Positions 1 through 64,000 of a DNA stretch of 64,000 nt are shown in pieces. Each line of letters opens with the position of its first letter. The first letter of the stretch is position 1. Origin of the DNA: Peptostreptococcus porci (GTDB lineage Bacteria; Bacillota; Clostridia; Peptostreptococcales; Peptostreptococcaceae); NCBI RefSeq assembly GCF_009695815.1, contig NZ_VUNE01000001.1, forward strand, positions 124,001-188,000. Reading direction: 5' to 3'. The notes beneath the pieces are model-generated. The model saw only the letters and a list, made by a program, of their open reading frames with translations, made no database searches and was not told where the DNA came from. The position numbers were made by a program, and so were the translations under genes.

Positions 1-648
1 AGTCTTTTTGCCAGAGTTAAAGTGGCTATATCCCAGCCATACAATTGCAAGATATGCAAGAGTTTTCGGCAACATTAGGGCTCCGATTGCCGGAATAAAA
101 TCACTTAATAAAACAACTGGTATATAGAATGCAAAGCTTAGAAAAATTAGTAAACTCATATGCTTCAGACCCGTAGTATTTTTTTGCTTGTACGTCCAAA
201 TGATCAAGAGTAGTCCAAGTATTGCAAATGGAATGTTTCTATATATACCAAACAAATAATTTCCATCAGCAGTTCCCCAATTGTTTTGAGGTAGTAAGAC
301 TAGAATTATTCTAGCAATCGCCAGTATATAGATGGCAAATTTTTTTCTATCGTCAGTATCACCGCTCAAGTTTCTATAGTAATGATAGAATAACACATAG
401 AAGATTGTCATCGTGATACTAGTTACAAATTGCCCCCAAGATAAAGCCACGACGTTTTTCTCAAATCCATTTGCTGTAAAATGAGAAATTATTCGAGGCA
501 CCAAATGAAAGGCATCTCCAGCTCCCAGTAGAATTGCCATTATACCAAAAAGCCTTCCTCCTGATTTTTTGTTATTTAATAATTTAATTCCCAATGATAT
601 TACAATAAGTAGGTATGCAATATCAAATATACTTTCAAAAACACCCAT
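1..648 (-). CDS. Multi-helix membrane protein, partial (3' end outside window)
   Basis: The minus strand is open from an ATG at 648 to base 1, giving 216 codons with no stop, so the C-terminus lies outside the window. The translation is strongly hydrophobic, with about seven predicted membrane helices and short polar loops. One loop carries GAGDAFHLVPR, and later segments include FAIYILAIARIILVLLP and LAYLAIVWLGY. No enzyme or transporter motif was recognised and the family is unknown to me. The start codon directly follows the stop codon of the TetR gene, and the ribosome binding site GGAG lies inside the end of that gene, so the two are co-transcribed and probably translationally coupled. 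By context it is the likely target of the adjacent repressor; the substrate or role is unknown. Confidence 0.75.
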   Translation of the reverse strand, partial: MGVFESIFDIAYLLIVISLGIKLLNNKKSGGRLFGIMAILLGAGDAFHLVPRIISHFTANGFEKNVVALSWGQFVTSITMTIFYVLFYHYYRNLSGDTDDRKKFAIYILAIARIILVLLPQNNWGTADGNYLFGIYRNIPFAILGLLLIIWTYKQKNTTGLKHMSLLIFLSFAFYIPVVLLSDFIPAIGALMLPKTLAYLAIVWLGYSHFNSGKKT

Positions 649-1233
649 CTAATCAACTCCTTTAATTATCCAATTAATATATTGGTTATACTTTATCAAA
701 AAAGTTTCTTTGCTAAAATTCTCTTGAAAGGTCCTCTTGATGATATTATGGATTACTGCTTTGATAAAGTTTATTTTTTCGTAATTTATGCCGATATTGT
801 CAATGCAATTTTTTGAATGGTGTTTACATTCCATACCTTGTTTTTTGTAAAACTCAATCCATCTCTTCTCAAGATCCTCATTCCAATAAAGAAATCTGTA
901 TTTGTACAGAGTATATCTTCTTTCATCAAAAATTAGTTTGGATATTCTGTCGCCAAATTTTTCCAATGATTGACATAAATCGAAATTCTCATTTTTCAAT
1001 ATTTCAATAAATAGTGAGTGTATATCAGTGGTTTCCTTTAAGAGAATGGTGAAATAACTTTCCTCCAAGTCCTCGAAATATTGATAAAAGCTACCTCTTG
1101 AGATATTCAGATTTTCGACAATATCCTTTACACTAGCCTTGTTAAAAGGATTAGAATTGAACTCCTCACGAAGAGCCTCGTAAATTTTCTCCCTTTTTTC
1201 AGGTGGTAAATTATAAAATGTATTTTTTGGCAT
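649..1233 (-). CDS. TetR/AcrR family transcriptional regulator
   Basis: The N-terminal 50 residues form a typical TetR helix-turn-helix (KREKIYEALREEF, then ASVKDIVENLNISRGSFYQYF). The rest is a helical ligand-binding and dimerisation domain without recognisable specificity. I place the start at the ATG at 1233, which has AGAGG five bases upstream, giving 194 residues; an in-frame TTG at 1251 lacks a site. The protein should bind DNA as a dimer and dissociate on binding a small molecule. Its own promoter at 1273-1301 carries a perfect palindrome in the spacer, which implies autorepression and co-regulation of the membrane protein gene downstream. The ligand cannot be inferred. Confidence 0.9.
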   Translation of the reverse strand: MPKNTFYNLPPEKREKIYEALREEFNSNPFNKASVKDIVENLNISRGSFYQYFEDLEESYFTILLKETTDIHSLFIEILKNENFDLCQSLEKFGDRISKLIFDERRYTLYKYRFLYWNEDLEKRWIEFYKKQGMECKHHSKNCIDNIGINYEKINFIKAVIHNIIKRTFQENFSKETFLIKYNQYINWIIKGVD

Positions 1234-1272
1234 AAGAACCTCTGTCAACAATATTTAATAAAGTATATATGA

Positions 1273-1301
1273 ATTATAAGTGACACGGTGTCATTTGTCA
1301 A
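1273..1301 (-). promoter_or_regulatory. Promoter with embedded operator for the TetR/membrane-protein operon
   Basis: On the minus strand a consensus -35 TTGACA (1296-1301) and -10 TATAAT (1273-1278) are separated by exactly 17 bases. Inside the spacer is the perfect palindrome TGACACGGTGTCA (1281-1293, six-base arms around a central G). An operator between the -35 and -10 is classic for TetR-type autorepression, since repressor binding would block RNA polymerase. That the adjacent TetR protein binds here is inference from position and symmetry. Confidence 0.85.
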
Positions 1302-1482
1302 TAGTAGTTTTTTTATAAAAATCAGATAGATTTAATTTTCTTGAAAATGTATTTTCACTGGTATTTATGATATAATAATTTTTATGATAAAGGTAACAAA
1401 GTGTGAGATATGAAAGTAAGCTTATATTTTCGTATTTTGACCTGTATATTAGATACCAATTAAGGTATAGTGGAGTGTTTTT

Positions 1483-2001
1483 ATGTATAATCTATATGAA
1501 ATAATAGACAGTATAATGGAAAAAGAGGACTTGAAGGTGGAAGAGATTCCAAATATTGATCTTTACATGGATCAGGTATTAAATATTTTTGATAAATTTT
1601 TTCCATATAATGAACAAGAGCAAGCTTTGACAAAGACAATGATAAATAACTATGTAAAGGCTGGTATTATTAAACCTGCAATAAAAAAGAAATACAATAA
1701 AGAACATATTTTAATGATAATAATCATTTGTATGCTTAAGAGGGAAATTAGTCTAACTGAGATAAAAGATGCGTTTGATGATTTTGACAACTATGAGAAA
1801 ATATACAAGGGATTTCTAAGGAAAAAGGAAAATTTAAATAAATTGACTTTGGATTTTTTGTCAAATGATATTGAATCCTTCAACAAAGAGGAAGATAGAG
1901 ATACAACGGAAAAGATGATGGATGTTTTATTATTGTGCTATTACTCAAATGTTCTTAGTGAGGCTGCAAGGCTGATAATAAATAGAGAAAAGAATGAATG
2001 A
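1483..2001 (+). CDS. DUF1836 domain protein
   Basis: A 172-residue soluble protein that matches my recollection of the DUF1836 family of Firmicutes (B. subtilis YkrK type). The middle holds a MerR-like winged-helix segment: LTKTMINNYVKAGIIKPA, then KKKYNKEHILMIIIICMLKREISLTEIKDAF. It probably binds DNA, but no function is established to my knowledge. The ATG at 1483 follows AGTGGAG. It ends 16 bases before the preferred start of rnmV (or overlaps an alternative one), so it is the first gene of an operon with rnmV, rsmA and the unknown gene at 3451. The upstream region has an extended -10 element (TGATATAAT near 1368-1376) without a clear -35. Confidence 0.75.
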   Translation: MYNLYEIIDSIMEKEDLKVEEIPNIDLYMDQVLNIFDKFFPYNEQEQALTKTMINNYVKAGIIKPAIKKKYNKEHILMIIIICMLKREISLTEIKDAFDDFDNYEKIYKGFLRKKENLNKLTLDFLSNDIESFNKEEDRDTTEKMMDVLLLCYYSNVLSEAARLIINREKNE

Positions 2002-2017
2002 AATAAGTGAGGAAAAG

Positions 2018-2572
2018 ATGATAAAGGAAGTAGTTGTTGTCGAGGGTAGAGATGACATAGATGCGGTAAAAAGAGCTGTTGACTGTGAACTGATTGCAAC
2101 AGGTGGATTTGGTTTTCCAAAGGGCGTTATGGAGAGAATAAAAACAGCAAGTGTTAAGAGAGGTATCATAATTTTCACCGATCCTGATTTTGCAGGCGAG
2201 AAAATTAGAAAAAAAATAGCCAGTGAAGTACCTGGCTGTAAACACGCTTTTTTACCACGTGAGAGCGCATTGAAGGATGGAGATATAGGAGTTGAAAATG
2301 CTAGTCCAGAGAGTATAAAATTAGCACTTTCAAAAGTTAGGACTGAGGTTGTAAAAAAAGAGAAATCTTTTGACAATGGAGATCTGATGAGAAATGGGTT
2401 AGTGGGCTCCCAAAATTCTTCAGTGTTGAGAGATGAAATAGGAAAAATATTGGGAATAGGATATGGTAACTCAAAGCAATTTTTGAGTAGGCTAAATAAT
2501 TATGGAGTTACTAGAGAAGAATTTGAAAACGCATTAAAAGATGTGTTGAAATTTAATAAAGAAGGTGAGTAG
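2018..2572 (+). CDS. rnmV: Ribonuclease M5
   Basis: RNase M5 performs the final maturation of 5S rRNA in low-GC Gram-positives, cutting both strands of the precursor helix with help from ribosomal protein L18. The Toprim domain is visible at the N-terminus: VVVVEGRDD (catalytic Glu), then IIIFTDPDFAGEKIR with the metal-binding DxD. After it come AFLPRESAL and IGVENASPESI, typical of this family. I chose the ATG at 2018, with GTGAGG upstream, because family members start just before the VVEGRDD strand; an in-frame ATG at 1994 would overlap the DUF1836 gene by eight bases. The pairing with rsmA immediately downstream is conserved across Firmicutes. Confidence 0.93.
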   Translation: MIKEVVVVEGRDDIDAVKRAVDCELIATGGFGFPKGVMERIKTASVKRGIIIFTDPDFAGEKIRKKIASEVPGCKHAFLPRESALKDGDIGVENASPESIKLALSKVRTEVVKKEKSFDNGDLMRNGLVGSQNSSVLRDEIGKILGIGYGNSKQFLSRLNNYGVTREEFENALKDVLKFNKEGE

Positions 2573-2576
2573 ATTA

Positions 2577-3458
2577 ATGAATAAAAGGCTTTCGTCACAT
2601 AAAGCTACTATGGAAATTGTAAAAAAGCATGAATTTAGATTTAATAAGAGTCTGGGTCAAAATTTTCTAATTGACGATAATATTATAGATAAAATAATAT
2701 CAGGATCTGGTGTGAAAGTTGGAGATAAGGTTATTGAAGTTGGTCCTGGTATTGGAACCTTAACCAGAGAAATTGCGGCTAGAGCAGATAAGGTTATGGC
2801 TGTTGAAATAGATAAGAATCTTATTCCAATTTTGAAGGACACAATGGAGGATTATGAAAATTTCAATGTTGTAAATGAAGATATCCTCAAAGCTGATATT
2901 AAAGGATTGGTAGAAGAGCATCTAGATGGTGGTCCGGTGAAATTGATAGCAAATTTGCCATATTATATAACTACTCCAATTATCATGAGATTTTTGGAAG
3001 AAGGGATAAATGTGACAGATATAGTAGTCATGGTTCAAAAGGAGGTCGCTGAAAGGATGAATGCATCTCCTGGTGGAAAAGATTTTGGTGCTCTTTCAGT
3101 TGCTGTGCAGTATTACTGTGATACAGAGATAATTGCAAAGGTGCCAAGACATATGTTTGTTCCTCAACCAAATGTGGATTCAATCGTGATAGCATTGAGA
3201 GTTAGAGGTGAAAAAAAATACGATGTTGATAATGAGGAATTGTTTTTCAAGGTTGTCAAAGCAGCTTTCGGTCAAAGGAGGAAAACTCTTCTGAACTCTA
3301 TTTCTAGCATGGGTGTCTTGGACAAAAAAGTGGTATCTCAGATATTGCTAGAGTCAAAAATTGACGAGAAAAGAAGAGGAGAGACTCTTAGTCTTGACGA
3401 GTTTGCAGTTCTCTCTAATAACATCAATAGAGCTGTAAAGGAGGGAAGTAATGTTTAA
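2577..3458 (+). CDS. rsmA: 16S rRNA (adenine1518-N6/adenine1519-N6)-dimethyltransferase
   Basis: KsgA/RsmA dimethylates two adjacent adenosines in the 3' terminal hairpin of 16S rRNA late in 30S assembly, using S-adenosylmethionine. Visible motifs are SLGQNFL near the N-terminus, the SAM-binding VIEVGPGIGTLT, the acidic end of strand 2 (VEID), and the catalytic NLPYYITTPII. The length of about 293 residues is normal. The preferred start is the ATG at 2577 with GGTGAG seven bases upstream; a GTG at 2565 in frame overlaps rnmV. Its last bases overlap the start of the next gene by eight bases. Confidence 0.95.
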   Translation: MNKRLSSHKATMEIVKKHEFRFNKSLGQNFLIDDNIIDKIISGSGVKVGDKVIEVGPGIGTLTREIAARADKVMAVEIDKNLIPILKDTMEDYENFNVVNEDILKADIKGLVEEHLDGGPVKLIANLPYYITTPIIMRFLEEGINVTDIVVMVQKEVAERMNASPGGKDFGALSVAVQYYCDTEIIAKVPRHMFVPQPNVDSIVIALRVRGEKKYDVDNEELFFKVVKAAFGQRRKTLLNSISSMGVLDKKVVSQILLESKIDEKRRGETLSLDEFAVLSNNINRAVKEGSNV

Positions 3459-4287
3459 TAAGCTGTCGAAATTAAACAAAACTTTGTTACTTCTACTAAT
3501 CATCATACTGTTCTTTGTAATTTACTTTTTTTCATTTAAGCTTTCTAGAAACTATATTCAAAGTAAAACTGGAGAAGATGTTGTTTCTATAGATACGAGG
3601 GGTGAGAAAAGCAAAATAGAGGAAGATATCGAGCTTAGAAACAAGGCAGAAAGCAAAATGCAGCCATTGCAGAAATTTAATCAAAGTAAGAAGCTATTTA
3701 TTTCTGATGATTCTGTTGAAAATATAAAAATCGAAGGTGAAATGCTGGAGAATTTGAAGCGATTATCGACATCCTTTGTAAAGGTGAGATCTATTGAGGG
3801 CGAGTTCAATCCCCAAAATAGAGGTAATACTAATAATAATGTCAAGTTTGAAACAGATTTCAATTACTTTGTTGTAGAGAGTGATGGAAAAAAAGAGAGC
3901 TATAAGGTTCCGATTTCGGTTAAAGAAGATTTTCAAGGCATGTATAAGAGGATGATCTATACATCAGTGGATTACATAAAAAATAAAGATGGAGTCGGAG
4001 ATATAAGAGTTTATAAAGGAAATGAGGAGAAAGGTGTTTTTCCTTGGAAGAAGGATGATTTGATTAATAAAATCTTGTACAAAAGAGAGGTTGGTAAGAT
4101 CCAGCCACAAAAAGAGTTTCATAAAACAAAGACCAATTTTACAATAAAAATAGAAAAAAATGGAAATAAAATTGACATACAAACGATGGGTAAGGATTTT
4201 ATTCAGGTAACAAATAGCGATAATGTCGCATATTACGAGGTATACCAAGACCTTTATAACTACTTGGACAAAGAAGTATTTAAATAA
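3451..4287 (+). CDS. Membrane-anchored protein of unknown function
   Basis: A 278-residue protein with one N-terminal membrane helix (LLLLLIIILFFVIYFFSF, about residues 13-30) and a large polar remainder predicted outside the cell. There is no lipobox cysteine, so a membrane anchor fits better than a lipoprotein. The extracellular part is lysine-rich with alternating beta-type segments, such as KKLFISDDSVENIKIEGEM. I recognise no family. The start is clear: AGGAGGG sits seven bases before the ATG, inside the end of rsmA, so it is translated from the same message. No strong terminator follows; a T-rich run near 4318-4326 has only a weak hairpin ahead of it. Confidence 0.7.
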   Translation: MFNKLSKLNKTLLLLLIIILFFVIYFFSFKLSRNYIQSKTGEDVVSIDTRGEKSKIEEDIELRNKAESKMQPLQKFNQSKKLFISDDSVENIKIEGEMLENLKRLSTSFVKVRSIEGEFNPQNRGNTNNNVKFETDFNYFVVESDGKKESYKVPISVKEDFQGMYKRMIYTSVDYIKNKDGVGDIRVYKGNEEKGVFPWKKDDLINKILYKREVGKIQPQKEFHKTKTNFTIKIEKNGNKIDIQTMGKDFIQVTNSDNVAYYEVYQDLYNYLDKEVFK

Positions 4288-4332
4288 AAATTAAAATAAA
4301 CGCTATTAAGTTGGTTATTTTTTTATTTATGC

Positions 4333-4361
4333 TTTACACTGATAATTAATGATGATACAAT
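4333..4361 (+). promoter_or_regulatory. Promoter of the aromatic operon leader
   Basis: TTTACA (4333-4338) and TACAAT (4356-4361) are 17 bases apart, a near-consensus housekeeping sigma promoter. Transcription would begin around 4368, just upstream of the leader peptide ribosome binding site at 4374-4380. Confidence 0.7.
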
Positions 4362-4388
4362 ACTAAAAAAACGAAGGGAGAAATTGTC

Positions 4389-4520
4389 ATGAATAAGTTA
4401 AACGCACAACTAAAGTCTTACAACTATTATTACTATTTTAACTTTACTAGCAGTGGTAAGGCTTTTTCTGATGTGCAAAAACTAGATACAGTTGACTTAT
4501 TCTTAATAATGGACAATTGA
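4389..4520 (+). CDS. Tyr/Phe-rich leader peptide of the aromatic operon
   Basis: A 43-codon reading frame starting at ATG 4389 with AAGGGAG eight bases upstream and ending at TGA 4518-4520. Codons 11-19 read Y-N-Y-Y-Y-Y-F-N-F: five tyrosines and two phenylalanines in nine codons. Another Phe follows at 26 and 38. It lies between a good promoter and an intrinsic terminator, directly ahead of DAHP synthase and tyrA. This is the layout of ribosome-mediated attenuation: scarcity of charged tRNA-Tyr or tRNA-Phe would stall the ribosome at the cluster. The peptide itself probably has no function. That tyrosine and phenylalanine are the sensed signals is inferred from codon content. Confidence 0.85.
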   Translation: MNKLNAQLKSYNYYYYFNFTSSGKAFSDVQKLDTVDLFLIMDN

Positions 4521-4537
4521 TATTTTAGTATTTTAGC
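4475..4537 (+). promoter_or_regulatory. Candidate antiterminator hairpin in the aromatic leader
   Basis: Bases 4475-4494 can pair imperfectly with 4514-4537 (core CAGTTG with CAATTG, then AAAACTAG with TTTTAGT and TTTT, and outer GC with GC). The loop holds a further TTATT/AATAA pairing. The 3' arm reaches into the first three bases of the terminator stem (AGC, 4535-4537). A ribosome stalled at the Tyr/Phe codons (4419-4445) would leave this hairpin free to form, while one reaching the stop codon at 4518 would cover it. The overlap with the terminator is short, so its strength as an antiterminator needs folding calculations. Confidence 0.5.
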
Positions 4538-4566
4538 CTCTTGGATTAGCCAAGAGGCTTTTTTTT
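4535..4566 (+). terminator. Attenuator terminator of the aromatic operon
   Basis: A perfect 10-base-pair stem (AGCCTCTTGG / CCAAGAGGCT) with loop ATTAG, followed by an unbroken run of eight T. It lies between the leader peptide stop and the DAHP synthase start, so it ends transcription before the structural genes unless prevented. Confidence 0.9.
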
Positions 4567-4592
4567 ATTATTTTTTATGGAGGGATTTTGGT

Positions 4593-5603
4593 ATGATAGT
4601 CAAACTTAGAAAAAACGTAAAAGTTGAGCAAATTGAGAAGCTGATAGGATTTATTGAATCTTTGGGATTTGAAGTGGATTGTTCTTTTGGTGAGAATACA
4701 ACTCTTCTTGGATTGATAGGAGATACATCTGGACTTGATTCGAGTATTATAAAATCGTTTGAAGCTGTCGATGAAATTATCAGAATTCAAGAGCCTTACA
4801 AGAGAGCTAATAGAAAGTTCCATCCAGAGGATACTGTTGTAATTTTGGAAAATGGAACGAAAATAGGTGGTGGTAATTTTTGTTTGATAGCTGGACCTTG
4901 TTCAGTGGAGTCAGAAGAGCAAATTATCGAGGTTGCAAAAAGAGTGAAGGACTCTGGGGCAAATATATTAAGAGGAGGAGCCTTTAAACCGAGAACATCT
5001 CCATACTCCTTTCAAGGTAAGGGGGAAGTTGCTTTGAAGTTATTGTTGAAAGCAAAAGAAATTACAGGTCTGCCAATAATTTCAGAAATAATGGAAATTG
5101 GACAATTACCTCTTTTCGAAGATGTTGATATACTACAAGTTGGTGCAAGGAATATGCAGAATTTCGATTTGCTGAAGGCTCTGGGAAAACAGTCGAAGCC
5201 AGTTCTTTTGAAGAGAGGCTTATCTGCAACATATGAAGAATTGCTGATGGCTGCAGAGTATATAATGTCAGAGGGCAATGATAATGTAATACTGTGTGAG
5301 AGAGGTATAAGAACTTTTGAAACTGGAGTTAGAAATACTCTTGATATAACTGCCATTCCAGTTCTACATGAAAAAACACATCTTCCGGTTATCGTTGATC
5401 CATCACATTCATCTGGAGTATCGAGGTTAGTAAAGCCGCTTAGTTTGGCATCAGTTGGCGCTTCATGCGATGGCTTGATAATAGAGGTTCATAATGATCC
5501 AGAAAATGCATTGTGTGATGGGAATCAGTCTTTGAGACCAGATGAATTTGACGATATGGCAAGGTCAATATTTAGATTAAAGGAAGCGATGATGGTGGTT
5601 TAG
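4593..5603 (+). CDS. aroF: 3-deoxy-7-phosphoheptulonate (DAHP) synthase
   Basis: Catalyses the first committed step of the shikimate pathway, joining phosphoenolpyruvate and erythrose 4-phosphate. At 336 residues it matches the type I-beta enzymes. An N-terminal ferredoxin-like domain of about 70 residues (MIVKLRKNVKVEQIEKL onward) precedes the TIM barrel. In Thermotoga-type relatives this domain mediates feedback inhibition by tyrosine or phenylalanine. Barrel motifs include LIAGPCSVESEEQ, ILRGGAFKPRTSPYSFQG and VIVDPSHSSG. The ATG at 4593 has GGAGGG eight bases upstream. It is the first structural gene behind the attenuator, so both enzyme and operon may respond to aromatic amino acids. The symbol follows common usage for this class. 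Confidence 0.95.
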   Translation: MIVKLRKNVKVEQIEKLIGFIESLGFEVDCSFGENTTLLGLIGDTSGLDSSIIKSFEAVDEIIRIQEPYKRANRKFHPEDTVVILENGTKIGGGNFCLIAGPCSVESEEQIIEVAKRVKDSGANILRGGAFKPRTSPYSFQGKGEVALKLLLKAKEITGLPIISEIMEIGQLPLFEDVDILQVGARNMQNFDLLKALGKQSKPVLLKRGLSATYEELLMAAEYIMSEGNDNVILCERGIRTFETGVRNTLDITAIPVLHEKTHLPVIVDPSHSSGVSRLVKPLSLASVGASCDGLIIEVHNDPENALCDGNQSLRPDEFDDMARSIFRLKEAMMVV

Positions 5604-5604
5604 T

Positions 5605-6420
5605 ATGAATATAGGAATAATTGGTTTGGGTTTGATTGGAGGTTCCTTTGCCAAATCTTTGAAGAAAAATACGAATCATATGGTATTTGGATTTGATATT
5701 GATGGACAATCGGTAGACCTAGCACTAAAGGATAAGAGCATTGACTTTAAACTAGATACTGATGACTTACACAATATTGATCTTGTGATTTTGGCATTGA
5801 GACCAAAGGATGCGTTGAGATTTGTAAAAGAAAATAAAAATATTCGAGGTTGGGTGATGGATCTTTGTGGAGTGAAAAAGAATATTTCAAAGGAGCTTGA
5901 GAATTTGTCATCAAGGAATAACTTTGAATATATTGGTGCACATCCGATGGCAGGAAGAGAGATAGGGGGATATACAAGCAGTCTTGATGATTTATTTGAA
6001 GGTGCATCTATTATACTTACAAAGAGAAATATACCAAATGAAATTCTTGATATCCTTTCAGAAATGGGATTTTCTCTACAGTATTGTGATGCGGATACTC
6101 ATGATAGAATGATTGCATACACATCACAGCTATCTCATATCGTATCTAATGCTTTTGTAAAATCAAAGGTGGCTTTAAAGCATAATGGTTTTTCAGCAGA
6201 TAGTCTGAAGGATTTGACTAGAGTAGCAATGTTGGATGAGTCCATGTGGACAGAGCTGCTGCTGGAGAATGATTATATAAAAGATGAATTAGATTTTCTA
6301 ATAGATGAATTAAAAAAATACAGCGACCTTTTGGAAAAGAGGGACGAAAAAGGCTTGGAATTATTGTTGAGAGAAGGTAAAGAAAGAAGGATTTTAATGT
6401 ATCCCGGAGGTGTGAAATGA
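5605..6420 (+). CDS. tyrA: Prephenate dehydrogenase
   Basis: Oxidatively decarboxylates prephenate to 4-hydroxyphenylpyruvate, the precursor of tyrosine. The N-terminal Rossmann fold shows GLGLIGGSFAKSL; further motifs are VMDLCGVKKNI and the substrate-binding HPMAGREIGGYTSS. The helical C-terminal dimerisation domain ends the protein at 271 residues, and no ACT regulatory domain is present, so feedback control probably acts elsewhere (DAHP synthase or the leader). It starts one base after the stop of the DAHP synthase gene and its end overlaps the aroA start (ATGA-type overlap), which indicates coupled translation. Confidence 0.95.
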   Translation: MNIGIIGLGLIGGSFAKSLKKNTNHMVFGFDIDGQSVDLALKDKSIDFKLDTDDLHNIDLVILALRPKDALRFVKENKNIRGWVMDLCGVKKNISKELENLSSRNNFEYIGAHPMAGREIGGYTSSLDDLFEGASIILTKRNIPNEILDILSEMGFSLQYCDADTHDRMIAYTSQLSHIVSNAFVKSKVALKHNGFSADSLKDLTRVAMLDESMWTELLLENDYIKDELDFLIDELKKYSDLLEKRDEKGLELLLREGKERRILMYPGGVK

Positions 6421-7649
6421 GAGTAAAACCATCTAAATTAGAAGGCAGTGTCAAAGCAATACCATCAAAATCTTTCGCTCATAGGGCTCTTATTTGTGCT
6501 GCTATATCAGATGGTGTGTCGCAAATAATCTTTGATAAAACATCTGATGATATAGATGCGACGATAAATTGTCTTAGAACATTAGGTGCGAAAATTGAAA
6601 AATTTGAATCTGGAGTTAGGGTAAAGGGCATATCGAAATTAGACAATATACCTATCGTAGATTCAAAAGAAAGTGGATCTACCTTTAGATTTTTGTTGCC
6701 ACTTGCTTCTACTATTTATGGGCAGGTAATTTTCATAGGTGAAGGAAGGTTGCCGAATAGACCAATAAAGGATTTGATGGATGTGATGAAGCATAGAGGT
6801 GTGGAATTTGATTCAGAATGTTTACCGTTTAAGACAAATGGTCTATTGTCACCAGGTAGATATGAGATAAGTGGTGATGTAAGTTCACAGTACGTTTCTG
6901 GATTGTTATTTGCCGCCTTGAATTTGAATGGAAGTTCTGAAGTAATTGTAAACACAAACCTCGAATCCAAGAGCTATGTGGATATTACGGTTGAAGTAAT
7001 GAGAGCCTTTGGAGCAGATATAATTGAAAAAGGAAATAGTTTTTTAGTAAATGAATCGAAATTGAAAGCGCGATCCTATAACGTCGAAGGAGATTGGTCG
7101 AATTCTTCCTTCTTATTGGTAGCGGGAGCATTCGGAAAAGTATCTGTGAATGGATTAAATAAAGAGAGTAGTCAAGGTGACAAACAAATATTAAAAATCT
7201 TAGAGGATTTTGGTGCTGAAGTAGTCATATCTGATGAAGTTATAGTGGCATCACGTGATAGGAATCCAATAGATGTAGATTTGAAGGATATACCAGATAT
7301 GTTGCCGATATTATCGATATTGGCAGCTAGTGTTGATGGGGGTGTATCACGATTTTATAATGCATCGAGATTGAGGTTAAAAGAGAGTGACAGGATAAAG
7401 TCGACTGCTGATTTAATCACTTCACTTGGTGGAAAGGTAGAAGAAAGAGATGATGAGCTGTTGATTTATGGAACGAATGGTTTGGCAGGAGGTATTGTTG
7501 ACTCACACAATGACCATAGAATAGTAATGGCTGCGGCGATAGCTTCTACAATAAGCGAGAATGATATTGTAATTAAGAATTCAAAAGCTATAAATAAGTC
7601 ATATCCAACTTTTTTTGACGATTTTGCAGATTTGGGAGGTAAAATATGA
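6417..7649 (+). CDS. aroA: 3-phosphoshikimate 1-carboxyvinyltransferase (EPSP synthase)
   Basis: Transfers the enolpyruvyl group of phosphoenolpyruvate to shikimate 3-phosphate. The two-domain inside-out barrel is represented by PSKSFAHRALICAAI near the N-terminus, ESGSTFRFLLPLAS, GEGRLPNRPIKDLMDVM, and LRLKESDRIKSTADLI with HNDHRIVMAAAIA near the C-terminus. The length of 410 residues is slightly short of the usual 420-430 but all core motifs are present. The start overlaps tyrA by four bases and the end overlaps aroC by four bases, so tyrA-aroA-aroC are translated as a coupled chain. Confidence 0.96.
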   Translation: MRVKPSKLEGSVKAIPSKSFAHRALICAAISDGVSQIIFDKTSDDIDATINCLRTLGAKIEKFESGVRVKGISKLDNIPIVDSKESGSTFRFLLPLASTIYGQVIFIGEGRLPNRPIKDLMDVMKHRGVEFDSECLPFKTNGLLSPGRYEISGDVSSQYVSGLLFAALNLNGSSEVIVNTNLESKSYVDITVEVMRAFGADIIEKGNSFLVNESKLKARSYNVEGDWSNSSFLLVAGAFGKVSVNGLNKESSQGDKQILKILEDFGAEVVISDEVIVASRDRNPIDVDLKDIPDMLPILSILAASVDGGVSRFYNASRLRLKESDRIKSTADLITSLGGKVEERDDELLIYGTNGLAGGIVDSHNDHRIVMAAAIASTISENDIVIKNSKAINKSYPTFFDDFADLGGKI

Positions 7650-8722
7650 GTGCGACATTTGGAAATAATATTAAAACTACAGTTTTTGGTCAATCACATG
7701 GACATTATATAGGAGCTGTTGTCGACGGATTGCCACTGGGCTTTAAGATAGATATGGATAAGCTTGAAGAATTTATGCGAAGAAGGGCACCAGGAAAAAA
7801 ATATACGACAAAGAGAGTTGAAGGGGATAACGTGGAGTTTATAGCTGGAGTTGAAGATGGTACGATAATTTCCAATACAATATGTGCTGTAATAAAGAAC
7901 AAAGACCACAATTCTACTCATTACGAAATATTCAAGGATATTCCAAGACCATCTCACGCCGATTATGTAGCAAATATAAAATACAATGGATTGATGGATA
8001 TGAGAGGTTCAGGTTCGTTTTCTGGGCGATTAACAGCACCTATTTGTATTGTGGGTGGTATTGCGAAGCAGATTCTTCAAGAGAGGGGAATACAAATCGC
8101 TTCGAGGCTTAAGCAAGTTGGCTCTGAGATTGATGAAGCAATTGATATCGCAAATCCAGATATGGAAGTGCTTGAAGAAATAAATCGAAAAAATGTTCCT
8201 GTTATTTCAGAGAAGGTCGAAGCTAGAATAGAGAAATTATTAGAAGGCATAAGGGAAGAAAAAGACTCAATTGGTGCCAAGATAGAATGTTTTGCGACCG
8301 GAATTCCAATCGGTCTGGGAGAACCAAATCAGGATGGCATTGAATCTATTTTGTCGAGTAGAATTTTTTCTATTCCTGGAGTCAGGGCTATAGAGTTTGG
8401 ATTAGGTGTTGAGGCTGCATATATGAAAGGCTCTGAGCATAATGATGAATTTAAAATTAGAGATAAGCAAGTATCAACTATGACTAATAATGCAGGTGGA
8501 ATTGTCGGTGGGATAAGTAACGGCATGCCGATTAACTTTACTGTAACTATGAAACCAACGGCATCAATTGGAAAGCAACAGAGGTCATTTTCTATGTCAA
8601 AAAAGGAGTCTAAATATTTGCAAATAGAGGGAAGACACGATCCATGTATAGCTATTAGAGCATTGCCGGTTATCGAGGCTGTATGTGCAATTGTGCTTCT
8701 GGATTTGATAGATATTTTATAA
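7646..8722 (+). CDS. aroC: Chorismate synthase
   Basis: Converts EPSP to chorismate, the branch point for aromatic amino acids and other aromatics, using reduced FMN. Family signatures are visible: FGQSHGHYIGAVVDGLP at the N-terminus (GQSHG instead of the commoner GESHG), FMRRRAPGK, DMRGSGSFSGRLTAP, and near the end the FMN-binding GRHDPCIAIRALPVIEA. The length of 358 residues is normal. The ATG at 7646 overlaps the aroA stop, with GGGAGGT seven bases upstream. Confidence 0.96.
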   Translation: MSATFGNNIKTTVFGQSHGHYIGAVVDGLPLGFKIDMDKLEEFMRRRAPGKKYTTKRVEGDNVEFIAGVEDGTIISNTICAVIKNKDHNSTHYEIFKDIPRPSHADYVANIKYNGLMDMRGSGSFSGRLTAPICIVGGIAKQILQERGIQIASRLKQVGSEIDEAIDIANPDMEVLEEINRKNVPVISEKVEARIEKLLEGIREEKDSIGAKIECFATGIPIGLGEPNQDGIESILSSRIFSIPGVRAIEFGLGVEAAYMKGSEHNDEFKIRDKQVSTMTNNAGGIVGGISNGMPINFTVTMKPTASIGKQQRSFSMSKKESKYLQIEGRHDPCIAIRALPVIEAVCAIVLLDLIDIL

Positions 8723-8764
8723 AGGCTGTGATTATATTTTTTAGGTAATTATGTGGGGTATGAT

Positions 8765-10003
8765 ATGAAATACGGATTATTGGGAAGAAAGCTGGGTCAT
8801 AGCTTTTCGAAAAAAATACACAATTTGATAGATAGATACGACTATGATCTGTATGAAAAGGAGCTGGATCAAATAGAGCAATTTGTTAATGGAGATATAA
8901 CGGGCTTCAATATTACTATACCATACAAGATAGAAGTCATGAAATATATTGATGAAATGACCAACAGAGCTAAGAAAATAGGATGTATCAATACAGTGAT
9001 TAAAAAAAATGGAAAGGTAATAGGCGACAATACGGATTATTTTGGATTCGAGTATATGCTAAATAGTTTGGAAATCGGCGATGTGAAATCTGCTTTAATT
9101 CTTGGAGATGGTGCAACATCTATGACAGTGGGGGCAGTGCTAGATGATAGAGGTATACCGTACACCAAGCTATCCAGAAAAACAGAACCCTACTATTCAA
9201 GGTACTTGGATTACAAAGATGTCGAGTTGCTGATAAATGCCACTCCTGTCGGTATGTATCCAAATAATGGAGAAAGGCTAATAGATATAAGTGAATTCAA
9301 TAATCTAAAAGGAGTTATTGACGTGGTTTATAATCCAATGTGTACAAAGCTGCTTTTTGACGCAAAGGAAAAGAACATAAAATGTTGCAATGGACTTCCT
9401 ATGTTGGTTGCACAGGCTGCTGAGGCATATAATGTATTTTGTGGAAATAAGGTTGAGGATAGAAAAATGAAGAGGATAATAGAAAAGCTTTCAGTTGAAG
9501 GAAATATAGTGTTGATTGGAATGCCTAGTACTGGAAAATCTACTATAGGAAGAATAATTTCAAAAAATACAGATAAAATTTTGGTAGATTTTGATGAGGA
9601 AATTGTAAGAAAAACTGGTAAGAGTATTGAACGAATTTTTTCAGAAGATGGAGAAGCATATTTTAGGAAGCTAGAAAGTGAAATGTGTGGAGAATTTGGG
9701 AAAAAAAATAATCTAGTAATAGCCACAGGTGGAGGAGTGGTTACTCAAATTGAAAATTACGAGAGTCTAAAGCAAAATGGTAAAATATATCTATTAAAGA
9801 GAAATTTGGAAGAACTTGAGCTAGAAGGCAGACCACTTTTAAAGGATTTTGATAGCGTTTTGAGATTATGGGAGGATAGAAAGGACAGATATCAAAGCTT
9901 TTCCGACAAAGAGGTTGAAAATATTACGATAATGGAAGCCTCAAAAAAGATAATTGATGATTTTTACGGATATGATTATACAAAATGTGAGAATAGAATA
10001 TAA
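8765..10003 (+). CDS. aroEK: Bifunctional shikimate dehydrogenase / shikimate kinase (AroE-AroK fusion)
   Basis: Two consecutive pathway enzymes in one chain. Residues 1 to about 235 are shikimate dehydrogenase: LGHSFSKKIHNLI, substrate-binding GFNITIPYKIEVM with the catalytic Lys, NTDYFGF with the catalytic Asp, and LINATPVGMYP. The NADP loop reads GDGATSMTV, a variant of the usual GAGGA-type motif. From about residue 242 comes shikimate kinase: Walker A GMPSTGKSTIG, LVDFDEEIV, the substrate-binding Arg in FRKLESE, and VIATGGGVV. The start is the ATG at 8765; a GTG at 8753 is in frame but overlaps the ribosome binding site. Order in the pathway would be dehydroshikimate to shikimate to shikimate 3-phosphate. 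It is the last gene of the operon. Confidence 0.94.
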   Translation: MKYGLLGRKLGHSFSKKIHNLIDRYDYDLYEKELDQIEQFVNGDITGFNITIPYKIEVMKYIDEMTNRAKKIGCINTVIKKNGKVIGDNTDYFGFEYMLNSLEIGDVKSALILGDGATSMTVGAVLDDRGIPYTKLSRKTEPYYSRYLDYKDVELLINATPVGMYPNNGERLIDISEFNNLKGVIDVVYNPMCTKLLFDAKEKNIKCCNGLPMLVAQAAEAYNVFCGNKVEDRKMKRIIEKLSVEGNIVLIGMPSTGKSTIGRIISKNTDKILVDFDEEIVRKTGKSIERIFSEDGEAYFRKLESEMCGEFGKKNNLVIATGGGVVTQIENYESLKQNGKIYLLKRNLEELELEGRPLLKDFDSVLRLWEDRKDRYQSFSDKEVENITIMEASKKIIDDFYGYDYTKCENRI

Positions 10004-10012
10004 TACCATGAA

Positions 10013-10066
10013 AAATATAGTCAGACTCAAAAATTGAGTTTTATTGAGTCTGACTATATTTTTTTA
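10013..10066. terminator. Bidirectional terminator, aro operon and two-component operon
   Basis: An 18-base-pair perfect stem (10013-10030 with 10044-10061) flanked by A-rich sequence on the left and T-rich on the right. It sits between two convergent operons and should serve both. Confidence 0.9.
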
Positions 10067-10687
10067 TAGTAGCTCTTTAATATATCCGAGTTTTGCAGCT
10101 TTTAATAGCATTTCCTGATAATTTGAAACATCTAGCTTTTCATATATTTTGGCTAGATGGTTTGCCAAGGTTCTTGGTGATATATACAGCTTTTTTGATA
10201 TGTCATTACGAGTGTAACCATTTGAATATAGGGCTAGTATTTCTTTTTCCCTATCAGTTAGAGGGTATAGATTTTCAGTGGTGTTTTTGAATATTCTGTT
10301 TCCATTGAATACACTCATCAATATATTATATATTTCAGTGCTGTTTGTTTCTTTTCGGATAAATGCACTGGCTCCGATTTCATACGCTTCGTATTCAAAT
10401 AATGGAAAATCATAGCCCGTAATTATAATGGTTTTTATATATGGGATTTTTTGTTTTATTTTTTTGAAAAGAGCAAAACCATCCATTTCTACGATTTTCT
10501 TTATGTTTACATCTATTATCAGAATATCGATGCCCATTTCCAGTATCTTTTCTGAAATCAAATCAACGCTTGTTTGACTGGTGATGGTGTAAATATTTTC
10601 AATGGTATTGCTTGTATCACATTTTATAAGTGAATCAGAAAGTCCACTTGCAAAAATTTCGTGATCATCAATCAATAATATTTTCAA
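10064..10687 (-). CDS. Response regulator, NarL/LuxR family
   Basis: A receiver domain (about residues 1-120) with the acidic pair in KILLIDDHEIFASG, the phosphorylated Asp in ILIIDVNIKKI and the conserved Lys in FIRKETNS is followed by a LuxR-type helix-turn-helix (LTDREKEILALYSNGYT, then ISPRTLANHLAKIYEKLDV). It should be phosphorylated by the histidine kinase encoded just upstream and then bind DNA. The likely start is TTG at 10687: AAGGAG lies seven bases ahead of it, whereas a GTG at 10696 abuts that site. The start region overlaps the end of the kinase gene, so the pair is coupled. The signal and target genes are not evident. Confidence 0.93.
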   Translation of the reverse strand: MKILLIDDHEIFASGLSDSLIKCDTSNTIENIYTITSQTSVDLISEKILEMGIDILIIDVNIKKIVEMDGFALFKKIKQKIPYIKTIIITGYDFPLFEYEAYEIGASAFIRKETNSTEIYNILMSVFNGNRIFKNTTENLYPLTDREKEILALYSNGYTRNDISKKLYISPRTLANHLAKIYEKLDVSNYQEMLLKAAKLGYIKELL

Positions 10688-11990
10688 AAAAATCACTCCT
10701 TTTAATCTTAAATTTTATATCTATGGAAACTCCATTAGGTTCAAGGTTATTTATTACCATATCTCCATTAATATCGCTTATTGTCTTTTTTATAAAGCCC
10801 AGACCTCGATTCGATTTTAGGCAGTTTTCTAAATCGACTATATTTCCGGAGTCATTTCTAGAATTTATAAATAGTATGTCGTCTATGAGCTCTACTCTTA
10901 TTTCTGCAAAGGTGGAGTCTGTATGTTTATATATGTTGTTACTCAATTCTTTGATAATTCTGTAGGTTATTTCATCAAAGGGTCTTGTCAGAAATAGATT
11001 TTCATCACAATAAAATTCTAACAAAATATTTTTGTCGTACAGTTTTTTTACTTTGTTGATTGCCTGTAAAAAATTCTTTTTAAGTGATATATTTGTTGAA
11101 ATGTTTGGAGATATATAGTCCATCTCATTTCTTATTGAGTTGACTGTATCGTCCAGTGCATGGATGCAATCTTCAATTTCAGCAGGGGCTGTGTTATCAC
11201 TAATATTTTTGACATCATATATTTTTCTCCTTATATATAAAATATTCTGTAGAACATCGTCGTGTAGGTATTCAGATAATATCATATTTTGATTTGAAGA
11301 TATTTTTATTTTTTCCAAAGCTATTTCTTGGATTAGCTCAGGGCTATTATAATAATCCATTTGGGAATTGAATTTTATTATTTCTTCAATTTCAATTAAG
11401 ATGAATACTAGAATCGATATTCCAAAAAAAGAAGTCACACCCAATATGATTAATGAAGCTATCGCAGTTATTGTCAATAAAATGTATGCACTGAAAAACT
11501 GGCTTTTAAGTATCGTTTCTGACATCAATTTCGAAATTTCAATATTTTTTTTCATATTGTGCACAAAAATTGTTGCTAAGAATAGTATTACAAATGCCTC
11601 TAATAGATCTGCAAAAATAAAAAAGCATGATAGAAGTGCCACTATTGCAATATTAGGTAAAAACAAATGTTTTTCTTTTTGTGATAGCAAAAAAATAAAT
11701 ATTATTACCAAAATCGAATAGCTCAGAGTGGTGCTTATTTGAATGTTGTTAAATCTACAAAATGAGTGAGGTAGCATCCAAAGAGATGACAACGCAAATA
11801 AAAAAATGATTTTTTTTGAACTTTTGTTCTGTAATACCAGCATATTCATCATGAACAATGCAAAAAATGGCAAGAAAAAAATCAGTATAGCTGGTTTGTC
11901 AGATGGATTAAAAAATGATATTGATAAAATCAGTATTTGTATCCATATAATCACTGAATTTATGTTTTTGCAGTATGTACTCTTTAGCAA
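10668..11990 (-). CDS. Sensor histidine kinase of the NarX/DesK-like class
   Basis: The first 200 or so residues form about seven or eight hydrophobic helices with short loops, so the signal is probably sensed in or at the membrane. The kinase core follows: dimerisation motif YLHDDVLQNILYIRRK with the phosphorylated His, and a HATPase domain with IIKELSNNIYKHTDST (N-box) and GLGFIKKTISDINGDM (G-box). The HDxxQ-type motif matches kinases that pair with NarL/LuxR regulators, as here. The preferred start is TTG at 11990, with GGAGGTGA five bases upstream; an ATG at 12005 overlaps that site and has none of its own. No ligand domain is recognised. Confidence 0.9.
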   Translation of the reverse strand: MLKSTYCKNINSVIIWIQILILSISFFNPSDKPAILIFFLPFFALFMMNMLVLQNKSSKKIIFLFALSSLWMLPHSFCRFNNIQISTTLSYSILVIIFIFLLSQKEKHLFLPNIAIVALLSCFFIFADLLEAFVILFLATIFVHNMKKNIEISKLMSETILKSQFFSAYILLTITAIASLIILGVTSFFGISILVFILIEIEEIIKFNSQMDYYNSPELIQEIALEKIKISSNQNMILSEYLHDDVLQNILYIRRKIYDVKNISDNTAPAEIEDCIHALDDTVNSIRNEMDYISPNISTNISLKKNFLQAINKVKKLYDKNILLEFYCDENLFLTRPFDEITYRIIKELSNNIYKHTDSTFAEIRVELIDDILFINSRNDSGNIVDLENCLKSNRGLGFIKKTISDINGDMVINNLEPNGVSIDIKFKIKRSDFFENIID

Positions 11991-12111
11991 TGAAATCACC
12001 TCCATAACTATATTCTACAACAATATTTGCGATAATGATATAGTACTTTTTTGAAATATAATATGCTTATTTATTGCAAAAAATATGCACAATCGTACTA
12101 TGTATTTTTTA

Positions 12112-12140
12112 TTGATAAAGGAATATAATTAATGTATAAA
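12112..12140 (+). promoter_or_regulatory. Promoter of the NfeD-like gene
   Basis: TTGATA (12112-12117) and TATAAA (12135-12140) are 17 bases apart. The following leader (about 12150-12230) carries three loosely similar purine- and AT-rich segments with GAAGTAATTAT or close variants; their role is unclear. Confidence 0.6.
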
Positions 12141-12287
12141 CATAAAGAAGTAATTATCAAGAAAAATATCAGGAAGAAATTATTATGAGATAGTTATTAA
12201 GAAGTAATTATTGAGGAGTAAATCTAAATGATAAATCTAAGGGGCACGTTCTAATCAATATGGATAAGAGATAGAGGAGGGATGAGA

Positions 12288-12884
12288 ATGAGAACGAACT
12301 CAAGTTTAAAAATGGATATGCTCTTTGCGATTATAGCAAATGGTATTGGAATATTGATAGTTTGGCTAATAAAAATGAGTAATCCTGAAAAGTTCAAGGA
12401 AAGTATTACTAGTGACGACAACATAATTTTTATTATTATTTGCTGTTTTATTTTGCTGGTTATTCTATATATAGCTTATATAGAGGCAAAGCATGATGAT
12501 GAATATATAACTGGTAAAACTCAGACAATGGGAGTTGTAAATAGTTTTACATCATTGCCTGCACTGATGATATTTGTCGCATTTATCTTCGAGCATTGGG
12601 TGGCAATATATGTAGTTTCGATTGTATTGTTTTTTTTGATGAGGATGCTTGGAAGGCATTCAAGGAAGAAGCTATCTTCAATGATTGGCAAGATTGGAGT
12701 AATGAAAACAAATCTTCACTATAAAGGAACTGCCAGCTTTGACGGAAAAGATGTGAAGGTATATTCGAAAAAGGATATTTATTACGGAGCCAAAGTCAAA
12801 ATAGTAGACTTGAAGGCAAAATATCTATATGTAGAAGAAGTGAACGCTGAAGTATTAGATGATAAAGATGATGTTGCAGATTAA
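12288..12884 (+). CDS. NfeD-like membrane protein
   Basis: Three or four membrane helices in the first 120 residues (MDMLFAIIANGIGILIVWLI, IIFIIICCFILLVILYIAYI and two closely spaced segments near residues 85-120) precede a small C-terminal beta domain. That domain begins MIGKIGVMKTNLHYKGTA and continues with VKIVDLKAKYLYVEEV, resembling the OB-fold of NfeD proteins. NfeD proteins usually partner stomatin-like flotillins and affect membrane organisation, but no stomatin gene is next to this one. The second ATG at 12288, six to seven bases after GAGGAGGG, is the better start; the ATG at 12282 is too close to it. The assignment rests on the C-terminal domain. Confidence 0.65.
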   Translation: MRTNSSLKMDMLFAIIANGIGILIVWLIKMSNPEKFKESITSDDNIIFIIICCFILLVILYIAYIEAKHDDEYITGKTQTMGVVNSFTSLPALMIFVAFIFEHWVAIYVVSIVLFFLMRMLGRHSRKKLSSMIGKIGVMKTNLHYKGTASFDGKDVKVYSKKDIYYGAKVKIVDLKAKYLYVEEVNAEVLDDKDDVAD

Positions 12885-12901
12885 TAAGCTACAAGCAGAG
12901 A

Positions 12902-12944
12902 AGCTCGCAAATTTGGGTAATTTCCCAAATAAATATTGCGAGCT
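12902..12944. terminator. Bidirectional terminator between NfeD-like gene and mntP
   Basis: A nested hairpin: AGCTCGCAA (12902-12910) pairs with TTGCGAGCT (12936-12944), and inside it ATTTGGG pairs with CCCAAAT (12924-12930). It separates two convergent genes, with A/T-rich flanks on the mntP side. Confidence 0.75.
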
Positions 12945-12965
12945 GTCTTTGCTTGTATATTTTTT

Positions 12966-13538
12966 TTAAAGTAAACCTTCCAATAAGATTTTTATTCCAA
13001 TTATTATTAGAATTATCCCACCAAGTTTTTCTGAGGTATTTTTGTACCTCGATCCGAATTTGTGTCCAATATACACTCCTGCAGATGAAATGAGAAATGT
13101 TAGTATTCCAATGACAGAGGCTGCCTTGATAATATTAATATTTAGTAGAGCAAAGGAGAATCCAACTGCTAGTGCGTCTATGCTGGTTGCTACTGATAGC
13201 ATTATCATATCCCTGATATCAATTTCCATAATTCCAGAAATATCGCAACAGACCTCCTCTTGAACAGATTCCTTTGACTCTCTAAGCATTTGTACCCCAA
13301 TAATCGTCAGCAAAATAAATGCTATCCAATTGCTTATTCCACTGACTAGGGAATAAAAATGACTCCCTATAAAATATCCGATTATCGGCATTGCAGCTTG
13401 AAAAAATCCAAAAAACAGACCGATTATGATGGAATTTTTCCAGTTCATTTTCTTTTGACAGAGACCTTTGCATACGGATACAGCAAATGCATCCATACTT
13501 AGTCCCACTCCAATACTGATTAAGTTAAAAAAGCTCAT
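12966..13538 (-). CDS. mntP: Manganese efflux pump MntP
   Basis: A 190-residue protein with six membrane helices built as two related halves, typical of the MntP (DUF204/YebN) family that exports Mn2+. The conserved acidic positions are visible as GLSMDAFAVSVCKGL in the first half and ATSIDALAVGFSFAL in the second. The start ATG is at 13538. It lies eight bases downstream of the PepSY lipoprotein gene, so the two probably share a message. No yybP-ykoY manganese riboswitch was seen upstream. Confidence 0.92.
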   Translation of the reverse strand: MSFFNLISIGVGLSMDAFAVSVCKGLCQKKMNWKNSIIIGLFFGFFQAAMPIIGYFIGSHFYSLVSGISNWIAFILLTIIGVQMLRESKESVQEEVCCDISGIMEIDIRDMIMLSVATSIDALAVGFSFALLNINIIKAASVIGILTFLISSAGVYIGHKFGSRYKNTSEKLGGIILIIIGIKILLEGLL

Positions 13539-13546
13539 ATTGTTGT

Positions 13547-14284
13547 TTATTCAGCCTGTGAGCTTGTACCACTACTAGTAGATGTAGAGCCTGAATCTTG
13601 TGTAGTGTTTGAATTTATTGATGTATCAGACGATGACTGAAGTGTGCTTGGATCTGCAACTTTTCCAGTTTCAGCATCAATTGTTATTTTTTCGAAGCTT
13701 TTAGTTTGCTTTTCAGAATTGTCATTTTTGTTTTCAGTTTTAGTATCATTTTCGAATTTTACAGTACCATCAGCAAGCTCAAATTCATATAGATTTAGAC
13801 CATTTTTTGAATATAGCTTGTAAGATACTACCTGTACATTTTCGTTTTTAGATTTTGAGATTGCGAATTTTGCTGCCTTATCAAGATCTAAGACTGGAAC
13901 GAAATCTATTAAATTACGTTTTTTGCTGATATCCAATGCAGCCTCTTCTGTATTCGTAATCTTGCCTGTTGATGCATCAATTGTTAGGATTACATTTTTT
14001 TTCTTTTTCGATATCGCATCAATCGTATATACATACTTCCCATTTACAGGTTCAAGCTTGACAGAGCATATACTTCCAGCCTTGTTTTCTGTGGTAAATT
14101 TCAGCATTGCAGATTGCATTGAAATAATCTTTGCAGTTCTAACGTCCATGAAATTTTCAAGTTTTGGAGTGTTTGCCTCCTTTTCTTCAGTGTTATTGCT
14201 GGAGCATCCCATCAACGAGCCTCCAATCAATAGACAAACTGTAAATACTATAGCCTTATTTGAAATTTTGTTTTTTATATTCAT
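13547..14284 (-). CDS. PepSY-domain lipoprotein
   Basis: A lipoprotein signal peptide with lipobox SLMGC (cysteine about residue 27) directs this 245-residue protein to the outer face of the membrane. Two PepSY-like repeats follow, each ending in a beta hairpin with an acidic turn: ILTIDASTGKITNTEEA and, later, KITIDAETGKVADPSTL. The last 30 residues are Ser/Thr/Gly-rich low-complexity sequence. PepSY domains are thought to modulate extracellular proteases, though no protease gene is adjacent. It is followed at once by mntP on the same strand. Family call is firm; role is unknown. Confidence 0.85.
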   Translation of the reverse strand: MNIKNKISNKAIVFTVCLLIGGSLMGCSSNNTEEKEANTPKLENFMDVRTAKIISMQSAMLKFTTENKAGSICSVKLEPVNGKYVYTIDAISKKKKNVILTIDASTGKITNTEEAALDISKKRNLIDFVPVLDLDKAAKFAISKSKNENVQVVSYKLYSKNGLNLYEFELADGTVKFENDTKTENKNDNSEKQTKSFEKITIDAETGKVADPSTLQSSSDTSINSNTTQDSGSTSTSSGTSSQAE

Positions 14285-14567
14285 ATTTCTTCCCCCCTCG
14301 AAAAAAATTTATCACTATATAAGATTATACAATAGATTATGAAATAATTGAATGTTATTGAACAATGTTTTTTTATAATTAAGCTGAAATTTTGAATAGT
14401 ACCTTGAAAATAGAATATATCAATTTGCGAAAATAGAGAGCAAAAGGCTGCTAAAGAGCTATATATTTGCAGATGAAGATTACGTACACACTCATAAGCC
14501 TAATAAAAAAGAGGAAGCATGAAAATTAACTACTTTGATAATTAGTATGAAAAAACGCCATAAAAAA
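14285..14567. other. AT-rich intergenic region, start of accessory-looking island
   Basis: About 280 bases without a credible gene lie between the PepSY lipoprotein and the promoter at 14568. Short possible frames here lack ribosome binding sites. No repeat or recombination site was recognised. Confidence 0.5.
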
Positions 14568-14596
14568 TTGACCAATATTTTTTTGAATGATATAAT
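14568..14596 (+). promoter_or_regulatory. Promoter of the small-peptide cassette
   Basis: TTGACC (14568-14573) and TATAAT (14591-14596) are 17 bases apart, close to consensus. The transcript would have a leader of roughly 190-240 bases before the peptide gene. That leader holds two short frames without good ribosome binding sites (14604-14630 and 14627-14725). Confidence 0.7.
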
Positions 14597-14785
14597 AAAA
14601 CAAATGAAAAGCTATATCAATATAATATGAGCAACAAATTCATAGAAGTCAGATTAAAGAAGCAAGAGTTGACTCAAATTAAGTTATTAGATAAGTTTTT
14701 TCGATTTTTTGTTAAGATACATTAAGTGAGGTGCAATTTATAAGAAACATAAAAAAATGTAAGGAGGGAGGCTTAGATTTGTACT

Positions 14786-15109
14786 TTGCTTAAATTCAGT
14801 ATTATTAATAAAAAAAATAATAGGGGGATTGTAAATTATGAGAAAAAATTTAAAAACTCTATAGGAAATACTGTAACAGTTGGGGGTGTTCTAGGATTAA
14901 TATTAGCTAAAGTTCCAGGGGCACAGGCAGCTGGTTGTGTAATCGGAACTATTAGTACACTAGTGGGTGGTGGCTCATTATTTATTCCTAATGATTCTAA
15001 ACATGGACTGAAGTTTGGGATTGAAACAGTTAAACGTTATAGATACAGATTAGGGAAGAGACGTGTGTATAGAATAGATAAATATATTACATCAGTTAGC
15101 CGTTACTAG
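14786..15109 (+). CDS. Small hydrophobic/cationic peptide, bacteriocin-like, possible frameshift gene
   Basis: The open frame gives up to 107 residues. The central part is a glycine-rich hydrophobic stretch (TVTVGGVLGLILAKVPG, then GCVIGTISTLVGGGS), and the C-terminus is Arg/Tyr-rich and strongly basic (KRYRYRLGKRRVYRIDKY). This composition resembles membrane-active peptides, but I do not recognise the family. The start is problematic. The in-frame TTG at 14786 lies about 14 bases from the nearest ribosome binding site. A better-placed ATG at 14838 (AGGGGG upstream) is in another frame and stops at 14862-14864. A -1 shift at AAAAAAT (14843-14849) or TTTAAAA (14849-14855) would join it to the long frame. 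Alternatives are a one-base deletion in the A run or a sequencing error. A small membrane protein gene follows 13 bases later. Confidence 0.55.
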   Translation: MLKFSIINKKNNRGIVNYEKKFKNSIGNTVTVGGVLGLILAKVPGAQAAGCVIGTISTLVGGGSLFIPNDSKHGLKFGIETVKRYRYRLGKRRVYRIDKYITSVSRY

Positions 15110-15122
15110 GAAAGAGGTGTTT

Positions 15123-15368
15123 ATGATTCAAAAAATTTTTGGTTTACTATATTTGATTGCTACAATCTTGATGGCACTAATATTTAACAACAAAATAACT
15201 AACAACATGAGTTTAGCTTTTATGATTTATATTTTGCAAGCTTCAAGCTTATTTGGATATATTTACCTGACTAATATAGAGAAAAAAATTAAGATATGTT
15301 TAGGTCTGTCTTTGCTTGTTTTTAACTGTATTTTCTTAAGATATATGCTGATAAAAGGATGGCTATAA
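15123..15368 (+). CDS. Small membrane protein, possible immunity partner
   Basis: An 81-residue protein with three hydrophobic segments (FGLLYLIATILMALIF, SLAFMIYILQASSLFGYIYL and ICLGLSLLVFNCIFL) separated by short basic loops. The ATG at 15123 has AGAGG five bases upstream; a GTG at 15117 overlaps that site. It lies 13 bases after the hydrophobic/cationic peptide gene and is surely co-transcribed. A small multi-helix protein behind a membrane-active peptide gene is the usual arrangement for a bacteriocin and its immunity protein, but this is inference from size and order only. No transporter or processing enzyme gene is nearby. Confidence 0.6.
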   Translation: MIQKIFGLLYLIATILMALIFNNKITNNMSLAFMIYILQASSLFGYIYLTNIEKKIKICLGLSLLVFNCIFLRYMLIKGWL

Positions 15369-15481
15369 TAGTCAATCACGTATTTAAAAATCAGATAAAT
15401 TTTATAAGAAGAGATAGTTGTTGTAATAAAATATAATTGGAAAAGAGATACTTTATAGGAAAACGTTGATAAAATAATTTT

Positions 15482-15530
15482 TATGCTATGGTTTCAAGCT
15501 CATTTGAGTTTGATCTGTAGCATATTTTAT
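15482..15530 (+). terminator. Candidate terminator after the small-peptide cassette
   Basis: TATGCTA (15482-15488) pairs with TAGCATA (15518-15524), and inside it TCAAGCTCA pairs with TGAGTTTGA. A T-rich stretch follows. The rest of the gap from 15369 to 15815 holds no gene; an extended -10 (TGGTATAAT, about 15707-15715) probably belongs to trkA. Confidence 0.6.
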
Positions 15531-15815
15531 TTATTTCATAACAATACTTTTGGTCTCAAAATTCTAAATCCAAGCGATTATTTTTAAGTATTTTATTTAC
15601 TTTGTTTCGAATTGCATGGATTAATTTATTATTTTAAACTCAAAAACGACATAATCACAAAATAACAATATATTTAGAGATATTAATATACAACATATGT
15701 TTTACATGGTATAATCACTAATGAAAGAATTAAGTATGGTTACGATTAGATATAAATATTGAAATAATAATATTTGTGAATTTGTTTTTTAAAAAATATT
15801 TGAGGAGGATTTGTT

Positions 15816-17174
15816 TTGAAGATAGTAGTTATAGGTGGAGGAAAGGTCGGAAGAAAAATTTCTGAAGAGCTGTCTCAAGATATGCATGATGTGACTGTTA
15901 TAGATCAAAATATGGATGTAATTAATAAAATTAACTCTTTTCAAGATGTAGCCTGTTTCAATGGTAATGCTATAGACTACGAAGTACAGAAGGAAGCTGG
16001 TATAGATAGTGCGGATTTGGTTATAGGATGCACATCTTCTGATGAAATAAATATGTTTTCGTGTCTCTTTGCAAAGAAATTTGGGGCTAAAAATACAATT
16101 GCCAGAGTTAGAAATCCACTTTATTACAATCAATTAAATCATATTAAAAATGATTTGGGGTTGAGTATGGTAATAAATCCAGAATTTGTGGCGGCAAATG
16201 AAATATCGAGGATTATCAGATTTCCATCAGCGCTGAAGGTAGAAACTTTTGCAAAGGGTAAGATAGAGCTATTGGAATTCAAGATTTATCAAAGCTCACC
16301 ACTTGTGGGCAAAAATTTAAATGAGATAAGGAACGAATACAAAATCAAATTTCTTATCTGTGCAATCCAGAGAAAGGATGCAGTGATAATTCCAAAAGGA
16401 AACATAGAGCTAGAGGTGGGCGACAAAATAAGTATTGCAGCATCTCACGAGGATTTGGAGTTGTTTTTAAAGCGAATCGGTGGATTGAAAAGAAAAATAA
16501 AAACTGTAATGATTATAGGTGCGAGTAAGATAACGTACTATCTGTGCAAAAGTCTGGAAGGTATAAATATTAAGATAAAAATAATTGAAAAAGATATAGA
16601 ATCATGTAGACAAATTGGTGAATTATTACCGGATGTTGATGTAATACATGGGGATGGAACAGATATACAATTACTGGAAGAAGAAGGGTTTGATGATGTT
16701 GATGCATTTATTTCGTTGACAGGAATAGATGAAGAAAATATCATTCTTTCGATGCTTGCAAATGGAAAAAATATTCCAAAGGTCGTTACAAAGGTTAGTA
16801 ATACAACATTCAAAGATTTGGCAAATAATTTTCAGCTAGATACGGTTGTATCTCCAAAGGATTTGACTAGTGCTATTATACTGAGATATGTAAAAGCGAT
16901 GAATAATTCTTATGGAAGCAAATTGAATTATTTATACAGAATAGTAAATAACAGAGTAGAGGTTCTCGAATTTACTGTAAGTAGAGAATGTAAAATAATA
17001 AATACACCTCTTAAGGACATGAAGATAAGAGATGATTTATTGATTGCGTGTATTGTAAGACAGGGAACATTGATAATTCCTCAGGGGGATGATATGATAC
17101 GAGAGGGCGACAATATCATAATAGTAACTTCAAATCTGAATATCAGTGAAATTACCGATATTGTGAGCAAATAA
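15816..17174 (+). CDS. trkA: Trk potassium uptake system NAD-binding protein TrkA
   Basis: The cytoplasmic regulatory subunit of a Trk/Ktr-type K+ importer. At 452 residues it has the long TrkA form with two RCK units. The first starts with IVVIGGGKVGRKISEEL, followed by an RCK_C domain near residues 140-220; the second starts near residue 228 with VMIIGASKITYYLCKSL and ends with another RCK_C domain. These bind NAD(H)/ATP and gate the channel. The start is TTG at 15816 with GAGGAGG about seven bases upstream. TrkH, the membrane partner, is encoded 135 bases downstream on the same strand. Confidence 0.95.
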   Translation: MKIVVIGGGKVGRKISEELSQDMHDVTVIDQNMDVINKINSFQDVACFNGNAIDYEVQKEAGIDSADLVIGCTSSDEINMFSCLFAKKFGAKNTIARVRNPLYYNQLNHIKNDLGLSMVINPEFVAANEISRIIRFPSALKVETFAKGKIELLEFKIYQSSPLVGKNLNEIRNEYKIKFLICAIQRKDAVIIPKGNIELEVGDKISIAASHEDLELFLKRIGGLKRKIKTVMIIGASKITYYLCKSLEGINIKIKIIEKDIESCRQIGELLPDVDVIHGDGTDIQLLEEEGFDDVDAFISLTGIDEENIILSMLANGKNIPKVVTKVSNTTFKDLANNFQLDTVVSPKDLTSAIILRYVKAMNNSYGSKLNYLYRIVNNRVEVLEFTVSRECKIINTPLKDMKIRDDLLIACIVRQGTLIIPQGDDMIREGDNIIIVTSNLNISEITDIVSK

Positions 17175-17309
17175 AATAAAATTTATCCTATTTTTTGTAT
17201 TTTTAGAATGGCAAAGTAGCAAAATATTTGTAAAAATGTTGAACTAAACGAATTTATGATATTTTGTTTTTTATGGAAATTTGGATAAATATTTTGTAGA
17301 GGTAAAAAA

Positions 17310-18761
17310 ATGAATTATGAGATGATGAAATATGTTCTGATGAGCATATGTAAAATTGAAGGGCTTTTGTTGCTCATACCCGTTTTTGTATCCGTTATTT
17401 ATAAGGAATATCAAATAGCGGGAAAAATGGCTATAGTTGCAATAGCGTTTGCGCTTATTGGTATGGTGTTTACTAGAAAAAAGCCTAGAAAAATAGATAT
17501 TTTTGCAAAAGATGGATTGATAATCGTAGGTATAACTTGGATAATATTCTCTATAATCGGAGCTATTCCTTTTTATGTAACAGGTTCAATTCCAAGCTTT
17601 ATAGATGCATTTTTTGAGACTGTTTCAGGATTTACGACGACTGGATCGACAATATTGACAGATATAGAATCTCTTTCCAAAGGAATATTGTTTTGGAGAG
17701 CATTCACTCATTGGATAGGTGGAATGGGTGTATTGGTGTTTGTCATGGCGATTATTCCTCTTGCAGGTAGAAACTCAATGAGTATTATGAAAGCCGAAGT
17801 GCCTGGACCAACTGTTGATAAATTAGTTCCAAAAGCAAAGCAGACAGCAAAATTACTGTACATCATATATATTGGATTGACAGGATTGGAAGTTGTATTG
17901 TTGATGATAGGCAAAATGCCTCTTTACGATAGCGTTGTTCATGCTTTTGCAACAGCTGGAACGGGAGGATTCTCAATAAAATCTGCTAGTGTTGGTTATT
18001 ATCAAAGTGCATACATAGACTGGGTTGTCACAATTTTTATGGTATTATTTGGAATAAACTTTAATTTATTTTATTTGGCAATTTTAAATAAATTTAATAG
18101 GATAGCTAGAAGTGAAGAGCTGAGAGTATATTTGGCGATAATAGTAGTGTCGACGTTACTGATATCGATTAATGTATATAGTATGTACAACTCTATTTCA
18201 GATTCCCTAAGATATTCGGCATTTCAAGTCGCATCAATTATCACTACAACGGGATTTATGAACACTGATTTCAATTTATGGCCACAATTTTCAAAGTCAA
18301 TTCTCTTGATTTTGATGATAGTTGGAGCCTGTGCTGGTTCTACTGGAGGTGGTGTAAAGGTATCAAGAATTATTATTATTGCAAAACATATGAGAATAGA
18401 ATTGAAGAAAATAATACATCCAAGATCTGTTTCAAATGTAAAGGTGGATGGAAAAATAGTTGAAAATAATGTAATCAGAAGTGTATCTGGATATATAATG
18501 ATATATTTTATGCTTATTTTGTTTTCATTCCTGTTGATATCAATAAATGGATTTGACTTTGAGACATCAATAACATCTGTTATAACGTGTATTAACAATG
18601 TTGGTCCTGGCTTGGGTAGCTTGGTTGGTCCGATTGGAAGCTTTTCAATGTTTTCAGATTTTTCGAAAATTGTGCTGTCAATAGATATGCTATTGGGAAG
18701 GCTGGAAATATTTCCTATACTGATACTGTTTAGCCCTAGAATATACAAGAGAAGATTTTAG
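17310..18761 (+). CDS. trkH: Trk potassium uptake protein TrkH
   Basis: The K+-translocating membrane subunit, built of four pore-like repeats. Selectivity-filter glycines are visible in GFTTTGSTIL, AFATAGTGGFSIKS, ASIITTTGFMNTD and CINNVGPGLG. Membrane helices span the whole 483 residues. GAGG lies upstream of the ATG at 17310. The 135-base gap after trkA contains no clear terminator, so co-transcription is possible. K+ import with TrkA supports osmotic adjustment and pH homeostasis. Confidence 0.95.
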   Translation: MNYEMMKYVLMSICKIEGLLLLIPVFVSVIYKEYQIAGKMAIVAIAFALIGMVFTRKKPRKIDIFAKDGLIIVGITWIIFSIIGAIPFYVTGSIPSFIDAFFETVSGFTTTGSTILTDIESLSKGILFWRAFTHWIGGMGVLVFVMAIIPLAGRNSMSIMKAEVPGPTVDKLVPKAKQTAKLLYIIYIGLTGLEVVLLMIGKMPLYDSVVHAFATAGTGGFSIKSASVGYYQSAYIDWVVTIFMVLFGINFNLFYLAILNKFNRIARSEELRVYLAIIVVSTLLISINVYSMYNSISDSLRYSAFQVASIITTTGFMNTDFNLWPQFSKSILLILMIVGACAGSTGGGVKVSRIIIIAKHMRIELKKIIHPRSVSNVKVDGKIVENNVIRSVSGYIMIYFMLILFSFLLISINGFDFETSITSVITCINNVGPGLGSLVGPIGSFSMFSDFSKIVLSIDMLLGRLEIFPILILFSPRIYKRRF

Positions 18762-18844
18762 ACGATAAATTGATAAATGATAAATAATAAATAATAAATA
18801 GGTTTGATTTAAGGGTATTTACGACTTGAAGGTACGACCTAAAT

Positions 18845-18895
18845 AAAAAGTATCCAGCATTCTAAAGTAGAAAATGAATGCTTGGATACTTTTTT
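18845..18895. terminator. Bidirectional terminator after trkH
   Basis: AAAAAGTATCCAGCATTC (18845-18862) pairs with 18876-18895 with a single bulged T, flanked by A and T runs. It separates trkH from the convergent lipid-kinase gene. Upstream, 18765-18800 is a degenerate run of ATAAAT-type units. Confidence 0.8.
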
Positions 18896-18977
18896 GTATA
18901 GGACTTTTTATAATTTTATTATTTTTTAGGTCGATTTTAACTTTTCATATAGTGTTGTTTCCACTTTATTTATCAAA

Positions 18978-19904
18978 TCATCTGCATGTCCAAAACGGAT
19001 ATTTCTCAAGTTCGAATTTCATACTGATCACTTCAGGTGATTGTGATTCTCCATCTGATTGTATATATTGTGGAACTCTTGTTCTCACAATCATCGAGGT
19101 TGAACCAATCCTCTTTATTTTTTCGTATTTTTCGAAATGATCTCCAAATTTAAGTATTCTATATAGAATCATAACAAGGTCAATAAACTTTATTTCATTC
19201 GCCACAACAAATCCCAACTCATTGTTATTGCTTGTTGAGTATGGATCTATTTTAACCCCACCACCAAAATATGGATGGTTGGTAACTAAAGCTAGTAGAC
19301 AGTTGTTAAACCTATACTCCTCATTATTAATTTCCAAGACGACGTCAAAATTTTTGTGTTTTTTGACTGCACTCACAATATAGTGGAGATATGATAATTT
19401 GCCAAGACCTATTTTTTTTAATATACTTTTTCCTGTATTGATGCTACTCAGATAAATTATCATTGCATCAATACCAAACCCAATACTATTTATTGAATAT
19501 CCAACATTACCGGAATTAAGATTAGTAAATTTGATTATTTCCAATTCCTCAGGAGATTCTAGCTCTAAAAGTGAATCTATAAATCTTTCAGGATTGGATG
19601 TTATTTTTAATTCTCTGGCAAAATCATTACCTGTGCCACTTGGTAAATATGCTATTGGTTTTTTATTACCAATTATTTTAAGTGCATTAACTGCTTCATG
19701 AAGAGTGCCATCTCCACCGATTAACACAAGCTTTTCATCCTCAGTCGATAGTTTTTTTACCAGTTCAATGGTGTGCCCCTTATATTCGGAAATATTTACC
19801 GAGTACGAAATGGACTTTTTGTCGCAGTATTCCAATAGGCTTTTTAGAGTTTTTTTCCCTGTATTTCCACCTGCTCCTATGTGTGAAACTATGTTTATTT
19901 TCAT
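18978..19904 (-). CDS. Diacylglycerol kinase family lipid kinase
   Basis: A 308-residue protein of the YegS/DgkB/BmrU family, which phosphorylates diacylglycerol or related lipids with ATP. Motifs are the nucleotide-binding VLIGGDGTLHEAVNAL and YLPSGTGNDFARELK. A C-terminal beta-rich lobe follows with PYFGGGVKIDPYS. The N-terminal glycine-rich segment (IGAGGNTGKK) is a slight variant of the usual start. It is the last gene on the minus strand after cbiN, with AAGGTAG ahead of its ATG, so it may be read through from the cobalt transporter operon. The exact lipid substrate cannot be told from sequence. Confidence 0.85.
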   Translation of the reverse strand: MKINIVSHIGAGGNTGKKTLKSLLEYCDKKSISYSVNISEYKGHTIELVKKLSTEDEKLVLIGGDGTLHEAVNALKIIGNKKPIAYLPSGTGNDFARELKITSNPERFIDSLLELESPEELEIIKFTNLNSGNVGYSINSIGFGIDAMIIYLSSINTGKSILKKIGLGKLSYLHYIVSAVKKHKNFDVVLEINNEEYRFNNCLLALVTNHPYFGGGVKIDPYSTSNNNELGFVVANEIKFIDLVMILYRILKFGDHFEKYEKIKRIGSTSMIVRTRVPQYIQSDGESQSPEVISMKFELEKYPFWTCR

Positions 19905-19926
19905 GTTATTCTACCTTACTTTATGT

Positions 19927-20253
19927 TTATTTTGTTTTTTCTTCAGAAAGTTTCTTTTGATGAGTCCTTTCTACAAATCTACCCATGAAAAAAGCAATTA
20001 TTCCAACTCCAATTCCGGTTTGAACGCAAAACAGGAGACTTTCTACCTCGCCTGGTAATTCACCACCAATCCATGTTTCCATTATCGGTGTAAACCATGG
20101 TTCATATTCTTTTCCCGTTACTTCAGATACTACTTGACTTCCAGCATCATCTGAACCTCCAAATTCAGCATTTTTTAGCAAAAAAAGAGGGGAAATAGAC
20201 AACAAAATCACTATAGAAATCAGCATTATTATGGTTTTTTTATTCTTGCTCAT
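19927..20253 (-). CDS. cbiN: Energy-coupling factor cobalt transporter, CbiN subunit
   Basis: A 108-residue protein with two membrane helices (IIMLISIVILLSISPLFLL and VQTGIGVGIIAFFMGRFV) around an extracellular loop with FGGSDDAGSQ and PWFTPIMETWIGG, characteristic of CbiN. CbiN stimulates the substrate-binding subunit CbiM in loading Co2+. The start overlaps the cbiM stop by four bases. Confidence 0.92.
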   Translation of the reverse strand: MSKNKKTIIMLISIVILLSISPLFLLKNAEFGGSDDAGSQVVSEVTGKEYEPWFTPIMETWIGGELPGEVESLLFCVQTGIGVGIIAFFMGRFVERTHQKKLSEEKTK

Positions 20254-21008
20254 AGTTTCATAGCCTTTCTAACATATTTCAATTCACTCAATTCATCCTT
20301 TGCGTATGTCTCCAGTCCGATAATTATCACTACAGTCAAAATACCTTCTATAATTGCAAGTGGTAGCTGAGTCGGTGCAAAAACCAACAAGAATTTAACG
20401 ACTGACATAAACAGACCGCCTTGAGGTGATGGATATGCAATTGCCAGTTGGAAGCTAGTTACACAATATGTAATCAGGTCGCCAAGGGCAGCTGCAAAAA
20501 AAATTGATACATGATTATTTATTTTTGCTTTTTTGCAGATATAATAAATGCCGTATGTGACAAAAGGTTCGGCTATAGCCATTGAGAATATATTTGCTCC
20601 CAATGTCGTCAATCCACCATGTGCCAGTAGTATGGCTTGAAATAGTAATACTATCGCCCCCAAAATGCTTACTGGAGTTGGTCCAAACAGAATTGCGCCA
20701 AGACCTGTTCCAGTCATGTGAGAACAACTTCCTGTGACAGAAGGTATTTTTAACGATGATATTACAAAGATAAATGCACCACACATTGCCAATATCGTGG
20801 TTGACTTATGATTCTCTGAAACTTGTTTTTTGATGGAGAGGTATCCAAGTACCAAAAATGGTAGACAGACAACACCCCATGAAATACAAAACATCGGTGG
20901 AAGGTATCCCTCCATAATGTGCATTGCATTTGAATCAGGAATCATAAGCAGTATAAATGTCAGTGCGAGTGTAAAAATAATTGCTTTCCTTTCTCTACTA
21001 TTATACAT
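20250..21008 (-). CDS. cbiM: Energy-coupling factor cobalt transporter, CbiM substrate-binding subunit
   Basis: The membrane S-component that captures Co2+. After an N-terminal hydrophobic signal ending in DSNA comes MHIMEGYLP, the family's conserved mature N-terminus, whose Met-His-Ile coordinates the metal once the signal is removed. Further motifs are SVTGSCSHMTGTGLG and the membrane helices through residue 230. The length is 252 residues. GGAGG precedes the ATG at 21008. It lies between cbiO and cbiN in an order (Q-O-M-N) different from the common M-N-Q-O. Confidence 0.94.
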   Translation of the reverse strand: MYNSRERKAIIFTLALTFILLMIPDSNAMHIMEGYLPPMFCISWGVVCLPFLVLGYLSIKKQVSENHKSTTILAMCGAFIFVISSLKIPSVTGSCSHMTGTGLGAILFGPTPVSILGAIVLLFQAILLAHGGLTTLGANIFSMAIAEPFVTYGIYYICKKAKINNHVSIFFAAALGDLITYCVTSFQLAIAYPSPQGGLFMSVVKFLLVFAPTQLPLAIIEGILTVVIIIGLETYAKDELSELKYVRKAMKL

Positions 21009-21035
21009 TTTTTACCTCCATTCTAAAATGTTTTT

Positions 21036-21860
21036 TTATAATAAACTTGAAAATTCCGTAATTGTTTTGGGATATTTTTCAGGTTTTATAAGTATATTCT
21101 TTTCGATCAAAATGTCGATCATATCCATTATTATAGGTTTTCTGAGGTTAGATCTATTCAAGACCTCGTCGTTTTCAAACGTGTTTTCAGGAATATCATC
21201 TGATATTATCTGCCCGTTATCAAAAACTACTATTCTGTCAGCCCATCTAAATGCAAAATCGACATCGTGGGTAGAGATTATCAAGGTTTTTCCCTCGTCA
21301 TGAAGACTTGATAGTGTATTTTCTAGCATCTGAGAATTGACAGGATCTAGTGAAGAAGTAGGCTCATCAAAGATAATTATCTCTGATTTCATGGCGATAA
21401 TATCTGCAATTGTAACTCTCTTCTTCTCACCACCACTTAGATAGTGAGGTGGTCTCTGTGCATATTGTGTCAAATTCATATATTCTAAGGCTTCACATAC
21501 TCTACTAGAGACCTCGTCTTTTGAAAGATTAAGGTTCATCGGTCCAAAGCTGACTTCAGACCAGACTGTGGAAGCAATGATTTGATAGTCTGGCTCTTGA
21601 AAAACAATTCCAATTTTTTCTCTGAGTTTGGAGATCGTTTTTTTTGTAATTTTATCCCCATTTAGCATTATTTCTCCAGTGTGAGGAAACAAAACTCCTG
21701 CCAGATTCATAAAAAATGTTGATTTTCCAGAACCATTTGCTCCGAGTACTGCAATTTTATCTCCTTTGAAGATTTCGATATTTATATCCGACAGAGTCAA
21801 GCCCTCTTCGTTATATGAAAAGGAGACTTTTTTCATTTCAATTAATTTTTTTCCTAGCAT
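21036..21860 (-). CDS. cbiO: Energy-coupling factor transporter ATPase CbiO
   Basis: The ATP-hydrolysing subunit. The ABC motifs are complete: Walker A LGANGSGKSTF, Q-loop IVFQEPDYQI, signature YLSGGEKKRVTIAD, Walker B IIIFDEPTSSLD, and switch His in IISTHDVDFA. The length is 274 residues with a C-terminal extension typical of ECF ATPases. GAGG precedes the ATG at 21860, and the gene begins 14 bases after cbiQ. It may work as a homodimer, since no second ATPase gene is present. Confidence 0.94.
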   Translation of the reverse strand: MLGKKLIEMKKVSFSYNEEGLTLSDINIEIFKGDKIAVLGANGSGKSTFFMNLAGVLFPHTGEIMLNGDKITKKTISKLREKIGIVFQEPDYQIIASTVWSEVSFGPMNLNLSKDEVSSRVCEALEYMNLTQYAQRPPHYLSGGEKKRVTIADIIAMKSEIIIFDEPTSSLDPVNSQMLENTLSSLHDEGKTLIISTHDVDFAFRWADRIVVFDNGQIISDDIPENTFENDEVLNRSNLRKPIIMDMIDILIEKNILIKPEKYPKTITEFSSLL

Positions 21861-21874
21861 ATTATCCTCGCTCT

Positions 21875-22681
21875 CTATTTTAATAATAAGCTTATGATTC
21901 CAGATAAAAATATTAGCATTAGAATCATAACTGTTACTATTATCTGTAAAAAATCTGTCTTTATTTCCGTTTCATAAAAATTCAATCTGCCAGTATAGCA
22001 TCTGGAATCCATTGATCTGTTGTATAGCTCAAGTTTTTGCAGTGATGAAACAAATAGGTTACTCATGATATTTCCAAACGTTTTGCATGAGGTAAAGAAG
22101 TCCTTATATCCATTTCTTGATTTGGCTGAATGTTTCATTTGCGTATATGTACTAAAAAAAATAAAAATAAATCTGTACATAAAATACATAATATCCACTA
22201 TTAATTTTGGTATTTTAAATTTGTTTAACGATATTATTATTCTATGCATTGGTGTTGTCAATATCAGCATCTGCATACAGCTGACTGCTCCAAATGCCTT
22301 GAAAAAAAGATTTATAGCAATCCAAATTTGTGAATCAGATGTGGCTATATATATTTGTCCAATTTTGACAATGATAATCCCAGCTTGAGTGAAGCCAATG
22401 TTGAGCAATATGGGTGCAATACTCAGGATGAGAAAACCGATTGGTATTTTCATTACATTGATGTACGATTTTATATCTAGACCGCTGATTAGAACAATGA
22501 AAGAAAATGTGAGTATTAATGTTGTGATTGAAACTATAATGCTATCAAAGCCAATGCAAAATAGCAACGAAAAAACTGCCAATGATAGCTTGACATTAGT
22601 GTTCCAATCTCTTATTTTTGAAAAATTTGAATAGTAATCTATCATTATTCGATCATTATGGTTGTGTGATTTTTTATACAT
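21875..22681 (-). CDS. cbiQ: Energy-coupling factor transporter transmembrane protein CbiQ
   Basis: The EcfT-type membrane subunit that couples the ATPase to CbiM. About five hydrophobic segments are followed by the cytoplasmic coupling motifs: MKHSAKSRNGYKD and a variant of the second Ala-Arg-Gly motif, SMDSRCYTG. I place the start at the ATG at 22681, with GGAG seven bases upstream, giving 268 residues; the frame is open 51 bases further, but that stretch is the riboswitch terminator hairpin. It is the first gene of the cbiQOMN operon. The operon should be shut off when adenosylcobalamin is plentiful. Confidence 0.9.
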   Translation of the reverse strand: MYKKSHNHNDRIMIDYYSNFSKIRDWNTNVKLSLAVFSLLFCIGFDSIIVSITTLILTFSFIVLISGLDIKSYINVMKIPIGFLILSIAPILLNIGFTQAGIIIVKIGQIYIATSDSQIWIAINLFFKAFGAVSCMQMLILTTPMHRIIISLNKFKIPKLIVDIMYFMYRFIFIFFSTYTQMKHSAKSRNGYKDFFTSCKTFGNIMSNLFVSSLQKLELYNRSMDSRCYTGRLNFYETEIKTDFLQIIVTVMILMLIFLSGIISLLLK

Positions 22682-22698
22682 AAATTTTCTCCATCCAT

Positions 22699-22741
22699 AA
22701 AAAATAAAGACTATGTAAGCTAAAAAAGGCATAACATAGTC
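22699..22741 (-). terminator. Intrinsic terminator of the cobalamin riboswitch
   Basis: On the minus strand GACTATG (22735-22741) pairs with CATAGTC (22709-22715), followed by a T-rich run over 22699-22708. It lies between the aptamer and the cbiQ start, so it is the probable off-state expression platform. Confidence 0.75.
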
Positions 22742-22798
22742 GAGTTAATCGCTGTACCTCTTTAGTCCGAAGAGTTGTATTTAATATACCGTACTTTT

Positions 22799-22901
22799 GT
22801 CATATAGACGTATCTGGCTTTCACGATCGTGATTACAGTAGCGGTCCTGCGTGGGAATTACACCCAACTTCCTATACTTTTATGTATAAAGACTATATGA
22901 C
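22799..22901 (-). promoter_or_regulatory. Cobalamin riboswitch aptamer
   Basis: On the minus strand the conserved cobalamin core is easy to read: GGAAG, GGGTGTAATTCCCACGCAG, CCGCTACTGT, and the B12-box-like GAAAGCCAGATACGTCT. The ends close with P1, GTCATATAG (22893-22901) pairing with CTATATGAC (22799-22807). The roughly 103-nucleotide aptamer is compact. It controls cbiQOMN, giving B12-responsive cobalt uptake, a well-known use of this riboswitch class. Confidence 0.93.
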
Positions 22902-22925
22902 TCAAAATATTTATTTTATATTTAG

Positions 22926-22954
22926 AGTCTAACATATGAAATAGAACTTGTAAA
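22926..22954 (-). promoter_or_regulatory. Promoter upstream of the cobalamin riboswitch
   Basis: On the minus strand TTTACA (22949-22954) and TAGACT (22926-22931) are 17 bases apart, 25 bases before the aptamer, as expected for a riboswitch leader. Confidence 0.55.
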
Positions 22955-23028
22955 TAATAAAGAAAAAAGTGGTTGAATAACTGTTGAGATTGCTATAATT
23001 ACAACGTTTTAAGCAGGTAAGAAGCATA

Positions 23029-23057
23029 TTGATTATCTATATTTTGTGTTGTATAAT
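23029..23057 (+). promoter_or_regulatory. Promoter of the flavodiiron protein gene
   Basis: TTGATT (23029-23034) and TATAAT (23052-23057) are separated by 17 bases. A second TATAAT lies at about 23075-23080, so start-site use may be mixed. Confidence 0.6.
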
Positions 23058-23152
23058 TTGTTCATTCTATTGTATAATGTAAATTAAGTGAAATCGCATT
23101 TATTTATTAATTCACATAAGTTATGGAACATGGAATTGAAAGGAGATTATTA

Positions 23153-24355
23153 ATGAATACAGTTTCAGTAGAAATACTAAAAGATTTATTTTACATGGGA
23201 GTAAATGACAGAGAAACAAATTTATTTGAAAATATGTGGCCACTTCCACAGGGTGTTTCTTACAACTCTTACCTGATTGTAGATGAAAAAACAGCACTTA
23301 TGGATACTGTAAAAATTACAAAGGTGGATGGATTTATTGATTCGTTGAAGGATAATCTAAATGGGAAAAAGTTGGATTACTTGGTGATTCATCATATGGA
23401 GCCAGATCATTCTGGATGCATTAAAACTGTTAGAGAGCTATATCCTGATGTTGTCTTAGTTGGAAACAAAAAAGCAAGAGGAATGATAAGCGACTATCTT
23501 GATATAGAGATAGGAGATAATTTTTTGGAAGTTAAAGACGGAGATGTGTTAGAGTTGGGTAGACGAAAGCTTACTTTTGTGAATACTCCAATGGTTCACT
23601 GGCCTGAATCTATGGTAAGCTATGAGCCAAATGATAAAATATTGTTTTCACAAGATATTTTCGGCGGATTTGGAGCATTGAATGGAACAATTTTTGATGA
23701 CGAAATGAATTTTGATTTCTTCCAAGATGAAATGAGAAGATATTATTCAAATATAGTCGGGAAATACTCAAAGCAAGCTGCAAAAGCATTGGAAAAAGTT
23801 AGAAATCTTGATGTAAAGGTGATTTGCCCTGTTCATGGTATTGTGTGGAGAACAAATCCTGAAAGAATAATTGAAGAATATGTGAAGTATGCCAATCAGA
23901 TAAACGAAGAAGGTGTAGTAGTCGTATATGGTTCAATGTATGGAAATACTGAAAAAATGGCAGATATTTTAGCTAGATTCCTTGCTGAAGAAGGTATAAA
24001 AAACGTAAAAATATTTGATGTTTCAAAGACACATGATTCATATATTTTGAGCGAAATATGGAAATACAAGGGAGTTATTCTTGGTAGCTGTACTTATAAT
24101 AACTCAGTTTATCCTAATATGAATCAGCTGTTGTATACATTGAAGATGAACAAGATTAACAATCATATACTTGGTATATTTGGTTCTTATGGATGGAGCG
24201 GTGGAGCTGTTAAGGAGCTTTCTGAATTTGCATCTGAAGGTGGTAATTTTGAAGTGCTACCAACAATAGTTGAAACAAAGGGTACTGCTAAAGATGAAGA
24301 CATTGAAGCTTTAAGACAGCTAGCAAAAGAAATGGCTCAGGCTTTAAGAGCATAG
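23153..24355 (+). CDS. fprA: Flavodiiron protein (A-type flavoprotein, FprA-like)
   Basis: Flavodiiron proteins reduce O2 to water or NO to N2O in anaerobes. The N-terminal metallo-beta-lactamase-like half carries the diiron ligands in HHMEPDHSG and later ICPVHGIVW. The C-terminal flavodoxin half binds FMN via VVVYGSMYGNTEKMADIL. The length of 400 residues is the simple two-domain form, so a separate rubredoxin or reductase must supply electrons. The start is the ATG at 23153 with AAAGGAG; upstream in-frame codons lack a site. The dUTPase gene follows after 15 bases. The choice between O2 and NO cannot be made from sequence. Confidence 0.94.
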   Translation: MNTVSVEILKDLFYMGVNDRETNLFENMWPLPQGVSYNSYLIVDEKTALMDTVKITKVDGFIDSLKDNLNGKKLDYLVIHHMEPDHSGCIKTVRELYPDVVLVGNKKARGMISDYLDIEIGDNFLEVKDGDVLELGRRKLTFVNTPMVHWPESMVSYEPNDKILFSQDIFGGFGALNGTIFDDEMNFDFFQDEMRRYYSNIVGKYSKQAAKALEKVRNLDVKVICPVHGIVWRTNPERIIEEYVKYANQINEEGVVVVYGSMYGNTEKMADILARFLAEEGIKNVKIFDVSKTHDSYILSEIWKYKGVILGSCTYNNSVYPNMNQLLYTLKMNKINNHILGIFGSYGWSGGAVKELSEFASEGGNFEVLPTIVETKGTAKDEDIEALRQLAKEMAQALRA

Positions 24356-24370
24356 ATTGAAGGTAGAAAT

Positions 24371-24835
24371 ATGGTTAGAGGTTTTGAATTAGTGGATGAT
24401 AAATTTAGAAAGCATCCAGATTTAGAAATAATATTGCCTGTAAGAGGCACTTCAAAATCGGCAGGATATGATATAGTTACACCAGTCGATATAGTTATTC
24501 CTCCGAGAGGCAATTCTGGTGTAATATTTACAGATATAAAGTCATATATGCTGGAAGATGAAGTTTTAACAACTCATGTCAGAAGCTCAATCGGTATGAA
24601 AAGAGGTTTGGTGTTGGCTAATACTACAGGTATTATCGATTCGGACTATTATTCAAATCCCGACAATGATGGGAATATTGGCTTTATGTTAAGAAATTTA
24701 ACTGACGAAGAGGTAGTTATAAAGGCTGGAGAGAGAGTTATTCAAGGTATATTCATCAAATATCTCATAGTGGATGATGATAGACCTGCTTCAGAGACGA
24801 GATTGGGTGGAGTAGGATCTACGGGTAGAAAATAA
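24371..24835 (+). CDS. dut: dUTP diphosphatase (trimeric dUTPase family)
   Basis: Hydrolyses dUTP to dUMP and pyrophosphate, keeping uracil out of DNA and feeding dTMP synthesis. All five trimeric dUTPase motifs are visible in 154 residues: SAGYDIVTP, RSSIGMKRG, GIIDSDYYSNP (motif III, with the catalytic Asp), GERVIQGIF, and the C-terminal GGVGSTG loop that closes over the substrate. It follows the flavodiiron gene by 15 bases and probably shares its message. A strong promoter for the next RNA begins nine bases after its stop. Confidence 0.92.
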   Translation: MVRGFELVDDKFRKHPDLEIILPVRGTSKSAGYDIVTPVDIVIPPRGNSGVIFTDIKSYMLEDEVLTTHVRSSIGMKRGLVLANTTGIIDSDYYSNPDNDGNIGFMLRNLTDEEVVIKAGERVIQGIFIKYLIVDDDRPASETRLGGVGSTGRK

Positions 24836-24843
24836 CAATCACT

Positions 24844-24872
24844 TTGCTATAAAATGAAAATTATGATATAAT
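24844..24872 (+). promoter_or_regulatory. Promoter of the structured RNA upstream of gnd
   Basis: TTGCTA (24844-24849) and TATAAT (24867-24872) are 17 bases apart, and the -10 is extended by TGA. Transcription would start near 24879. Confidence 0.7.
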
Positions 24873-24878
24873 GTAGTT

Positions 24879-25016
24879 GAGTTCATAATGATATGCCTAA
24901 AAACAAATATAATAGAGTGAACGATGACTTTATTATGTAAGCTTCTACGCGGAGGCTTACACAGAAAAGCGTGCATATTCCGAGAAAAATATTATCGGAT
25001 GTTGCAGGCTCTTTTT
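24879..25016 (+). ncRNA. Unclassified structured RNA (small RNA or leader element)
   Basis: About 138 bases from a clear promoter to a terminator-like hairpin, with three consecutive stems. H1: AATAGAGT (24911-24918) with ACTTTATT. H2: GTAAGCTTC (24937-24945) with GAGGCTTAC, loop TACGCG. H3: 24969-25009, with TCCGA/TCGGA inside and TGCA/TGCA outside, followed by TCTTTTTG. The H2 loop ACGC can pair with GCGT at the foot of H3, suggesting a pseudoknot or switch. It does not match any riboswitch or housekeeping RNA consensus that I can recall. A second extended -10 (TGATATAAT near 25169-25177) could start gnd separately. From 25017 to 25227 there is no gene. Confidence 0.55.
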
Positions 25017-25227
25017 GTATTTAAATGCTTTCATAAAAATGATGTTTTTTCAAAAAAAACGAATAACTCTGCAAAATAGGTTTTATGATTGAAAGCATAT
25101 AAAAAAGTGTATTAAATAATTGAGAAAAGTTTTTAATGTGTTTTGGTTTTTTTATACGATTTAAAAAATGATATAATGTAAATAACAACAATGGATAAAA
25201 AATATTTGTTTAGATAGGAGAAAAATT

Positions 25228-26661
25228 ATGAAAAATAATATAGGTGTAATTGGATTGTCGGTAATGGGAAAAAACTTGGCATTCAATTTTGCAGATAATG
25301 GATACAAGGTTTCAATATTTAATAGAACTATAGCAGTCGTTGATACAGTGAAAAGAGAATACGCTGGAGAAAATATATACCCAACATATTCGCTAAAGGA
25401 GTTTGTAGGCTCTCTTGAAAAACCTAGAAGGGTTTTTATTATGGTAAAATCTGGGCAACCTGTTGATTCTATGATTCAACAGCTACTAGATTATGTTGAG
25501 GAGGGCGACATAATAATCGATGGTGGAAATTCATATTTTAAAGATACTACAAGAAGAACGAAAGAGCTGAGCGAAAGAGGTATTAATTTTATTGGAGCCG
25601 GGATATCTGGAGGAGAAGAAGGGGCACGATTTGGACCTGCCATTATGCCAGGTGGAAAAAAAGAAGCATATGATTACGTGAGCGAAATGTTTGAACGTAT
25701 TTCGGCAAAGGCTTATGGTGAACCTTGTTGTAGATACATTTCCGAGAACGGAGCAGGTCATTATGTGAAGATGGTCCATAATGGAATAGAATATGCTGAT
25801 ATGCAGCTTATTAGTGAGGCATATTGGATTCTTAAAAATTTGGGAGGAATGGATAATAAGGAAATGCAAGAAGTTTTCAAGGCTTGGAATAAGAGCGAGC
25901 TGGAGAGTTATTTGATTGAGATAACTTCAAACATACTTGGAGAAAAAGACGGAGATGACTATTTACTTGACAAAATTCTAGACAAGGCTTCTCAGAAAGG
26001 AACTGGTAAGTGGACAAATTTAGAAGCCATAAATCTTGGTGTTGATATTTCTGTAATAACATCTGCTCTTAATGCCAGGTTTATGTCTAATCTGAAGGAT
26101 GAGAGAAAAATTGGAGAAAAATTATTTGGAGAAAGTCTTGGTATTTATAACGGTCAATTCAAAAGTATTGATACGAGTACCATAGATAGAGAGTTGCTTG
26201 TGAGACTTGTAAAAAATTCGCTTTACATCTCAAAGATAGTTGCATATGCTCAAGGATTTAAATTACTATTGTCTGCTCAAAAGGAATATGGTTGGAAGCT
26301 GAACTTTTCTGAGATAGCAAAAATATTTAGGGGTGGATGCATAATTAGGGCAAAATTTTTAAATGATATTTCTGATGCTTTTTTGAAGGATGGAGATATA
26401 GACAATTTGATATTTACAGATATATTCTCAGAAGAAATAAGAGAAAGAATGGATGATTTTAGAGACTTGATGTCCAGAGTAGTGGCTCTTGGGATTCCAG
26501 CAAATGCCATGAATTCAGCTTTGGGATATATTTATTCTTATTCAAATGGAAATAGTAGTGCCAATTTGATTCAGGCTCAAAGAGATTATTTTGGAGCCCA
26601 TACCTTTGAGAGAATAGACAAGGAGGGGGTATATCATAATGAATGGAATAATGAAAACTAA
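25228..26661 (+). CDS. gnd: 6-phosphogluconate dehydrogenase (decarboxylating)
   Basis: Oxidises and decarboxylates 6-phosphogluconate to ribulose 5-phosphate with NAD(P)+. The N-terminal Rossmann domain has GVIGLSVMGKNLAFNFAD, an unusual Ser-Val where Leu-Ala or similar is common. The substrate-binding site shows IIDGGNSYFKDTTRR, and the catalytic helix YVKMVHNGIEYADMQ with the conserved Lys. The C-terminal tail is of the long dimeric type (477 residues). TAGGAG precedes the ATG. It overlaps zwf by 23 bases, so the oxidative pentose phosphate genes are co-translated in reverse pathway order. Confidence 0.95.
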   Translation: MKNNIGVIGLSVMGKNLAFNFADNGYKVSIFNRTIAVVDTVKREYAGENIYPTYSLKEFVGSLEKPRRVFIMVKSGQPVDSMIQQLLDYVEEGDIIIDGGNSYFKDTTRRTKELSERGINFIGAGISGGEEGARFGPAIMPGGKKEAYDYVSEMFERISAKAYGEPCCRYISENGAGHYVKMVHNGIEYADMQLISEAYWILKNLGGMDNKEMQEVFKAWNKSELESYLIEITSNILGEKDGDDYLLDKILDKASQKGTGKWTNLEAINLGVDISVITSALNARFMSNLKDERKIGEKLFGESLGIYNGQFKSIDTSTIDRELLVRLVKNSLYISKIVAYAQGFKLLLSAQKEYGWKLNFSEIAKIFRGGCIIRAKFLNDISDAFLKDGDIDNLIFTDIFSEEIRERMDDFRDLMSRVVALGIPANAMNSALGYIYSYSNGNSSANLIQAQRDYFGAHTFERIDKEGVYHNEWNNEN

Positions 26662-28015
26662 AGGAATAGTTATATTTGGTGGGACTGGAGATTTGGCATA
26701 TAGAAAATTATTTCCTTCGCTATTTAATTTATTCAGCCTAAATCAACTGGAGGACGGATTTAAAATAGTTGGTGTTGGTAGAAGAGGATTCACAAATAAT
26801 CAATATAGAGACATAATAAAGGACTGGGTTATTAAATTTTCCAGAGTTGCTCATACCGAAGAAAAAGTGGAGCTTTTTTTGGATATGATACATTATTATG
26901 AGATGGATATGAACGATATCAATATGTATGATGGCTTGGGAGAATTTTTGAGAAAATCAAAGCTCAATACAGACAGTTTAATTTATTACTATGCTGTATC
27001 TCCTCAATTGTTTGCTCCGATAACAGATGGATTGAAATTGTCGAATTTAACGAACGACGCAAAGGTCATGATCGAAAAACCATTTGGAGAAACTTTGGAA
27101 CTCGCTGAGAAGCTATATTTTAATTTAAAAACTTGCTTTTCAGACGAAAACATATTTCATATAGATCACTATCTTGGGAAAGAGATGATTATAAATATTA
27201 TGACTTTGAGATTTTCGAATGCTGTTTTTTACGGTATTTGGAATAAGGAATTTATTGAAAGTGTTGAAATCAACGCATATGAAATACTTGGTGTGGATAG
27301 CAGAGGTGGATATTACGACAAGAGTGGAGCATTGGCAGATATGATTCAAAACCATCTGTTTCAAATAATGTCGATCGTGGCAATGGAAAAACCAGTTGAT
27401 TTTTCTAGTGCTTCAATAAAAGCCTCTCAGAGCGAAGTATTTAAATCCTTGAAGAAAATTAATTCTCGTAAAATCGATGAAAGACTAGTTATGGGACAAT
27501 ATAAAGGTTATCTAGATGAACCAAAGGTGTCCAAGAATTCTAAAACTGAAACGTTTGTATCTATGAAACTGGAAATAGAAAATGAAAGGTGGAATGGAGT
27601 CCCGTTTATTCTAAGAACTGGCAAAAAGCTTGAAAGACGTGAAAGTGAAGTAGTGATAAATTTCAAAGCCATTGACGATAGAGAAAAAGGAAATACATTG
27701 GTAATAAAAATTCAGCCTGATGAAGGGGTAAAATTTGATTTTAATATTAAAAAACCAGGTACAGAAAACAGTATTCAAGAGGTAAGTATGGATTTTTGTC
27801 AGAGTTGTATATTGGAAAATAGAATGAATACACCTGAAGCTTATGAAAGACTGATAAAAGCCTGTATGGATTCTGATAAGAGTCTGTTTTCAATGTGGGA
27901 TCATATTGAGTTGAGTTGGAAATACATAAATGAAATCGTATCAGCTTATAAAAAATACTCAAATAAGTTATTCATTTATGAGCAGGGAAGCTTGGGACCT
28001 GCCGAAAGTTTGTAA
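26639..28015 (+). CDS. zwf: Glucose-6-phosphate 1-dehydrogenase
   Basis: Oxidises glucose 6-phosphate to 6-phosphogluconolactone, making NADPH. The N-terminal coenzyme fold has VIFGGTGDLAYRKLFPSL, and the active site FHIDHYLGKEMI with the catalytic His; the first residue is His where Arg is most common. VMIEKPFGETLE and the substrate-binding IQNHLFQIMSIVAME are also present. The length of 458 residues is slightly short of typical 480-500. GGAGGGGG lies ten bases before the ATG at 26639 inside the end of gnd. No lactonase (pgl) gene is adjacent. Confidence 0.95.
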   Translation: MNGIMKTKGIVIFGGTGDLAYRKLFPSLFNLFSLNQLEDGFKIVGVGRRGFTNNQYRDIIKDWVIKFSRVAHTEEKVELFLDMIHYYEMDMNDINMYDGLGEFLRKSKLNTDSLIYYYAVSPQLFAPITDGLKLSNLTNDAKVMIEKPFGETLELAEKLYFNLKTCFSDENIFHIDHYLGKEMIINIMTLRFSNAVFYGIWNKEFIESVEINAYEILGVDSRGGYYDKSGALADMIQNHLFQIMSIVAMEKPVDFSSASIKASQSEVFKSLKKINSRKIDERLVMGQYKGYLDEPKVSKNSKTETFVSMKLEIENERWNGVPFILRTGKKLERRESEVVINFKAIDDREKGNTLVIKIQPDEGVKFDFNIKKPGTENSIQEVSMDFCQSCILENRMNTPEAYERLIKACMDSDKSLFSMWDHIELSWKYINEIVSAYKKYSNKLFIYEQGSLGPAESL

Positions 28016-28127
28016 ATAAGTGTGTTCTATATGATAAAAAAAGGGTATAATCTAACTATAGAATATAAAAGTTTATGGAACATATTGATCTAAATAATAT
28101 AAAATTAGTTGTTTTGGAGGTAATGAA

Positions 28128-29054
28128 ATGAGTGATAGACAAATATACGACATTATTATTGTTGGAAGTGGACCGGGAGGAATGACTGCTGGGATATATG
28201 GTGGAAGAGCAGAGCTAAAGACGTTGATATTAGAAAAGAATTTTCATGGCGGACAGATGGTTTCAACTAATGAAATTGAAAACTTTCCTGCTTTACCAGA
28301 CACTAATGGAATAGAACTATCGAATAAAATGCTTGAGCATGCCAAGAAATTTGGTGCAGAGATAGAATATAAGGGTGTTGATTCAATAGAGGTACTAGAC
28401 AATGGGTTAAAAAAATTGATATCTGGTAATGATGAATTTTTGGCTAGAACTGTAATTTTATCGATGGGATCTACGTCTAGAAAATTGGGAATTGATAATG
28501 AAGAAAAATTGACTGGAAGAGGTGTTGGATATTGTGCTATATGTGATGGAGGCTTCTACAGAAATAAGGTAGTGGCTGTAAACGGTGGCGGAGATACTGC
28601 AGTTGAAGATGCCCTTTATCTATCAAGAATCGCATCGAAGGTATATATTATCCACAGAAGAGATGAATTTAGGGCGAATAAGACTCTACAGACTAGATTA
28701 TTTGAATCAGGTGTTGAGCCAGTATTAAATAGCACAATCAAGGAAATTGTAGGTCAAGATAAGCTTGAATATATTACTACAGTAGATAAAAATACTGGAG
28801 AAGAAAGAAAATTAGACCTTGATGGATTATTCGTTGCAATAGGAGGTATTCCTACTTCTGATTTGGTTAAGGATTTAGTTGAATTAAATCCGCAGGGATA
28901 TGTAATTACGAATGAGGATTGCGAAACTAGTGTTCCAGGAATTTATGCTGTTGGAGATATAAGACAAAAATCTTTGAGACAGGTTATAACAGCAGCTGCA
29001 GACGGCGCTATAGCTGTTCATGCGGCGGAAAAATATATACTTGAAAACAAATAA
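28128..29054 (+). CDS. trxB: Thioredoxin reductase
   Basis: A 308-residue flavoprotein that passes electrons from NADPH to thioredoxin. FAD binding: IIVGSGPGGMTAGIYGGRA. The redox-active pair is in GYCAICDGGFYRNK, with Ile where Thr or Val is usual. NADPH binding: VNGGGDTAVEDALYL. The C-terminal FAD site is YAVGDIRQKSLRQVITAA. TTGGAGG precedes the ATG. It follows zwf after 112 bases with its own possible promoter (TATAAT near 28048). The NADPH made by Zwf and Gnd would feed it. Confidence 0.95.
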   Translation: MSDRQIYDIIIVGSGPGGMTAGIYGGRAELKTLILEKNFHGGQMVSTNEIENFPALPDTNGIELSNKMLEHAKKFGAEIEYKGVDSIEVLDNGLKKLISGNDEFLARTVILSMGSTSRKLGIDNEEKLTGRGVGYCAICDGGFYRNKVVAVNGGGDTAVEDALYLSRIASKVYIIHRRDEFRANKTLQTRLFESGVEPVLNSTIKEIVGQDKLEYITTVDKNTGEERKLDLDGLFVAIGGIPTSDLVKDLVELNPQGYVITNEDCETSVPGIYAVGDIRQKSLRQVITAAADGAIAVHAAEKYILENK

Positions 29055-29095
29055 ATAGAATTGATATTCGATTGCTAATACCTAAATTGATTTTG

Positions 29096-29136
29096 AAACT
29101 CGCACACTCTTTATAATAGATTGTGCGAGTTTTAAA
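29096..29136 (+). terminator. Terminator after trxB
   Basis: AAACTCGCACA (29096-29106) pairs with TGTGCGAGTTT (29122-29132), followed by a short T run. The stem is GC-rich for this genome. Confidence 0.85.
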
Positions 29137-29183
29137 ATACGAACATATATTTTAGCATATTTAAAATTATTCGCAATTTGCTC

Positions 29184-29213
29184 TTTACTAATTTGCCATT
29201 GCTGTGATATAAT
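29184..29213 (+). promoter_or_regulatory. Promoter of purA
   Basis: TTTACT (29184-29189) and TATAAT (29208-29213) are separated by 18 bases, with TGA ahead of the -10. Transcription would start near 29220, giving an unusually long leader of about 200 bases. Confidence 0.6.
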
Positions 29214-29229
29214 CTATAGGTAATAGGCA

Positions 29230-29298
29230 GTGTTCTTGTGGGAAATTTTGTTTGTTGCAATATAAAATTTCATATCCATATAGGACACGATTTTTTTT
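29230..29298 (+). promoter_or_regulatory. Terminator-like hairpin in the purA leader
   Basis: GTGTTC (29230-29235) pairs with GGACAC (29283-29288) and inside it GAAATTTT (29242-29249) pairs perfectly with AAAATTTC (29264-29271); eight T follow at 29291-29298. It stands between the promoter and purA, where a terminator would act as an attenuator. A further pairing ACTATG/CATAGT lies downstream (about 29341-29376). It does not resemble the guanine-type purine riboswitch core. No sensing element was identified. Confidence 0.5.
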
Positions 29299-29424
29299 GA
29301 AATAATAGTGAAAATAATCATTTAAATTTGTGTACTGATAACTATGCTTCAATTGGATTACCGTGATGAACCATAGTATTTGGATACAAAATGATTTCAT
29401 GAGGTATTGGAAAGGACGTATATC

Positions 29425-30702
29425 ATGTTAACAGCGATTACAGGAATAAATTGGGGAGATGAAGGTAAGGGAAGAATGGTAGACCTGCTTTCAGAAGACT
29501 ATGATATTGTAGTTAGATATCAGGGAGGAAACAACGCAGGTCATACAGTAGTGAATGAAAGAGGTAAGTTTATACTTAATCTTCTACCTTCTGGAATTTT
29601 ACGTTCAGATGTTGTCAATGTAATAGGTAATGGTGTTGTAATTGACATAAAGCACTTGGTAAACGAAATGAATAAGCTTATCGATGCTGGAATTGAAATA
29701 TCACCAGATAATTTAAAAATAAGTGATAGAGCAATAATAGTAATGCCTTATCATGTACAGCAAGACTGCTTAGAGGAAGAAAGATTGGCTGATGCCAAGT
29801 ACGGTTCTACAAAGAGAGGTATAGCTCCGGTATATGGAGATAAATATATGAAAAAAGGTCTGAGAATGGGTGAGCTTCTTGACAGTGAGGAGGATCTAAA
29901 ATCCAGACTTAAGGGCATCATCGAATGGAAAAATTTGATGATTGAAAAAGGCTACGGTCAGGAGCCGATATGCTTTGATGAAATGTGGTCATATCTGAAG
30001 GAGTATGGCGATATTGCGAAGAAATTTGTTTGTGATACTGGTGTGTACCTAAATGAAGCCAATAAAAATGGAAAGAACATAATGTTCGAGGCACAGTTGG
30101 GTGCATTGAGAGACATTGATTTTGGAATTTATCCTTTTACATCATCATCATCTACAATCGCTCCATATGCCCCAATAGGTGCTGGAGTTCCAAACTTAAA
30201 ACTTACAAAATCAATAGGTATTATGAAGGCTTATTCAACTTGTGTTGGAGAAGGTCCATTTACTGCGGAGATGTTTGGAGAAAAAGCAGAGGAGCTTAGA
30301 AAAGCTGGAAATGAATATGGTGCTGCTACAGGAAGACCAAGAAGAGTTGGTGGATTTGATATACTTGCATCAAGATACGGTGTAAGAGCTCAAGGATCTG
30401 ATGAAATAGCACTTACTAAACTAGATGTTCTTTCATATTTGGAAGAAATTCCTGTTTGTGTGGGATATACGTACAATGGAGAAAAATTATCAGAATTTCC
30501 AATTGGAGAAAAATTATTCAAAGCAGAACCAGTTTATGAATACAGAAAAGGTTGGATGAAGGATATTTCTGATTGCAGAAAGCTAGAGGATCTTCCAAAA
30601 GAGGCAATAGACTATATCAAGTATATTGAAGAGGTTGTAGATTGTAAGATAAAATATGTTTCAGTTGGTCCTGAAAGAGAACAGTATATAGTTATGCCTT
30701 AG
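29425..30702 (+). CDS. purA: Adenylosuccinate synthase
   Basis: Condenses IMP and aspartate with GTP hydrolysis, the first step from IMP to AMP. The phosphate loop reads GINWGDEGKGRMVDLL, slightly different from the usual GxQWGDEGKGK. IMP binding follows in YQGGNNAGHTVV and KYGSTKRGIAPVYGDK, and the C-terminal guanine site includes TKLDVLSYLEEIPVC. I start at the ATG at 29425, with AAAGGA eight bases upstream; a TTG at 29407 is also in frame. The product is 425 residues. The next enzyme, purB, follows on the same strand. Confidence 0.95.
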   Translation: MLTAITGINWGDEGKGRMVDLLSEDYDIVVRYQGGNNAGHTVVNERGKFILNLLPSGILRSDVVNVIGNGVVIDIKHLVNEMNKLIDAGIEISPDNLKISDRAIIVMPYHVQQDCLEEERLADAKYGSTKRGIAPVYGDKYMKKGLRMGELLDSEEDLKSRLKGIIEWKNLMIEKGYGQEPICFDEMWSYLKEYGDIAKKFVCDTGVYLNEANKNGKNIMFEAQLGALRDIDFGIYPFTSSSSTIAPYAPIGAGVPNLKLTKSIGIMKAYSTCVGEGPFTAEMFGEKAEELRKAGNEYGAATGRPRRVGGFDILASRYGVRAQGSDEIALTKLDVLSYLEEIPVCVGYTYNGEKLSEFPIGEKLFKAEPVYEYRKGWMKDISDCRKLEDLPKEAIDYIKYIEEVVDCKIKYVSVGPEREQYIVMP

Positions 30703-30742
30703 TCAGTGGCTTAACGTATAAATTATTAGAGAAAAATAACGA

Positions 30743-30774
30743 GATGCAGATATTTAATTTTGTCTGCATCTTTT
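30743..30774 (+). terminator. Terminator between purA and purB
   Basis: GATGCAGA (30743-30750) pairs with TCTGCATC (30763-30770), followed by TTTT. The T run is short, so readthrough into purB is likely. Confidence 0.6.
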
Positions 30775-30807
30775 AGAAATATGTTTTGTAGATTATGGAG
30801 GCTTTTG

Positions 30808-32232
30808 ATGAAAAATACATATGAATCACCGCTTACATCTAGGTATGCAAGTAAGGAAATGCAGGAATTGTTTTCTCCTGACAAGAAGTTTAAAACCTGG
30901 AGAAGGCTGTGGATAGCATTGGCAGAAACTGAAATGGAGCTAGGTCTTGACATTACACAAGAACAGATAGATGAACTAAAGCGTTTTAAGGACGATATAA
31001 ATTATGATGTAGCAAAGGCTAGAGAAAAAGAGGTTAGACATGATGTCATGAGTCACGTCTATGCCTACGGTGTTCAGTGTCCAAAGGCGGCAGGAATCAT
31101 ACATTTAGGAGCTACATCTTGCTTTGTAGGAGATAATACTGATTTGATAATTATGTATGAGGCTCTTGAATTGGTAAGAAAGAGATTGGCAAAGGTTATA
31201 TTGACACTGTCAAAATTTGCTGATGAGTATAAATCATTACCGACACTTGGATTTACTCATTATCAGCCTGCTCAACCAACAACTGTTGGAAAAAGAGCTA
31301 CTTTATGGATTCAAGATTTCTTGCTAGATCTTGAAGCTCTGAATGATTTTTTACAAAGAAAAAGACTGAGAGGTGCCAAGGGAACTACAGGTACTCAGGC
31401 TTCATTTTTGGAATTATTTGATGGTGATTTTGAAAAGGTTAAAAAGCTAGATAAGACTGTAGCGAACAAGATGGGATACGAGGATGTGTTTGCCGTAACT
31501 GGTCAGACATATTCTAGAAAGATAGACAGTCAGGTAGTGAATATATTGGCTGGTATTGCTCAGTCTGCAACAAAGTTCTCTAATGATATCAGATTGTTAC
31601 AGCATTTGAAAGAAATCGAGGAACCATTTGAAAAAAATCAGATTGGATCCTCAGCTATGGCATATAAGCGTAATCCGATGAGAAGTGAAAGAATAGCATC
31701 GCTTTCGAGATACGTAATAGCAGACATGATAAATCCCGCTATGACTGTTTCGGGACAATGGTTCGAGAGAACATTGGACGATTCTGCAAATAAGAGAATA
31801 TCGGTGCCTGAGGCATTTTTGGCTATTGATGCAGTGTTAAACCTGTGTTCAAATGTGAGTGATGGGCTAGTTGTCTATCCAAAGGTTATCGAACAGAGAT
31901 TGATGAAGGAGCTTCCTTTTATGGCAACTGAAAACATAATGATGGATGCTGTTAAGAGGGGTGGAAATAGACAGGAGCTTCATGAAAGGATAAGAGTACA
32001 CTCTTTGGAAGCGGCTAGAATGGTAAAGGTCGAAGGTAAAGAAAACGACTTGGTCGATAGAATAGCAAATGATTCAGAATTTGGAATAACAAAGGACGAA
32101 ATACTACAGGTGTTAAAGCCAGAACTTTATGTTGGATGTGCTCCAATGCAGGTTGTAGAATTTTTGGAAAATGAAGTTAAGGTGGCGTTGAACGGAATTG
32201 AAATGATTGACGATGCAGAGATAACTGTATAG
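30808..32232 (+). CDS. purB: Adenylosuccinate lyase
   Basis: Removes fumarate from adenylosuccinate to give AMP, and from SAICAR in de novo purine synthesis. Superfamily signatures are HVYAYGVQCPKAAGIIHLGATS and the catalytic loop GSSAMAYKRNPMRSERI. Other conserved stretches are THYQPAQPTTVGKRA and LRGAKGTTGTQASF. I chose the ATG at 30808 with GGAGG seven bases upstream; the 48-base in-frame extension covers the terminator hairpin. The length of 474 residues is the long form seen in many Firmicutes and eukaryotes. Confidence 0.94.
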   Translation: MKNTYESPLTSRYASKEMQELFSPDKKFKTWRRLWIALAETEMELGLDITQEQIDELKRFKDDINYDVAKAREKEVRHDVMSHVYAYGVQCPKAAGIIHLGATSCFVGDNTDLIIMYEALELVRKRLAKVILTLSKFADEYKSLPTLGFTHYQPAQPTTVGKRATLWIQDFLLDLEALNDFLQRKRLRGAKGTTGTQASFLELFDGDFEKVKKLDKTVANKMGYEDVFAVTGQTYSRKIDSQVVNILAGIAQSATKFSNDIRLLQHLKEIEEPFEKNQIGSSAMAYKRNPMRSERIASLSRYVIADMINPAMTVSGQWFERTLDDSANKRISVPEAFLAIDAVLNLCSNVSDGLVVYPKVIEQRLMKELPFMATENIMMDAVKRGGNRQELHERIRVHSLEAARMVKVEGKENDLVDRIANDSEFGITKDEILQVLKPELYVGCAPMQVVEFLENEVKVALNGIEMIDDAEITV

Positions 32233-32254
32233 TCTGTTATTTGATGGAAAATCA

Positions 32255-32306
32255 CACTGATATTATGAAAATTCATTGATGGATTGGAATAATATCAGTG
32301 TTTTTT
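32255..32306 (+). terminator. Terminator after purB
   Basis: CACTGATATTAT (32255-32266) pairs perfectly with ATAATATCAGTG (32289-32300), followed by six T. Confidence 0.9.
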
Positions 32307-32445
32307 ATTGTTTTGAAAGAAGATATAGGATATTTTTCAGAATATTTTTTTTAATAAAAAATCTAAGTGACTGTTAATTAAAAATGTAATATAATAAAGT
32401 TAATGATAAATGATTATTCTGATAATAGGTTGAGAGGTGGTTATA

Positions 32446-33270
32446 ATGAAGGACTTTAAAGTTGCGATATGTCAGATGTTGACAACAGATAACAAAGAAA
32501 AAAATATAAGTAAAGCCGTTCAAATGATTGAAGAAGCTGCCCAAAATGGTGCGGCATTAGTTGTGTTGCCAGAAATTTTTAACAGTCCGTATGATAACGG
32601 ATGTTTTCCTGTGTATGCGGAAGAATTTCCTGGATATACCTCTATTGCCATGATGGAGGTTGCTAGAAACTGTGGAATATACTTGGTAGCAGGTTCTATC
32701 CCTGAACGAGAGGGTGAAAAAATTTATAACACTTCCTATTTTTATGATAGACAGGGCAAATTGATAGGAAAGCACAGAAAAATGCATTTATTTGATATTA
32801 ACATTGAAGGTGGTCAGTATTTTAAAGAGAGCGATGTACTATCTCCAGGTGACGATTTTGCAGTGTTTGATACAGAGCTTGGGAAGATTGGTATTGGTAT
32901 TTGCTATGATATTAGATTTCCAGAATATTTTAGAGTGTTGTCAGAAAAAGGTGCCGAGCTAATAGTATTGCCTGCAGCCTTTAACATGACTACGGGACCA
33001 GCTCATTGGGAAATATCAGTCAGGATGAGGGCGGTTGACAATCAAGTATATATGGTGGCTGCATCTCCTGCAAGAGATGAAAACGCATCATATGTTTCTT
33101 ATGGAAATTCCAGAATAGTTGATCCTTGGGGAACTATATTGGCGTCTGCACAGACAGAGGAGTGTATTATTTATGGAAATGTTTCAGGGGGAAAATTGTC
33201 TAGTATAAGAGAACAACTTCCACTTATCAAGCATTTGAAAAGAAATAAATATGGCATAGAAATAAAATAA
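32446..33270 (+). CDS. Carbon-nitrogen hydrolase, omega-amidase (Nit2)-like
   Basis: A 274-residue nitrilase-superfamily enzyme. The catalytic triad is visible: Glu in VVLPEIFNSPYD, Lys in KHRKMHLFDI, Cys in IGIGICYDIRFPE. The pattern around the Lys and the FNMTTGPAHW segment resemble Nit2 omega-amidases, which hydrolyse alpha-ketoglutaramate or alpha-ketosuccinamate. Related amidases with other substrates cannot be excluded. The start is the ATG at 32446 with GAGAGGTGG upstream; a GTG at 32437 lies inside that site. The membrane protein gene follows by 20 bases. Confidence 0.85.
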   Translation: MKDFKVAICQMLTTDNKEKNISKAVQMIEEAAQNGAALVVLPEIFNSPYDNGCFPVYAEEFPGYTSIAMMEVARNCGIYLVAGSIPEREGEKIYNTSYFYDRQGKLIGKHRKMHLFDINIEGGQYFKESDVLSPGDDFAVFDTELGKIGIGICYDIRFPEYFRVLSEKGAELIVLPAAFNMTTGPAHWEISVRMRAVDNQVYMVAASPARDENASYVSYGNSRIVDPWGTILASAQTEECIIYGNVSGGKLSSIREQLPLIKHLKRNKYGIEIK

Positions 33271-33290
33271 AAAAATGTGGGGGAATGTTT

Positions 33291-34316
33291 ATGCTGTCAG
33301 GAAAAAAAATATTGAAATTAAGCAGAATTCAGATTAAGGGAAATAGAATTTTATTTTATATTTATTCGTTTTTGTTGATGGCGACAAATCTTATGATACT
33401 GTTGCCACAACACCCAAAGATAAATGCGATATTATTATTGCCTATAATTATTATTGAATTCTACTTCTATGCAGTTGTAATAAACTGTGCATTAAAGGTT
33501 GGCAACAACCAAAAATTAAAATTTAAAGATATTGGGATTAATTTTAAAACCTATTCGAAGCTAATTGGGTTTGGAATAATAATGGGCTTGATAATGTTAT
33601 TCGTCGGGATTGTCATGTTAATTGTTACTTCATTTATGATTTCAATATTGCTAGTTGTTAACTCGGTGGATGAATTTTCATTGGTTGCAATGCTTCTTAT
33701 AATATTTGTTATAACTGTATTTGTAGGATTTACGATAGCCACTAGATATGTATTTTCTCCGTATATTATAGGCACTAATTTTGAAAAACTTGGTATTGTA
33801 AAATCTATGAAGATTTCAAGATATCTTTCAAAAGAACTGAAAAGCAAAATTGTAAAAATGTTTTTAGGTATTTGCATAGTGTCGATTGTATTTTCAATAA
33901 TTTGTGCTGTAATCTCGTACAAGTTAAGAAATATTTACTTATTTTACGGTTTGATGGTAGCTTACTTGGTACTTATTACTCCAGAGGTAGTTACATATTT
34001 TTCAAACGTGTATTATGAAAAATTATTATATAATATTGATGAAATAAGAGAAAGGTTTGAAATAGACGCTAGTAAGGAAATATACATAAGGAAAATTAAC
34101 GTATGTGAAGTTTTTGGAGATGAAGGCTACGATATTGAGGTGACTGATAAAATTGATGAGGATGAAAATCACGATATTGAAGTGATAGATAAAATTGATG
34201 AGGATGAAAATCACGATATTGAAGTGATAGATAAAATTGATGAGGATGAAAATCACAATATTGAAGTGGCAAATAAAATTGATGATGTACCAAATGACAA
34301 AAGTAAATATAATTGA
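33291..34316 (+). CDS. Membrane protein of unknown function with repeated acidic C-terminal tail
   Basis: About six membrane helices cover residues 15-240 (for example FYIYSFLLMATNLMILL and LIGFGIIMGLIMLFVGIVML). This part has the look of the uncharacterised DUF975-like integral membrane families, but I cannot name one. After about residue 250 the protein is cytoplasmic and acidic, and residues near 286-332 are three 14-residue repeats, DKIDEDENHDIEVI. The start is the ATG at 33291, seven bases after GGGGG; an ATG at 33285 is too close to it. It follows the amidase gene by 20 bases on the same strand. The function is unknown. Confidence 0.7.
   Translation: MLSGKKILKLSRIQIKGNRILFYIYSFLLMATNLMILLPQHPKINAILLLPIIIIEFYFYAVVINCALKVGNNQKLKFKDIGINFKTYSKLIGFGIIMGLIMLFVGIVMLIVTSFMISILLVVNSVDEFSLVAMLLIIFVITVFVGFTIATRYVFSPYIIGTNFEKLGIVKSMKISRYLSKELKSKIVKMFLGICIVSIVFSIICAVISYKLRNIYLFYGLMVAYLVLITPEVVTYFSNVYYEKLLYNIDEIRERFEIDASKEIYIRKINVCEVFGDEGYDIEVTDKIDEDENHDIEVIDKIDEDENHDIEVIDKIDEDENHNIEVANKIDDVPNDKSKYN
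34146..34286 (+). repeat. Tandem 42-base repeat inside the membrane protein gene
   Basis: Three units of 42 bases (34146-34187, 34188-34229, 34230-34271) and a 15-base partial unit. The first two are identical and the third has a few changes near its end. The unit is a multiple of three, so the reading frame is kept and copy number could vary without breaking the protein. Confidence 0.95.
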
Positions 34317-34456
34317 GGGTTAAGATATAGATCAATTTAAGCTATAATAAAGTATACGAATATATAATCGTTGTAACAATTATAATCTAGGATAAGATTA
34401 TTTTTAGTGAATTATTATTTTAATATTATTGACAAATTAAGTTTGGAGGAATCATT

Positions 34457-35050
34457 ATGTCTGATGATAAGGTAATAAGCTTTAGTAAAAGAAAACCAAA
34501 GGTTAATTCGTTTGAGGTGGACAAATTTGAGGATTTTATTAGTGATTTGATGTACGAATTCAATATTGGCCAAGCAAGTATGTTTGAAGTTTCGAGAAGA
34601 TTGAATCAGTATATGAATGAAAATAATTTTTCGCCTGTTAAATTTGATGAGATTGAAAAGGAACTACTATTAAGATATGGATTGGACATTGACAGTATAC
34701 AAGATAATATAAAAGAACACCTATTTACCGATAACGAAGTTACTGGTGACATTGGAGCATTAAAAAAGGATGAGAGAGAAAAAAATCGTGCAATGTTGAA
34801 CAGACTAGGATTTTACGATTTGTATGAAAAGAACCTAAAAGAGAATAAAATACTGGAATTAGCTATTAAAAATGATGTAAATGATATAAGAATGCTGTTA
34901 GAGGAGGATAAAGTGACATTGATAAGCGAGAAAAAGATAGATTTTAGCGATGATAGCGTCAATAAAGCTCTGGCTCATTATAGGTCTTCAAGAGAAAAGC
35001 CTATAATGGTTACTATTTGCGAGGCGACAAGTCAGTATGAGTATCATTAG
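34457..35050 (+). CDS. DUF3867-like protein
   Basis: A 197-residue soluble protein that begins MSDDKVISFSKRKPKV and continues with a helical segment (FEDFISDLMYEFNIG, then MFEVSRRLNQYMNENNFS). The C-terminal half has beta character and ends in SQYEYH. Overall length and the start and end patterns resemble the clostridial DUF3867 family, from memory. No function is known. TTGGAGG precedes the ATG. Its 3' end overlaps the rRNA methyltransferase gene by 14 bases, so translation is likely coupled. Confidence 0.6.
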   Translation: MSDDKVISFSKRKPKVNSFEVDKFEDFISDLMYEFNIGQASMFEVSRRLNQYMNENNFSPVKFDEIEKELLLRYGLDIDSIQDNIKEHLFTDNEVTGDIGALKKDEREKNRAMLNRLGFYDLYEKNLKENKILELAIKNDVNDIRMLLEEDKVTLISEKKIDFSDDSVNKALAHYRSSREKPIMVTICEATSQYEYH

Positions 35051-36470
35051 GGATATTCTTCCAGTAGAGTTTAAAGCTGAAATGAAGACACTGCTTGGAG
35101 ATGAATACAGTGATTTTATTTCTTCATATGATGAAAATAAAACCAATTCAATTAGAATTAATACATTGAAAATAGCTGTGGATGAGTTTAAAAAGCTTTC
35201 ACTTTTCAATATCGATTACTCGTATGGATCGGATGATTCTATTGGATGGTCTGATGAAGGATATTATGTGAGTGAAGATGAAAATCCAGGGAAGTGTTAT
35301 TTTCATGACGCTGGTGCATACTATATTCAAGAGCCGTCTGCAATGAGTGTAGTTGGAAATACAGAAATAAAAGAGGGCGAGAAAATACTTGATTTATGTG
35401 CTGCACCTGGGGGAAAATCGACATATATATTGTCCAAACTAAATGGCACTGGCATTTTATTTTCAAATGAAATAAATACAACTAGAATAAAGGCTCTTGG
35501 AGAAAACTTGGAGCGTTTTGGAGCTATTAATTCTATAATAACTAATTCTAGCTCGAAAGAGTTGTTAAAGTTTTTTAAAGGTTATTTTGATAAAGTATTT
35601 ATTGACGCACCTTGCTCTGGTCAAGGGATGTTTAGGAAAGATGAATATGCAATAAAAGACTGGTCAGTTCAAAAGGTTGACGAGTGTGTTGAAATTCAAA
35701 AATATTTGATTAGAGATGGATATGAAATGCTGAAGCCTAATGGCATTTTAATATATTCAACCTGTACCTTTACAAGGCGAGAAAACGAAGATATTGTTGA
35801 TGATTTTATTCGAGAATCTGGTGCAGAGCTATTAGCCATGGATAGAATTTGGCCCCATAAAGACCGTGGAGAAGGTCATTTTTGTGCCAGATTGATGAAG
35901 AGTGTCAAATTAGATGATGCATCAGACAAGGTTACAAATGGGTATTTACAAGCTTCCAGATTAAAAAATAGAAAAAAAGGTTCGAAAAATGGTAAATGCC
36001 AAAATCAATATGAAAATATTTCCAAAAATGAGGAGAAATTGTTTTTAGATTTTCTAAATCAGAGTATTGGAGCTGATTCGTCTTTTTTTAGAATTTTAGG
36101 TAACGGTAAAATTGTCAAGAAAAATACATTGTTGTATTTTTACCCCAAAGAATTTGATGATGTTCCAGAGCTTAAAGCTGTGAAGATACTGAGGTCAGGA
36201 TTGCAGTTAGGAGAACTGAAGAAGAATAGATTTGAGCCATCTCATTCGTTGGCAATGGCACTTAAAACTAGTGATGTAAAACATTTTGAATCATTTGGTC
36301 ATGATAGTGAGGAAATAATGAAATTTATATCGGGTGAATCTATTCAATCTGGAAAATCAAGAGGCTGGGTGTTGATTGCCGTTAATGATGTTTCCATTGG
36401 ATGGTGTAAGGAATCAGGTGGTGTTTTAAAGAACAAGTATCCGAAAGGGCTTAGAAAAATAATAAAATAA
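35037..36470 (+). CDS. RsmF-like rRNA (cytosine-C5)-methyltransferase
   Basis: A NOL1/NOP2/Sun family SAM-dependent RNA methyltransferase of 477 residues. SAM motif I is ILDLCAAPGGKSTYIL. The two catalytic cysteines lie in FIDAPCSGQGMFRK and YSTCTFTRREN. The C-terminal 150 residues form an RNA-binding region like that of RsmF/YebU (KILRSGLQLGELKKNRFEPSHS). It likely makes m5C in 16S rRNA, but which position cannot be read from the sequence. It overlaps the preceding DUF3867-like gene by 14 bases. Confidence 0.88.
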   Translation: MSIIRDILPVEFKAEMKTLLGDEYSDFISSYDENKTNSIRINTLKIAVDEFKKLSLFNIDYSYGSDDSIGWSDEGYYVSEDENPGKCYFHDAGAYYIQEPSAMSVVGNTEIKEGEKILDLCAAPGGKSTYILSKLNGTGILFSNEINTTRIKALGENLERFGAINSIITNSSSKELLKFFKGYFDKVFIDAPCSGQGMFRKDEYAIKDWSVQKVDECVEIQKYLIRDGYEMLKPNGILIYSTCTFTRRENEDIVDDFIRESGAELLAMDRIWPHKDRGEGHFCARLMKSVKLDDASDKVTNGYLQASRLKNRKKGSKNGKCQNQYENISKNEEKLFLDFLNQSIGADSSFFRILGNGKIVKKNTLLYFYPKEFDDVPELKAVKILRSGLQLGELKKNRFEPSHSLAMALKTSDVKHFESFGHDSEEIMKFISGESIQSGKSRGWVLIAVNDVSIGWCKESGGVLKNKYPKGLRKIIK

Positions 36471-36508
36471 AAATTTAGAATGCAAATTTCTGAAGAGAGG
36501 AGAAGTCG

Positions 36509-37111
36509 TTGAGAAGTGAAAAGAGTAAGGGATTGTTCCATGAAATATTTGAATTGATTAAAATGTTTGTTATGGCTATAGTCCTTGCAATGATAATAGT
36601 TCAGTTTATAAGACCGACTAGGGTAGACGGGTTGTCTATGTATCCGACATTAGATAACAATGATTATTTGATTATAAATAGAATAAGTAGGTACACTGGA
36701 GTTGAAAGAGGTTCAATTGTAGTATTTGATAGTACTATGCCTATCAACACGACAAGTGCTGAAAAATCTTCTGTATCAAAGATTATGGACTTTATTTTAC
36801 AGGATGACAGTAGCACAAAAGATTTGGTAAAGAGAGTTATTGCTGTTGGAGGAGATCATATCGTGATAAAGGATGGTGTGGTCAAGGTAAATGGAGAAAC
36901 CTTAAAAGAGAGTTATATGTCTTCTGATAATGTAACTGAAGGTACAATTGACACCGTAGTACCCGAAGGTCATTATTTCTGCATGGGTGATAATAGAATG
37001 AGGAGCTTGGATAGTAGATATCAGGAGGTTGGTTTTGTACCACAGGAAAGATTGGTTGGAACCGTATTAATCAGGTTGCTTCCATTTAGTAACATAGGTA
37101 AAGTAAATTAG
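36509..37111 (+). CDS. lepB: Signal peptidase I
   Basis: A type I signal peptidase that cleaves Sec and Tat signal peptides outside the membrane. One N-terminal helix (MFVMAIVLAMIIVQFI) anchors it. The catalytic Ser is in VDGLSMYPTL and the Lys general base in LVKRVIAVGGDH; box E is GDNRMRSLDSR. The 200 residues fit the Gram-positive form. The start is TTG at 36509 preceded by GAGAGGAG. It stands 38 bases after the methyltransferase gene. Confidence 0.93.
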   Translation: MRSEKSKGLFHEIFELIKMFVMAIVLAMIIVQFIRPTRVDGLSMYPTLDNNDYLIINRISRYTGVERGSIVVFDSTMPINTTSAEKSSVSKIMDFILQDDSSTKDLVKRVIAVGGDHIVIKDGVVKVNGETLKESYMSSDNVTEGTIDTVVPEGHYFCMGDNRMRSLDSRYQEVGFVPQERLVGTVLIRLLPFSNIGKVN

Positions 37112-37119
37112 TTTTTTGA

Positions 37120-37148
37120 GTTCAAGATTTCGTGTCTTGAACTTGTTT
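37120..37148 (+). terminator. Weak terminator after lepB
   Basis: GTTCAAGA (37120-37127) pairs with TCTTGAAC (37135-37142), followed by TTGTTT. The run of T is broken, so it probably only attenuates transcription into the next gene. Confidence 0.5.
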
Positions 37149-37165
37149 CATAAGAGGAGAAACGT

Positions 37166-38821
37166 ATGTCAGGATTAGTTTTTAATATTGATGGTAGAGA
37201 AATAAAGGTCGATAAGGACAAGATAAAGCTGAGTGAGTTGGCAATGCTTGTCGAGGAAAACTATCAAGGTCATATCTGCATGGGAATCATCGATAATAGA
37301 CTGTATGACCTTAATAGAATAATATACAAAAGCTGTAGCATAAAATTTTTGGATACAACTACTGAAGATGGAACCAGGCTATATTTTAGAGGACTGTCAC
37401 TTTTGCTAGTAATAGCATCCCAAAATTTATTTGGAAAAAGCAGGGTGTCGATAAAGCATTCATTGGGAGATGGATTGTATTGCGAGATAGAAAATGGTCA
37501 CCTTTTGTCAGAGGATGATATAGCAAATATTAAAATGGAAATGATCAATATTGTGAAAAATGATTATCCAATTGTTTGTAAATATATGACAAATGATCAG
37601 GCGATTGATTTATTTGAAAATTTGGGTCGTATTGAAAAATCAGAGCTTCTAAAATATAGAAAGGATGATTTGACGAGAGTTTATGAATGCAACGGATATA
37701 TGGACTACTTTTATGGATATATGTTTCCAACAACAGGATATTTGACGGATATCGATGTGGCAAAAATGTCTAAGGGACTTATCATATTGGGACCTAAAAA
37801 TGGAGTCAAAGGAACTACTACAGAGTTAAAGGAACACGTTAAACTGTCTGAAATATATAATGAAAGTGAGGAATGGTCAAATACGCTAGGAATTTTCAAT
37901 GTGGTGGATCTCAATCAGATTATTGAGGAAGGTCGCTATGGTGAGATGATTAGAACAGTAGAGGCTCTTCATGAGAAGAAAATAGCTGAAATAGCTGAAA
38001 AAATTGTAGAAAAAAATAGTAAGGTAATATTGATTGCTGCTCCGTCATCGTCTGGTAAAACCAGCTTTGCGCAACGACTATCGACTCAGCTGAAGGTGAT
38101 AGGTGTAAATCCATTACCAATTTCACTTGATGATTATTTTATCGATAGAAAGCTTACACCATTGGATGAGCATGGGAAATATGATTATGAGTCGATTTAT
38201 TCGATCGATTTAGAAAAATTTAATGAAGATCTCGATAAATTAATTAATGGTGAAGAAATAGAAAGAATAAAGTTTGATTTTATAGAAGGAAAAAGAGTTT
38301 ATACTGGAGAGCAGTTATCAGTGAAAAAAGGACAGCCGATAATTCTTGAAGGTATTCATTGCCTAAATCCTATTTTAACAAAGGGAATAGAGGACGAATT
38401 TAAGTATAAAATATATATCAGTGTTATTACTCAGGTCAATTTGGATGACCATAACAGAATTTCAACTTCAGATTTAAGGTTGCTGAGAAGGATGGTTAGA
38501 GATAATTCATTCAGAGGATTAAATGCAGAACAAACCATTGAAATTTGGCCATCTGTTAGAGCTGGCGAAATCAAAAATATCTTCCCATATCAAGAAGAAG
38601 CTGATATAATGTTTAACTCTGCAAGTGTTTATGAGCTATCGGTGCTTAAGCCAATTGCGGATAATCTTTTAAAAAGCATCGATACTGAAAGTCCGAACTA
38701 CCTAGAGGCTATGCGATTGAGAAAGATGCTTCAGTATTTTGATGAGATAACAGATTTGGGAGACATAGGACCAACATCAATCATTAGAGAATTTATCGGT
38801 GGTAGCAGGATTCTCGTTTAA
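37166..38821 (+). CDS. Uridine-kinase-like nucleoside kinase with N-terminal TGS/ThrRS-like region
   Basis: A 551-residue protein with two parts. The first 60 residues look like a TGS domain (VFNIDGREIKVDKDKIKL), and the region to about 220 resembles the editing-side domain of threonyl-tRNA synthetase. The C-terminal third is a uridine kinase/phosphoribulokinase-type P-loop kinase: Walker A LIAAPSSSGKTSFAQRL, ISLDDYFIDR, and IILEGIHCLNP. Such fusions are widespread in Clostridia and are usually annotated nucleoside kinase. The substrate has not been settled to my knowledge. GAGGAG precedes the ATG. Confidence 0.85.
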   Translation: MSGLVFNIDGREIKVDKDKIKLSELAMLVEENYQGHICMGIIDNRLYDLNRIIYKSCSIKFLDTTTEDGTRLYFRGLSLLLVIASQNLFGKSRVSIKHSLGDGLYCEIENGHLLSEDDIANIKMEMINIVKNDYPIVCKYMTNDQAIDLFENLGRIEKSELLKYRKDDLTRVYECNGYMDYFYGYMFPTTGYLTDIDVAKMSKGLIILGPKNGVKGTTTELKEHVKLSEIYNESEEWSNTLGIFNVVDLNQIIEEGRYGEMIRTVEALHEKKIAEIAEKIVEKNSKVILIAAPSSSGKTSFAQRLSTQLKVIGVNPLPISLDDYFIDRKLTPLDEHGKYDYESIYSIDLEKFNEDLDKLINGEEIERIKFDFIEGKRVYTGEQLSVKKGQPIILEGIHCLNPILTKGIEDEFKYKIYISVITQVNLDDHNRISTSDLRLLRRMVRDNSFRGLNAEQTIEIWPSVRAGEIKNIFPYQEEADIMFNSASVYELSVLKPIADNLLKSIDTESPNYLEAMRLRKMLQYFDEITDLGDIGPTSIIREFIGGSRILV

Positions 38822-38854
38822 TTTACCTAAAAAAATGACAAAGGATAATTAATA

Positions 38855-39499
38855 ATGGCTAGAAAAAAGACAAAAAAAGAAAATATTGAAATCTTGGATA
38901 GGTTAATGCTTTTGCATCCAAATGCCCACTGTGAGCTTGAACATAGTAGTGCTTTCGAATTGCTTATAGCGACTATACTTTCAGCACAATGTACGGATGT
39001 CAGAGTCAATATTGTAACCAGTGAGCTGTTTAAAAAATACAACACTCCGGAGGCTTTTAAAAGCCTTCCAATAAAGACTATAGAGAATGAAATAAAAACC
39101 TGCGGACTATATAAAAGCAAGGCACAAAAAATTAAAGATACTTCGTTGATGATATGCGAAGAGTTTGATGGAAATGTTCCCGATAATTTGGATGATTTAG
39201 TGAAGTTACCTGGTGTAGGCAGGAAAACAGCAGGTGTCGTTTTGAGTAATGCTTTCAATGTTCCCGCGATTGCTGTGGATACGCATGTGTTTAGAGTGAG
39301 TAATAGAATTGGAATAGTTAAAGAAAACACTCCTGAAAAGACAGAGTTTGCATTGATGAAAGCAATACCAAAGGATAGATGGACACATTCACATCATTTG
39401 CTTATTTTTCACGGAAGAAGAATCTGTAAGGCTAGAAAACCGGAGTGCGAAAATTGCAATATAACGGAATATTGTAATTTTTTTAAGAGTAATATTTAA
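38855..39499 (+). CDS. nth: Endonuclease III
   Basis: A bifunctional DNA glycosylase/AP lyase that removes oxidised pyrimidines in base excision repair. The helix-hairpin-helix reads LVKLPGVGRKTAGVVL with the catalytic Lys nearby, and VDTHVFRVSNRIGI carries the conserved Asp. The C-terminal [4Fe-4S] cluster ligands are spaced as Cys-x6-Cys-x2-Cys-x5-Cys within CKARKPECENC and the following Cys. The 214 residues are normal. AAAGGAT precedes the ATG. Confidence 0.95.
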   Translation: MARKKTKKENIEILDRLMLLHPNAHCELEHSSAFELLIATILSAQCTDVRVNIVTSELFKKYNTPEAFKSLPIKTIENEIKTCGLYKSKAQKIKDTSLMICEEFDGNVPDNLDDLVKLPGVGRKTAGVVLSNAFNVPAIAVDTHVFRVSNRIGIVKENTPEKTEFALMKAIPKDRWTHSHHLLIFHGRRICKARKPECENCNITEYCNFFKSNI

Positions 39500-39562
39500 A
39501 TGATTACGATAATATGTTAATATAATATGTATTGATTATAAGTGAAAAAGGAGCAGATTGTT

Positions 39563-40033
39563 ATGGCTTTAAATATAGTTTTATATGAACCAGAGATTCC
39601 TCATAATACTGGAAATATAATCCGAACTTGTGCTAATACGGGTGCGGTTTTACATTTGATAAAACCACTTGGGTTTTCATTGGACGACAAGCATTTGAAA
39701 AGATGTGGATTGGACTATTGGGATATAGCAAACATACAGTATTACGATAATTTTGATGAATTGAAAAGAAAATTTCCAGATGCAAAGTACTATTACTCTT
39801 CAATAAGAGGTAAAAAGGCTCATTCTGAAGTGAAGTTTGAAGACGGGTGCTTTTTAGTTTTCGGGAAGGAAACAAAGGGGTTGCCAAAGGAGATTATTGA
39901 AGAAAATATTGATAACTGTATGAGAATACCTATGCTGGGAATTGAAGGTGCTAGGTGCTTGAATTTGTCAAATTCAGTTGCGATTGTAGTATATGAGGCT
40001 TTGAGACAGTTGGGATATCCAGAAATGGTATAA
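39563..40033 (+). CDS. trmL: tRNA (cytidine(34)-2'-O)-methyltransferase TrmL
   Basis: A SPOUT-fold methyltransferase that modifies the wobble ribose of tRNA-Leu isoacceptors. Motifs are VLYEPEIPHNTGNIIRTCANTGA at the start (split here only for description), FGKETKGLPKEI and the SAM-knot IPMLGIEGARCLNLSNSVAI. The length is 156 residues from the ATG at 39563 (AAGGAG nine bases upstream); a GTG at 39542 is in frame but precedes that site. Confidence 0.92.
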   Translation: MALNIVLYEPEIPHNTGNIIRTCANTGAVLHLIKPLGFSLDDKHLKRCGLDYWDIANIQYYDNFDELKRKFPDAKYYYSSIRGKKAHSEVKFEDGCFLVFGKETKGLPKEIIEENIDNCMRIPMLGIEGARCLNLSNSVAIVVYEALRQLGYPEMV

Positions 40034-40067
40034 TCATTACTGTAAAAAATAGAAGGAGATATATTAG

Positions 40068-40922
40068 ATGGAGAAAATAAAAATAATATGTGATAGTCTT
40101 TCTGATATTACGCAGGAATACATTGATAAATATGATATTGAAATGATTCCACTTAATGTAATAATTGGTGACAAACAATACAAGGATAGGGTTGATATTC
40201 AACCGGATGAATTTTACAAAATGATAAGAGAAGATAAAATACTTCCAAAAACTTCTCAAATTACTTTTTCGGATTTTTATGAAACATTTAAAAAATACAC
40301 TGACAAGGGTGAAAAAATAATTTATATTGCGGCATCTTCAGCATCTACAGGAACTATTCAAAGTGCTATGATGGCAAAAAATGAAATTGAGAATGGTGAT
40401 ATAAGGATAATCGATTCTAATTCATTGTGCTTTGGAATAGCAGTGATGGTTATAAGAGCTGCTGAATTGGTTCAAATGGGGAAAAATATTGATGAAATAG
40501 TTGAAGAAATTGAGAAAATAAAAAATGATGTATATGTATCTTTTGCTTGTGATGATTTAGAATATTTGACTAGAGGTGGTAGAATTTCATCAACAAAGGC
40601 AATTATAGGTAGTGTTTTGGGAATAAAGCCAATTTGCATAATAAAAGATGGCTTGGTTGAAAATATTTTAAATGCGAGAGGGAAGAAAAACGTAGCTTCA
40701 AAGATTGTTGAGCTTGCAAAAACAAATGGAGTAACTGATTTATCAGATCAGATTGCATTTATAGGATATACAGACGATATAAAGGAAAGAGATAGGCTTG
40801 AAGAAAAAGTTGTTCAAGAATTAAAACCAAAAGAAATAAAATACTTCCAAATAGGGTGTGGAATAGGAACACATGGAGGTGCAGGAGTTACAGGTATAAT
40901 AGCATTCAAAAATAAAAAATAA
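40068..40922 (+). CDS. DegV family (FakB-like) fatty-acid-binding protein
   Basis: A 284-residue DegV protein. Family motifs are IICDSLSDITQEYI at the N-terminus, LPKTSQITFSDFYE, IYIAASSASTGTIQ, and DDLEYLTRGGRISS near the middle. DegV/FakB proteins bind a fatty acid between two domains and in several Firmicutes present it to the kinase FakA for phosphorylation and uptake into phospholipid. No fakA gene is in the window, so the role here is inferred. GAAGGAG precedes the ATG. Confidence 0.88.
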   Translation: MEKIKIICDSLSDITQEYIDKYDIEMIPLNVIIGDKQYKDRVDIQPDEFYKMIREDKILPKTSQITFSDFYETFKKYTDKGEKIIYIAASSASTGTIQSAMMAKNEIENGDIRIIDSNSLCFGIAVMVIRAAELVQMGKNIDEIVEEIEKIKNDVYVSFACDDLEYLTRGGRISSTKAIIGSVLGIKPICIIKDGLVENILNARGKKNVASKIVELAKTNGVTDLSDQIAFIGYTDDIKERDRLEEKVVQELKPKEIKYFQIGCGIGTHGGAGVTGIIAFKNKK

Positions 40923-40925
40923 TAG

Positions 40926-40997
40926 AAACCCTTCTAACATAAAGTATTTAGCCTTATGATGACTTATAAATACTTTATGTAGGAAGGGTTTATTTTT
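40926..40997. terminator. Bidirectional terminator between degV and pepD
   Basis: AAACCCTTC (40926-40934) pairs with GAAGGGTTT (40983-40991), continuing inward through ACATAAAGTATTTA paired with TAAATACTTTATGT, for over 20 base pairs with a single mismatch. A and T runs flank it, matching the convergent genes on either side. Confidence 0.9.
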
Positions 40998-41003
40998 ATA
41001 AAT

Positions 41004-42449
41004 TTATAAATTTTTTAGTATTTCAATTAGATAGTCCCACATCTTACCAACTGATGATATTTCTACATACTCATCGGGAGAATGTACATTAAATGTATTA
41101 GGTCCGATTGAAATTGACTCGGCTTTTTGTTTTAATTTACTTAGTAAGATTCCGCTTTCAAGTCCGCAGTGCATAACTACGACCTCTGGTTTTTTTGAGA
41201 ATAATTTGTTATAAACCTCTACAGATAATTTTTCCAGACTTGAGTTAGCATTATGCTCCCATGCTGGATATCCAGGGGTGATTTCGACATTTGCATTAAA
41301 TGATTTTGCAACAGTTTCTATTAATGTAGTTACATAATCTTTTTTTGACTGCATTGAGCTTCTTGTAAGGTTTAAAAATTCAATTGAGGTTGGAGTCTCA
41401 TTTATAACGGCAAAGTTAGTAGATGTTTCCACGCAATTTTCTATTGTAGTAGACATAGAAATTACTCCATTTGGAATCAATAACATCAATCCGATAATTT
41501 TTGATTTACAGTCCTCAGTAAATACCTTAAAAGATGTTGGTGCAGATCTTCTCAGCTCTATTTTTAGATTTGGATCTACAGGATACTGTTCCTTTTGAAT
41601 TTTTGCAGACATTTTCTGGATTTCTTTAACCACATTTTCCAGATTATCAGGACTTACAGATATGACTGCTTCACTTTTTCTCGGTATTACATTTCTTTTT
41701 GAACCACCATTTATAGAGAACAGGTCAAAGTCATATGTGATCGAGTTAAGAATTCTACCTAGTATTACATTAGAGTTTCCTCTTTCTTTGTCTATATCCA
41801 TTCCGGAGTGGCCACCAGTCAGACCCTTTACATTAATTTCAAGAGCAATATTAGAAGGTATGGATGGTTTGTATTCTTTTTTCAATGAAACTATTGAGTC
41901 AACCGCACCAGCACAACCTACCAGGATAAAATCTTCTTCTTCAGAATCTAGATTAAGCACATAACTTGATTCAAGATCGGAAAAATCCAATTTAGTAACT
42001 CCTACAAGTCCAACCTCTTCATCAGATGTGAATACTAATTCAAGATTTGGGTGTGATATGTCCGAGCTTTCAATAATTGACATCATGTATGCGACACCTA
42101 TTCCATCATCTGCTCCCAATGTAGTGTTGTTGGCACGTAATTTGTTACCTTCAATTATCAGTTCGATAGGATCTACAAGGAAGTCGTGATTTGATCCCTC
42201 ACCAGCTTCTGTAACCATATCTATATGAGCTTGTAGCATCACCGTGTTTTTGCTGTCATTTGTGGCTTTCTTTTTAACTACAACGTTGTTGTGTTCATCT
42301 TGTCTTACGAAAAGATTGTTTTTCTTAGCCAATTCAACAATGTAGTCGCTAATTGCTTTTTCATTTCCAGAACCTCTTGGAATTTTTGAAATATCTTCGA
42401 AATTTTTAAATACCTTTTCTGGATATAGTCCATTTGTAACGTATTTCAA
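41004..42449 (-). CDS. pepD: Aminoacyl-histidine dipeptidase (PepD, M20C family)
   Basis: A zinc dipeptidase with broad Xaa-His and related dipeptide activity. Metal and catalytic motifs are visible: VMLQAHIDMV, TTLGADDGIGVAYM, FTSDEEVGLVG, and GLTGGHSGMDIDKERGN for the dimerisation lid. The C-terminal metal His is in VVMHCGLESGIL. I choose TTG at 42449, nine bases after GGAGGGG, giving 481 residues; the upstream in-frame codons overlap that site. Its promoter is at 42516-42544. It converges on degV at the terminator. Confidence 0.93.
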   Translation of the reverse strand: MKYVTNGLYPEKVFKNFEDISKIPRGSGNEKAISDYIVELAKKNNLFVRQDEHNNVVVKKKATNDSKNTVMLQAHIDMVTEAGEGSNHDFLVDPIELIIEGNKLRANNTTLGADDGIGVAYMMSIIESSDISHPNLELVFTSDEEVGLVGVTKLDFSDLESSYVLNLDSEEEDFILVGCAGAVDSIVSLKKEYKPSIPSNIALEINVKGLTGGHSGMDIDKERGNSNVILGRILNSITYDFDLFSINGGSKRNVIPRKSEAVISVSPDNLENVVKEIQKMSAKIQKEQYPVDPNLKIELRRSAPTSFKVFTEDCKSKIIGLMLLIPNGVISMSTTIENCVETSTNFAVINETPTSIEFLNLTRSSMQSKKDYVTTLIETVAKSFNANVEITPGYPAWEHNANSSLEKLSVEVYNKLFSKKPEVVVMHCGLESGILLSKLKQKAESISIGPNTFNVHSPDEYVEISSVGKMWDYLIEILKNL

Positions 42450-42515
42450 TTCATACACCCCCTCCAAACATTCTGATATAATAAATTTTTATTAATCAAT
42501 AATGTATATACTTAA

Positions 42516-42544
42516 ATTATAATATATACACGATGAAGTAACAA
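42516..42544 (-). promoter_or_regulatory. Promoter of pepD
   Basis: On the minus strand TTGTTA (42539-42544) and TATAAT (42516-42521) are 17 bases apart. The remainder of the divergent gap to mutS2 (42545-42770) is AT-rich; it contains a TATAAT at about 42733-42738 for mutS2 with no good -35, and nothing else recognised. Confidence 0.65.
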
Positions 42545-42770
42545 CTAAAAATAAAAGAATAATAAAAAATTCTTATGTTTTTATCAATAGTAAAAATCTA
42601 TTTATTATATTGTAATTATTGTTTATGTCTATACTATATAAAATAACATTGAATCTGTTTTTATAGATTGTAATACTGCAATATTCATAGAAATTTTGGA
42701 AAAACTTATATTTCAAGAAAAATAAATATGTTATAATGTAGATTGACAAATAAAAGAATGGATGGTGAAT

Positions 42771-45194
42771 ATGGACAAAAAGTACTATAGAGTTTTAGAA
42801 ATTGACAAAATACTAGGTATGCTTAAAGACAAGGCATCCTCGTCTTTGGGAGTGAATATAATTGAAAATCTAAATCCATTTTCTGATTACAATGATGTGA
42901 AACATGCTCTTCAGGAAACAACTGAGGCTCAATCCATATTGATAAAAAGAGGACACGTACCTATTCAAGGTATTCATGATATAATCAATCAAGCAAAAAG
43001 GGCGGAGATAGGTGCCACATTAGATCCTAAGAGTCTGATTATGATAGCTGATACGATGAGGACTACTAGAATCCTATCAAATATATTGAGTGGAGATATC
43101 AAGGTAGATAATTTTGGTAATGGTGCAAATTCAAATGATGAGGGTTCTTATGACAACAAATATCCAATAGTGAATTCTTTGGCAAATTCTCTATATATTC
43201 ATAGAGATATTGAGGATGCAATTTTAAATGCAGTGGTTAGTGAAATTGAAATATCGGATAATGCTTCTAGTGAGCTTAGGAGTATCAGAAGGAGGATTGT
43301 TCAGAAGAATCAATCGATAAGGTCTAAATTAAACGGTATAATTTCCTCTGCAACGTATCAAAAGTACTTGCAGGATGCTATTATTTCTGTGAGAGGAGAT
43401 AGATTTGTTGTTCCGGTAAAGGCTGAATATAGGTCTATGGTATCTGGCATCATTCATGACCAATCATCATCTGGGGCAACACTTTTTATTGAGCCGATGT
43501 CGATTGTAGAAATGAATAATGACCTAAGGCAACTAAAACTTTCTGAGAATGAGGAAATAGAGAGAATTCTTTCTGAGCTGTCGTCGATGGTCGGCGAAGT
43601 AAGCAGGGAATTGATAAGTAACCAAGAAATACTTGCCAAAATAGACTTTATATTTGCAAAGGGTAAGCTGTCTATTGCTATGAAGGGTATTGAACCGAAA
43701 CTTAATGAAGAGAAGAAATTCAAAATCGTAAAGGGAAGACATCCTCTATTAGACAAGAAATCCGTTGTTGCGAATACAGTTGAATTGGGATATGATTATT
43801 CTACTCTGCTGATAACAGGACCTAATACAGGTGGTAAAACAGTCACTATTAAAATGATAGGACTCTTTGCATTGATGACTCAATGTGGTCTTCATATTCC
43901 TGCTGATTATGGAAGTAGTATGTGTGTTTACGACAATATTTTTGCAGATATTGGAGATGACCAGAGCATCGAGCAAAATCTTTCTACATTTTCATCACAT
44001 ATGACTAGAATCGTAAATATATTGGAAAATACAACTGAGGATTCCTTGGTTATTTTTGATGAGTTGGGAGCGGGTACTGACCCAGAGGAAGGTGCTGCGT
44101 TGGCTATTGCAATTTTGGAGCAAATCAGGAGTGTTGGAGCTTCTTGTATTGCAACCACACACTACAGTGAGCTGAAGAAATATGCTCTTGCAAAAAAGGA
44201 TGTTGAAAATGCAGCTGTTGAATTTGATATGGAATCACTTTCGCCTACATATAGATTATTGATCGGAGTTCCAGGTAAATCAAATGCATTTGAAATTTCA
44301 AAAAAATTGGGTCTGAGTGAATTTACGATTGAAGAGGCAAAAAAATATCTAACATCTGAAGATATTGAACTGGAAGAAGTTCTACAAGGTGTGGAGAAAA
44401 ATAGGTTGAAAATTGAAGAAGAACTCAAGATTGCCGAACAAAGTAGAGAAGAAGCCGAAAGATTGAAAAGTGAGCTTTTTGGAAAGTTGGAGAAGTTTGA
44501 GAAATCCAAAGCTAAGGCTATGGAAAATGCTCGAAGTGAGGCGTTTTCAATAATCAGGCAGGCAAAGGAAACGACTGATAATCTGATTAAAGAATTGAGA
44601 AAAATTGAACATGAAAGAGCCTCAAAGGAAAAGGATAGGAGAATTGATGAAATTAAAAAAGAAATTTCTCAATCTATGGGAAGCTTACAACCGAGTGTTG
44701 AAAGCATGGTTGTTCCGAAATTTTCATCAAGTGAAATCAAAAATTTGAAGCCTGGTGAGGATGTAAATATCATAACTCTTAGACAAGAGGGTACTGTTAT
44801 TTCTTCTGATGATAAAAAGAAAGAAGCTGTTGTTCAGGTCGGAGTAATGAAAATGACATTACCATATAAATCTCTTAAAAAGATTTCAAAAAAGGAAAAA
44901 AGCACTGTGACCAAAGCCACAAGAAAAGTAATTAAATCCAAATCTGGGAATATTAAAAGAGAAGTGGATTTAAGAGGAATGAATCTTGAAGAGGCAATTT
45001 ATGAAGTGGAAAAATACTTAGATGATGCGACGATGGCTGGTCATGATGAAGTGACAATAATTCATGGTGTTGGGACAGGTGTTTTGAAAAAGGGTATTAC
45101 TGAGCTATTAAAGAAAAATCCTCACGTTAAATCCATGAGAAAAGGCGAATATGGAGAAGGCGGAATGGGTGTGACAATAGTTACAATTAAATAG
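42771..45194 (+). CDS. mutS2: Endonuclease MutS2
   Basis: A MutS homologue without mismatch-recognition domains. It has been linked to suppression of homologous recombination and to splitting collided ribosomes (RqcU). The ATPase has Walker A LITGPNTGGKTVTIKM and Walker B VIFDELGAGTDPEEG. A long coiled region (about residues 510-640) follows, then a KOW-like segment and a C-terminal Smr nuclease domain with VDLRGMNLEEAIYEVEKYL and TIIHGVGTGVLKKG. The length is 807 residues from the ATG at 42771; an ATG nine bases earlier is also possible. Confidence 0.95.
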   Translation: MDKKYYRVLEIDKILGMLKDKASSSLGVNIIENLNPFSDYNDVKHALQETTEAQSILIKRGHVPIQGIHDIINQAKRAEIGATLDPKSLIMIADTMRTTRILSNILSGDIKVDNFGNGANSNDEGSYDNKYPIVNSLANSLYIHRDIEDAILNAVVSEIEISDNASSELRSIRRRIVQKNQSIRSKLNGIISSATYQKYLQDAIISVRGDRFVVPVKAEYRSMVSGIIHDQSSSGATLFIEPMSIVEMNNDLRQLKLSENEEIERILSELSSMVGEVSRELISNQEILAKIDFIFAKGKLSIAMKGIEPKLNEEKKFKIVKGRHPLLDKKSVVANTVELGYDYSTLLITGPNTGGKTVTIKMIGLFALMTQCGLHIPADYGSSMCVYDNIFADIGDDQSIEQNLSTFSSHMTRIVNILENTTEDSLVIFDELGAGTDPEEGAALAIAILEQIRSVGASCIATTHYSELKKYALAKKDVENAAVEFDMESLSPTYRLLIGVPGKSNAFEISKKLGLSEFTIEEAKKYLTSEDIELEEVLQGVEKNRLKIEEELKIAEQSREEAERLKSELFGKLEKFEKSKAKAMENARSEAFSIIRQAKETTDNLIKELRKIEHERASKEKDRRIDEIKKEISQSMGSLQPSVESMVVPKFSSSEIKNLKPGEDVNIITLRQEGTVISSDDKKKEAVVQVGVMKMTLPYKSLKKISKKEKSTVTKATRKVIKSKSGNIKREVDLRGMNLEEAIYEVEKYLDDATMAGHDEVTIIHGVGTGVLKKGITELLKKNPHVKSMRKGEYGEGGMGVTIVTIK

Positions 45195-45237
45195 ATTTGC
45201 ATAGTAATTACAATTAGATGGTTATTGGAGAATAAGA

Positions 45238-45690
45238 ATGAAAGTAATAGTTTCGGGATGCTTGCTAGGAAATAATTGTAAATATAACGGTGGTAATAAT
45301 TATAATGAAAATGTAGTTAAATTTCTGGAAAATAAGGATTATATTGTCATTTGTCCCGAAGAGATGGGTAAAATGAATACGCCTAGATTGCCATCAGAGA
45401 TACAATTTTCAAAGACTGCTGATGAAGTACTTAGGTACGAAGCGAAGGTGCTGAATATAGAGGGTATTGACGTTACAAAATATTTTGTTGATGGAGCGAA
45501 TATGGCTTTGGAAATCGCAAAGAAAAACAATTGTAAGCTGGCAATACTGAAGGATGGAAGTCCCTCATGTGGCTCAAATTACGTATATAACGGAAATTTT
45601 GAGGGGAAAAAAATAATTGGCAAGGGCGTTTGTGCGCATTTGCTTGAAAAAAATGGTATCGAAGTAATAAGTGAGTATGATGTGCTTTAG
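45238..45690 (+). CDS. DUF523 family protein
   Basis: A 150-residue protein with conserved cysteines of the DUF523 (YbbK) family: VSGCLLGNNCKYNGGNN at the N-terminus, VICPEEMGKMNTPR, LKDGSPSCGSNYVYNG, and GKGVCAHLLEKNG. The Cys pattern suggests metal or redox chemistry, but no function is established. GGAG precedes the ATG at 45238. It follows mutS2 by 43 bases. Confidence 0.88.
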   Translation: MKVIVSGCLLGNNCKYNGGNNYNENVVKFLENKDYIVICPEEMGKMNTPRLPSEIQFSKTADEVLRYEAKVLNIEGIDVTKYFVDGANMALEIAKKNNCKLAILKDGSPSCGSNYVYNGNFEGKKIIGKGVCAHLLEKNGIEVISEYDVL

Positions 45691-45777
45691 ACGACGATAA
45701 AAAAACACCATTTGACCATATGTTGTCGCTGTAGCTTGAGTGAACGATAATTTTTATAAAATATTGATATTTCAACT

Positions 45778-45807
45778 TTGACAAAGCATATTCAAATATG
45801 ATAGTAT
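45778..45807 (+). promoter_or_regulatory. Promoter of argS
   Basis: TTGACA (45778-45783) and TAGTAT (45802-45807) are separated by 18 bases, about 45 bases before the argS start. No T-box was seen. Confidence 0.55.
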
Positions 45808-45854
45808 TAGTTTGGTATTTTGTAATATTTTGAGTGAAATAGTAGGAGGAAAAA

Positions 45855-47555
45855 ATGATAGATTTTAAAGAAGTGATATCCGAGAAATTGGGAAATAACA
45901 TAGATGTTTTAAAAAGTGATGAAATAAAGGCACTAATAGAGGTACCACCAAATAAAGAAATGGGAGACTATGCATTTCCATGTTTCAAGCTGGCAAAGGA
46001 ATATAGAAAATCTCCAATGGCAATTGCAGAGGAAATTTCAAAGTCGATTCCAACTGGAGAAGTAATTTCAAAAGTAATAAATGTTGGTGGATATGTTAAT
46101 TTTTTTGTGAATAAAGAAGCCTTGGCAAAAAAGGTTATTACACAGGTTTTGAGCGAAAAAAAGGATTATGGAAAGAGTAATATCGGTGAAGGTAAGAATG
46201 TTTTAATTGATTTTTCATCTCCTAATATTGCAAAACCATTCCATATTGGACATATTAGAACGACTGTAATTGGAAACGCATTGCACAAGATTTATGCCTC
46301 ACAGGGATATAATACAGTTAGAATCAATCACCTTGGTGACTATGGGACTCAATTTGGAAAGCTGATTGTAGCCTACAAGCTATGGGGAAATAAGGAAGTA
46401 GTAGAATCTAGTCCTATAAAAGAATTATTAAAACTTTACGTAAAATTCCATGATGAGGCTGAGAAAAAGCCTGAAATGGAAGATGAAGCGAGAGCGTGGT
46501 TTACAAAGCTTGAAAATGGTGATGAAGAAGCCACTGAGTTATGGAGCTGGTTCAGAGAAGAAAGCTTGAAGGAATTCCAAAGAGTTTACGATTTGCTAGA
46601 TATACAGTTTGATTCTTACGCTGGTGAAAGCTTTTATTCAGATAAGATGCAGTCTGTAATTGATGAATTAAAAGAAAAGAATCTTCTTGTAGAGTCAGAA
46701 GGTACGATGATAGTTGATTTATCTGATGAAAATTTACCACCTGCTCTGATTCAAAAGACTGATGGATCTACTCTTTATTTAACGAGAGATTTGGCAGCAG
46801 GATTTTACAGAAAGAAAACTTACGATTTCGAAAAATGTTTGTATGTAGTAGGTTCACAGCAAGAACTTCATTTTAGACAGTATTTTGCTGTAATTAAGAA
46901 AATGGGGTACGATTGGTACAAAGATATGGTACACGTTCCATTTGGTATGGTTGCTCTTGAAGAGGGAACAATGTCTACTAGAAAAGGAAGAGTTGTATTC
47001 CTAGAAGATGTCTTAAACCAGGCGATAGAAAAGACTAGAGAAATCATTATTGAAAAAAATCCAGAAGCAGGGGATATTGATAAGATTGCCAGAGAGGTTG
47101 GTGTTGGAGCAGTAGTATTCCAAGAGCTTTCAAATAGTAGAATAAAGGATTATACTTTTTCATGGGAGAGAACTTTGAGTTTTGAAGGTGAAACTGGTCC
47201 ATATGTTCAGTATACTCATGCAAGATGTTGTGCAGTTCTTAGAAAGGCAAATCAAGTAGTAACTCCTGAGGTTAATTTCGACTTGATTTCTGATGAAGAT
47301 TCTTCAGAGGTTTTAAAAGTTATTGAAACTTTCAATAAATCAATACTTCTTGCAATGAGCAAAAATGAGCCTCATATTGTAACAAGATTCGCTCTAGATT
47401 TAGCTCAGGCTTTTAACAAATTCTATCACAATAATCCAATAGTTGTTGAAGATGATGGTGTTAGAAACGCTAGATTAGCATTGGTTGAAGCAACTAGACA
47501 ATCTCTAGAGAATGCATTGGCTATACTTGGAATAAATGCACCTGAAAAGATGTAA
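45855..47555 (+). CDS. argS: Arginyl-tRNA synthetase
   Basis: A class I aminoacyl-tRNA synthetase charging tRNA-Arg. It begins with the additional N-terminal domain that contacts the tRNA D-loop (about residues 1-110). The HIGH signature is SSPNIAKPFHIGHIRTT, and a relaxed KMSKS region reads EGTMSTRKGRVVFLED. The anticodon-binding helical domain ends the protein at residue 566 with the typical Met terminus. TAGGAGG precedes the ATG. Confidence 0.96.
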   Translation: MIDFKEVISEKLGNNIDVLKSDEIKALIEVPPNKEMGDYAFPCFKLAKEYRKSPMAIAEEISKSIPTGEVISKVINVGGYVNFFVNKEALAKKVITQVLSEKKDYGKSNIGEGKNVLIDFSSPNIAKPFHIGHIRTTVIGNALHKIYASQGYNTVRINHLGDYGTQFGKLIVAYKLWGNKEVVESSPIKELLKLYVKFHDEAEKKPEMEDEARAWFTKLENGDEEATELWSWFREESLKEFQRVYDLLDIQFDSYAGESFYSDKMQSVIDELKEKNLLVESEGTMIVDLSDENLPPALIQKTDGSTLYLTRDLAAGFYRKKTYDFEKCLYVVGSQQELHFRQYFAVIKKMGYDWYKDMVHVPFGMVALEEGTMSTRKGRVVFLEDVLNQAIEKTREIIIEKNPEAGDIDKIAREVGVGAVVFQELSNSRIKDYTFSWERTLSFEGETGPYVQYTHARCCAVLRKANQVVTPEVNFDLISDEDSSEVLKVIETFNKSILLAMSKNEPHIVTRFALDLAQAFNKFYHNNPIVVEDDGVRNARLALVEATRQSLENALAILGINAPEKM

Positions 47556-47740
47556 ATTTAACAAATATATATTATTTCAGAACTTGATATAAGAAATAAA
47601 TTATTGGTAAAATCTAATAAATAATTAGTAAAATAAAATAAATAGTTAGTGAATAAGGGTGATTTGATGATGAAATTAAGTTTGTTCATAAAAAATTCAC
47701 ATTAAAGTCAATTATTATTTAACAATATATAGTATACTTA

Positions 47741-47790
47741 AAGTAGGATGGAATGCGTGGAGGATCGACGTTGATATCCTACTTATATTT
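47741..47790 (+). promoter_or_regulatory. Terminator-like hairpin in the cstA leader
   Basis: AAGTAGGAT (47741-47749) pairs perfectly with ATCCTACTT (47776-47784), then ATATTTTTAT. A possible -10 TATACT at about 47733-47738 would place the transcript start within this hairpin. It could be a stabilising 5' end, an attenuator or the terminator of an unseen small RNA. Confidence 0.45.
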
Positions 47791-47825
47791 TTATAAAAAT
47801 AAATAATTTTTTTGGAGGTATTATT

Positions 47826-49280
47826 ATGGCAACTTTCTTAATAGGGTTAGTTATCCTTTTTGGTGGCGGATTGTTGTATGGTAAATTTGTGGAAAAAGTT
47901 TTCGGACCAGACGACAGACCAACACCAGCTGTAAGTATTAATGATGGTGTAGACTATGTACCTATGAAAAAAGGTAAGAATGCACTTATCGAGTTATTAA
48001 ATATCGCTGGTACTGGACCAATTCTTGGACCTATACAGGGTATTTTATTTGGACCTATTGCTTTTATCCTTATTCCTATAGGATGTGTATTGGGTGGAGC
48101 AATGCATGACTATCTAAGTGGTATGATTTCTATTAGAAGTAATGGAAAGCAGATGCCTGCTTTGATAAAAGATCATCTAGGTGGAAAGGTTTACAAGGTA
48201 TATAATATTTTTGTAATTTTCCTAATGATATTGGTTGGTGCAGTATTTATTTACACACCTGGAGACTTGATTGTTGTAAACATTTTAAAACAACAGTCTG
48301 TTGTCAACAATCCAGTTGTTTGGATAGTTTATGGATGTATATTTGTTTACTATTTGGCTGCGACATTATTCCCAATTGATAAGATAATTGGTAGAGTTTA
48401 TCCAATATTCGGAGCTATCTTACTACTTTCTGCAGTTGGTATATTCTTCGGTTTATTTATCAAGGGATACAAGTTAGACAACCTAACTGCTGCTAATTTT
48501 GCTGGTGTTCATCCTGCAGGTTCTCCGCTTCTTCCAGTGTTCTTTGTAACTGTTGCTTGTGGTATCGTTTCTGGATTCCATTCAACTCAAGCTACGTTGA
48601 TTGGTAGATCTGTAAGTGATGAGAGAGAAGGTAGACATACATTCTACGATATGATGATATTAGAAGGATTCATTGCTATGATTTGGGCAGCTGCTGCTAT
48701 GGGAATTTACTATAAAGGAGTTCCAGCAGAATTAATAGGTAAGCCAGCTGTTATCGGTATGGTTGCAAATGATATGCTTGGAACAATTGGTGGATTCATT
48801 GCTGTTCTAGGTGTAATCGTATTGCCTATTACATCAGGGGATACATCTCTACGTGCTGCTAGATTGATGATTGCCGATGCAATCGGATATGATCAATCTG
48901 TTGCTAGAAATAGAGTTATACTTACAACAGCTATATTTATTCCTGTTATAGCTATATTGGTGTTTGCAAAGGTTAATGCACAAGGTTTCAATATCTTGTG
49001 GCAGTATTTCGCATGGGCAAACCAGACAATCGCAGTATTTGCATTTGCAATGATTTCATTGTACTTGTACAAACTTAAAAAGCCTTACTTGATAAGCTTG
49101 TTACCAGGTATGTTCTATATGTTTATAATATCTGCATACTTATTGGGTGCTAAGATTGGTTTCGGTTTACCACAGAATATAGCAAATATAATCGGTGTTG
49201 TACTTGCATTAGTTTATGCTGGATTGGTTATTAACACTGGTAAAAAGGCACTTTCAAATGTTGAAAGGCTAAGTGCTTAA
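47826..49280 (+). CDS. cstA: Carbon starvation protein CstA-type transporter
   Basis: A 484-residue membrane protein with more than ten helices, of the short CstA form. Typical segments are LLNIAGTGPILGPIQGILFGP, GCVLGGAMHDYLSGMISIRSNG and VLPITSGDTSLRAARLMIADA. CstA family members import pyruvate or peptides under carbon limitation; the substrate here cannot be told. TTTGGAGG lies upstream of the ATG. A strong terminator follows. No sensor pair for pyruvate is adjacent. Confidence 0.93.
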   Translation: MATFLIGLVILFGGGLLYGKFVEKVFGPDDRPTPAVSINDGVDYVPMKKGKNALIELLNIAGTGPILGPIQGILFGPIAFILIPIGCVLGGAMHDYLSGMISIRSNGKQMPALIKDHLGGKVYKVYNIFVIFLMILVGAVFIYTPGDLIVVNILKQQSVVNNPVVWIVYGCIFVYYLAATLFPIDKIIGRVYPIFGAILLLSAVGIFFGLFIKGYKLDNLTAANFAGVHPAGSPLLPVFFVTVACGIVSGFHSTQATLIGRSVSDEREGRHTFYDMMILEGFIAMIWAAAAMGIYYKGVPAELIGKPAVIGMVANDMLGTIGGFIAVLGVIVLPITSGDTSLRAARLMIADAIGYDQSVARNRVILTTAIFIPVIAILVFAKVNAQGFNILWQYFAWANQTIAVFAFAMISLYLYKLKKPYLISLLPGMFYMFIISAYLLGAKIGFGLPQNIANIIGVVLALVYAGLVINTGKKALSNVERLSA

Positions 49281-49312
49281 ATTTTGAATAGTTTAATTTA
49301 ACATATTATGAT

Positions 49313-49366
49313 ACGACGTTGGTCGAGAGGATTTAGTAATCTGATTGACCAACGTCGTTTGTTTTT
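49313..49366 (+). terminator. Terminator after cstA
   Basis: ACGACGTTGGTC (49313-49324) pairs perfectly with GACCAACGTCGT (49347-49358), followed by TTTGTTTTTT. The rest of the gap to lon (49367-49597) is AT-rich with a TATAAT near 49464 and a small hairpin just ahead of the lon ribosome binding site. Confidence 0.92.
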
Positions 49367-49597
49367 TGGCAAATATTTTCATATAAGAAGTCAAAATTTG
49401 CATTTAAATCCTATTAAGAAACAAAAAATTGCAAAAAAAATGAATTAAATTCTATTTTGTGTTATAATGATAATTAAATTTGGTATATATTGTAATAGAA
49501 CAAATTATCAAATTAGTAATTAAGATTATATTTAATATAATTGATAGAGAAAAGTTGTACTTTGCCATTTAATGGTACATAGAAAGGATGTGTTATA

Positions 49598-52114
49598 ATG
49601 ACAGGTATTAAGGATGATAATAATCTAGAAAAAAATATAGAGGATATAATAGTTTATGGTGAATCAGTTGAAATGCCGATGATTCCGTTGAGAGGTATTT
49701 CTATATCTCCAAGCATTTTACAGTCGTTTGATATAGGAAGATTAAATTCTATCGAGAGCTTTGAACTTTCTATGATTAATGATGAAAAAATATTCTTGGT
49801 GAGTCAATTCGATTCTGCGGTTGAGGAGCCTACAATTGAAGATCTTTATACAATTGGTACAGTATGTAATATAAAACAAGTTATCAGAACCTCTGATACA
49901 TCAATAAGAGTTTTAGTTGAGGGTGTAAGCAGAGCGAAACTGGATGAAATGTGGATAGATGAAAATGATGCTTGGATAGGAAGAATACTTCCAATATCAT
50001 TTGATGAAGAAAAATTATCAGACGATAAGAGATTTACACTCGAAGCATATTCCAGAAAGCTGATAAAAGGTTTTGATGAGTATGTAAGTCTGGCAGTTGA
50101 TATACCTTCAGATGCTGCGATGGAGTTAAATGATGCAGAGGGCTATTCGATGCTTGCAGATATTGTATCTTCAAGTCTATTTCTAAAATTTTCTGATAGA
50201 CAGAAGGTGTTGGTCACTCTTGACATTGAAGACAGAATGAAGATGCTGTATGAACATCTCCTTGAAGAAATTGAAGTAATTAAAATCGACAAGAAGATTA
50301 ATCAAGATGTAAGAAAACAGATGAACAAAATTCAAAAAGATTACTACTTAAGAGAACAGATGAAGGCAATCCAAAAAGAATTGGGCGAATCTGCTGGTGA
50401 TGATGAAACAGGGGAATATCGTGAAAAGTTAAAAGAAATAAAGGTGTCAAAGGAAACCTATGAAAAGATAGAAAAGGAAATTGATAAATTTGAAAGGACT
50501 CCAATAGGCTCACCAGACTATAATGTTTCAAAAAATTATCTGGATGTGATATTTTCACTGCCATGGAATAATGAATCTAGAAATAGATTTGATATCAAAA
50601 AATCTGAAAAGATACTAAATGAAGACCATTTTGGCTTGGATGATGTAAAGGAAAGAATTTTGGAGTACTTGGCAGTCAGAAAACAATCGAAAAACCTAAA
50701 GGCGCCAATTATATGTTTGGCAGGACCTCCAGGTGTGGGTAAGACTTCAATCGCGAAATCCGTAGCAAGATCTTTGGGTAGACCATTTATCAGAATTTCT
50801 TTGGGTGGTGTTAGAGATGAGGCTGAAATAAGAGGTCACAGAAGAACTTATATAGGTGCAATTCCTGGTAGAATAATAAATGCGATGAAAGAAGCAAAGG
50901 CGAGAAATCCGGTTATTCTTTTGGATGAAATAGACAAAATGTCAAATGACTTCAAGGGAGATCCGACCTCTGCGATGTTGGAGGTTTTGGATCCAGAGCA
51001 GAACAAGTACTTTGTGGATCATTATTTGGAATTGCCATTTGATTTGTCAAAGGTATTGTTTGTGACAACTGCCAACGATTTGAGATCAATTCCAAGACCT
51101 CTTTACGATAGAATGGAAGTTATTGAAATCGAAGGGTATATCGAAGAAGAAAAGCTTGAAATTGTAAAGAGGTATATACTTAGAAAGCAGATAAAGGAAA
51201 ATGGGCTAGCAAATAACTTCGTAACAATGGATGATGATGTGATAAAATTTGTGATAAGCAGGTACACTAGAGAATCAGGAGTTAGACAGCTTGAGAGAAC
51301 AATCGGCAAAATCTGCAGAAAGGTTGTTAAGGAGATGGTAGAAAATCCGAAGCTAGAGCCTGTAAAAATCACAAAAGAATTGGCTGTAAAGTATTTGGGT
51401 TCAGAGAAGTTTAAAGAAGAACCTCTTGCATTGAAGCCTCAGGTTGGCGTAGTGAATGGTCTGGCTTGGACTGCTGTCGGTGGAGTTACTCTCGAGGTTG
51501 AAGTAAACGTAGTTCCAGGAAGAGGGAATATTGTTTTGACAGGGATGATGGGCGATGTCATGAAGGAGTCAGCTAAAACAGGAATTTCATATATTAGGTC
51601 TGTTGCCGATGTTTTGGATATAGATCAAGATTTCTATAAGGATAAGGATATTCATATACATATTCCTGAAGGTGCAACACCTAAGGACGGTCCATCAGCA
51701 GGTATCACTATGACATTGGCTACGATTTCTGCGTTGACTGATAGAGCTGTTCCAGGTAATATTGCTATGACAGGAGAAATAACTTTAAGAGGTAGAGTAT
51801 TACCTGTTGGGGGGGTTAGAGAAAAAGTTCTAGCGGCATATAGAATGGGTATCAGAAAAATAATTTTGCCAAAAGATTGCAAGTCTGATTTGGATAGAAT
51901 TCCAGAAAATATTAAAGATGATATAGAGTTTGTGCTAGTTGAGCATATGAATGAAGTTCTTGAGGTTGCGTTGATGGAGGATGATGGAAGCGGCGATAAA
52001 CCAAGTAAGGCTACAAAAAAATCAGCAAAGGGAGCAAAAAAGAACGTGGCTGGTAAGTCTACATCAAAAAAGACTTCTGGCAAAAAAGAAAGTTTATCGG
52101 ATGATGATAAATAA
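49598..52114 (+). CDS. lon: ATP-dependent protease La (Lon)
   Basis: A LonA protease of 838 residues that degrades damaged and short-lived regulatory proteins. The N-terminal substrate-binding domain starts at IPLRGISISPS and ends in a coiled-coil segment. The AAA module has Walker A GPPGVGKTSIAKSV and Walker B VILLDEIDKM. The proteolytic Ser-Lys dyad lies in PKDGPSAGITM and GGVREKVLAAYRMG. The last 40 residues are a Lys/Ser-rich tail (KATKKSAKGAKKNV and more), longer and more basic than usual. AAAGGATG precedes the ATG. The lon-engB order is conserved in Firmicutes. Confidence 0.96.
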   Translation: MTGIKDDNNLEKNIEDIIVYGESVEMPMIPLRGISISPSILQSFDIGRLNSIESFELSMINDEKIFLVSQFDSAVEEPTIEDLYTIGTVCNIKQVIRTSDTSIRVLVEGVSRAKLDEMWIDENDAWIGRILPISFDEEKLSDDKRFTLEAYSRKLIKGFDEYVSLAVDIPSDAAMELNDAEGYSMLADIVSSSLFLKFSDRQKVLVTLDIEDRMKMLYEHLLEEIEVIKIDKKINQDVRKQMNKIQKDYYLREQMKAIQKELGESAGDDETGEYREKLKEIKVSKETYEKIEKEIDKFERTPIGSPDYNVSKNYLDVIFSLPWNNESRNRFDIKKSEKILNEDHFGLDDVKERILEYLAVRKQSKNLKAPIICLAGPPGVGKTSIAKSVARSLGRPFIRISLGGVRDEAEIRGHRRTYIGAIPGRIINAMKEAKARNPVILLDEIDKMSNDFKGDPTSAMLEVLDPEQNKYFVDHYLELPFDLSKVLFVTTANDLRSIPRPLYDRMEVIEIEGYIEEEKLEIVKRYILRKQIKENGLANNFVTMDDDVIKFVISRYTRESGVRQLERTIGKICRKVVKEMVENPKLEPVKITKELAVKYLGSEKFKEEPLALKPQVGVVNGLAWTAVGGVTLEVEVNVVPGRGNIVLTGMMGDVMKESAKTGISYIRSVADVLDIDQDFYKDKDIHIHIPEGATPKDGPSAGITMTLATISALTDRAVPGNIAMTGEITLRGRVLPVGGVREKVLAAYRMGIRKIILPKDCKSDLDRIPENIKDDIEFVLVEHMNEVLEVALMEDDGSGDKPSKATKKSAKGAKKNVAGKSTSKKTSGKKESLSDDDK

Positions 52115-52139
52115 GCGCAATAGTTGAGTAGGAGAGAAA

Positions 52140-52769
52140 ATGTCAGAAACAAAGATGAAAATTAGAAGCTCAGAAATTACAATGAGTGCTGTCAATAAAA
52201 AACAATATCCAAGTGAAGGTGTACCAGAAATAGCATTGGCAGGAAGATCAAATGTTGGTAAATCTTCGGTAATTAATGGATTACTAAATAGAAAGAATTT
52301 TGCCAGGACTTCTTCGACTCCAGGAAAAACTAGAACAATTAACTTTTATTTGATAAATAATGAATTTTATTTTGTCGATTTGCCTGGTTACGGATACGCA
52401 AGAGTATCAAAAACTGAAAAAGAAAAATGGGGCAGTATTATGGAAAGGTATCTAGAAGATAGAGAAGAATTATGTGCCATATTATTGTTGGTTGATGTAA
52501 GACACGAACCGACTGCCGACGATAAAATGATGTATGATTGGATCAAATACTTTGGATACAACTGTGTGGTTGTCGCAACGAAAGCGGACAAGATTTCGAG
52601 AGGACAGTATCAAAAGCATATTAGTGCCATTCGAAAGAAGCTGGAAATGCCAAAGGAGGAAAAGGTGATTGTGACGTCTTCATCAAAAAAAATTGGAATT
52701 GATGAATTATGGGATGAGATAGTATCTCAATATGAGGAGCATGGCTATACCATAACGTATGGCGAATAA
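52140..52769 (+). CDS. engB: Ribosome biogenesis GTPase EngB (YsxC/YihA)
   Basis: A small essential GTPase required for late 50S assembly. G-motifs: ALAGRSNVGKSSVING (G1), ARTSSTPGKTRTINFY (G2), FVDLPGYGYARVSK (G3), VATKADKIS (G4) and VTSSSKK (G5). The length is 209 residues. GGAG lies upstream of the ATG, 25 bases after lon; the two form an operon. A terminator lies about 130 bases downstream. Confidence 0.95.
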   Translation: MSETKMKIRSSEITMSAVNKKQYPSEGVPEIALAGRSNVGKSSVINGLLNRKNFARTSSTPGKTRTINFYLINNEFYFVDLPGYGYARVSKTEKEKWGSIMERYLEDREELCAILLLVDVRHEPTADDKMMYDWIKYFGYNCVVVATKADKISRGQYQKHISAIRKKLEMPKEEKVIVTSSSKKIGIDELWDEIVSQYEEHGYTITYGE

Positions 52770-52902
52770 CATTGTAATAAATAACAATTTTCGTACTGAC
52801 TTGGTATTGGGGATGTATGATATAAATAGCATTTTTTGTGCCGACTTTATGTTGGGTAGGTACGAAGTAAAAATTTATTGATCTGATTAAAAGATCTTTA
52901 TT

Positions 52903-52935
52903 CCGTAGGTGAAAAAACTCGCCTACGGTTTTTTT
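52903..52935 (+). terminator. Terminator after engB
   Basis: CCGTAGG (52903-52909) pairs with CCTACGG (52922-52928), with TGA/TCG extending the stem, followed by a run of seven T. It separates lon-engB from the pilus cluster. Confidence 0.9.
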
Positions 52936-53072
52936 ATTCCAAATAATTTTGTGAGCTTTCCAATATTTTTGATGTTCAGATTTGAGCAATTAAATATCAA
53001 AAAATATTATCAAAAACGGTTTATAAAACAACTAAATCTGACTAATATATTGTGAGTAAGGAGTTGAATGTT

Positions 53073-54311
53073 GTGGAAAAAATTTTGACGTCGATTATTT
53101 CCGAAGATTTTGCGAGAAAAAACACTGTTTTTCCAGTTGAGCTTTCAGATAAAAAGATGACTGTGTATATGAAAAAATTTGATATAAATATCGTAAACAA
53201 GCTGAGATTAATGTCGAATAGAGATGTAATCATCATCGAAAAAAAGGAAGATGAGATAATGTTTCTAATAGACGAAAATTATCGTTCACAGAGAGCTGTA
53301 GATGGTGGTTCTTATGAAGAATTGTTTAATGAAATAATTGAAAAGGCATGTGAAAAAATGGCAAGTGATATTCATATTGAGCCATTTGAGTCTGAGGTAA
53401 GAATAAGATTCAGAGTTTTTGGAGAATTGTTATTCGAAAATAGAATTTCTATCAAGGACTACTATGGATTGATTACCATAGTGAAACTAAAGGCTTTGTG
53501 TGATATTACCGAAAAGAGGATTCCTCAGGATGGAAGATTTAGTATATCGTCTAAAAAATACGATATAGATATTCGAGTTAGTACAATTCCGACTGTTTAT
53601 GGAGAAAAGATTGTGATGAGATTATTAGATCATAGAAATTTTCTCAGAAATAGAAAGGATTTGGGGTTTTCTGATAATGCCAACAAGAAAATAGACCAAA
53701 TTATATCAAAAGAAAGTGGTATGCTTATTGTGTCAGGGAATACAGGAAGCGGAAAATCGAGTACGGTCTACTCCATACTCAATGAGCTAAACAAAAGAAA
53801 TATTAATATTACTACCATTGAAGATCCAGTTGAATATAGATTGGATGGAGTTAATCAAATTCAAGTGAATATAAAGGCAGGAATAACCTTTGAAAATGGT
53901 TTAAGGGCGATTTTAAGGCAGGATCCAGATTGTATTGTATTGGGTGAAATAAGAGACTTGGAATCTGCTCAGATAGCCATAAGAGCTGCTGTGACAGGTC
54001 ATTTTGTGATTGCAACACTTCATACGAGAGATGCGATATCGACGATATCGAGGTTAAAGGATATGGGAGTCGAAACCTTTATGATAAATGCTGCTCTTTC
54101 AGGAGTCATCTCTCAAAAATTGGTCAAGAAGAAACTCTTATCCAAAGCCTATAATGGAGAAGACAGAACATTGTTATATGAGGTTTTGGTGGTAGATGAA
54201 AAGATAAAATATGCAATAAAGCATGGAAAACATGATGATGAAATAAGGAAATTGGCATTAGAGAACGGGATGATAACATATGAAGATTCTATCAACGAAA
54301 AAAATTTCTGA
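53073..54311 (+). CDS. pilB: Type II secretion / type IV pilus assembly ATPase (GspE/PilB family)
   Basis: A hexameric ATPase that would power pilin polymerisation. Motifs are Walker A IVSGNTGSGKSSTVYS, Asp box TTIEDPVEYRLDG, Walker B DCIVLGEIRDLESAQIA and His box GHFVIATLHTRDA. At 412 residues it lacks the long N-terminal domain of classical PilB. The tetracysteine zinc module usually following the QKLV segment is absent: here the sequence passes straight from LVKKKLLSKAYNG to LLYEVLVV. The start is GTG at 53073, nine bases after AAGGAG. The gene overlaps pilC by 32 bases. Both ATPase reactions and pilin export are inferred from family. Confidence 0.9.
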   Translation: MEKILTSIISEDFARKNTVFPVELSDKKMTVYMKKFDINIVNKLRLMSNRDVIIIEKKEDEIMFLIDENYRSQRAVDGGSYEELFNEIIEKACEKMASDIHIEPFESEVRIRFRVFGELLFENRISIKDYYGLITIVKLKALCDITEKRIPQDGRFSISSKKYDIDIRVSTIPTVYGEKIVMRLLDHRNFLRNRKDLGFSDNANKKIDQIISKESGMLIVSGNTGSGKSSTVYSILNELNKRNINITTIEDPVEYRLDGVNQIQVNIKAGITFENGLRAILRQDPDCIVLGEIRDLESAQIAIRAAVTGHFVIATLHTRDAISTISRLKDMGVETFMINAALSGVISQKLVKKKLLSKAYNGEDRTLLYEVLVVDEKIKYAIKHGKHDDEIRKLALENGMITYEDSINEKNF

Positions 54312-55332
54312 AAAAGAATTATCGGTATTGTGTAGACAGATGAAAATAATGTACAACTCGGGGTGTGATATCATTAATATTCTCGAAGTAATTGCAAACT
54401 CTTCCTCTGAAAATTTGAGTAAGGCTTTGATGAGGGTAAAGAAAGGGATAGAAAGCGGAAAAAACATTACAGATTCCTTTAAGTATTCAAATTCTTTTAA
54501 TAAATTTTTTATCTATATGATAAATGCAGGAGAAGTCAGCGGGAGAATTGATTACGTATTTGAGCAATTAAGCAATTACTATGATAAGGAAAACAAGCTA
54601 AAAAGAAAGCTAATGGGAGCGATGGTATATCCAATAGTATTGCTTATCGTTATGTTTTTTACATTTCTATTTATGTTGTTGTTTGTAATACCTAATTTTG
54701 AAATGGCTTTTGATTTTGATGGAATGAGTTTACCGATAGTCACGAGGTTTATCTTTTGGTTATCTAAATTTCTTCGTGGAAATCTACTGTTTATATTTGT
54801 ATCAACAATGGCTGCTGTTTTCATACTTTACAGGCTTGTTTCTGACAGCGATTATTTTAAAGTCGTGTTTGATAGAAAAAAATTTGAGATTCCCAAGATA
54901 GGAGAACTGTTCAGACTAATTATTTCTGATAAATTCAGTAGAGTTCTTTTTATACTGATGTCGAGTGGAGTGTATATAGGAGAAGCATTAGAGCTGGCAG
55001 TTCAAATATTAAATGATTCATATGTGGAGAAAAGGTTGATTTCAGCAAAAACAAGGATAGAGCAAGGAAATGGAATATCTGAATCTCTGAAGTTTACTGG
55101 GTTGTTTCCGGATATGTTTATATCCATGATATTATCTGGAGAAGAGTCTGGAAATTTCGAAGAGAGTCTTAGACTTGTCAGTGAATATTATTCAAATGAA
55201 CTTGATTTGAGGTTGGAATATTATGTGAAGATGATAGAACCATTGATGATTGTAATAGTTGGGATTATAGTTGGAATAATGGTAATTGCGATACTATCTC
55301 CTATGTTCGAGCTAATTTCGACTATTCGTTAA
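54280..55332 (+). CDS. pilC: Type IV pilus / type II secretion platform protein (PilC/GspF family)
   Basis: The inner-membrane platform on which the ATPase acts. The 350 residues form two related cytoplasmic helical domains, each with the family pattern (MIYMINAGEVSGRIDYVFEQL and its repeat MILSGEESGNFEESLRLV), separated by membrane helices (PIVLLIVMFFTFLFMLLFVI; LIFVSTMAAVFILYRLV; and a C-terminal IVIVGIIVGIMVIAIL). The ATG lies inside the end of pilB, so the pair is translationally coupled. Confidence 0.9.
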   Translation: MKILSTKKISEKELSVLCRQMKIMYNSGCDIINILEVIANSSSENLSKALMRVKKGIESGKNITDSFKYSNSFNKFFIYMINAGEVSGRIDYVFEQLSNYYDKENKLKRKLMGAMVYPIVLLIVMFFTFLFMLLFVIPNFEMAFDFDGMSLPIVTRFIFWLSKFLRGNLLFIFVSTMAAVFILYRLVSDSDYFKVVFDRKKFEIPKIGELFRLIISDKFSRVLFILMSSGVYIGEALELAVQILNDSYVEKRLISAKTRIEQGNGISESLKFTGLFPDMFISMILSGEESGNFEESLRLVSEYYSNELDLRLEYYVKMIEPLMIVIVGIIVGIMVIAILSPMFELISTIR

Positions 55333-55351
55333 GTATATTGAGGAGAATGAT

Positions 55352-55768
55352 ATGGAAAATAATTTATTGATGGAAAAATTGGTTAATACAGAGCAATGTA
55401 GTAATGATGTAAATAGCTTATCTAAACTTAGGAAAAGAGAAGGCTTTACATTGATAGAAATGCTTTTGGTTGTGGCGATAATTGGTATTTTGGCTGGTAT
55501 AGTTGCATTGAAATACGGAGATGTTCAAAAAAGGGCAAAGGAAAATGCAGATTATGCCAATGCATCGAGTATTGCAACTGCAATATATATGGGACAGAGT
55601 GATGGTAAAACAGATGAGGAACTTGATACAGTTGCTGAATTAGTAAACTTAAAATATTTATCTAGTGAGCCAAAACCACAGAGTGCAGAGGGGCAATTTG
55701 TGATTACACTAAGCAATGGTAATGTAGAGGTCAAGCTTGGAGAAAAGAAGCTATATCCAAAGGAATAG
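55352..55768 (+). CDS. Type IV prepilin-like protein
   Basis: A 138-residue pilin precursor. The class III signal is unambiguous: KREG followed by FTLIEMLLVVAIIGIL, with cleavage after Gly31 and the conserved Glu at mature position 5. The leader of 31 residues is far longer than the usual 6-10 and carries a Cys and several polar residues. The mature protein is about 107 residues, with a hydrophobic N-terminal helix and a small globular head. A prepilin peptidase is needed for maturation, but no gene for one is in the window. GAGGAG precedes the ATG at 55352. Confidence 0.9.
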   Translation: MENNLLMEKLVNTEQCSNDVNSLSKLRKREGFTLIEMLLVVAIIGILAGIVALKYGDVQKRAKENADYANASSIATAIYMGQSDGKTDEELDTVAELVNLKYLSSEPKPQSAEGQFVITLSNGNVEVKLGEKKLYPKE

Positions 55769-55850
55769 TTGGTTGAGATAGATGATACGATAGATTTATC
55801 TACTGATTTGATTTTTAGATTTGATATTTGATTGAAAAGGGGAAGAATTC

Positions 55851-57356
55851 ATGAAAACAAAAATTTTTTTGACAATCGAGTCGAAGGGTTACGAGATTTG
55901 TTATATAACGTTAAGAAAAGATGTAATCGATAGAAAAAAAGAATTCTTTCCCTTTTATTATGATACTAGAGATGAGAGCTACTCGAAGAATATTTCCCTT
56001 TCTATAGTCGACAATATAAAAAAATTTGAAGATAAAAATAAAATAAAAATCAAACACATAGCTATTGTAGAATCAAATATAAATTCATCATACAAAACAA
56101 TCGAATTTCCAAAATTTGCAAAACAGAGGGAAATAAGGAGAGTTGGCAGAAACGAAATTGAAGCCAATGCGAGTGAAGATTTGGTTAGTTCATTGGTAAG
56201 TTACAAAATTAAAAAAACAGAAAACGGATATGTAAAATATGGTATGTTCAGTTTTGATAAAAACACCAGTGAGATAATCAAATATATTGAAAAATACGGA
56301 AAGATTTACTGTAAGGAGGTTTATTTAAATTTTCAGGTCATTCAATATATAACAAGTTGTTGCAAATGTTGGAATGATTTGTCTAGGTTTAAAGATGAAG
56401 TGACTATTTTGGAAATTAGAAATACGGATTCAATAATTTATTCGATTATCGAAGGCGTCGTTGAAAATACAATGGTTATAGATGCTGAAAATTATTCGGA
56501 TGGAATCATTAATTATATAAATGATCAGGATAGAATAATTATTTTTGGAACGATTGGAGATGCTTGGCACGATATCATAGAAAGAATTGAGCATAAGGTA
56601 ATGCTAAAGAATAGCGAGGATATAGTAGTCGATACAATTGTTGGAAATACAGCTTCAATTGATGATATGGATTTAATTAATGATATGGATTCAATGTGTA
56701 ACACTGATTCAATGTATAACACGGGTTCAATATGTAACACTGATTCTGTTAAAGCAAGTTTATTATCAAGGTATGAGAATTATAATCTAATGCCTATAAA
56801 TATTCTGAAAAGGGTGAAACGTAGGGAAAATATATATTATAAGGTGTTTATTAACATATCAATTATTATACTTATATTACTATTTATAGAATTCTCACTA
56901 GCATATAGAGAAAATATAAAATTATCAGAGTTGATTTTGACAAAAAATGACAATACAATGAAACTTCATAAAAGCTCAAATAAGAAGATTAAAGGATATG
57001 AGAATATATATGGCGTAGATGTTGGAAAAATTATATCTTTTATCAATTATTTAAACGGGAGAGTTTTGAGTATAAAGAGCGAGTATAACTCAAAGATAGT
57101 CATCACCTTTTGCATAGATGATCCTGATAAATTTCAATCGTTTTTTGATTCTGATATTATGAAAAATGTGAAAATAACTTCAATAAATATTGATGAAGCA
57201 ATAGAGGAAAATACTGTCGAAAAAATTCAAAATCCTGATGATGGTAATATAATAAGTACAAATGAGGATAATAAAAAAGACGACGAGCTATCCAATGAAA
57301 CGGAAAAAATTAGAGTAGTAAAAAAAATAATGAACATTGAAATAGAGATAGAGTAA
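55851..57356 (+). CDS. PilM-PilN-like fusion, type IV pilus alignment protein
   Basis: The first 300 or so residues have the alternating pattern of an actin-like PilM domain (IFLTIESKGYEICYITL at the N-terminus and TILEIRNTDSIIYSIIEG in the middle). One membrane helix follows (VFINISIIILILLFIEFSL, near residue 335-355), then an extracytoplasmic PilN-like domain. Position between prepilin and a PilO-like gene supports this reading. The sequence is divergent, and neither half was proven by alignment. Residues near 275-300 contain a repeated MDSMCNTDS-type motif. The last 50 residues are acidic. GGGG precedes the ATG. Confidence 0.65.
   Translation: MKTKIFLTIESKGYEICYITLRKDVIDRKKEFFPFYYDTRDESYSKNISLSIVDNIKKFEDKNKIKIKHIAIVESNINSSYKTIEFPKFAKQREIRRVGRNEIEANASEDLVSSLVSYKIKKTENGYVKYGMFSFDKNTSEIIKYIEKYGKIYCKEVYLNFQVIQYITSCCKCWNDLSRFKDEVTILEIRNTDSIIYSIIEGVVENTMVIDAENYSDGIINYINDQDRIIIFGTIGDAWHDIIERIEHKVMLKNSEDIVVDTIVGNTASIDDMDLINDMDSMCNTDSMYNTGSICNTDSVKASLLSRYENYNLMPINILKRVKRRENIYYKVFINISIIILILLFIEFSLAYRENIKLSELILTKNDNTMKLHKSSNKKIKGYENIYGVDVGKIISFINYLNGRVLSIKSEYNSKIVITFCIDDPDKFQSFFDSDIMKNVKITSINIDEAIEENTVEKIQNPDDGNIISTNEDNKKDDELSNETEKIRVVKKIMNIEIEIE
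56688..56741 (+). repeat. 18-base tandem repeat inside the PilM-PilN-like gene
   Basis: Three 18-base units (56688-56705, 56706-56723, 56724-56741), each related to GATTCAATGTGTAACACT, with two to four differences between copies and a six-base remnant. They code for a Ser/Asn/Cys-containing linker between the actin-like and membrane parts. Confidence 0.85.
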
Positions 57357-57403
57357 AATTATTCAATAATTTTAAAAATACGCAGGATAATAAGGGTGGT
57401 GGC

Positions 57404-57865
57404 ATGAACAGTAAAAAAAACATGTCAATGGTAGTGTTAATAGTTATTACGATTATTCTTGTCAAATTTTTTGTCATCTATCCGTTGGAAAAAGATAATG
57501 ATAGACTGAAAAAAAATATTTCTGAGTTGGAAAGAGGAAATAAAGTCGAAACACAGATTGAGGATAATATATTTGATGGGATTAATGAGAGAAAAATTAG
57601 TACGATTGACGATGTAAAGGTTATTTCAAAGATTGGAAAAAGTATTAATATAAAAGAAATAAGGTCTAATAAGGATAATTATGGTCAATTATTTACGGTA
57701 AAATTTATTGCGAGCGAAGATGGCTTCGGTAAATTTATTAGTTCTCTGGCGAATATGGAATATAATTTCTTTGTAAAAAAGGTCATCTATGAAGAAAAGG
57801 GGGCAATAGATGAACAAAAAAAGTATGCTAATTCTGAGTTTGAGGTCGAGCTCTACATTAGATGA
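57404..57865 (+). CDS. PilO-like membrane protein
   Basis: A 153-residue protein with one N-terminal helix (MVVLIVITIILVKFFVIY), a short coiled-coil segment (PLEKDNDRLKKNISELERG), and a small alpha/beta domain typical of PilO/GspM ferredoxin-like folds (LFTVKFIASEDGFGKFISSLANM). Similarity is structural rather than by strong motif. GGTGG precedes the ATG. Its place after the PilM-PilN fusion gives the usual PilM-N-O order. Confidence 0.65.
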   Translation: MNSKKNMSMVVLIVITIILVKFFVIYPLEKDNDRLKKNISELERGNKVETQIEDNIFDGINERKISTIDDVKVISKIGKSINIKEIRSNKDNYGQLFTVKFIASEDGFGKFISSLANMEYNFFVKKVIYEEKGAIDEQKKYANSEFEVELYIR

Positions 57866-57935
57866 AATACACCAGCCCAACATAGTGCTAATAACATTTC
57901 CAACCGAAATGTGTTCAGTTTAAACAAGTTAGTGA

Positions 57936-57964
57936 TAGACAATAAGTCGCAAATTTGTTATAAT
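57936..57964 (+). promoter_or_regulatory. Promoter of the SEC-C protein gene
   Basis: TAGACA (57936-57941) and TATAAT (57959-57964) are separated by 17 bases. Just upstream, ACATTTC/GAAATGT near 57891-57910 forms a weak hairpin at the end of the pilus cluster. Confidence 0.6.
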
Positions 57965-58057
57965 GTAGTGTGATTATGTTTAACAATATAGTCTTATTGA
58001 TAATTAGTAATAATACCATTTAGAATAAAATAATGTAAAAATAAATAGGGAGCAACT

Positions 58058-59137
58058 TTGAACATGTTAAAAAGAAATGATAAGTGTCACTGTGGAAGTG
58101 GTAAAAAATATAAGAAATGTTGTATGGATACGGATGCCATAAAAATAAAAAATGAAAGAGAATTTGAGCAGTTATTGGCAAAGAAGAATATGGTAGATAA
58201 AAAGTATTCGAATGCTGTTTTGAAGCTAGGTGAATCTCTTGAAAAATTGATAGACAAGGAAGAGGCTTTTTCAAAGATGGAAGAAGAAATCAGAGCCACT
58301 TTCTTTGACAATATGGTTATAAAAAATATAGCTGCAAACAGATTCTTTTCTTCATATTTTTCATACGATTGCTATATTAACGCTAATAATATTACTCCAG
58401 CATCTTATGTTATAAATACTGAAAAATTTTCAAAGCAAGAAAAGAGTGTTATTGAAAATTGTATAAATTCATATCCAAGTCTTTTTGAGATTTCAAAGAT
58501 CGACAAGACTGTAGTTGTGATAAAGGATGTGTTTACTGAAAAAGAATATTGTACACTGGATTCTAAAATTTTGGACGGTTTCTCAATTGGCGATCATATT
58601 TTGGGAAGACCGGTAAGAATTGATGATGTATATGTGCTAATAGATTTAACGATTAGAATACAGTCAGATATGGTCGATATGATAAAGAATACATTCATTG
58701 ACGCATATAACGAAAATAAAGACAAATTGCCTAGTATGGAGTATTTTGTATCGATAAATACATTATTCTTCTACAAATATATGCTACAGTTATTGCAGAT
58801 AAGTGACTACAAGGATTCAGAATTAGAGGATTCTCTAAATGAAATAGAGGGAGAAGATGATAAGGAAAGTATTGAAAATGAAATAAAGTCACTGATAGAA
58901 GATGCTGTTGAGGACCTTGCTGTGCTTAACAAATCGTTGGAAATACTGAGTGAGGTTTCAGAAAAGATAAAAGTTAACGGATACGAAAGCGGATGGGCAG
59001 CAGGTATTGTTTACTATTCAAGCAAATCATTGGGAGAAAATGTAACACAAAGCTCTGTGGCAAAGCTGTTTGGCGTTAGTGTTAGCACATTATCAAAGAG
59101 AAGCAAAGAAATTTCTGGAATGGTTTCTGAAAGTTAA
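58058..59137 (+). CDS. SEC-C motif protein with C-terminal helix-turn-helix
   Basis: The N-terminus holds a SEC-C zinc-binding motif, CHCGSGKKYKKCC, as found at the end of SecA. About 290 residues of helical, unrecognised sequence follow. The last 60 residues (WAAGIVYYSSKSLGEN, then TQSSVAKLFGVSVSTLSKRSKE) look like a cyclin-fold or transcription-factor-B-type helix-turn-helix. This suggests nucleic-acid binding. The start is TTG at 58058, five bases after GGGAG, with an ATG six bases later as alternative. A small unknown gene follows after 11 bases. No function can be assigned. Confidence 0.7.
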   Translation: MNMLKRNDKCHCGSGKKYKKCCMDTDAIKIKNEREFEQLLAKKNMVDKKYSNAVLKLGESLEKLIDKEEAFSKMEEEIRATFFDNMVIKNIAANRFFSSYFSYDCYINANNITPASYVINTEKFSKQEKSVIENCINSYPSLFEISKIDKTVVVIKDVFTEKEYCTLDSKILDGFSIGDHILGRPVRIDDVYVLIDLTIRIQSDMVDMIKNTFIDAYNENKDKLPSMEYFVSINTLFFYKYMLQLLQISDYKDSELEDSLNEIEGEDDKESIENEIKSLIEDAVEDLAVLNKSLEILSEVSEKIKVNGYESGWAAGIVYYSSKSLGENVTQSSVAKLFGVSVSTLSKRSKEISGMVSES

Positions 59138-59148
59138 CGAGGTGAAAT

Positions 59149-59520
59149 ATGAGTTTAAAAGTTGGAGCAAGTATACCAGTATCTACAAATTATATCAGGT
59201 CTAATCCTGCTGTACCTGTATACAGAGGTGATGAAATACTAGAAAACCTATTTGCGGTTATCTACCATATTGAAATTGGATACAATAAGGACGGTGTTCA
59301 AGAGGTTAAACAGTATATAATAGTTGATTACAAAGAATATTCACTTTCTGAAAATGACAAGGAAGGAATTATGAATATTGCAAAAGATTATTGCGTTCAA
59401 AAAAGTATAGATAACAGTGAAAATGTTGAAATTAAATTACTTGATAATGAAGTAGCAGAAAACTTTATCGAGAGAATTTTTAATAATATGAAAGTTATTA
59501 GAGGCTTGATTACAAACTAG
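59149..59520 (+). CDS. Protein of unknown function
   Basis: A 123-residue soluble protein beginning MSLKVGASIPVSTNYIRSNP and ending near RIFNNMKVIRGLITN. It is rich in beta-strand-like segments in its first two thirds (IYHIEIGYNKDGVQEV, QYIIVDYKEYSLS). No motif was recognised. GAGG precedes the ATG. It is encoded 11 bases after the SEC-C protein and followed by a terminator, so these two genes form one unit. Confidence 0.7.
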   Translation: MSLKVGASIPVSTNYIRSNPAVPVYRGDEILENLFAVIYHIEIGYNKDGVQEVKQYIIVDYKEYSLSENDKEGIMNIAKDYCVQKSIDNSENVEIKLLDNEVAENFIERIFNNMKVIRGLITN

Positions 59521-59555
59521 CTTTGGTCAGCCATAGTTTTGAATTAAGACAGGAT

Positions 59556-59599
59556 AGCACCACGTTCTAAATCTGGAAAATGAACGATGGTGCTTTTTT
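59556..59599 (+). terminator. Terminator after the SEC-C operon
   Basis: AGCACCACGTTC (59556-59567) pairs with GAACGATGGTGCT (59582-59594) with one small asymmetry, followed by six T. Confidence 0.88.
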
Positions 59600-59630
59600 C
59601 TATAATATATTATGTGGAATGTGAGGCGTT

Positions 59631-61229
59631 ATGTTAAGAATTTCAAATATAAAGATTGATATAGATGAGGATTTATCTCTCGTTAGAAAAAAGGTATGTA
59701 AAAAGTTAAATATAAATGACAACGAAATAATAGAGTACAGTATTTACAAAGAATCAATTGATGCACGAAAAAAAGATAAAATTACTTTGGTGTATACAGT
59801 CGATGTGAGGTTGAAAAATGAAAAAAAATACCTGAAATCAAAAAAAACAGATATTGTTTTCATATCTACAAACAAATATGAGGATGTAAGTGCGGGAAAT
59901 GAGATATTGAAAAATAGGCCATTGGTCGTTGGAGCAGGTCCAGCAGGATTATTTGCGGCATTGCTATTGGCACAAAGAGGCTATAAGCCTATATTGATTG
60001 AAAGAGGAGAAGATGTTGACACACGAGCCAATGATATAGAAAACTTTTGGAACAATGCTGTGTTAAAATCAAATTCCAATGTTCAATTTGGTGAGGGCGG
60101 TGCAGGAACATTTTCAGATGGCAAATTGACAACAAGATTAAAAGACATTAGATCGGAAAAAGTGCTGAGAGAATTTGTGAATTTTGGTGCACCGGAAGAG
60201 ATAATCTATTCTCACAAGCCGCATATTGGAACAGACATACTGAAGAATGTTATTAAAAGTCTAAGGGAAGAGATCATAAGATGTGGAGGAGATGTAAGGT
60301 TTGGAGCCTGCATGACTGGAATAGAAATTGTAAACGGAAGGGTGGTTTCTATTGAGGTCAACAATTCTGAAAGAATCGAAAGTGATAGTATAATCCTTGC
60401 AATTGGTCACAGTGCTAGGGATACATACAGAACATTAAATCAAAATGGGGTTTTCATGGAGCAAAAGCCATTTGCAATGGGAGCGAGAATAGAACACCCT
60501 CAAAATATGATAAATAAAGTTCAATATGGAATTTTTTCAAATCATAAAAAGCTTGGTGCTGCGGATTACAAATTAACGGCTCATACTGAAAATGGAAGAA
60601 GTGTATATTCGTTTTGTATGTGTCCAGGTGGGACTGTAATTGCATCGGCTAGCTGTGAAGGCATGTTGGTTACAAATGGAATGAGCGAGCATGCGAGAGA
60701 TAAAGAGAATGCGAACAGTGGATTACTTGTCAACATTGAGACATCAGATTTTGGATCAGAGCATCCGTTGGCTGGAGTTGAATTTCAAGAAAAATACGAG
60801 AGGTTGGCATTTGAAGTTGGTGGAAGAAATTATAATGCACCATGTCAATTGGTTGGCGATTTTGTAGATGGTGTAAAATCTGAAAAAATTGGAACGGTAA
60901 AACCATCTTACAAGCCAGGTGTTACTATGACTGATTTATCTCTATGTTTGCCGGATTTTGTGGTTGATGCGATGAGAGAGGCGATTCAACTACTGGATAA
61001 AAAATTAATAGGATTTGGAATGAGAGATGCAGTTTTAACAGGTGTGGAAACTAGATCTTCGGCACCCGTCAGAATAAAGAGAAATCTTGATACCCTACAA
61101 TCGATTAATGTAGAAAATTTGTTTCCATGTGGAGAAGGCGCTGGCTATGCGGGTGGAATTGTGACAGCAGCGGTCGACGGGATAAAGTGTGCAGAGAAAA
61201 TAATCCAAAAATATAGTAGTTTGGAATAA
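59631..61229 (+). CDS. FAD-dependent oxidoreductase (COG2509-type)
   Basis: A 532-residue flavoprotein. After a 90-residue N-terminal region comes the FAD-binding VVGAGPAGLFAALLLAQRG, then the family's diagnostic NVQFGEGGAGTFSDGKL. The C-terminus has the second FAD site, FPCGEGAGYAGGIVTAA. These match the COG2509 group of uncharacterised FAD-dependent dehydrogenases found throughout Firmicutes. The substrate is unknown. GAGGCG precedes the ATG at 59631. Confidence 0.9.
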   Translation: MLRISNIKIDIDEDLSLVRKKVCKKLNINDNEIIEYSIYKESIDARKKDKITLVYTVDVRLKNEKKYLKSKKTDIVFISTNKYEDVSAGNEILKNRPLVVGAGPAGLFAALLLAQRGYKPILIERGEDVDTRANDIENFWNNAVLKSNSNVQFGEGGAGTFSDGKLTTRLKDIRSEKVLREFVNFGAPEEIIYSHKPHIGTDILKNVIKSLREEIIRCGGDVRFGACMTGIEIVNGRVVSIEVNNSERIESDSIILAIGHSARDTYRTLNQNGVFMEQKPFAMGARIEHPQNMINKVQYGIFSNHKKLGAADYKLTAHTENGRSVYSFCMCPGGTVIASASCEGMLVTNGMSEHARDKENANSGLLVNIETSDFGSEHPLAGVEFQEKYERLAFEVGGRNYNAPCQLVGDFVDGVKSEKIGTVKPSYKPGVTMTDLSLCLPDFVVDAMREAIQLLDKKLIGFGMRDAVLTGVETRSSAPVRIKRNLDTLQSINVENLFPCGEGAGYAGGIVTAAVDGIKCAEKIIQKYSSLE

Positions 61230-61301
61230 GTTTTTAGTTATTCAAAAATAAGTATGGGTTAGTGTAAAATAAGTACGTTAATGTAAAATAATATAGAGTT
61301 T

Positions 61302-61332
61302 TTGACATTCAGTCTTGAATATATGGTATAAT
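61302..61332 (+). promoter_or_regulatory. Promoter of pgi
   Basis: A consensus TTGACA (61302-61307) and TATAAT (61327-61332) with a long 19-base spacer; TGG before the -10 makes it an extended element, which can offset the spacing. Confidence 0.6.
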
Positions 61333-61390
61333 AAAAAACTGAATAGAGAAGTGATTAATTTATGAAATTATTTGGAAAAGGAGAAGAGAT

Positions 61391-62740
61391 ATGGGTAGTT
61401 TGAAACTGGATTTAACAAAGGCAGAGCTTTTTATTGAAAAAAGAGAAATTGAAGCAATGAAACCTTTTGTAAGTGTTGCTCACAAATTACTGCACGACAA
61501 AAAGGTGTTGGGAAATGATTATCTTGGTTGGATGGAGCTTCCAAAGAGCTACGACAAGGAAGAATTTAATCGAATCAAAAAGGCAGCTGATAAGATCAAA
61601 TCAGATTCAGAGGTCTTAATAGTAATAGGGATAGGTGGTTCATATTTGGGTGCAAAAGCCGCAATAGAAATGTTTGGTAATGCGTTTAAAAATAGCCTAT
61701 CTAAGGAAGATAGAAACGCACCAGAAATTTATTTTGCAGGGAATAGTATTAGCTCTTCATATATATTGGATTTGCTTGACTTGGTTAAGGATAGAGATTA
61801 TTCTGTAAATGTCATTTCAAAATCAGGTACTACAACGGAACCGGCTTTGGCATTTAGAATATTCAAGGAAGATTTGGAAAAGAGATATGGAAAAGAGGGA
61901 GCATCAAAGAGAATTTATGCGACGACTGATGCAAAAAGAGGGGCTTTGAGAACTCTTGCAGAAGCAGAAGGTTATGAAACATTCGTAATTCCTGACGATG
62001 TAGGTGGTAGATTTTCTGTTTTGACAGCAGTCGGACTTCTTCCTATAGCTGCTGCTGGATTTGATATTGATCAAATAATGAAAGGTGCTCAGGATGCGAT
62101 GGATGAATTTTCAACTGATGATTTGAGCAAAAATATTGCTTATCAGTATGCCGTTGCAAGAACAGTTCTTCAAAGAAAAGGGAAAGAAACTGAATTGCTA
62201 GTAAACTATGAGCCACAGCTACAATATTTCGCTGAATGGTGGAAACAATTATTTGGTGAAAGTGAAGGCAAGGATAATAGAGGTATTTTTCCAGCTTCAG
62301 TTAGCTTTTCGACAGATCTTCACTCAATGGGACAATATATACAGGATGGAAGAAGATTCTTGTTTGAAACAATAATCAACGTTGAAAAACCAAGAAGAGA
62401 TCTTGAAATAAAATTGGATAACGAGGATCTTGACGGATTGAATTATCTGGCAGGAAAAACTGTTGATTATGTGAACCATAAAGCTTTTGAAGGTACTTTA
62501 TTGGCACACACTGATGGTCAGGTTCCTAACTTGGTGCTAAATGTTGAAAGGCTTGATGAATACAATTTTGGTCAGCTGGTATTTTTCTTTGAGAAAGCCT
62601 GTGGACTTAGTGGTTGCCTACTAGGTGTTAATCCATTTAACCAGCCAGGAGTTGAAGCATACAAGAAAAATATGTTTGCACTACTTGGAAAGCCAGGTTA
62701 TGAAGAAGAAAAAAAGGCTCTTGAATTGAGACTGAAATAA
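61391..62740 (+). CDS. pgi: Glucose-6-phosphate isomerase
   Basis: Interconverts glucose 6-phosphate and fructose 6-phosphate. At 449 residues it is the shorter bacterial form typical of Firmicutes. Motifs are [34 protein letters not shown] for phosphate binding, [13 protein letters not shown], and the catalytic His/Lys region [23 protein letters not shown] precedes the ATG. It shares its substrate with the Zwf and Gnd enzymes encoded elsewhere in this window. Confidence 0.96.
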
Positions 62741-62818
62741 AAAATAATTTCCTTTAAGTATATTTTAAGATAAGTATTTTATACTCTACTCATATAAAAA
62801 TTGAAAGGAAGTGTGATA

Positions 62819-63895
62819 ATGAAGTTTAAGTCATTAATTATGGTAGTGCTTGTTGCATTTTTTTCATCAATTTGTGGTGGAGTATTCGCTTTAAAATATT
62901 TGAATAATTATTCTGCTGATAATTCGAGCAGTTCGACTAGTAGTATAAAGGTTGTTGAAACTGGAAGCACAAAAGCTCAAAATGTATATCAAGCTGTTGC
63001 TGAAAAGGCATCGCCATCTGTTGTTGGGATTGTTTCTGAAACGGTAAATCAAGAGAGTATTTTCAGTAGCTCTCAAGTAGTTCAGGGAAGTGGAACGGGG
63101 TTTGTCGTTGATAAAAGAGGATACATTCTTACAAATTCACATGTAGTATCAGATGGACAAGCAAAGAGTGTAAAAGTCGTTATCGATAAAAATAAAACAG
63201 TAAATGGCAATGTGATCTGGAATGACACTAGCTTGGATTTGGCTATTGTAAAAGTTAATACTTCTGGTTTGACAGTTGCAGAATTGGGAGATAGCGATAG
63301 CGTAAAGGTTGGCGACATTGCTATTGCGATAGGAAATCCGCTTGGAACAGAGTTGATGTCATCTGTTACACAGGGGATTGTCAGTGGATTAAACAGGGAT
63401 GTTTCAACATCTAGCTCTAATATGTCTGGATTAATTCAGACAGATGCAAGTATTAATCCTGGTAACAGTGGTGGTCCTCTTCTAAATCAACAGGGTCAGG
63501 TTATTGGTATCAATACTGTGAAGGCAAATGCAGATAATCTAGGTTTTTCCATTCCGATTAATACTGCGAAAAATATATTACAGAGAGTAATTGAAGATAA
63601 CAACTATGAAAAGCCTCTTCTTGGTGTAACAGTTATAGATATTGCAACATACAAGAGTTATACAGGAAAAGATTTGGGCGTTGAATCTGGTGTAATAGTG
63701 AAAGAAACTGTTAGCGGTTCAATTGCCAAAAAGGCAGGGATTGAAGCCGGAGATATAATTGTGAAAATAGGTGATAAAGAGATAAAAAATAGAGGAGATA
63801 TAAGTAAAAAGCTATATTCTTACTCTAAAGGTTCAAAAGACACAATTACAATAATACGTAACGGAAAAGAAAAGACCTTGAATATAGAGTTTTAA
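62819..63895 (+). CDS. htrA: Serine protease, HtrA/DegP family
   Basis: A membrane-anchored quality-control protease outside the cell. An N-terminal helix (LIMVVLVAFFSSICGGVFAL) is followed by a Ser-rich linker, a trypsin-like domain and a single PDZ domain (about residues 268-355). The triad is visible: His in ILTNSHVVSDG, Asp in DTSLDLAIVKV and Ser in INPGNSGGPLLNQQG. I take the ATG at 62819, with AAAGGAAG eight bases upstream; a TTG at 62801 is in frame. The product is 358 residues, normal for the Gram-positive form. A terminator follows at once. Confidence 0.94.
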   Translation: MKFKSLIMVVLVAFFSSICGGVFALKYLNNYSADNSSSSTSSIKVVETGSTKAQNVYQAVAEKASPSVVGIVSETVNQESIFSSSQVVQGSGTGFVVDKRGYILTNSHVVSDGQAKSVKVVIDKNKTVNGNVIWNDTSLDLAIVKVNTSGLTVAELGDSDSVKVGDIAIAIGNPLGTELMSSVTQGIVSGLNRDVSTSSSNMSGLIQTDASINPGNSGGPLLNQQGQVIGINTVKANADNLGFSIPINTAKNILQRVIEDNNYEKPLLGVTVIDIATYKSYTGKDLGVESGVIVKETVSGSIAKKAGIEAGDIIVKIGDKEIKNRGDISKKLYSYSKGSKDTITIIRNGKEKTLNIEF

Positions 63896-63909
63896 AAAGA
63901 TTTGATAAA

Positions 63910-63950
63910 AGTGGGATGATAAATTTTAGAGATTTTCATCCTGCTTTTTT
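63910..63950 (+). terminator. Terminator after htrA
   Basis: AGTGGGATGA (63910-63919) pairs with TCATCCTGCT (63936-63945) including two G-T pairs, followed by six T and another T run. The last bases of the window hold an extended -10 (TGATATAAT, 63971-63979), probably for a gene beyond the edge. Confidence 0.85.
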
Positions 63951-64000
63951 GTTTTTTTTTTTGATGTTTATGATATAATTATTATTAAATATAGTATATT

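Follow-up and report, generated by a model that had tools for sequence, protein, structure and literature searches.

The leader of the aroF operon of Peptostreptococcus porci very probably attenuates transcription through a translating ribosome, as trp and phe leaders do, and probably switches on the aromatic amino-acid genes only when Tyr or Phe is short. The window analysed here is a stretch of 64,000 nucleotides, and coordinates are positions within it. An initial annotation of this DNA had proposed ribosome-mediated attenuation sensing Tyr and Phe, and matching of spacer to terminator arm, locus by locus in 91 loci, now supports that proposal. A short ORF with a run of end-product codons lies upstream of a biosynthetic operon, and an intrinsic terminator is predicted between the leader ORF and the first gene. 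Across the set of loci, a predicted antiterminator draws on the 5' arm of the terminator and becomes available when the ribosome stalls, though not when it runs on to the stop codon, and pairing of segments 1 and 2 would free the terminator when translation does not occur; these four properties are those by which an attenuator is recognized. Clostridia are usually described through T-boxes and repressors. If the reading is true, Tyr/Phe attenuation at the shikimate entry is a frequent control in Clostridia and accounts for the first pathway enzyme answering two end products at once; about 100 natural variants, plus a conserved hairpin, would then be available for testing classical attenuator predictions.

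Leader and operon in the window

The leader region has a promoter-like site, a Shine-Dalgarno sequence, an ORF and a terminator, in that order, followed by aroF-tyrA-aroA-aroC-aroEK. The features are as follows.

4333..4361, + strand: promoter-like site of sigma-A type, TTTACA-17-TACAAT with TG, 10/12 consensus matches (consensus match only)
4374..4380, + strand: Shine-Dalgarno-like AAGGGAG of the leader peptide, read from the sequence, 8 nt before the ATG
4382..4518, + strand: predicted lid helix over the leader start, 4382-4388 with 4512-4518 and 4391-4401 with 4492-4502 (fold, alignment)
4389..4520, + strand: leader peptide ORF, 43 codons (ORF translation and alignment with the leaders of 15 other loci)
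4412..4421, + strand: segment 1 (AAAGUCUUAC), predicted to pair with 4456-4465 in the untranslated leader (fold and segment 1 x segment 2 matching, 91 loci)
4419..4445, + strand: regulatory codons 11-19, Y-N-Y-Y-Y-Y-F-N-F, aromatic character kept with Y/F exchange in the clade
4442..4461, + strand: embedded hairpin, CUUUACU (4442-4448) with GGUAAGG (4455-4461) (folds and pair counts in 40 loci)
4467..4545, + strand: modelled antiterminator, segment 2 (4467-4494) with 4514-4545, using terminator-arm bases 4536-4538 and 4541-4544 (models and own-versus-other complementarity between loci)
4518..4520, + strand: leader stop codon, within the antiterminator 3' strand
4535..4566, + strand: predicted intrinsic terminator, 10-bp stem 4535-4559 and T tract (seven T) 4560-4566
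4593..5603, + strand: aroF, long-form DAHP synthase with a ferredoxin-like domain (profile matches)
5605..6420, + strand: tyrA, prephenate dehydrogenase (profile matches)
6417..7649, + strand: aroA, EPSP synthase (profile match)
7646..8722, + strand: aroC, chorismate synthase (profile match)
8753..10003, + strand: aroE-aroK fusion (profile matches)

ORF and site scans bore out the first description of a promoter, a 43-codon ORF and a terminator, in that order, before DAHP synthase and tyrA, with the terminator at the coordinates first given, and translation places the aromatic run at exactly codons 11-19, as first described. The leader peptide (43 aa) reads MNKLNAQLKSYNYYYYFNFTSSGKAFSDVQKLDTVDLFLIMDN. 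Seven promoter-like sites occur in 3800-5000 compared with 4.7 in shuffles, which makes this site weak evidence by itself, and 4535-4566 is the sole terminator-like site in the same interval (mean of 0.4 in shuffles). GGAG precedes the leader in 15/16 loci of the clade defined below, with L169 as the exception. The antiterminator first drawn at 4475-4537 survives as the inner part of the model, for which the span itself is 4467-4545, and the stop codon does lie inside it, as had been claimed. The gene upstream of the leader (3451-4287) has the same direction as the aroF operon and has no NCBIfam match and no Pfam match over the cut-off.

Aromatic leaders at other DAHP-synthase loci

Loci were taken from named genomes (the best 80 of 583 DAHP-synthase matches) and from the relatives of three genomes, namely the window's own, that of Anaerococcus hydrogenalis and a Tissierellia MAG, so that the sample consists of best hits and relatives and is non-random. 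From 153 loci, 22 were dropped (12 short-form, 7 duplicates and 3 with short upstream DNA) and 131 were kept. A leader was defined as an ORF 10-70 codons long that has six or more Y/F/W in a stretch of nine codons and lies at most 350 nt upstream. By this definition an aromatic leader ORF occurs in 100/131 loci, compared with 7/131 reverse strands and 59/2620 shuffles, and a terminator lies within the last 250 nt in 109/131 loci compared with 37/655 shuffles. A low score (<5) was obtained in 18/131 loci, including L088, L090, L092, L105 and L107 of the same family. Both Tyr and Phe are present in 97 of the 100 runs, and 23 include Trp as well. Aromatic leaders are thus frequent at aroF in the Clostridia examined, and are neither universal nor a local oddity. 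A search of 291 genomes of the class with the exact core-motif pattern, which is too strict, returned the window itself alone (1/291). Nine short-form DAHP-synthase loci of the genus include none with a terminator in the 450 nt before the match, by the rule used here, and none with leader and terminator together (0/9), with one of them (L116) having an ORF with five aromatic residues.

Predicted switch pairings compared across loci

Folding with the ribosome masked (footprint assumed to be 13 nt) was applied to 91 loci. With the ribosome stalled in the middle of the run, the terminator 5' arm is predicted to be paired upstream with a mean probability of 0.735, compared with 0.547 for a shuffled spacer, and 83/91 loci lie above the mean of their own shuffles. 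The corresponding figure for a ribosome placed at the stop codon is 0.297, for a shorter remaining RNA and with no shuffle control, and the 5' arm pairing is still >0.5 in 24/91 loci. Because the stop-state figure partly reflects the smaller amount of RNA, complementarity within each locus was compared with that between loci, with bulges allowed and row and column means removed.

Each spacer matches the terminator arm of its own locus better than those of other loci. The residual is −3.93 kcal/mol across 91 loci (reached by 0/20000 permutations), −3.92 with one locus per arm cluster (n=51, 0/20000), −2.65 in 24 hairpin-family loci (0/20000) and −1.51 in the window clade (n=15, 5/20000; −2.11 for its 6 clusters, 109/20000). 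Four control pairings are null, at −0.30 to +0.36, with the lowest (spacer x 3' arm) reached by 263/5000 permutations. Permutation within three GC classes shifts the null mean to −0.92, and permutation within clade, hairpin family and remaining loci shifts it to −0.62, which indicates that part of the signal is common within groups; the observed value is reached by 0/5000 permutations in both cases. The complementarity is located between the stall edge and the stop codon (−2.77 in the 71/91 loci that are long enough, 0/5000) and disappears downstream of a ribosome that has reached the stop (+0.34, 80/91 loci).

Segment 1, defined as the 40 nt before the run plus its first codon, also matches segment 2 of its own locus (−3.20 in 91 loci and −2.53 in 51 clusters, 0/5000 each). 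The 60 nt that end 15 nt before the run have no clear match with segment 2 (−0.47, 299/5000; clusters −0.27, 1305/5000), which places the 1:2 signal close to the run. Compensation is visible between individual loci, for example in L080 versus L014, and an ungapped spacer-arm duplex tested per locus reaches p≤0.05 in 13/40. The 1:2, 2:3 and 3:4 pairings predicted in this way are the classical attenuator set.

The window sequence folded alone

The leader at 4368-4570 folds better than 200/200 shuffles (z −3.84). The antiterminator region at 4440-4545 is no more stable than its shuffles (z −0.04, 94/200 as good), and the ungapped spacer-arm duplex of the window is no better than chance (p 0.945). 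Its own predicted antiterminator duplex is weak and interrupted by bulges; the stalled-ribosome model pairs 4467-4471 with 4541-4545 and 4473-4494 with 4514-4538. It is therefore comparison between loci that argues for the antiterminator, and the window sequence by itself points to it weakly. When the full terminator is present, its pairs have probabilities of 0.85-1.0 at all four ribosome positions, stalled included. The terminator thus wins at equilibrium, and the choice must be kinetic and made during transcription. Folded without a ribosome, the leader pairs 4412-4421 with 4456-4465, and the lid helix covers the start codon. Of the 16 clade loci, the window and L084 alone have the C-terminal peptide extension that bears this helix.

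Proposed mechanism

Transcription would start near 4368, with a ribosome following RNA polymerase and translating the leader peptide. A shortage of charged tRNA-Tyr or tRNA-Phe would stall this ribosome in codons 11-19, where it would cover segment 1. Segment 2 (from 4467) would then be free to pair with 4514-4545, taking bases of the terminator 5' arm, and with the antiterminator formed RNA polymerase would continue into aroF-tyrA-aroA-aroC-aroEK. When Tyr and Phe are both plentiful, the ribosome would reach the stop codon at 4518 and cover the antiterminator 3' strand, so that the terminator at 4535-4566 could form and transcription would end. Without a ribosome, segment 1, together with the lid helix in this species, would hold segment 2, and the terminator would form in this case too. 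Comparison between loci supports the aromatic codons, the predicted terminator and the 1:2 and 2:3 complementarity; promoter use, translation, stalling and termination are steps that we infer.

The window clade and its embedded hairpin

An alignable leader is common to 16 loci, among them that of A. hydrogenalis, which form one group in the DAHP-synthase tree with an SH-aLRT of 91 (below the 95 mark). Alignment with relatives had been suggested as a check, with conservation of the aromatic run and divergence elsewhere as the supporting outcome; within this clade the run is kept with exchanges between Y and F and both peptide ends diverge. The Thr, Gly/Ser, Lys and Ala that follow the run are kept in 15-16 of the 16 loci, mostly because their codons write the arms of a hairpin, CUUUACY...RGUAAGG. 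This hairpin occurs in 40/131 loci, comprising the 16 of the clade and 24 of the remaining 115. Each of the 40 loci has standard pairs at all seven positions, a result favoured by a search expression that fixed much of the motif and left pair 7 free and pair 5 partly free. Pair 5 changes from A-U to G-C in 3 loci, and pair 7 is C-G in 20, U-A in 15 and U-G in 5. L057, whose peptide ends at GKA, keeps the RNA motif, as does L050, which has a stop codon inside GGUAAGG.

These kept residues are also what an arrest peptide would predict, that is, a nascent chain of the kind represented by TnaC and the Erm leader, which together with a small molecule stalls the ribosome in place of tRNA shortage. 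The conservation of the non-aromatic T, G/S, K and A in 15-16/16 clade members suits that reading. Y and F, however, exchange within the run, the conserved codons for T, G/S and K form hairpin arms that change together (ACC with GGT in L003), and in L057 and L050 the RNA motif outlasts the peptide; we consider an arrest peptide very unlikely.

The hairpin could alternatively be the ligand or protein site of a riboswitch or protein-bound RNA that sets the terminator, with the ORF incidental. It is conserved in 40 loci, partly to a degree that coding does not demand, as such an element would be. Aromatic ORFs are nevertheless commoner than the hairpin (100/131 versus 40/131), and the terminator complementarity falls in the stretch crossed by a finishing ribosome. 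No Rfam family matches the window at its gathering score, and 4300-4620 has only 18 weak matches, at E up to 10, none of them near the cut-off. We judge this explanation to be very improbable. A spurious ORF in A+T-rich DNA beside the ordinary terminator of the upstream gene, which the frequency of TTT and TAT codons in such DNA and the shared direction of that gene might suggest, is rejected by the shuffle and reverse-strand controls on leader ORFs and by complementarity that is locus-specific and null in control stretches, and its probability is close to negligible.

Within the attenuator reading, leaders with CUUUACY...RGUAAGG might tentatively be set apart as a structured class of their own, in which the same RNA would serve both as Tyr/Phe codons and as a hairpin with a separate function, such as holding RNA polymerase for the ribosome or metering stall depth; we lean somewhat against this separation. 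As a candidate pause site, for which the consensus G-10 Y-1 G+1 was used, the position after the hairpin matches in 24/40 loci compared with 16.3 expected, and in 4/16 of the window clade, and such a role is not claimed.

Comparison with known systems

The trp and pheA operons of Escherichia coli have leader-peptide attenuators, the latter represented in Rfam by Phe_leader (RF01859). Like these, the window has a short leader peptide with end-product codons, 1:2, 2:3 and 3:4 segments (as predicted here) and a terminator before the genes. It differs from them in its Gram-positive host, in preceding an aroF-tyrA shikimate operon, in sensing Tyr and Phe together, as proposed here, and in the hairpin inside the codon run. 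Phe_leader scores 14.7 bits in the window (E 7.3) against a gathering score of 55.

T-boxes (RF00230) share with attenuators tRNA charging as signal and terminator read-through as output, and sense uncharged tRNA directly, without a leader peptide. The T-box model does not reach its gathering score anywhere in the window and is absent from the 18 weak matches in 4300-4620. As a positive control, the window's genome has 17 T-box matches, 16 of them over the cut-off, with one before pheS. As read here, the organism would use a T-box for its Phe-tRNA ligase gene and a leader peptide for its shikimate operon. Another T-box of this genome, at G000:C1:923069-923313, precedes an ORF that from its sequence gives the impression of a small membrane protein; this downstream frame has no NCBIfam match at 1e-10.

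An element described upstream of aroF is the uORFC-13-1 motif, with 24 representatives in Acholeplasma and environmental sequences (PMC8632094). According to the available part of that source, it resembles the window in having a uORF with Phe codon(s) and an intrinsic terminator before aroF; it is reported there only from Acholeplasma and environmental sequences, and the likeness is one of description alone. The same source notes that attenuation of E. coli aroF was once hypothesised, in 1980 (PMC8632094). Classical leader-peptide attenuation is also described in Firmicutes for His leaders of the Bacillus cereus group, Peptostreptococcaceae (the window's own family) and Erysipelotrichales (PMC9413887, PMC2965389, PMC4833913). 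Those attenuators differ from the window in their His codons and his genes, and the available portions of the three papers yielded no aromatic leader; the main text of one (PMC2965389) has no mention of aroF, aromatic, phenylalanine or tyrosine. In another Gram-positive example, a Leu-rich attenuator peptide is reported for branched-chain genes in Staphylococcus aureus (PMC5794164), which resembles the window as leader-peptide attenuation and differs in its Leu codons and branched-chain operon. In the B. cereus group, according to a T-box survey, tyrosine biosynthesis is preceded by a T-box (PMC2494555); the accessible text of that survey is without aroF and DAHP, and aroF is absent from the main text of a Clostridioides difficile start-site paper (PMC7438776). 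The open-access literature, represented mostly by listings, yielded nothing on Tyr/Phe leaders that precede aroF in Clostridia.

The nearest elements that we have seen in print are the Acholeplasma aroF uORF and the Firmicutes His-leader attenuators. As far as seen, what is new is the combination of gene, amino-acid pair and lineage, in an attenuator of the classical kind. The attenuator had been called unexpected in a low-GC Gram-positive. The 17 T-box matches in this genome agree with that view, whereas aromatic leaders in 100 of the 131 loci examined and the His leaders already published from Firmicutes (PMC9413887, in the part available) count against it.

Origin of the operon and other lineages

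Long-form DAHP synthase occurs in two of nine genus genomes searched, that of the window and G007 (95% identical), and the other seven have the short form only. In the tree, the window's DAHP synthase groups with Tissierellia and Anaerococcus, and a separate group takes in 27/28 order and family loci (L085-L112). Among these 27, a different leader core (W-G-F / S-A-G, by expression) occurs in 15, another aromatic leader in 4 and none in 8. The window operon (4593-10003) may thus have been acquired horizontally, and we infer that operon and attenuator moved together. The order aroF-tyrA-aroA-aroC-aroEK is common to 4/6 donor-like genome regions (L172, L173, L174 and L177); the L176 region ends after tyrA, and in A. 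hydrogenalis (L175) aroC directly follows aroF. The four regions with the common order have gaps of ~1.1 kb between tyrA and aroA and between aroC and aroEK, with room for one gene each, and the window operon is without them (6417; 8722-8753).

A core of the form W-G-F/Y...S-A-G-Y, with Trp among Tyr/Phe, was observed in order relatives that include L087, L089, L091, L097, L098, L100, L101, L108, L109 and L112, and these leaders could possibly be three-amino-acid sensors. Aromatic leaders also accompany the DAHP synthases of L042, L056 and L069, from MAGs labelled Planctomycetia, Treponema and Lentisphaerae, respectively; these enzymes group with those of Clostridia, which would reflect either gene transfer or mis-binning. 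G414 (L169/L171), G016, G036 and G060 each have two adjacent long-form DAHP-synthase genes, and in G046 two such genes are ~7 kb apart.
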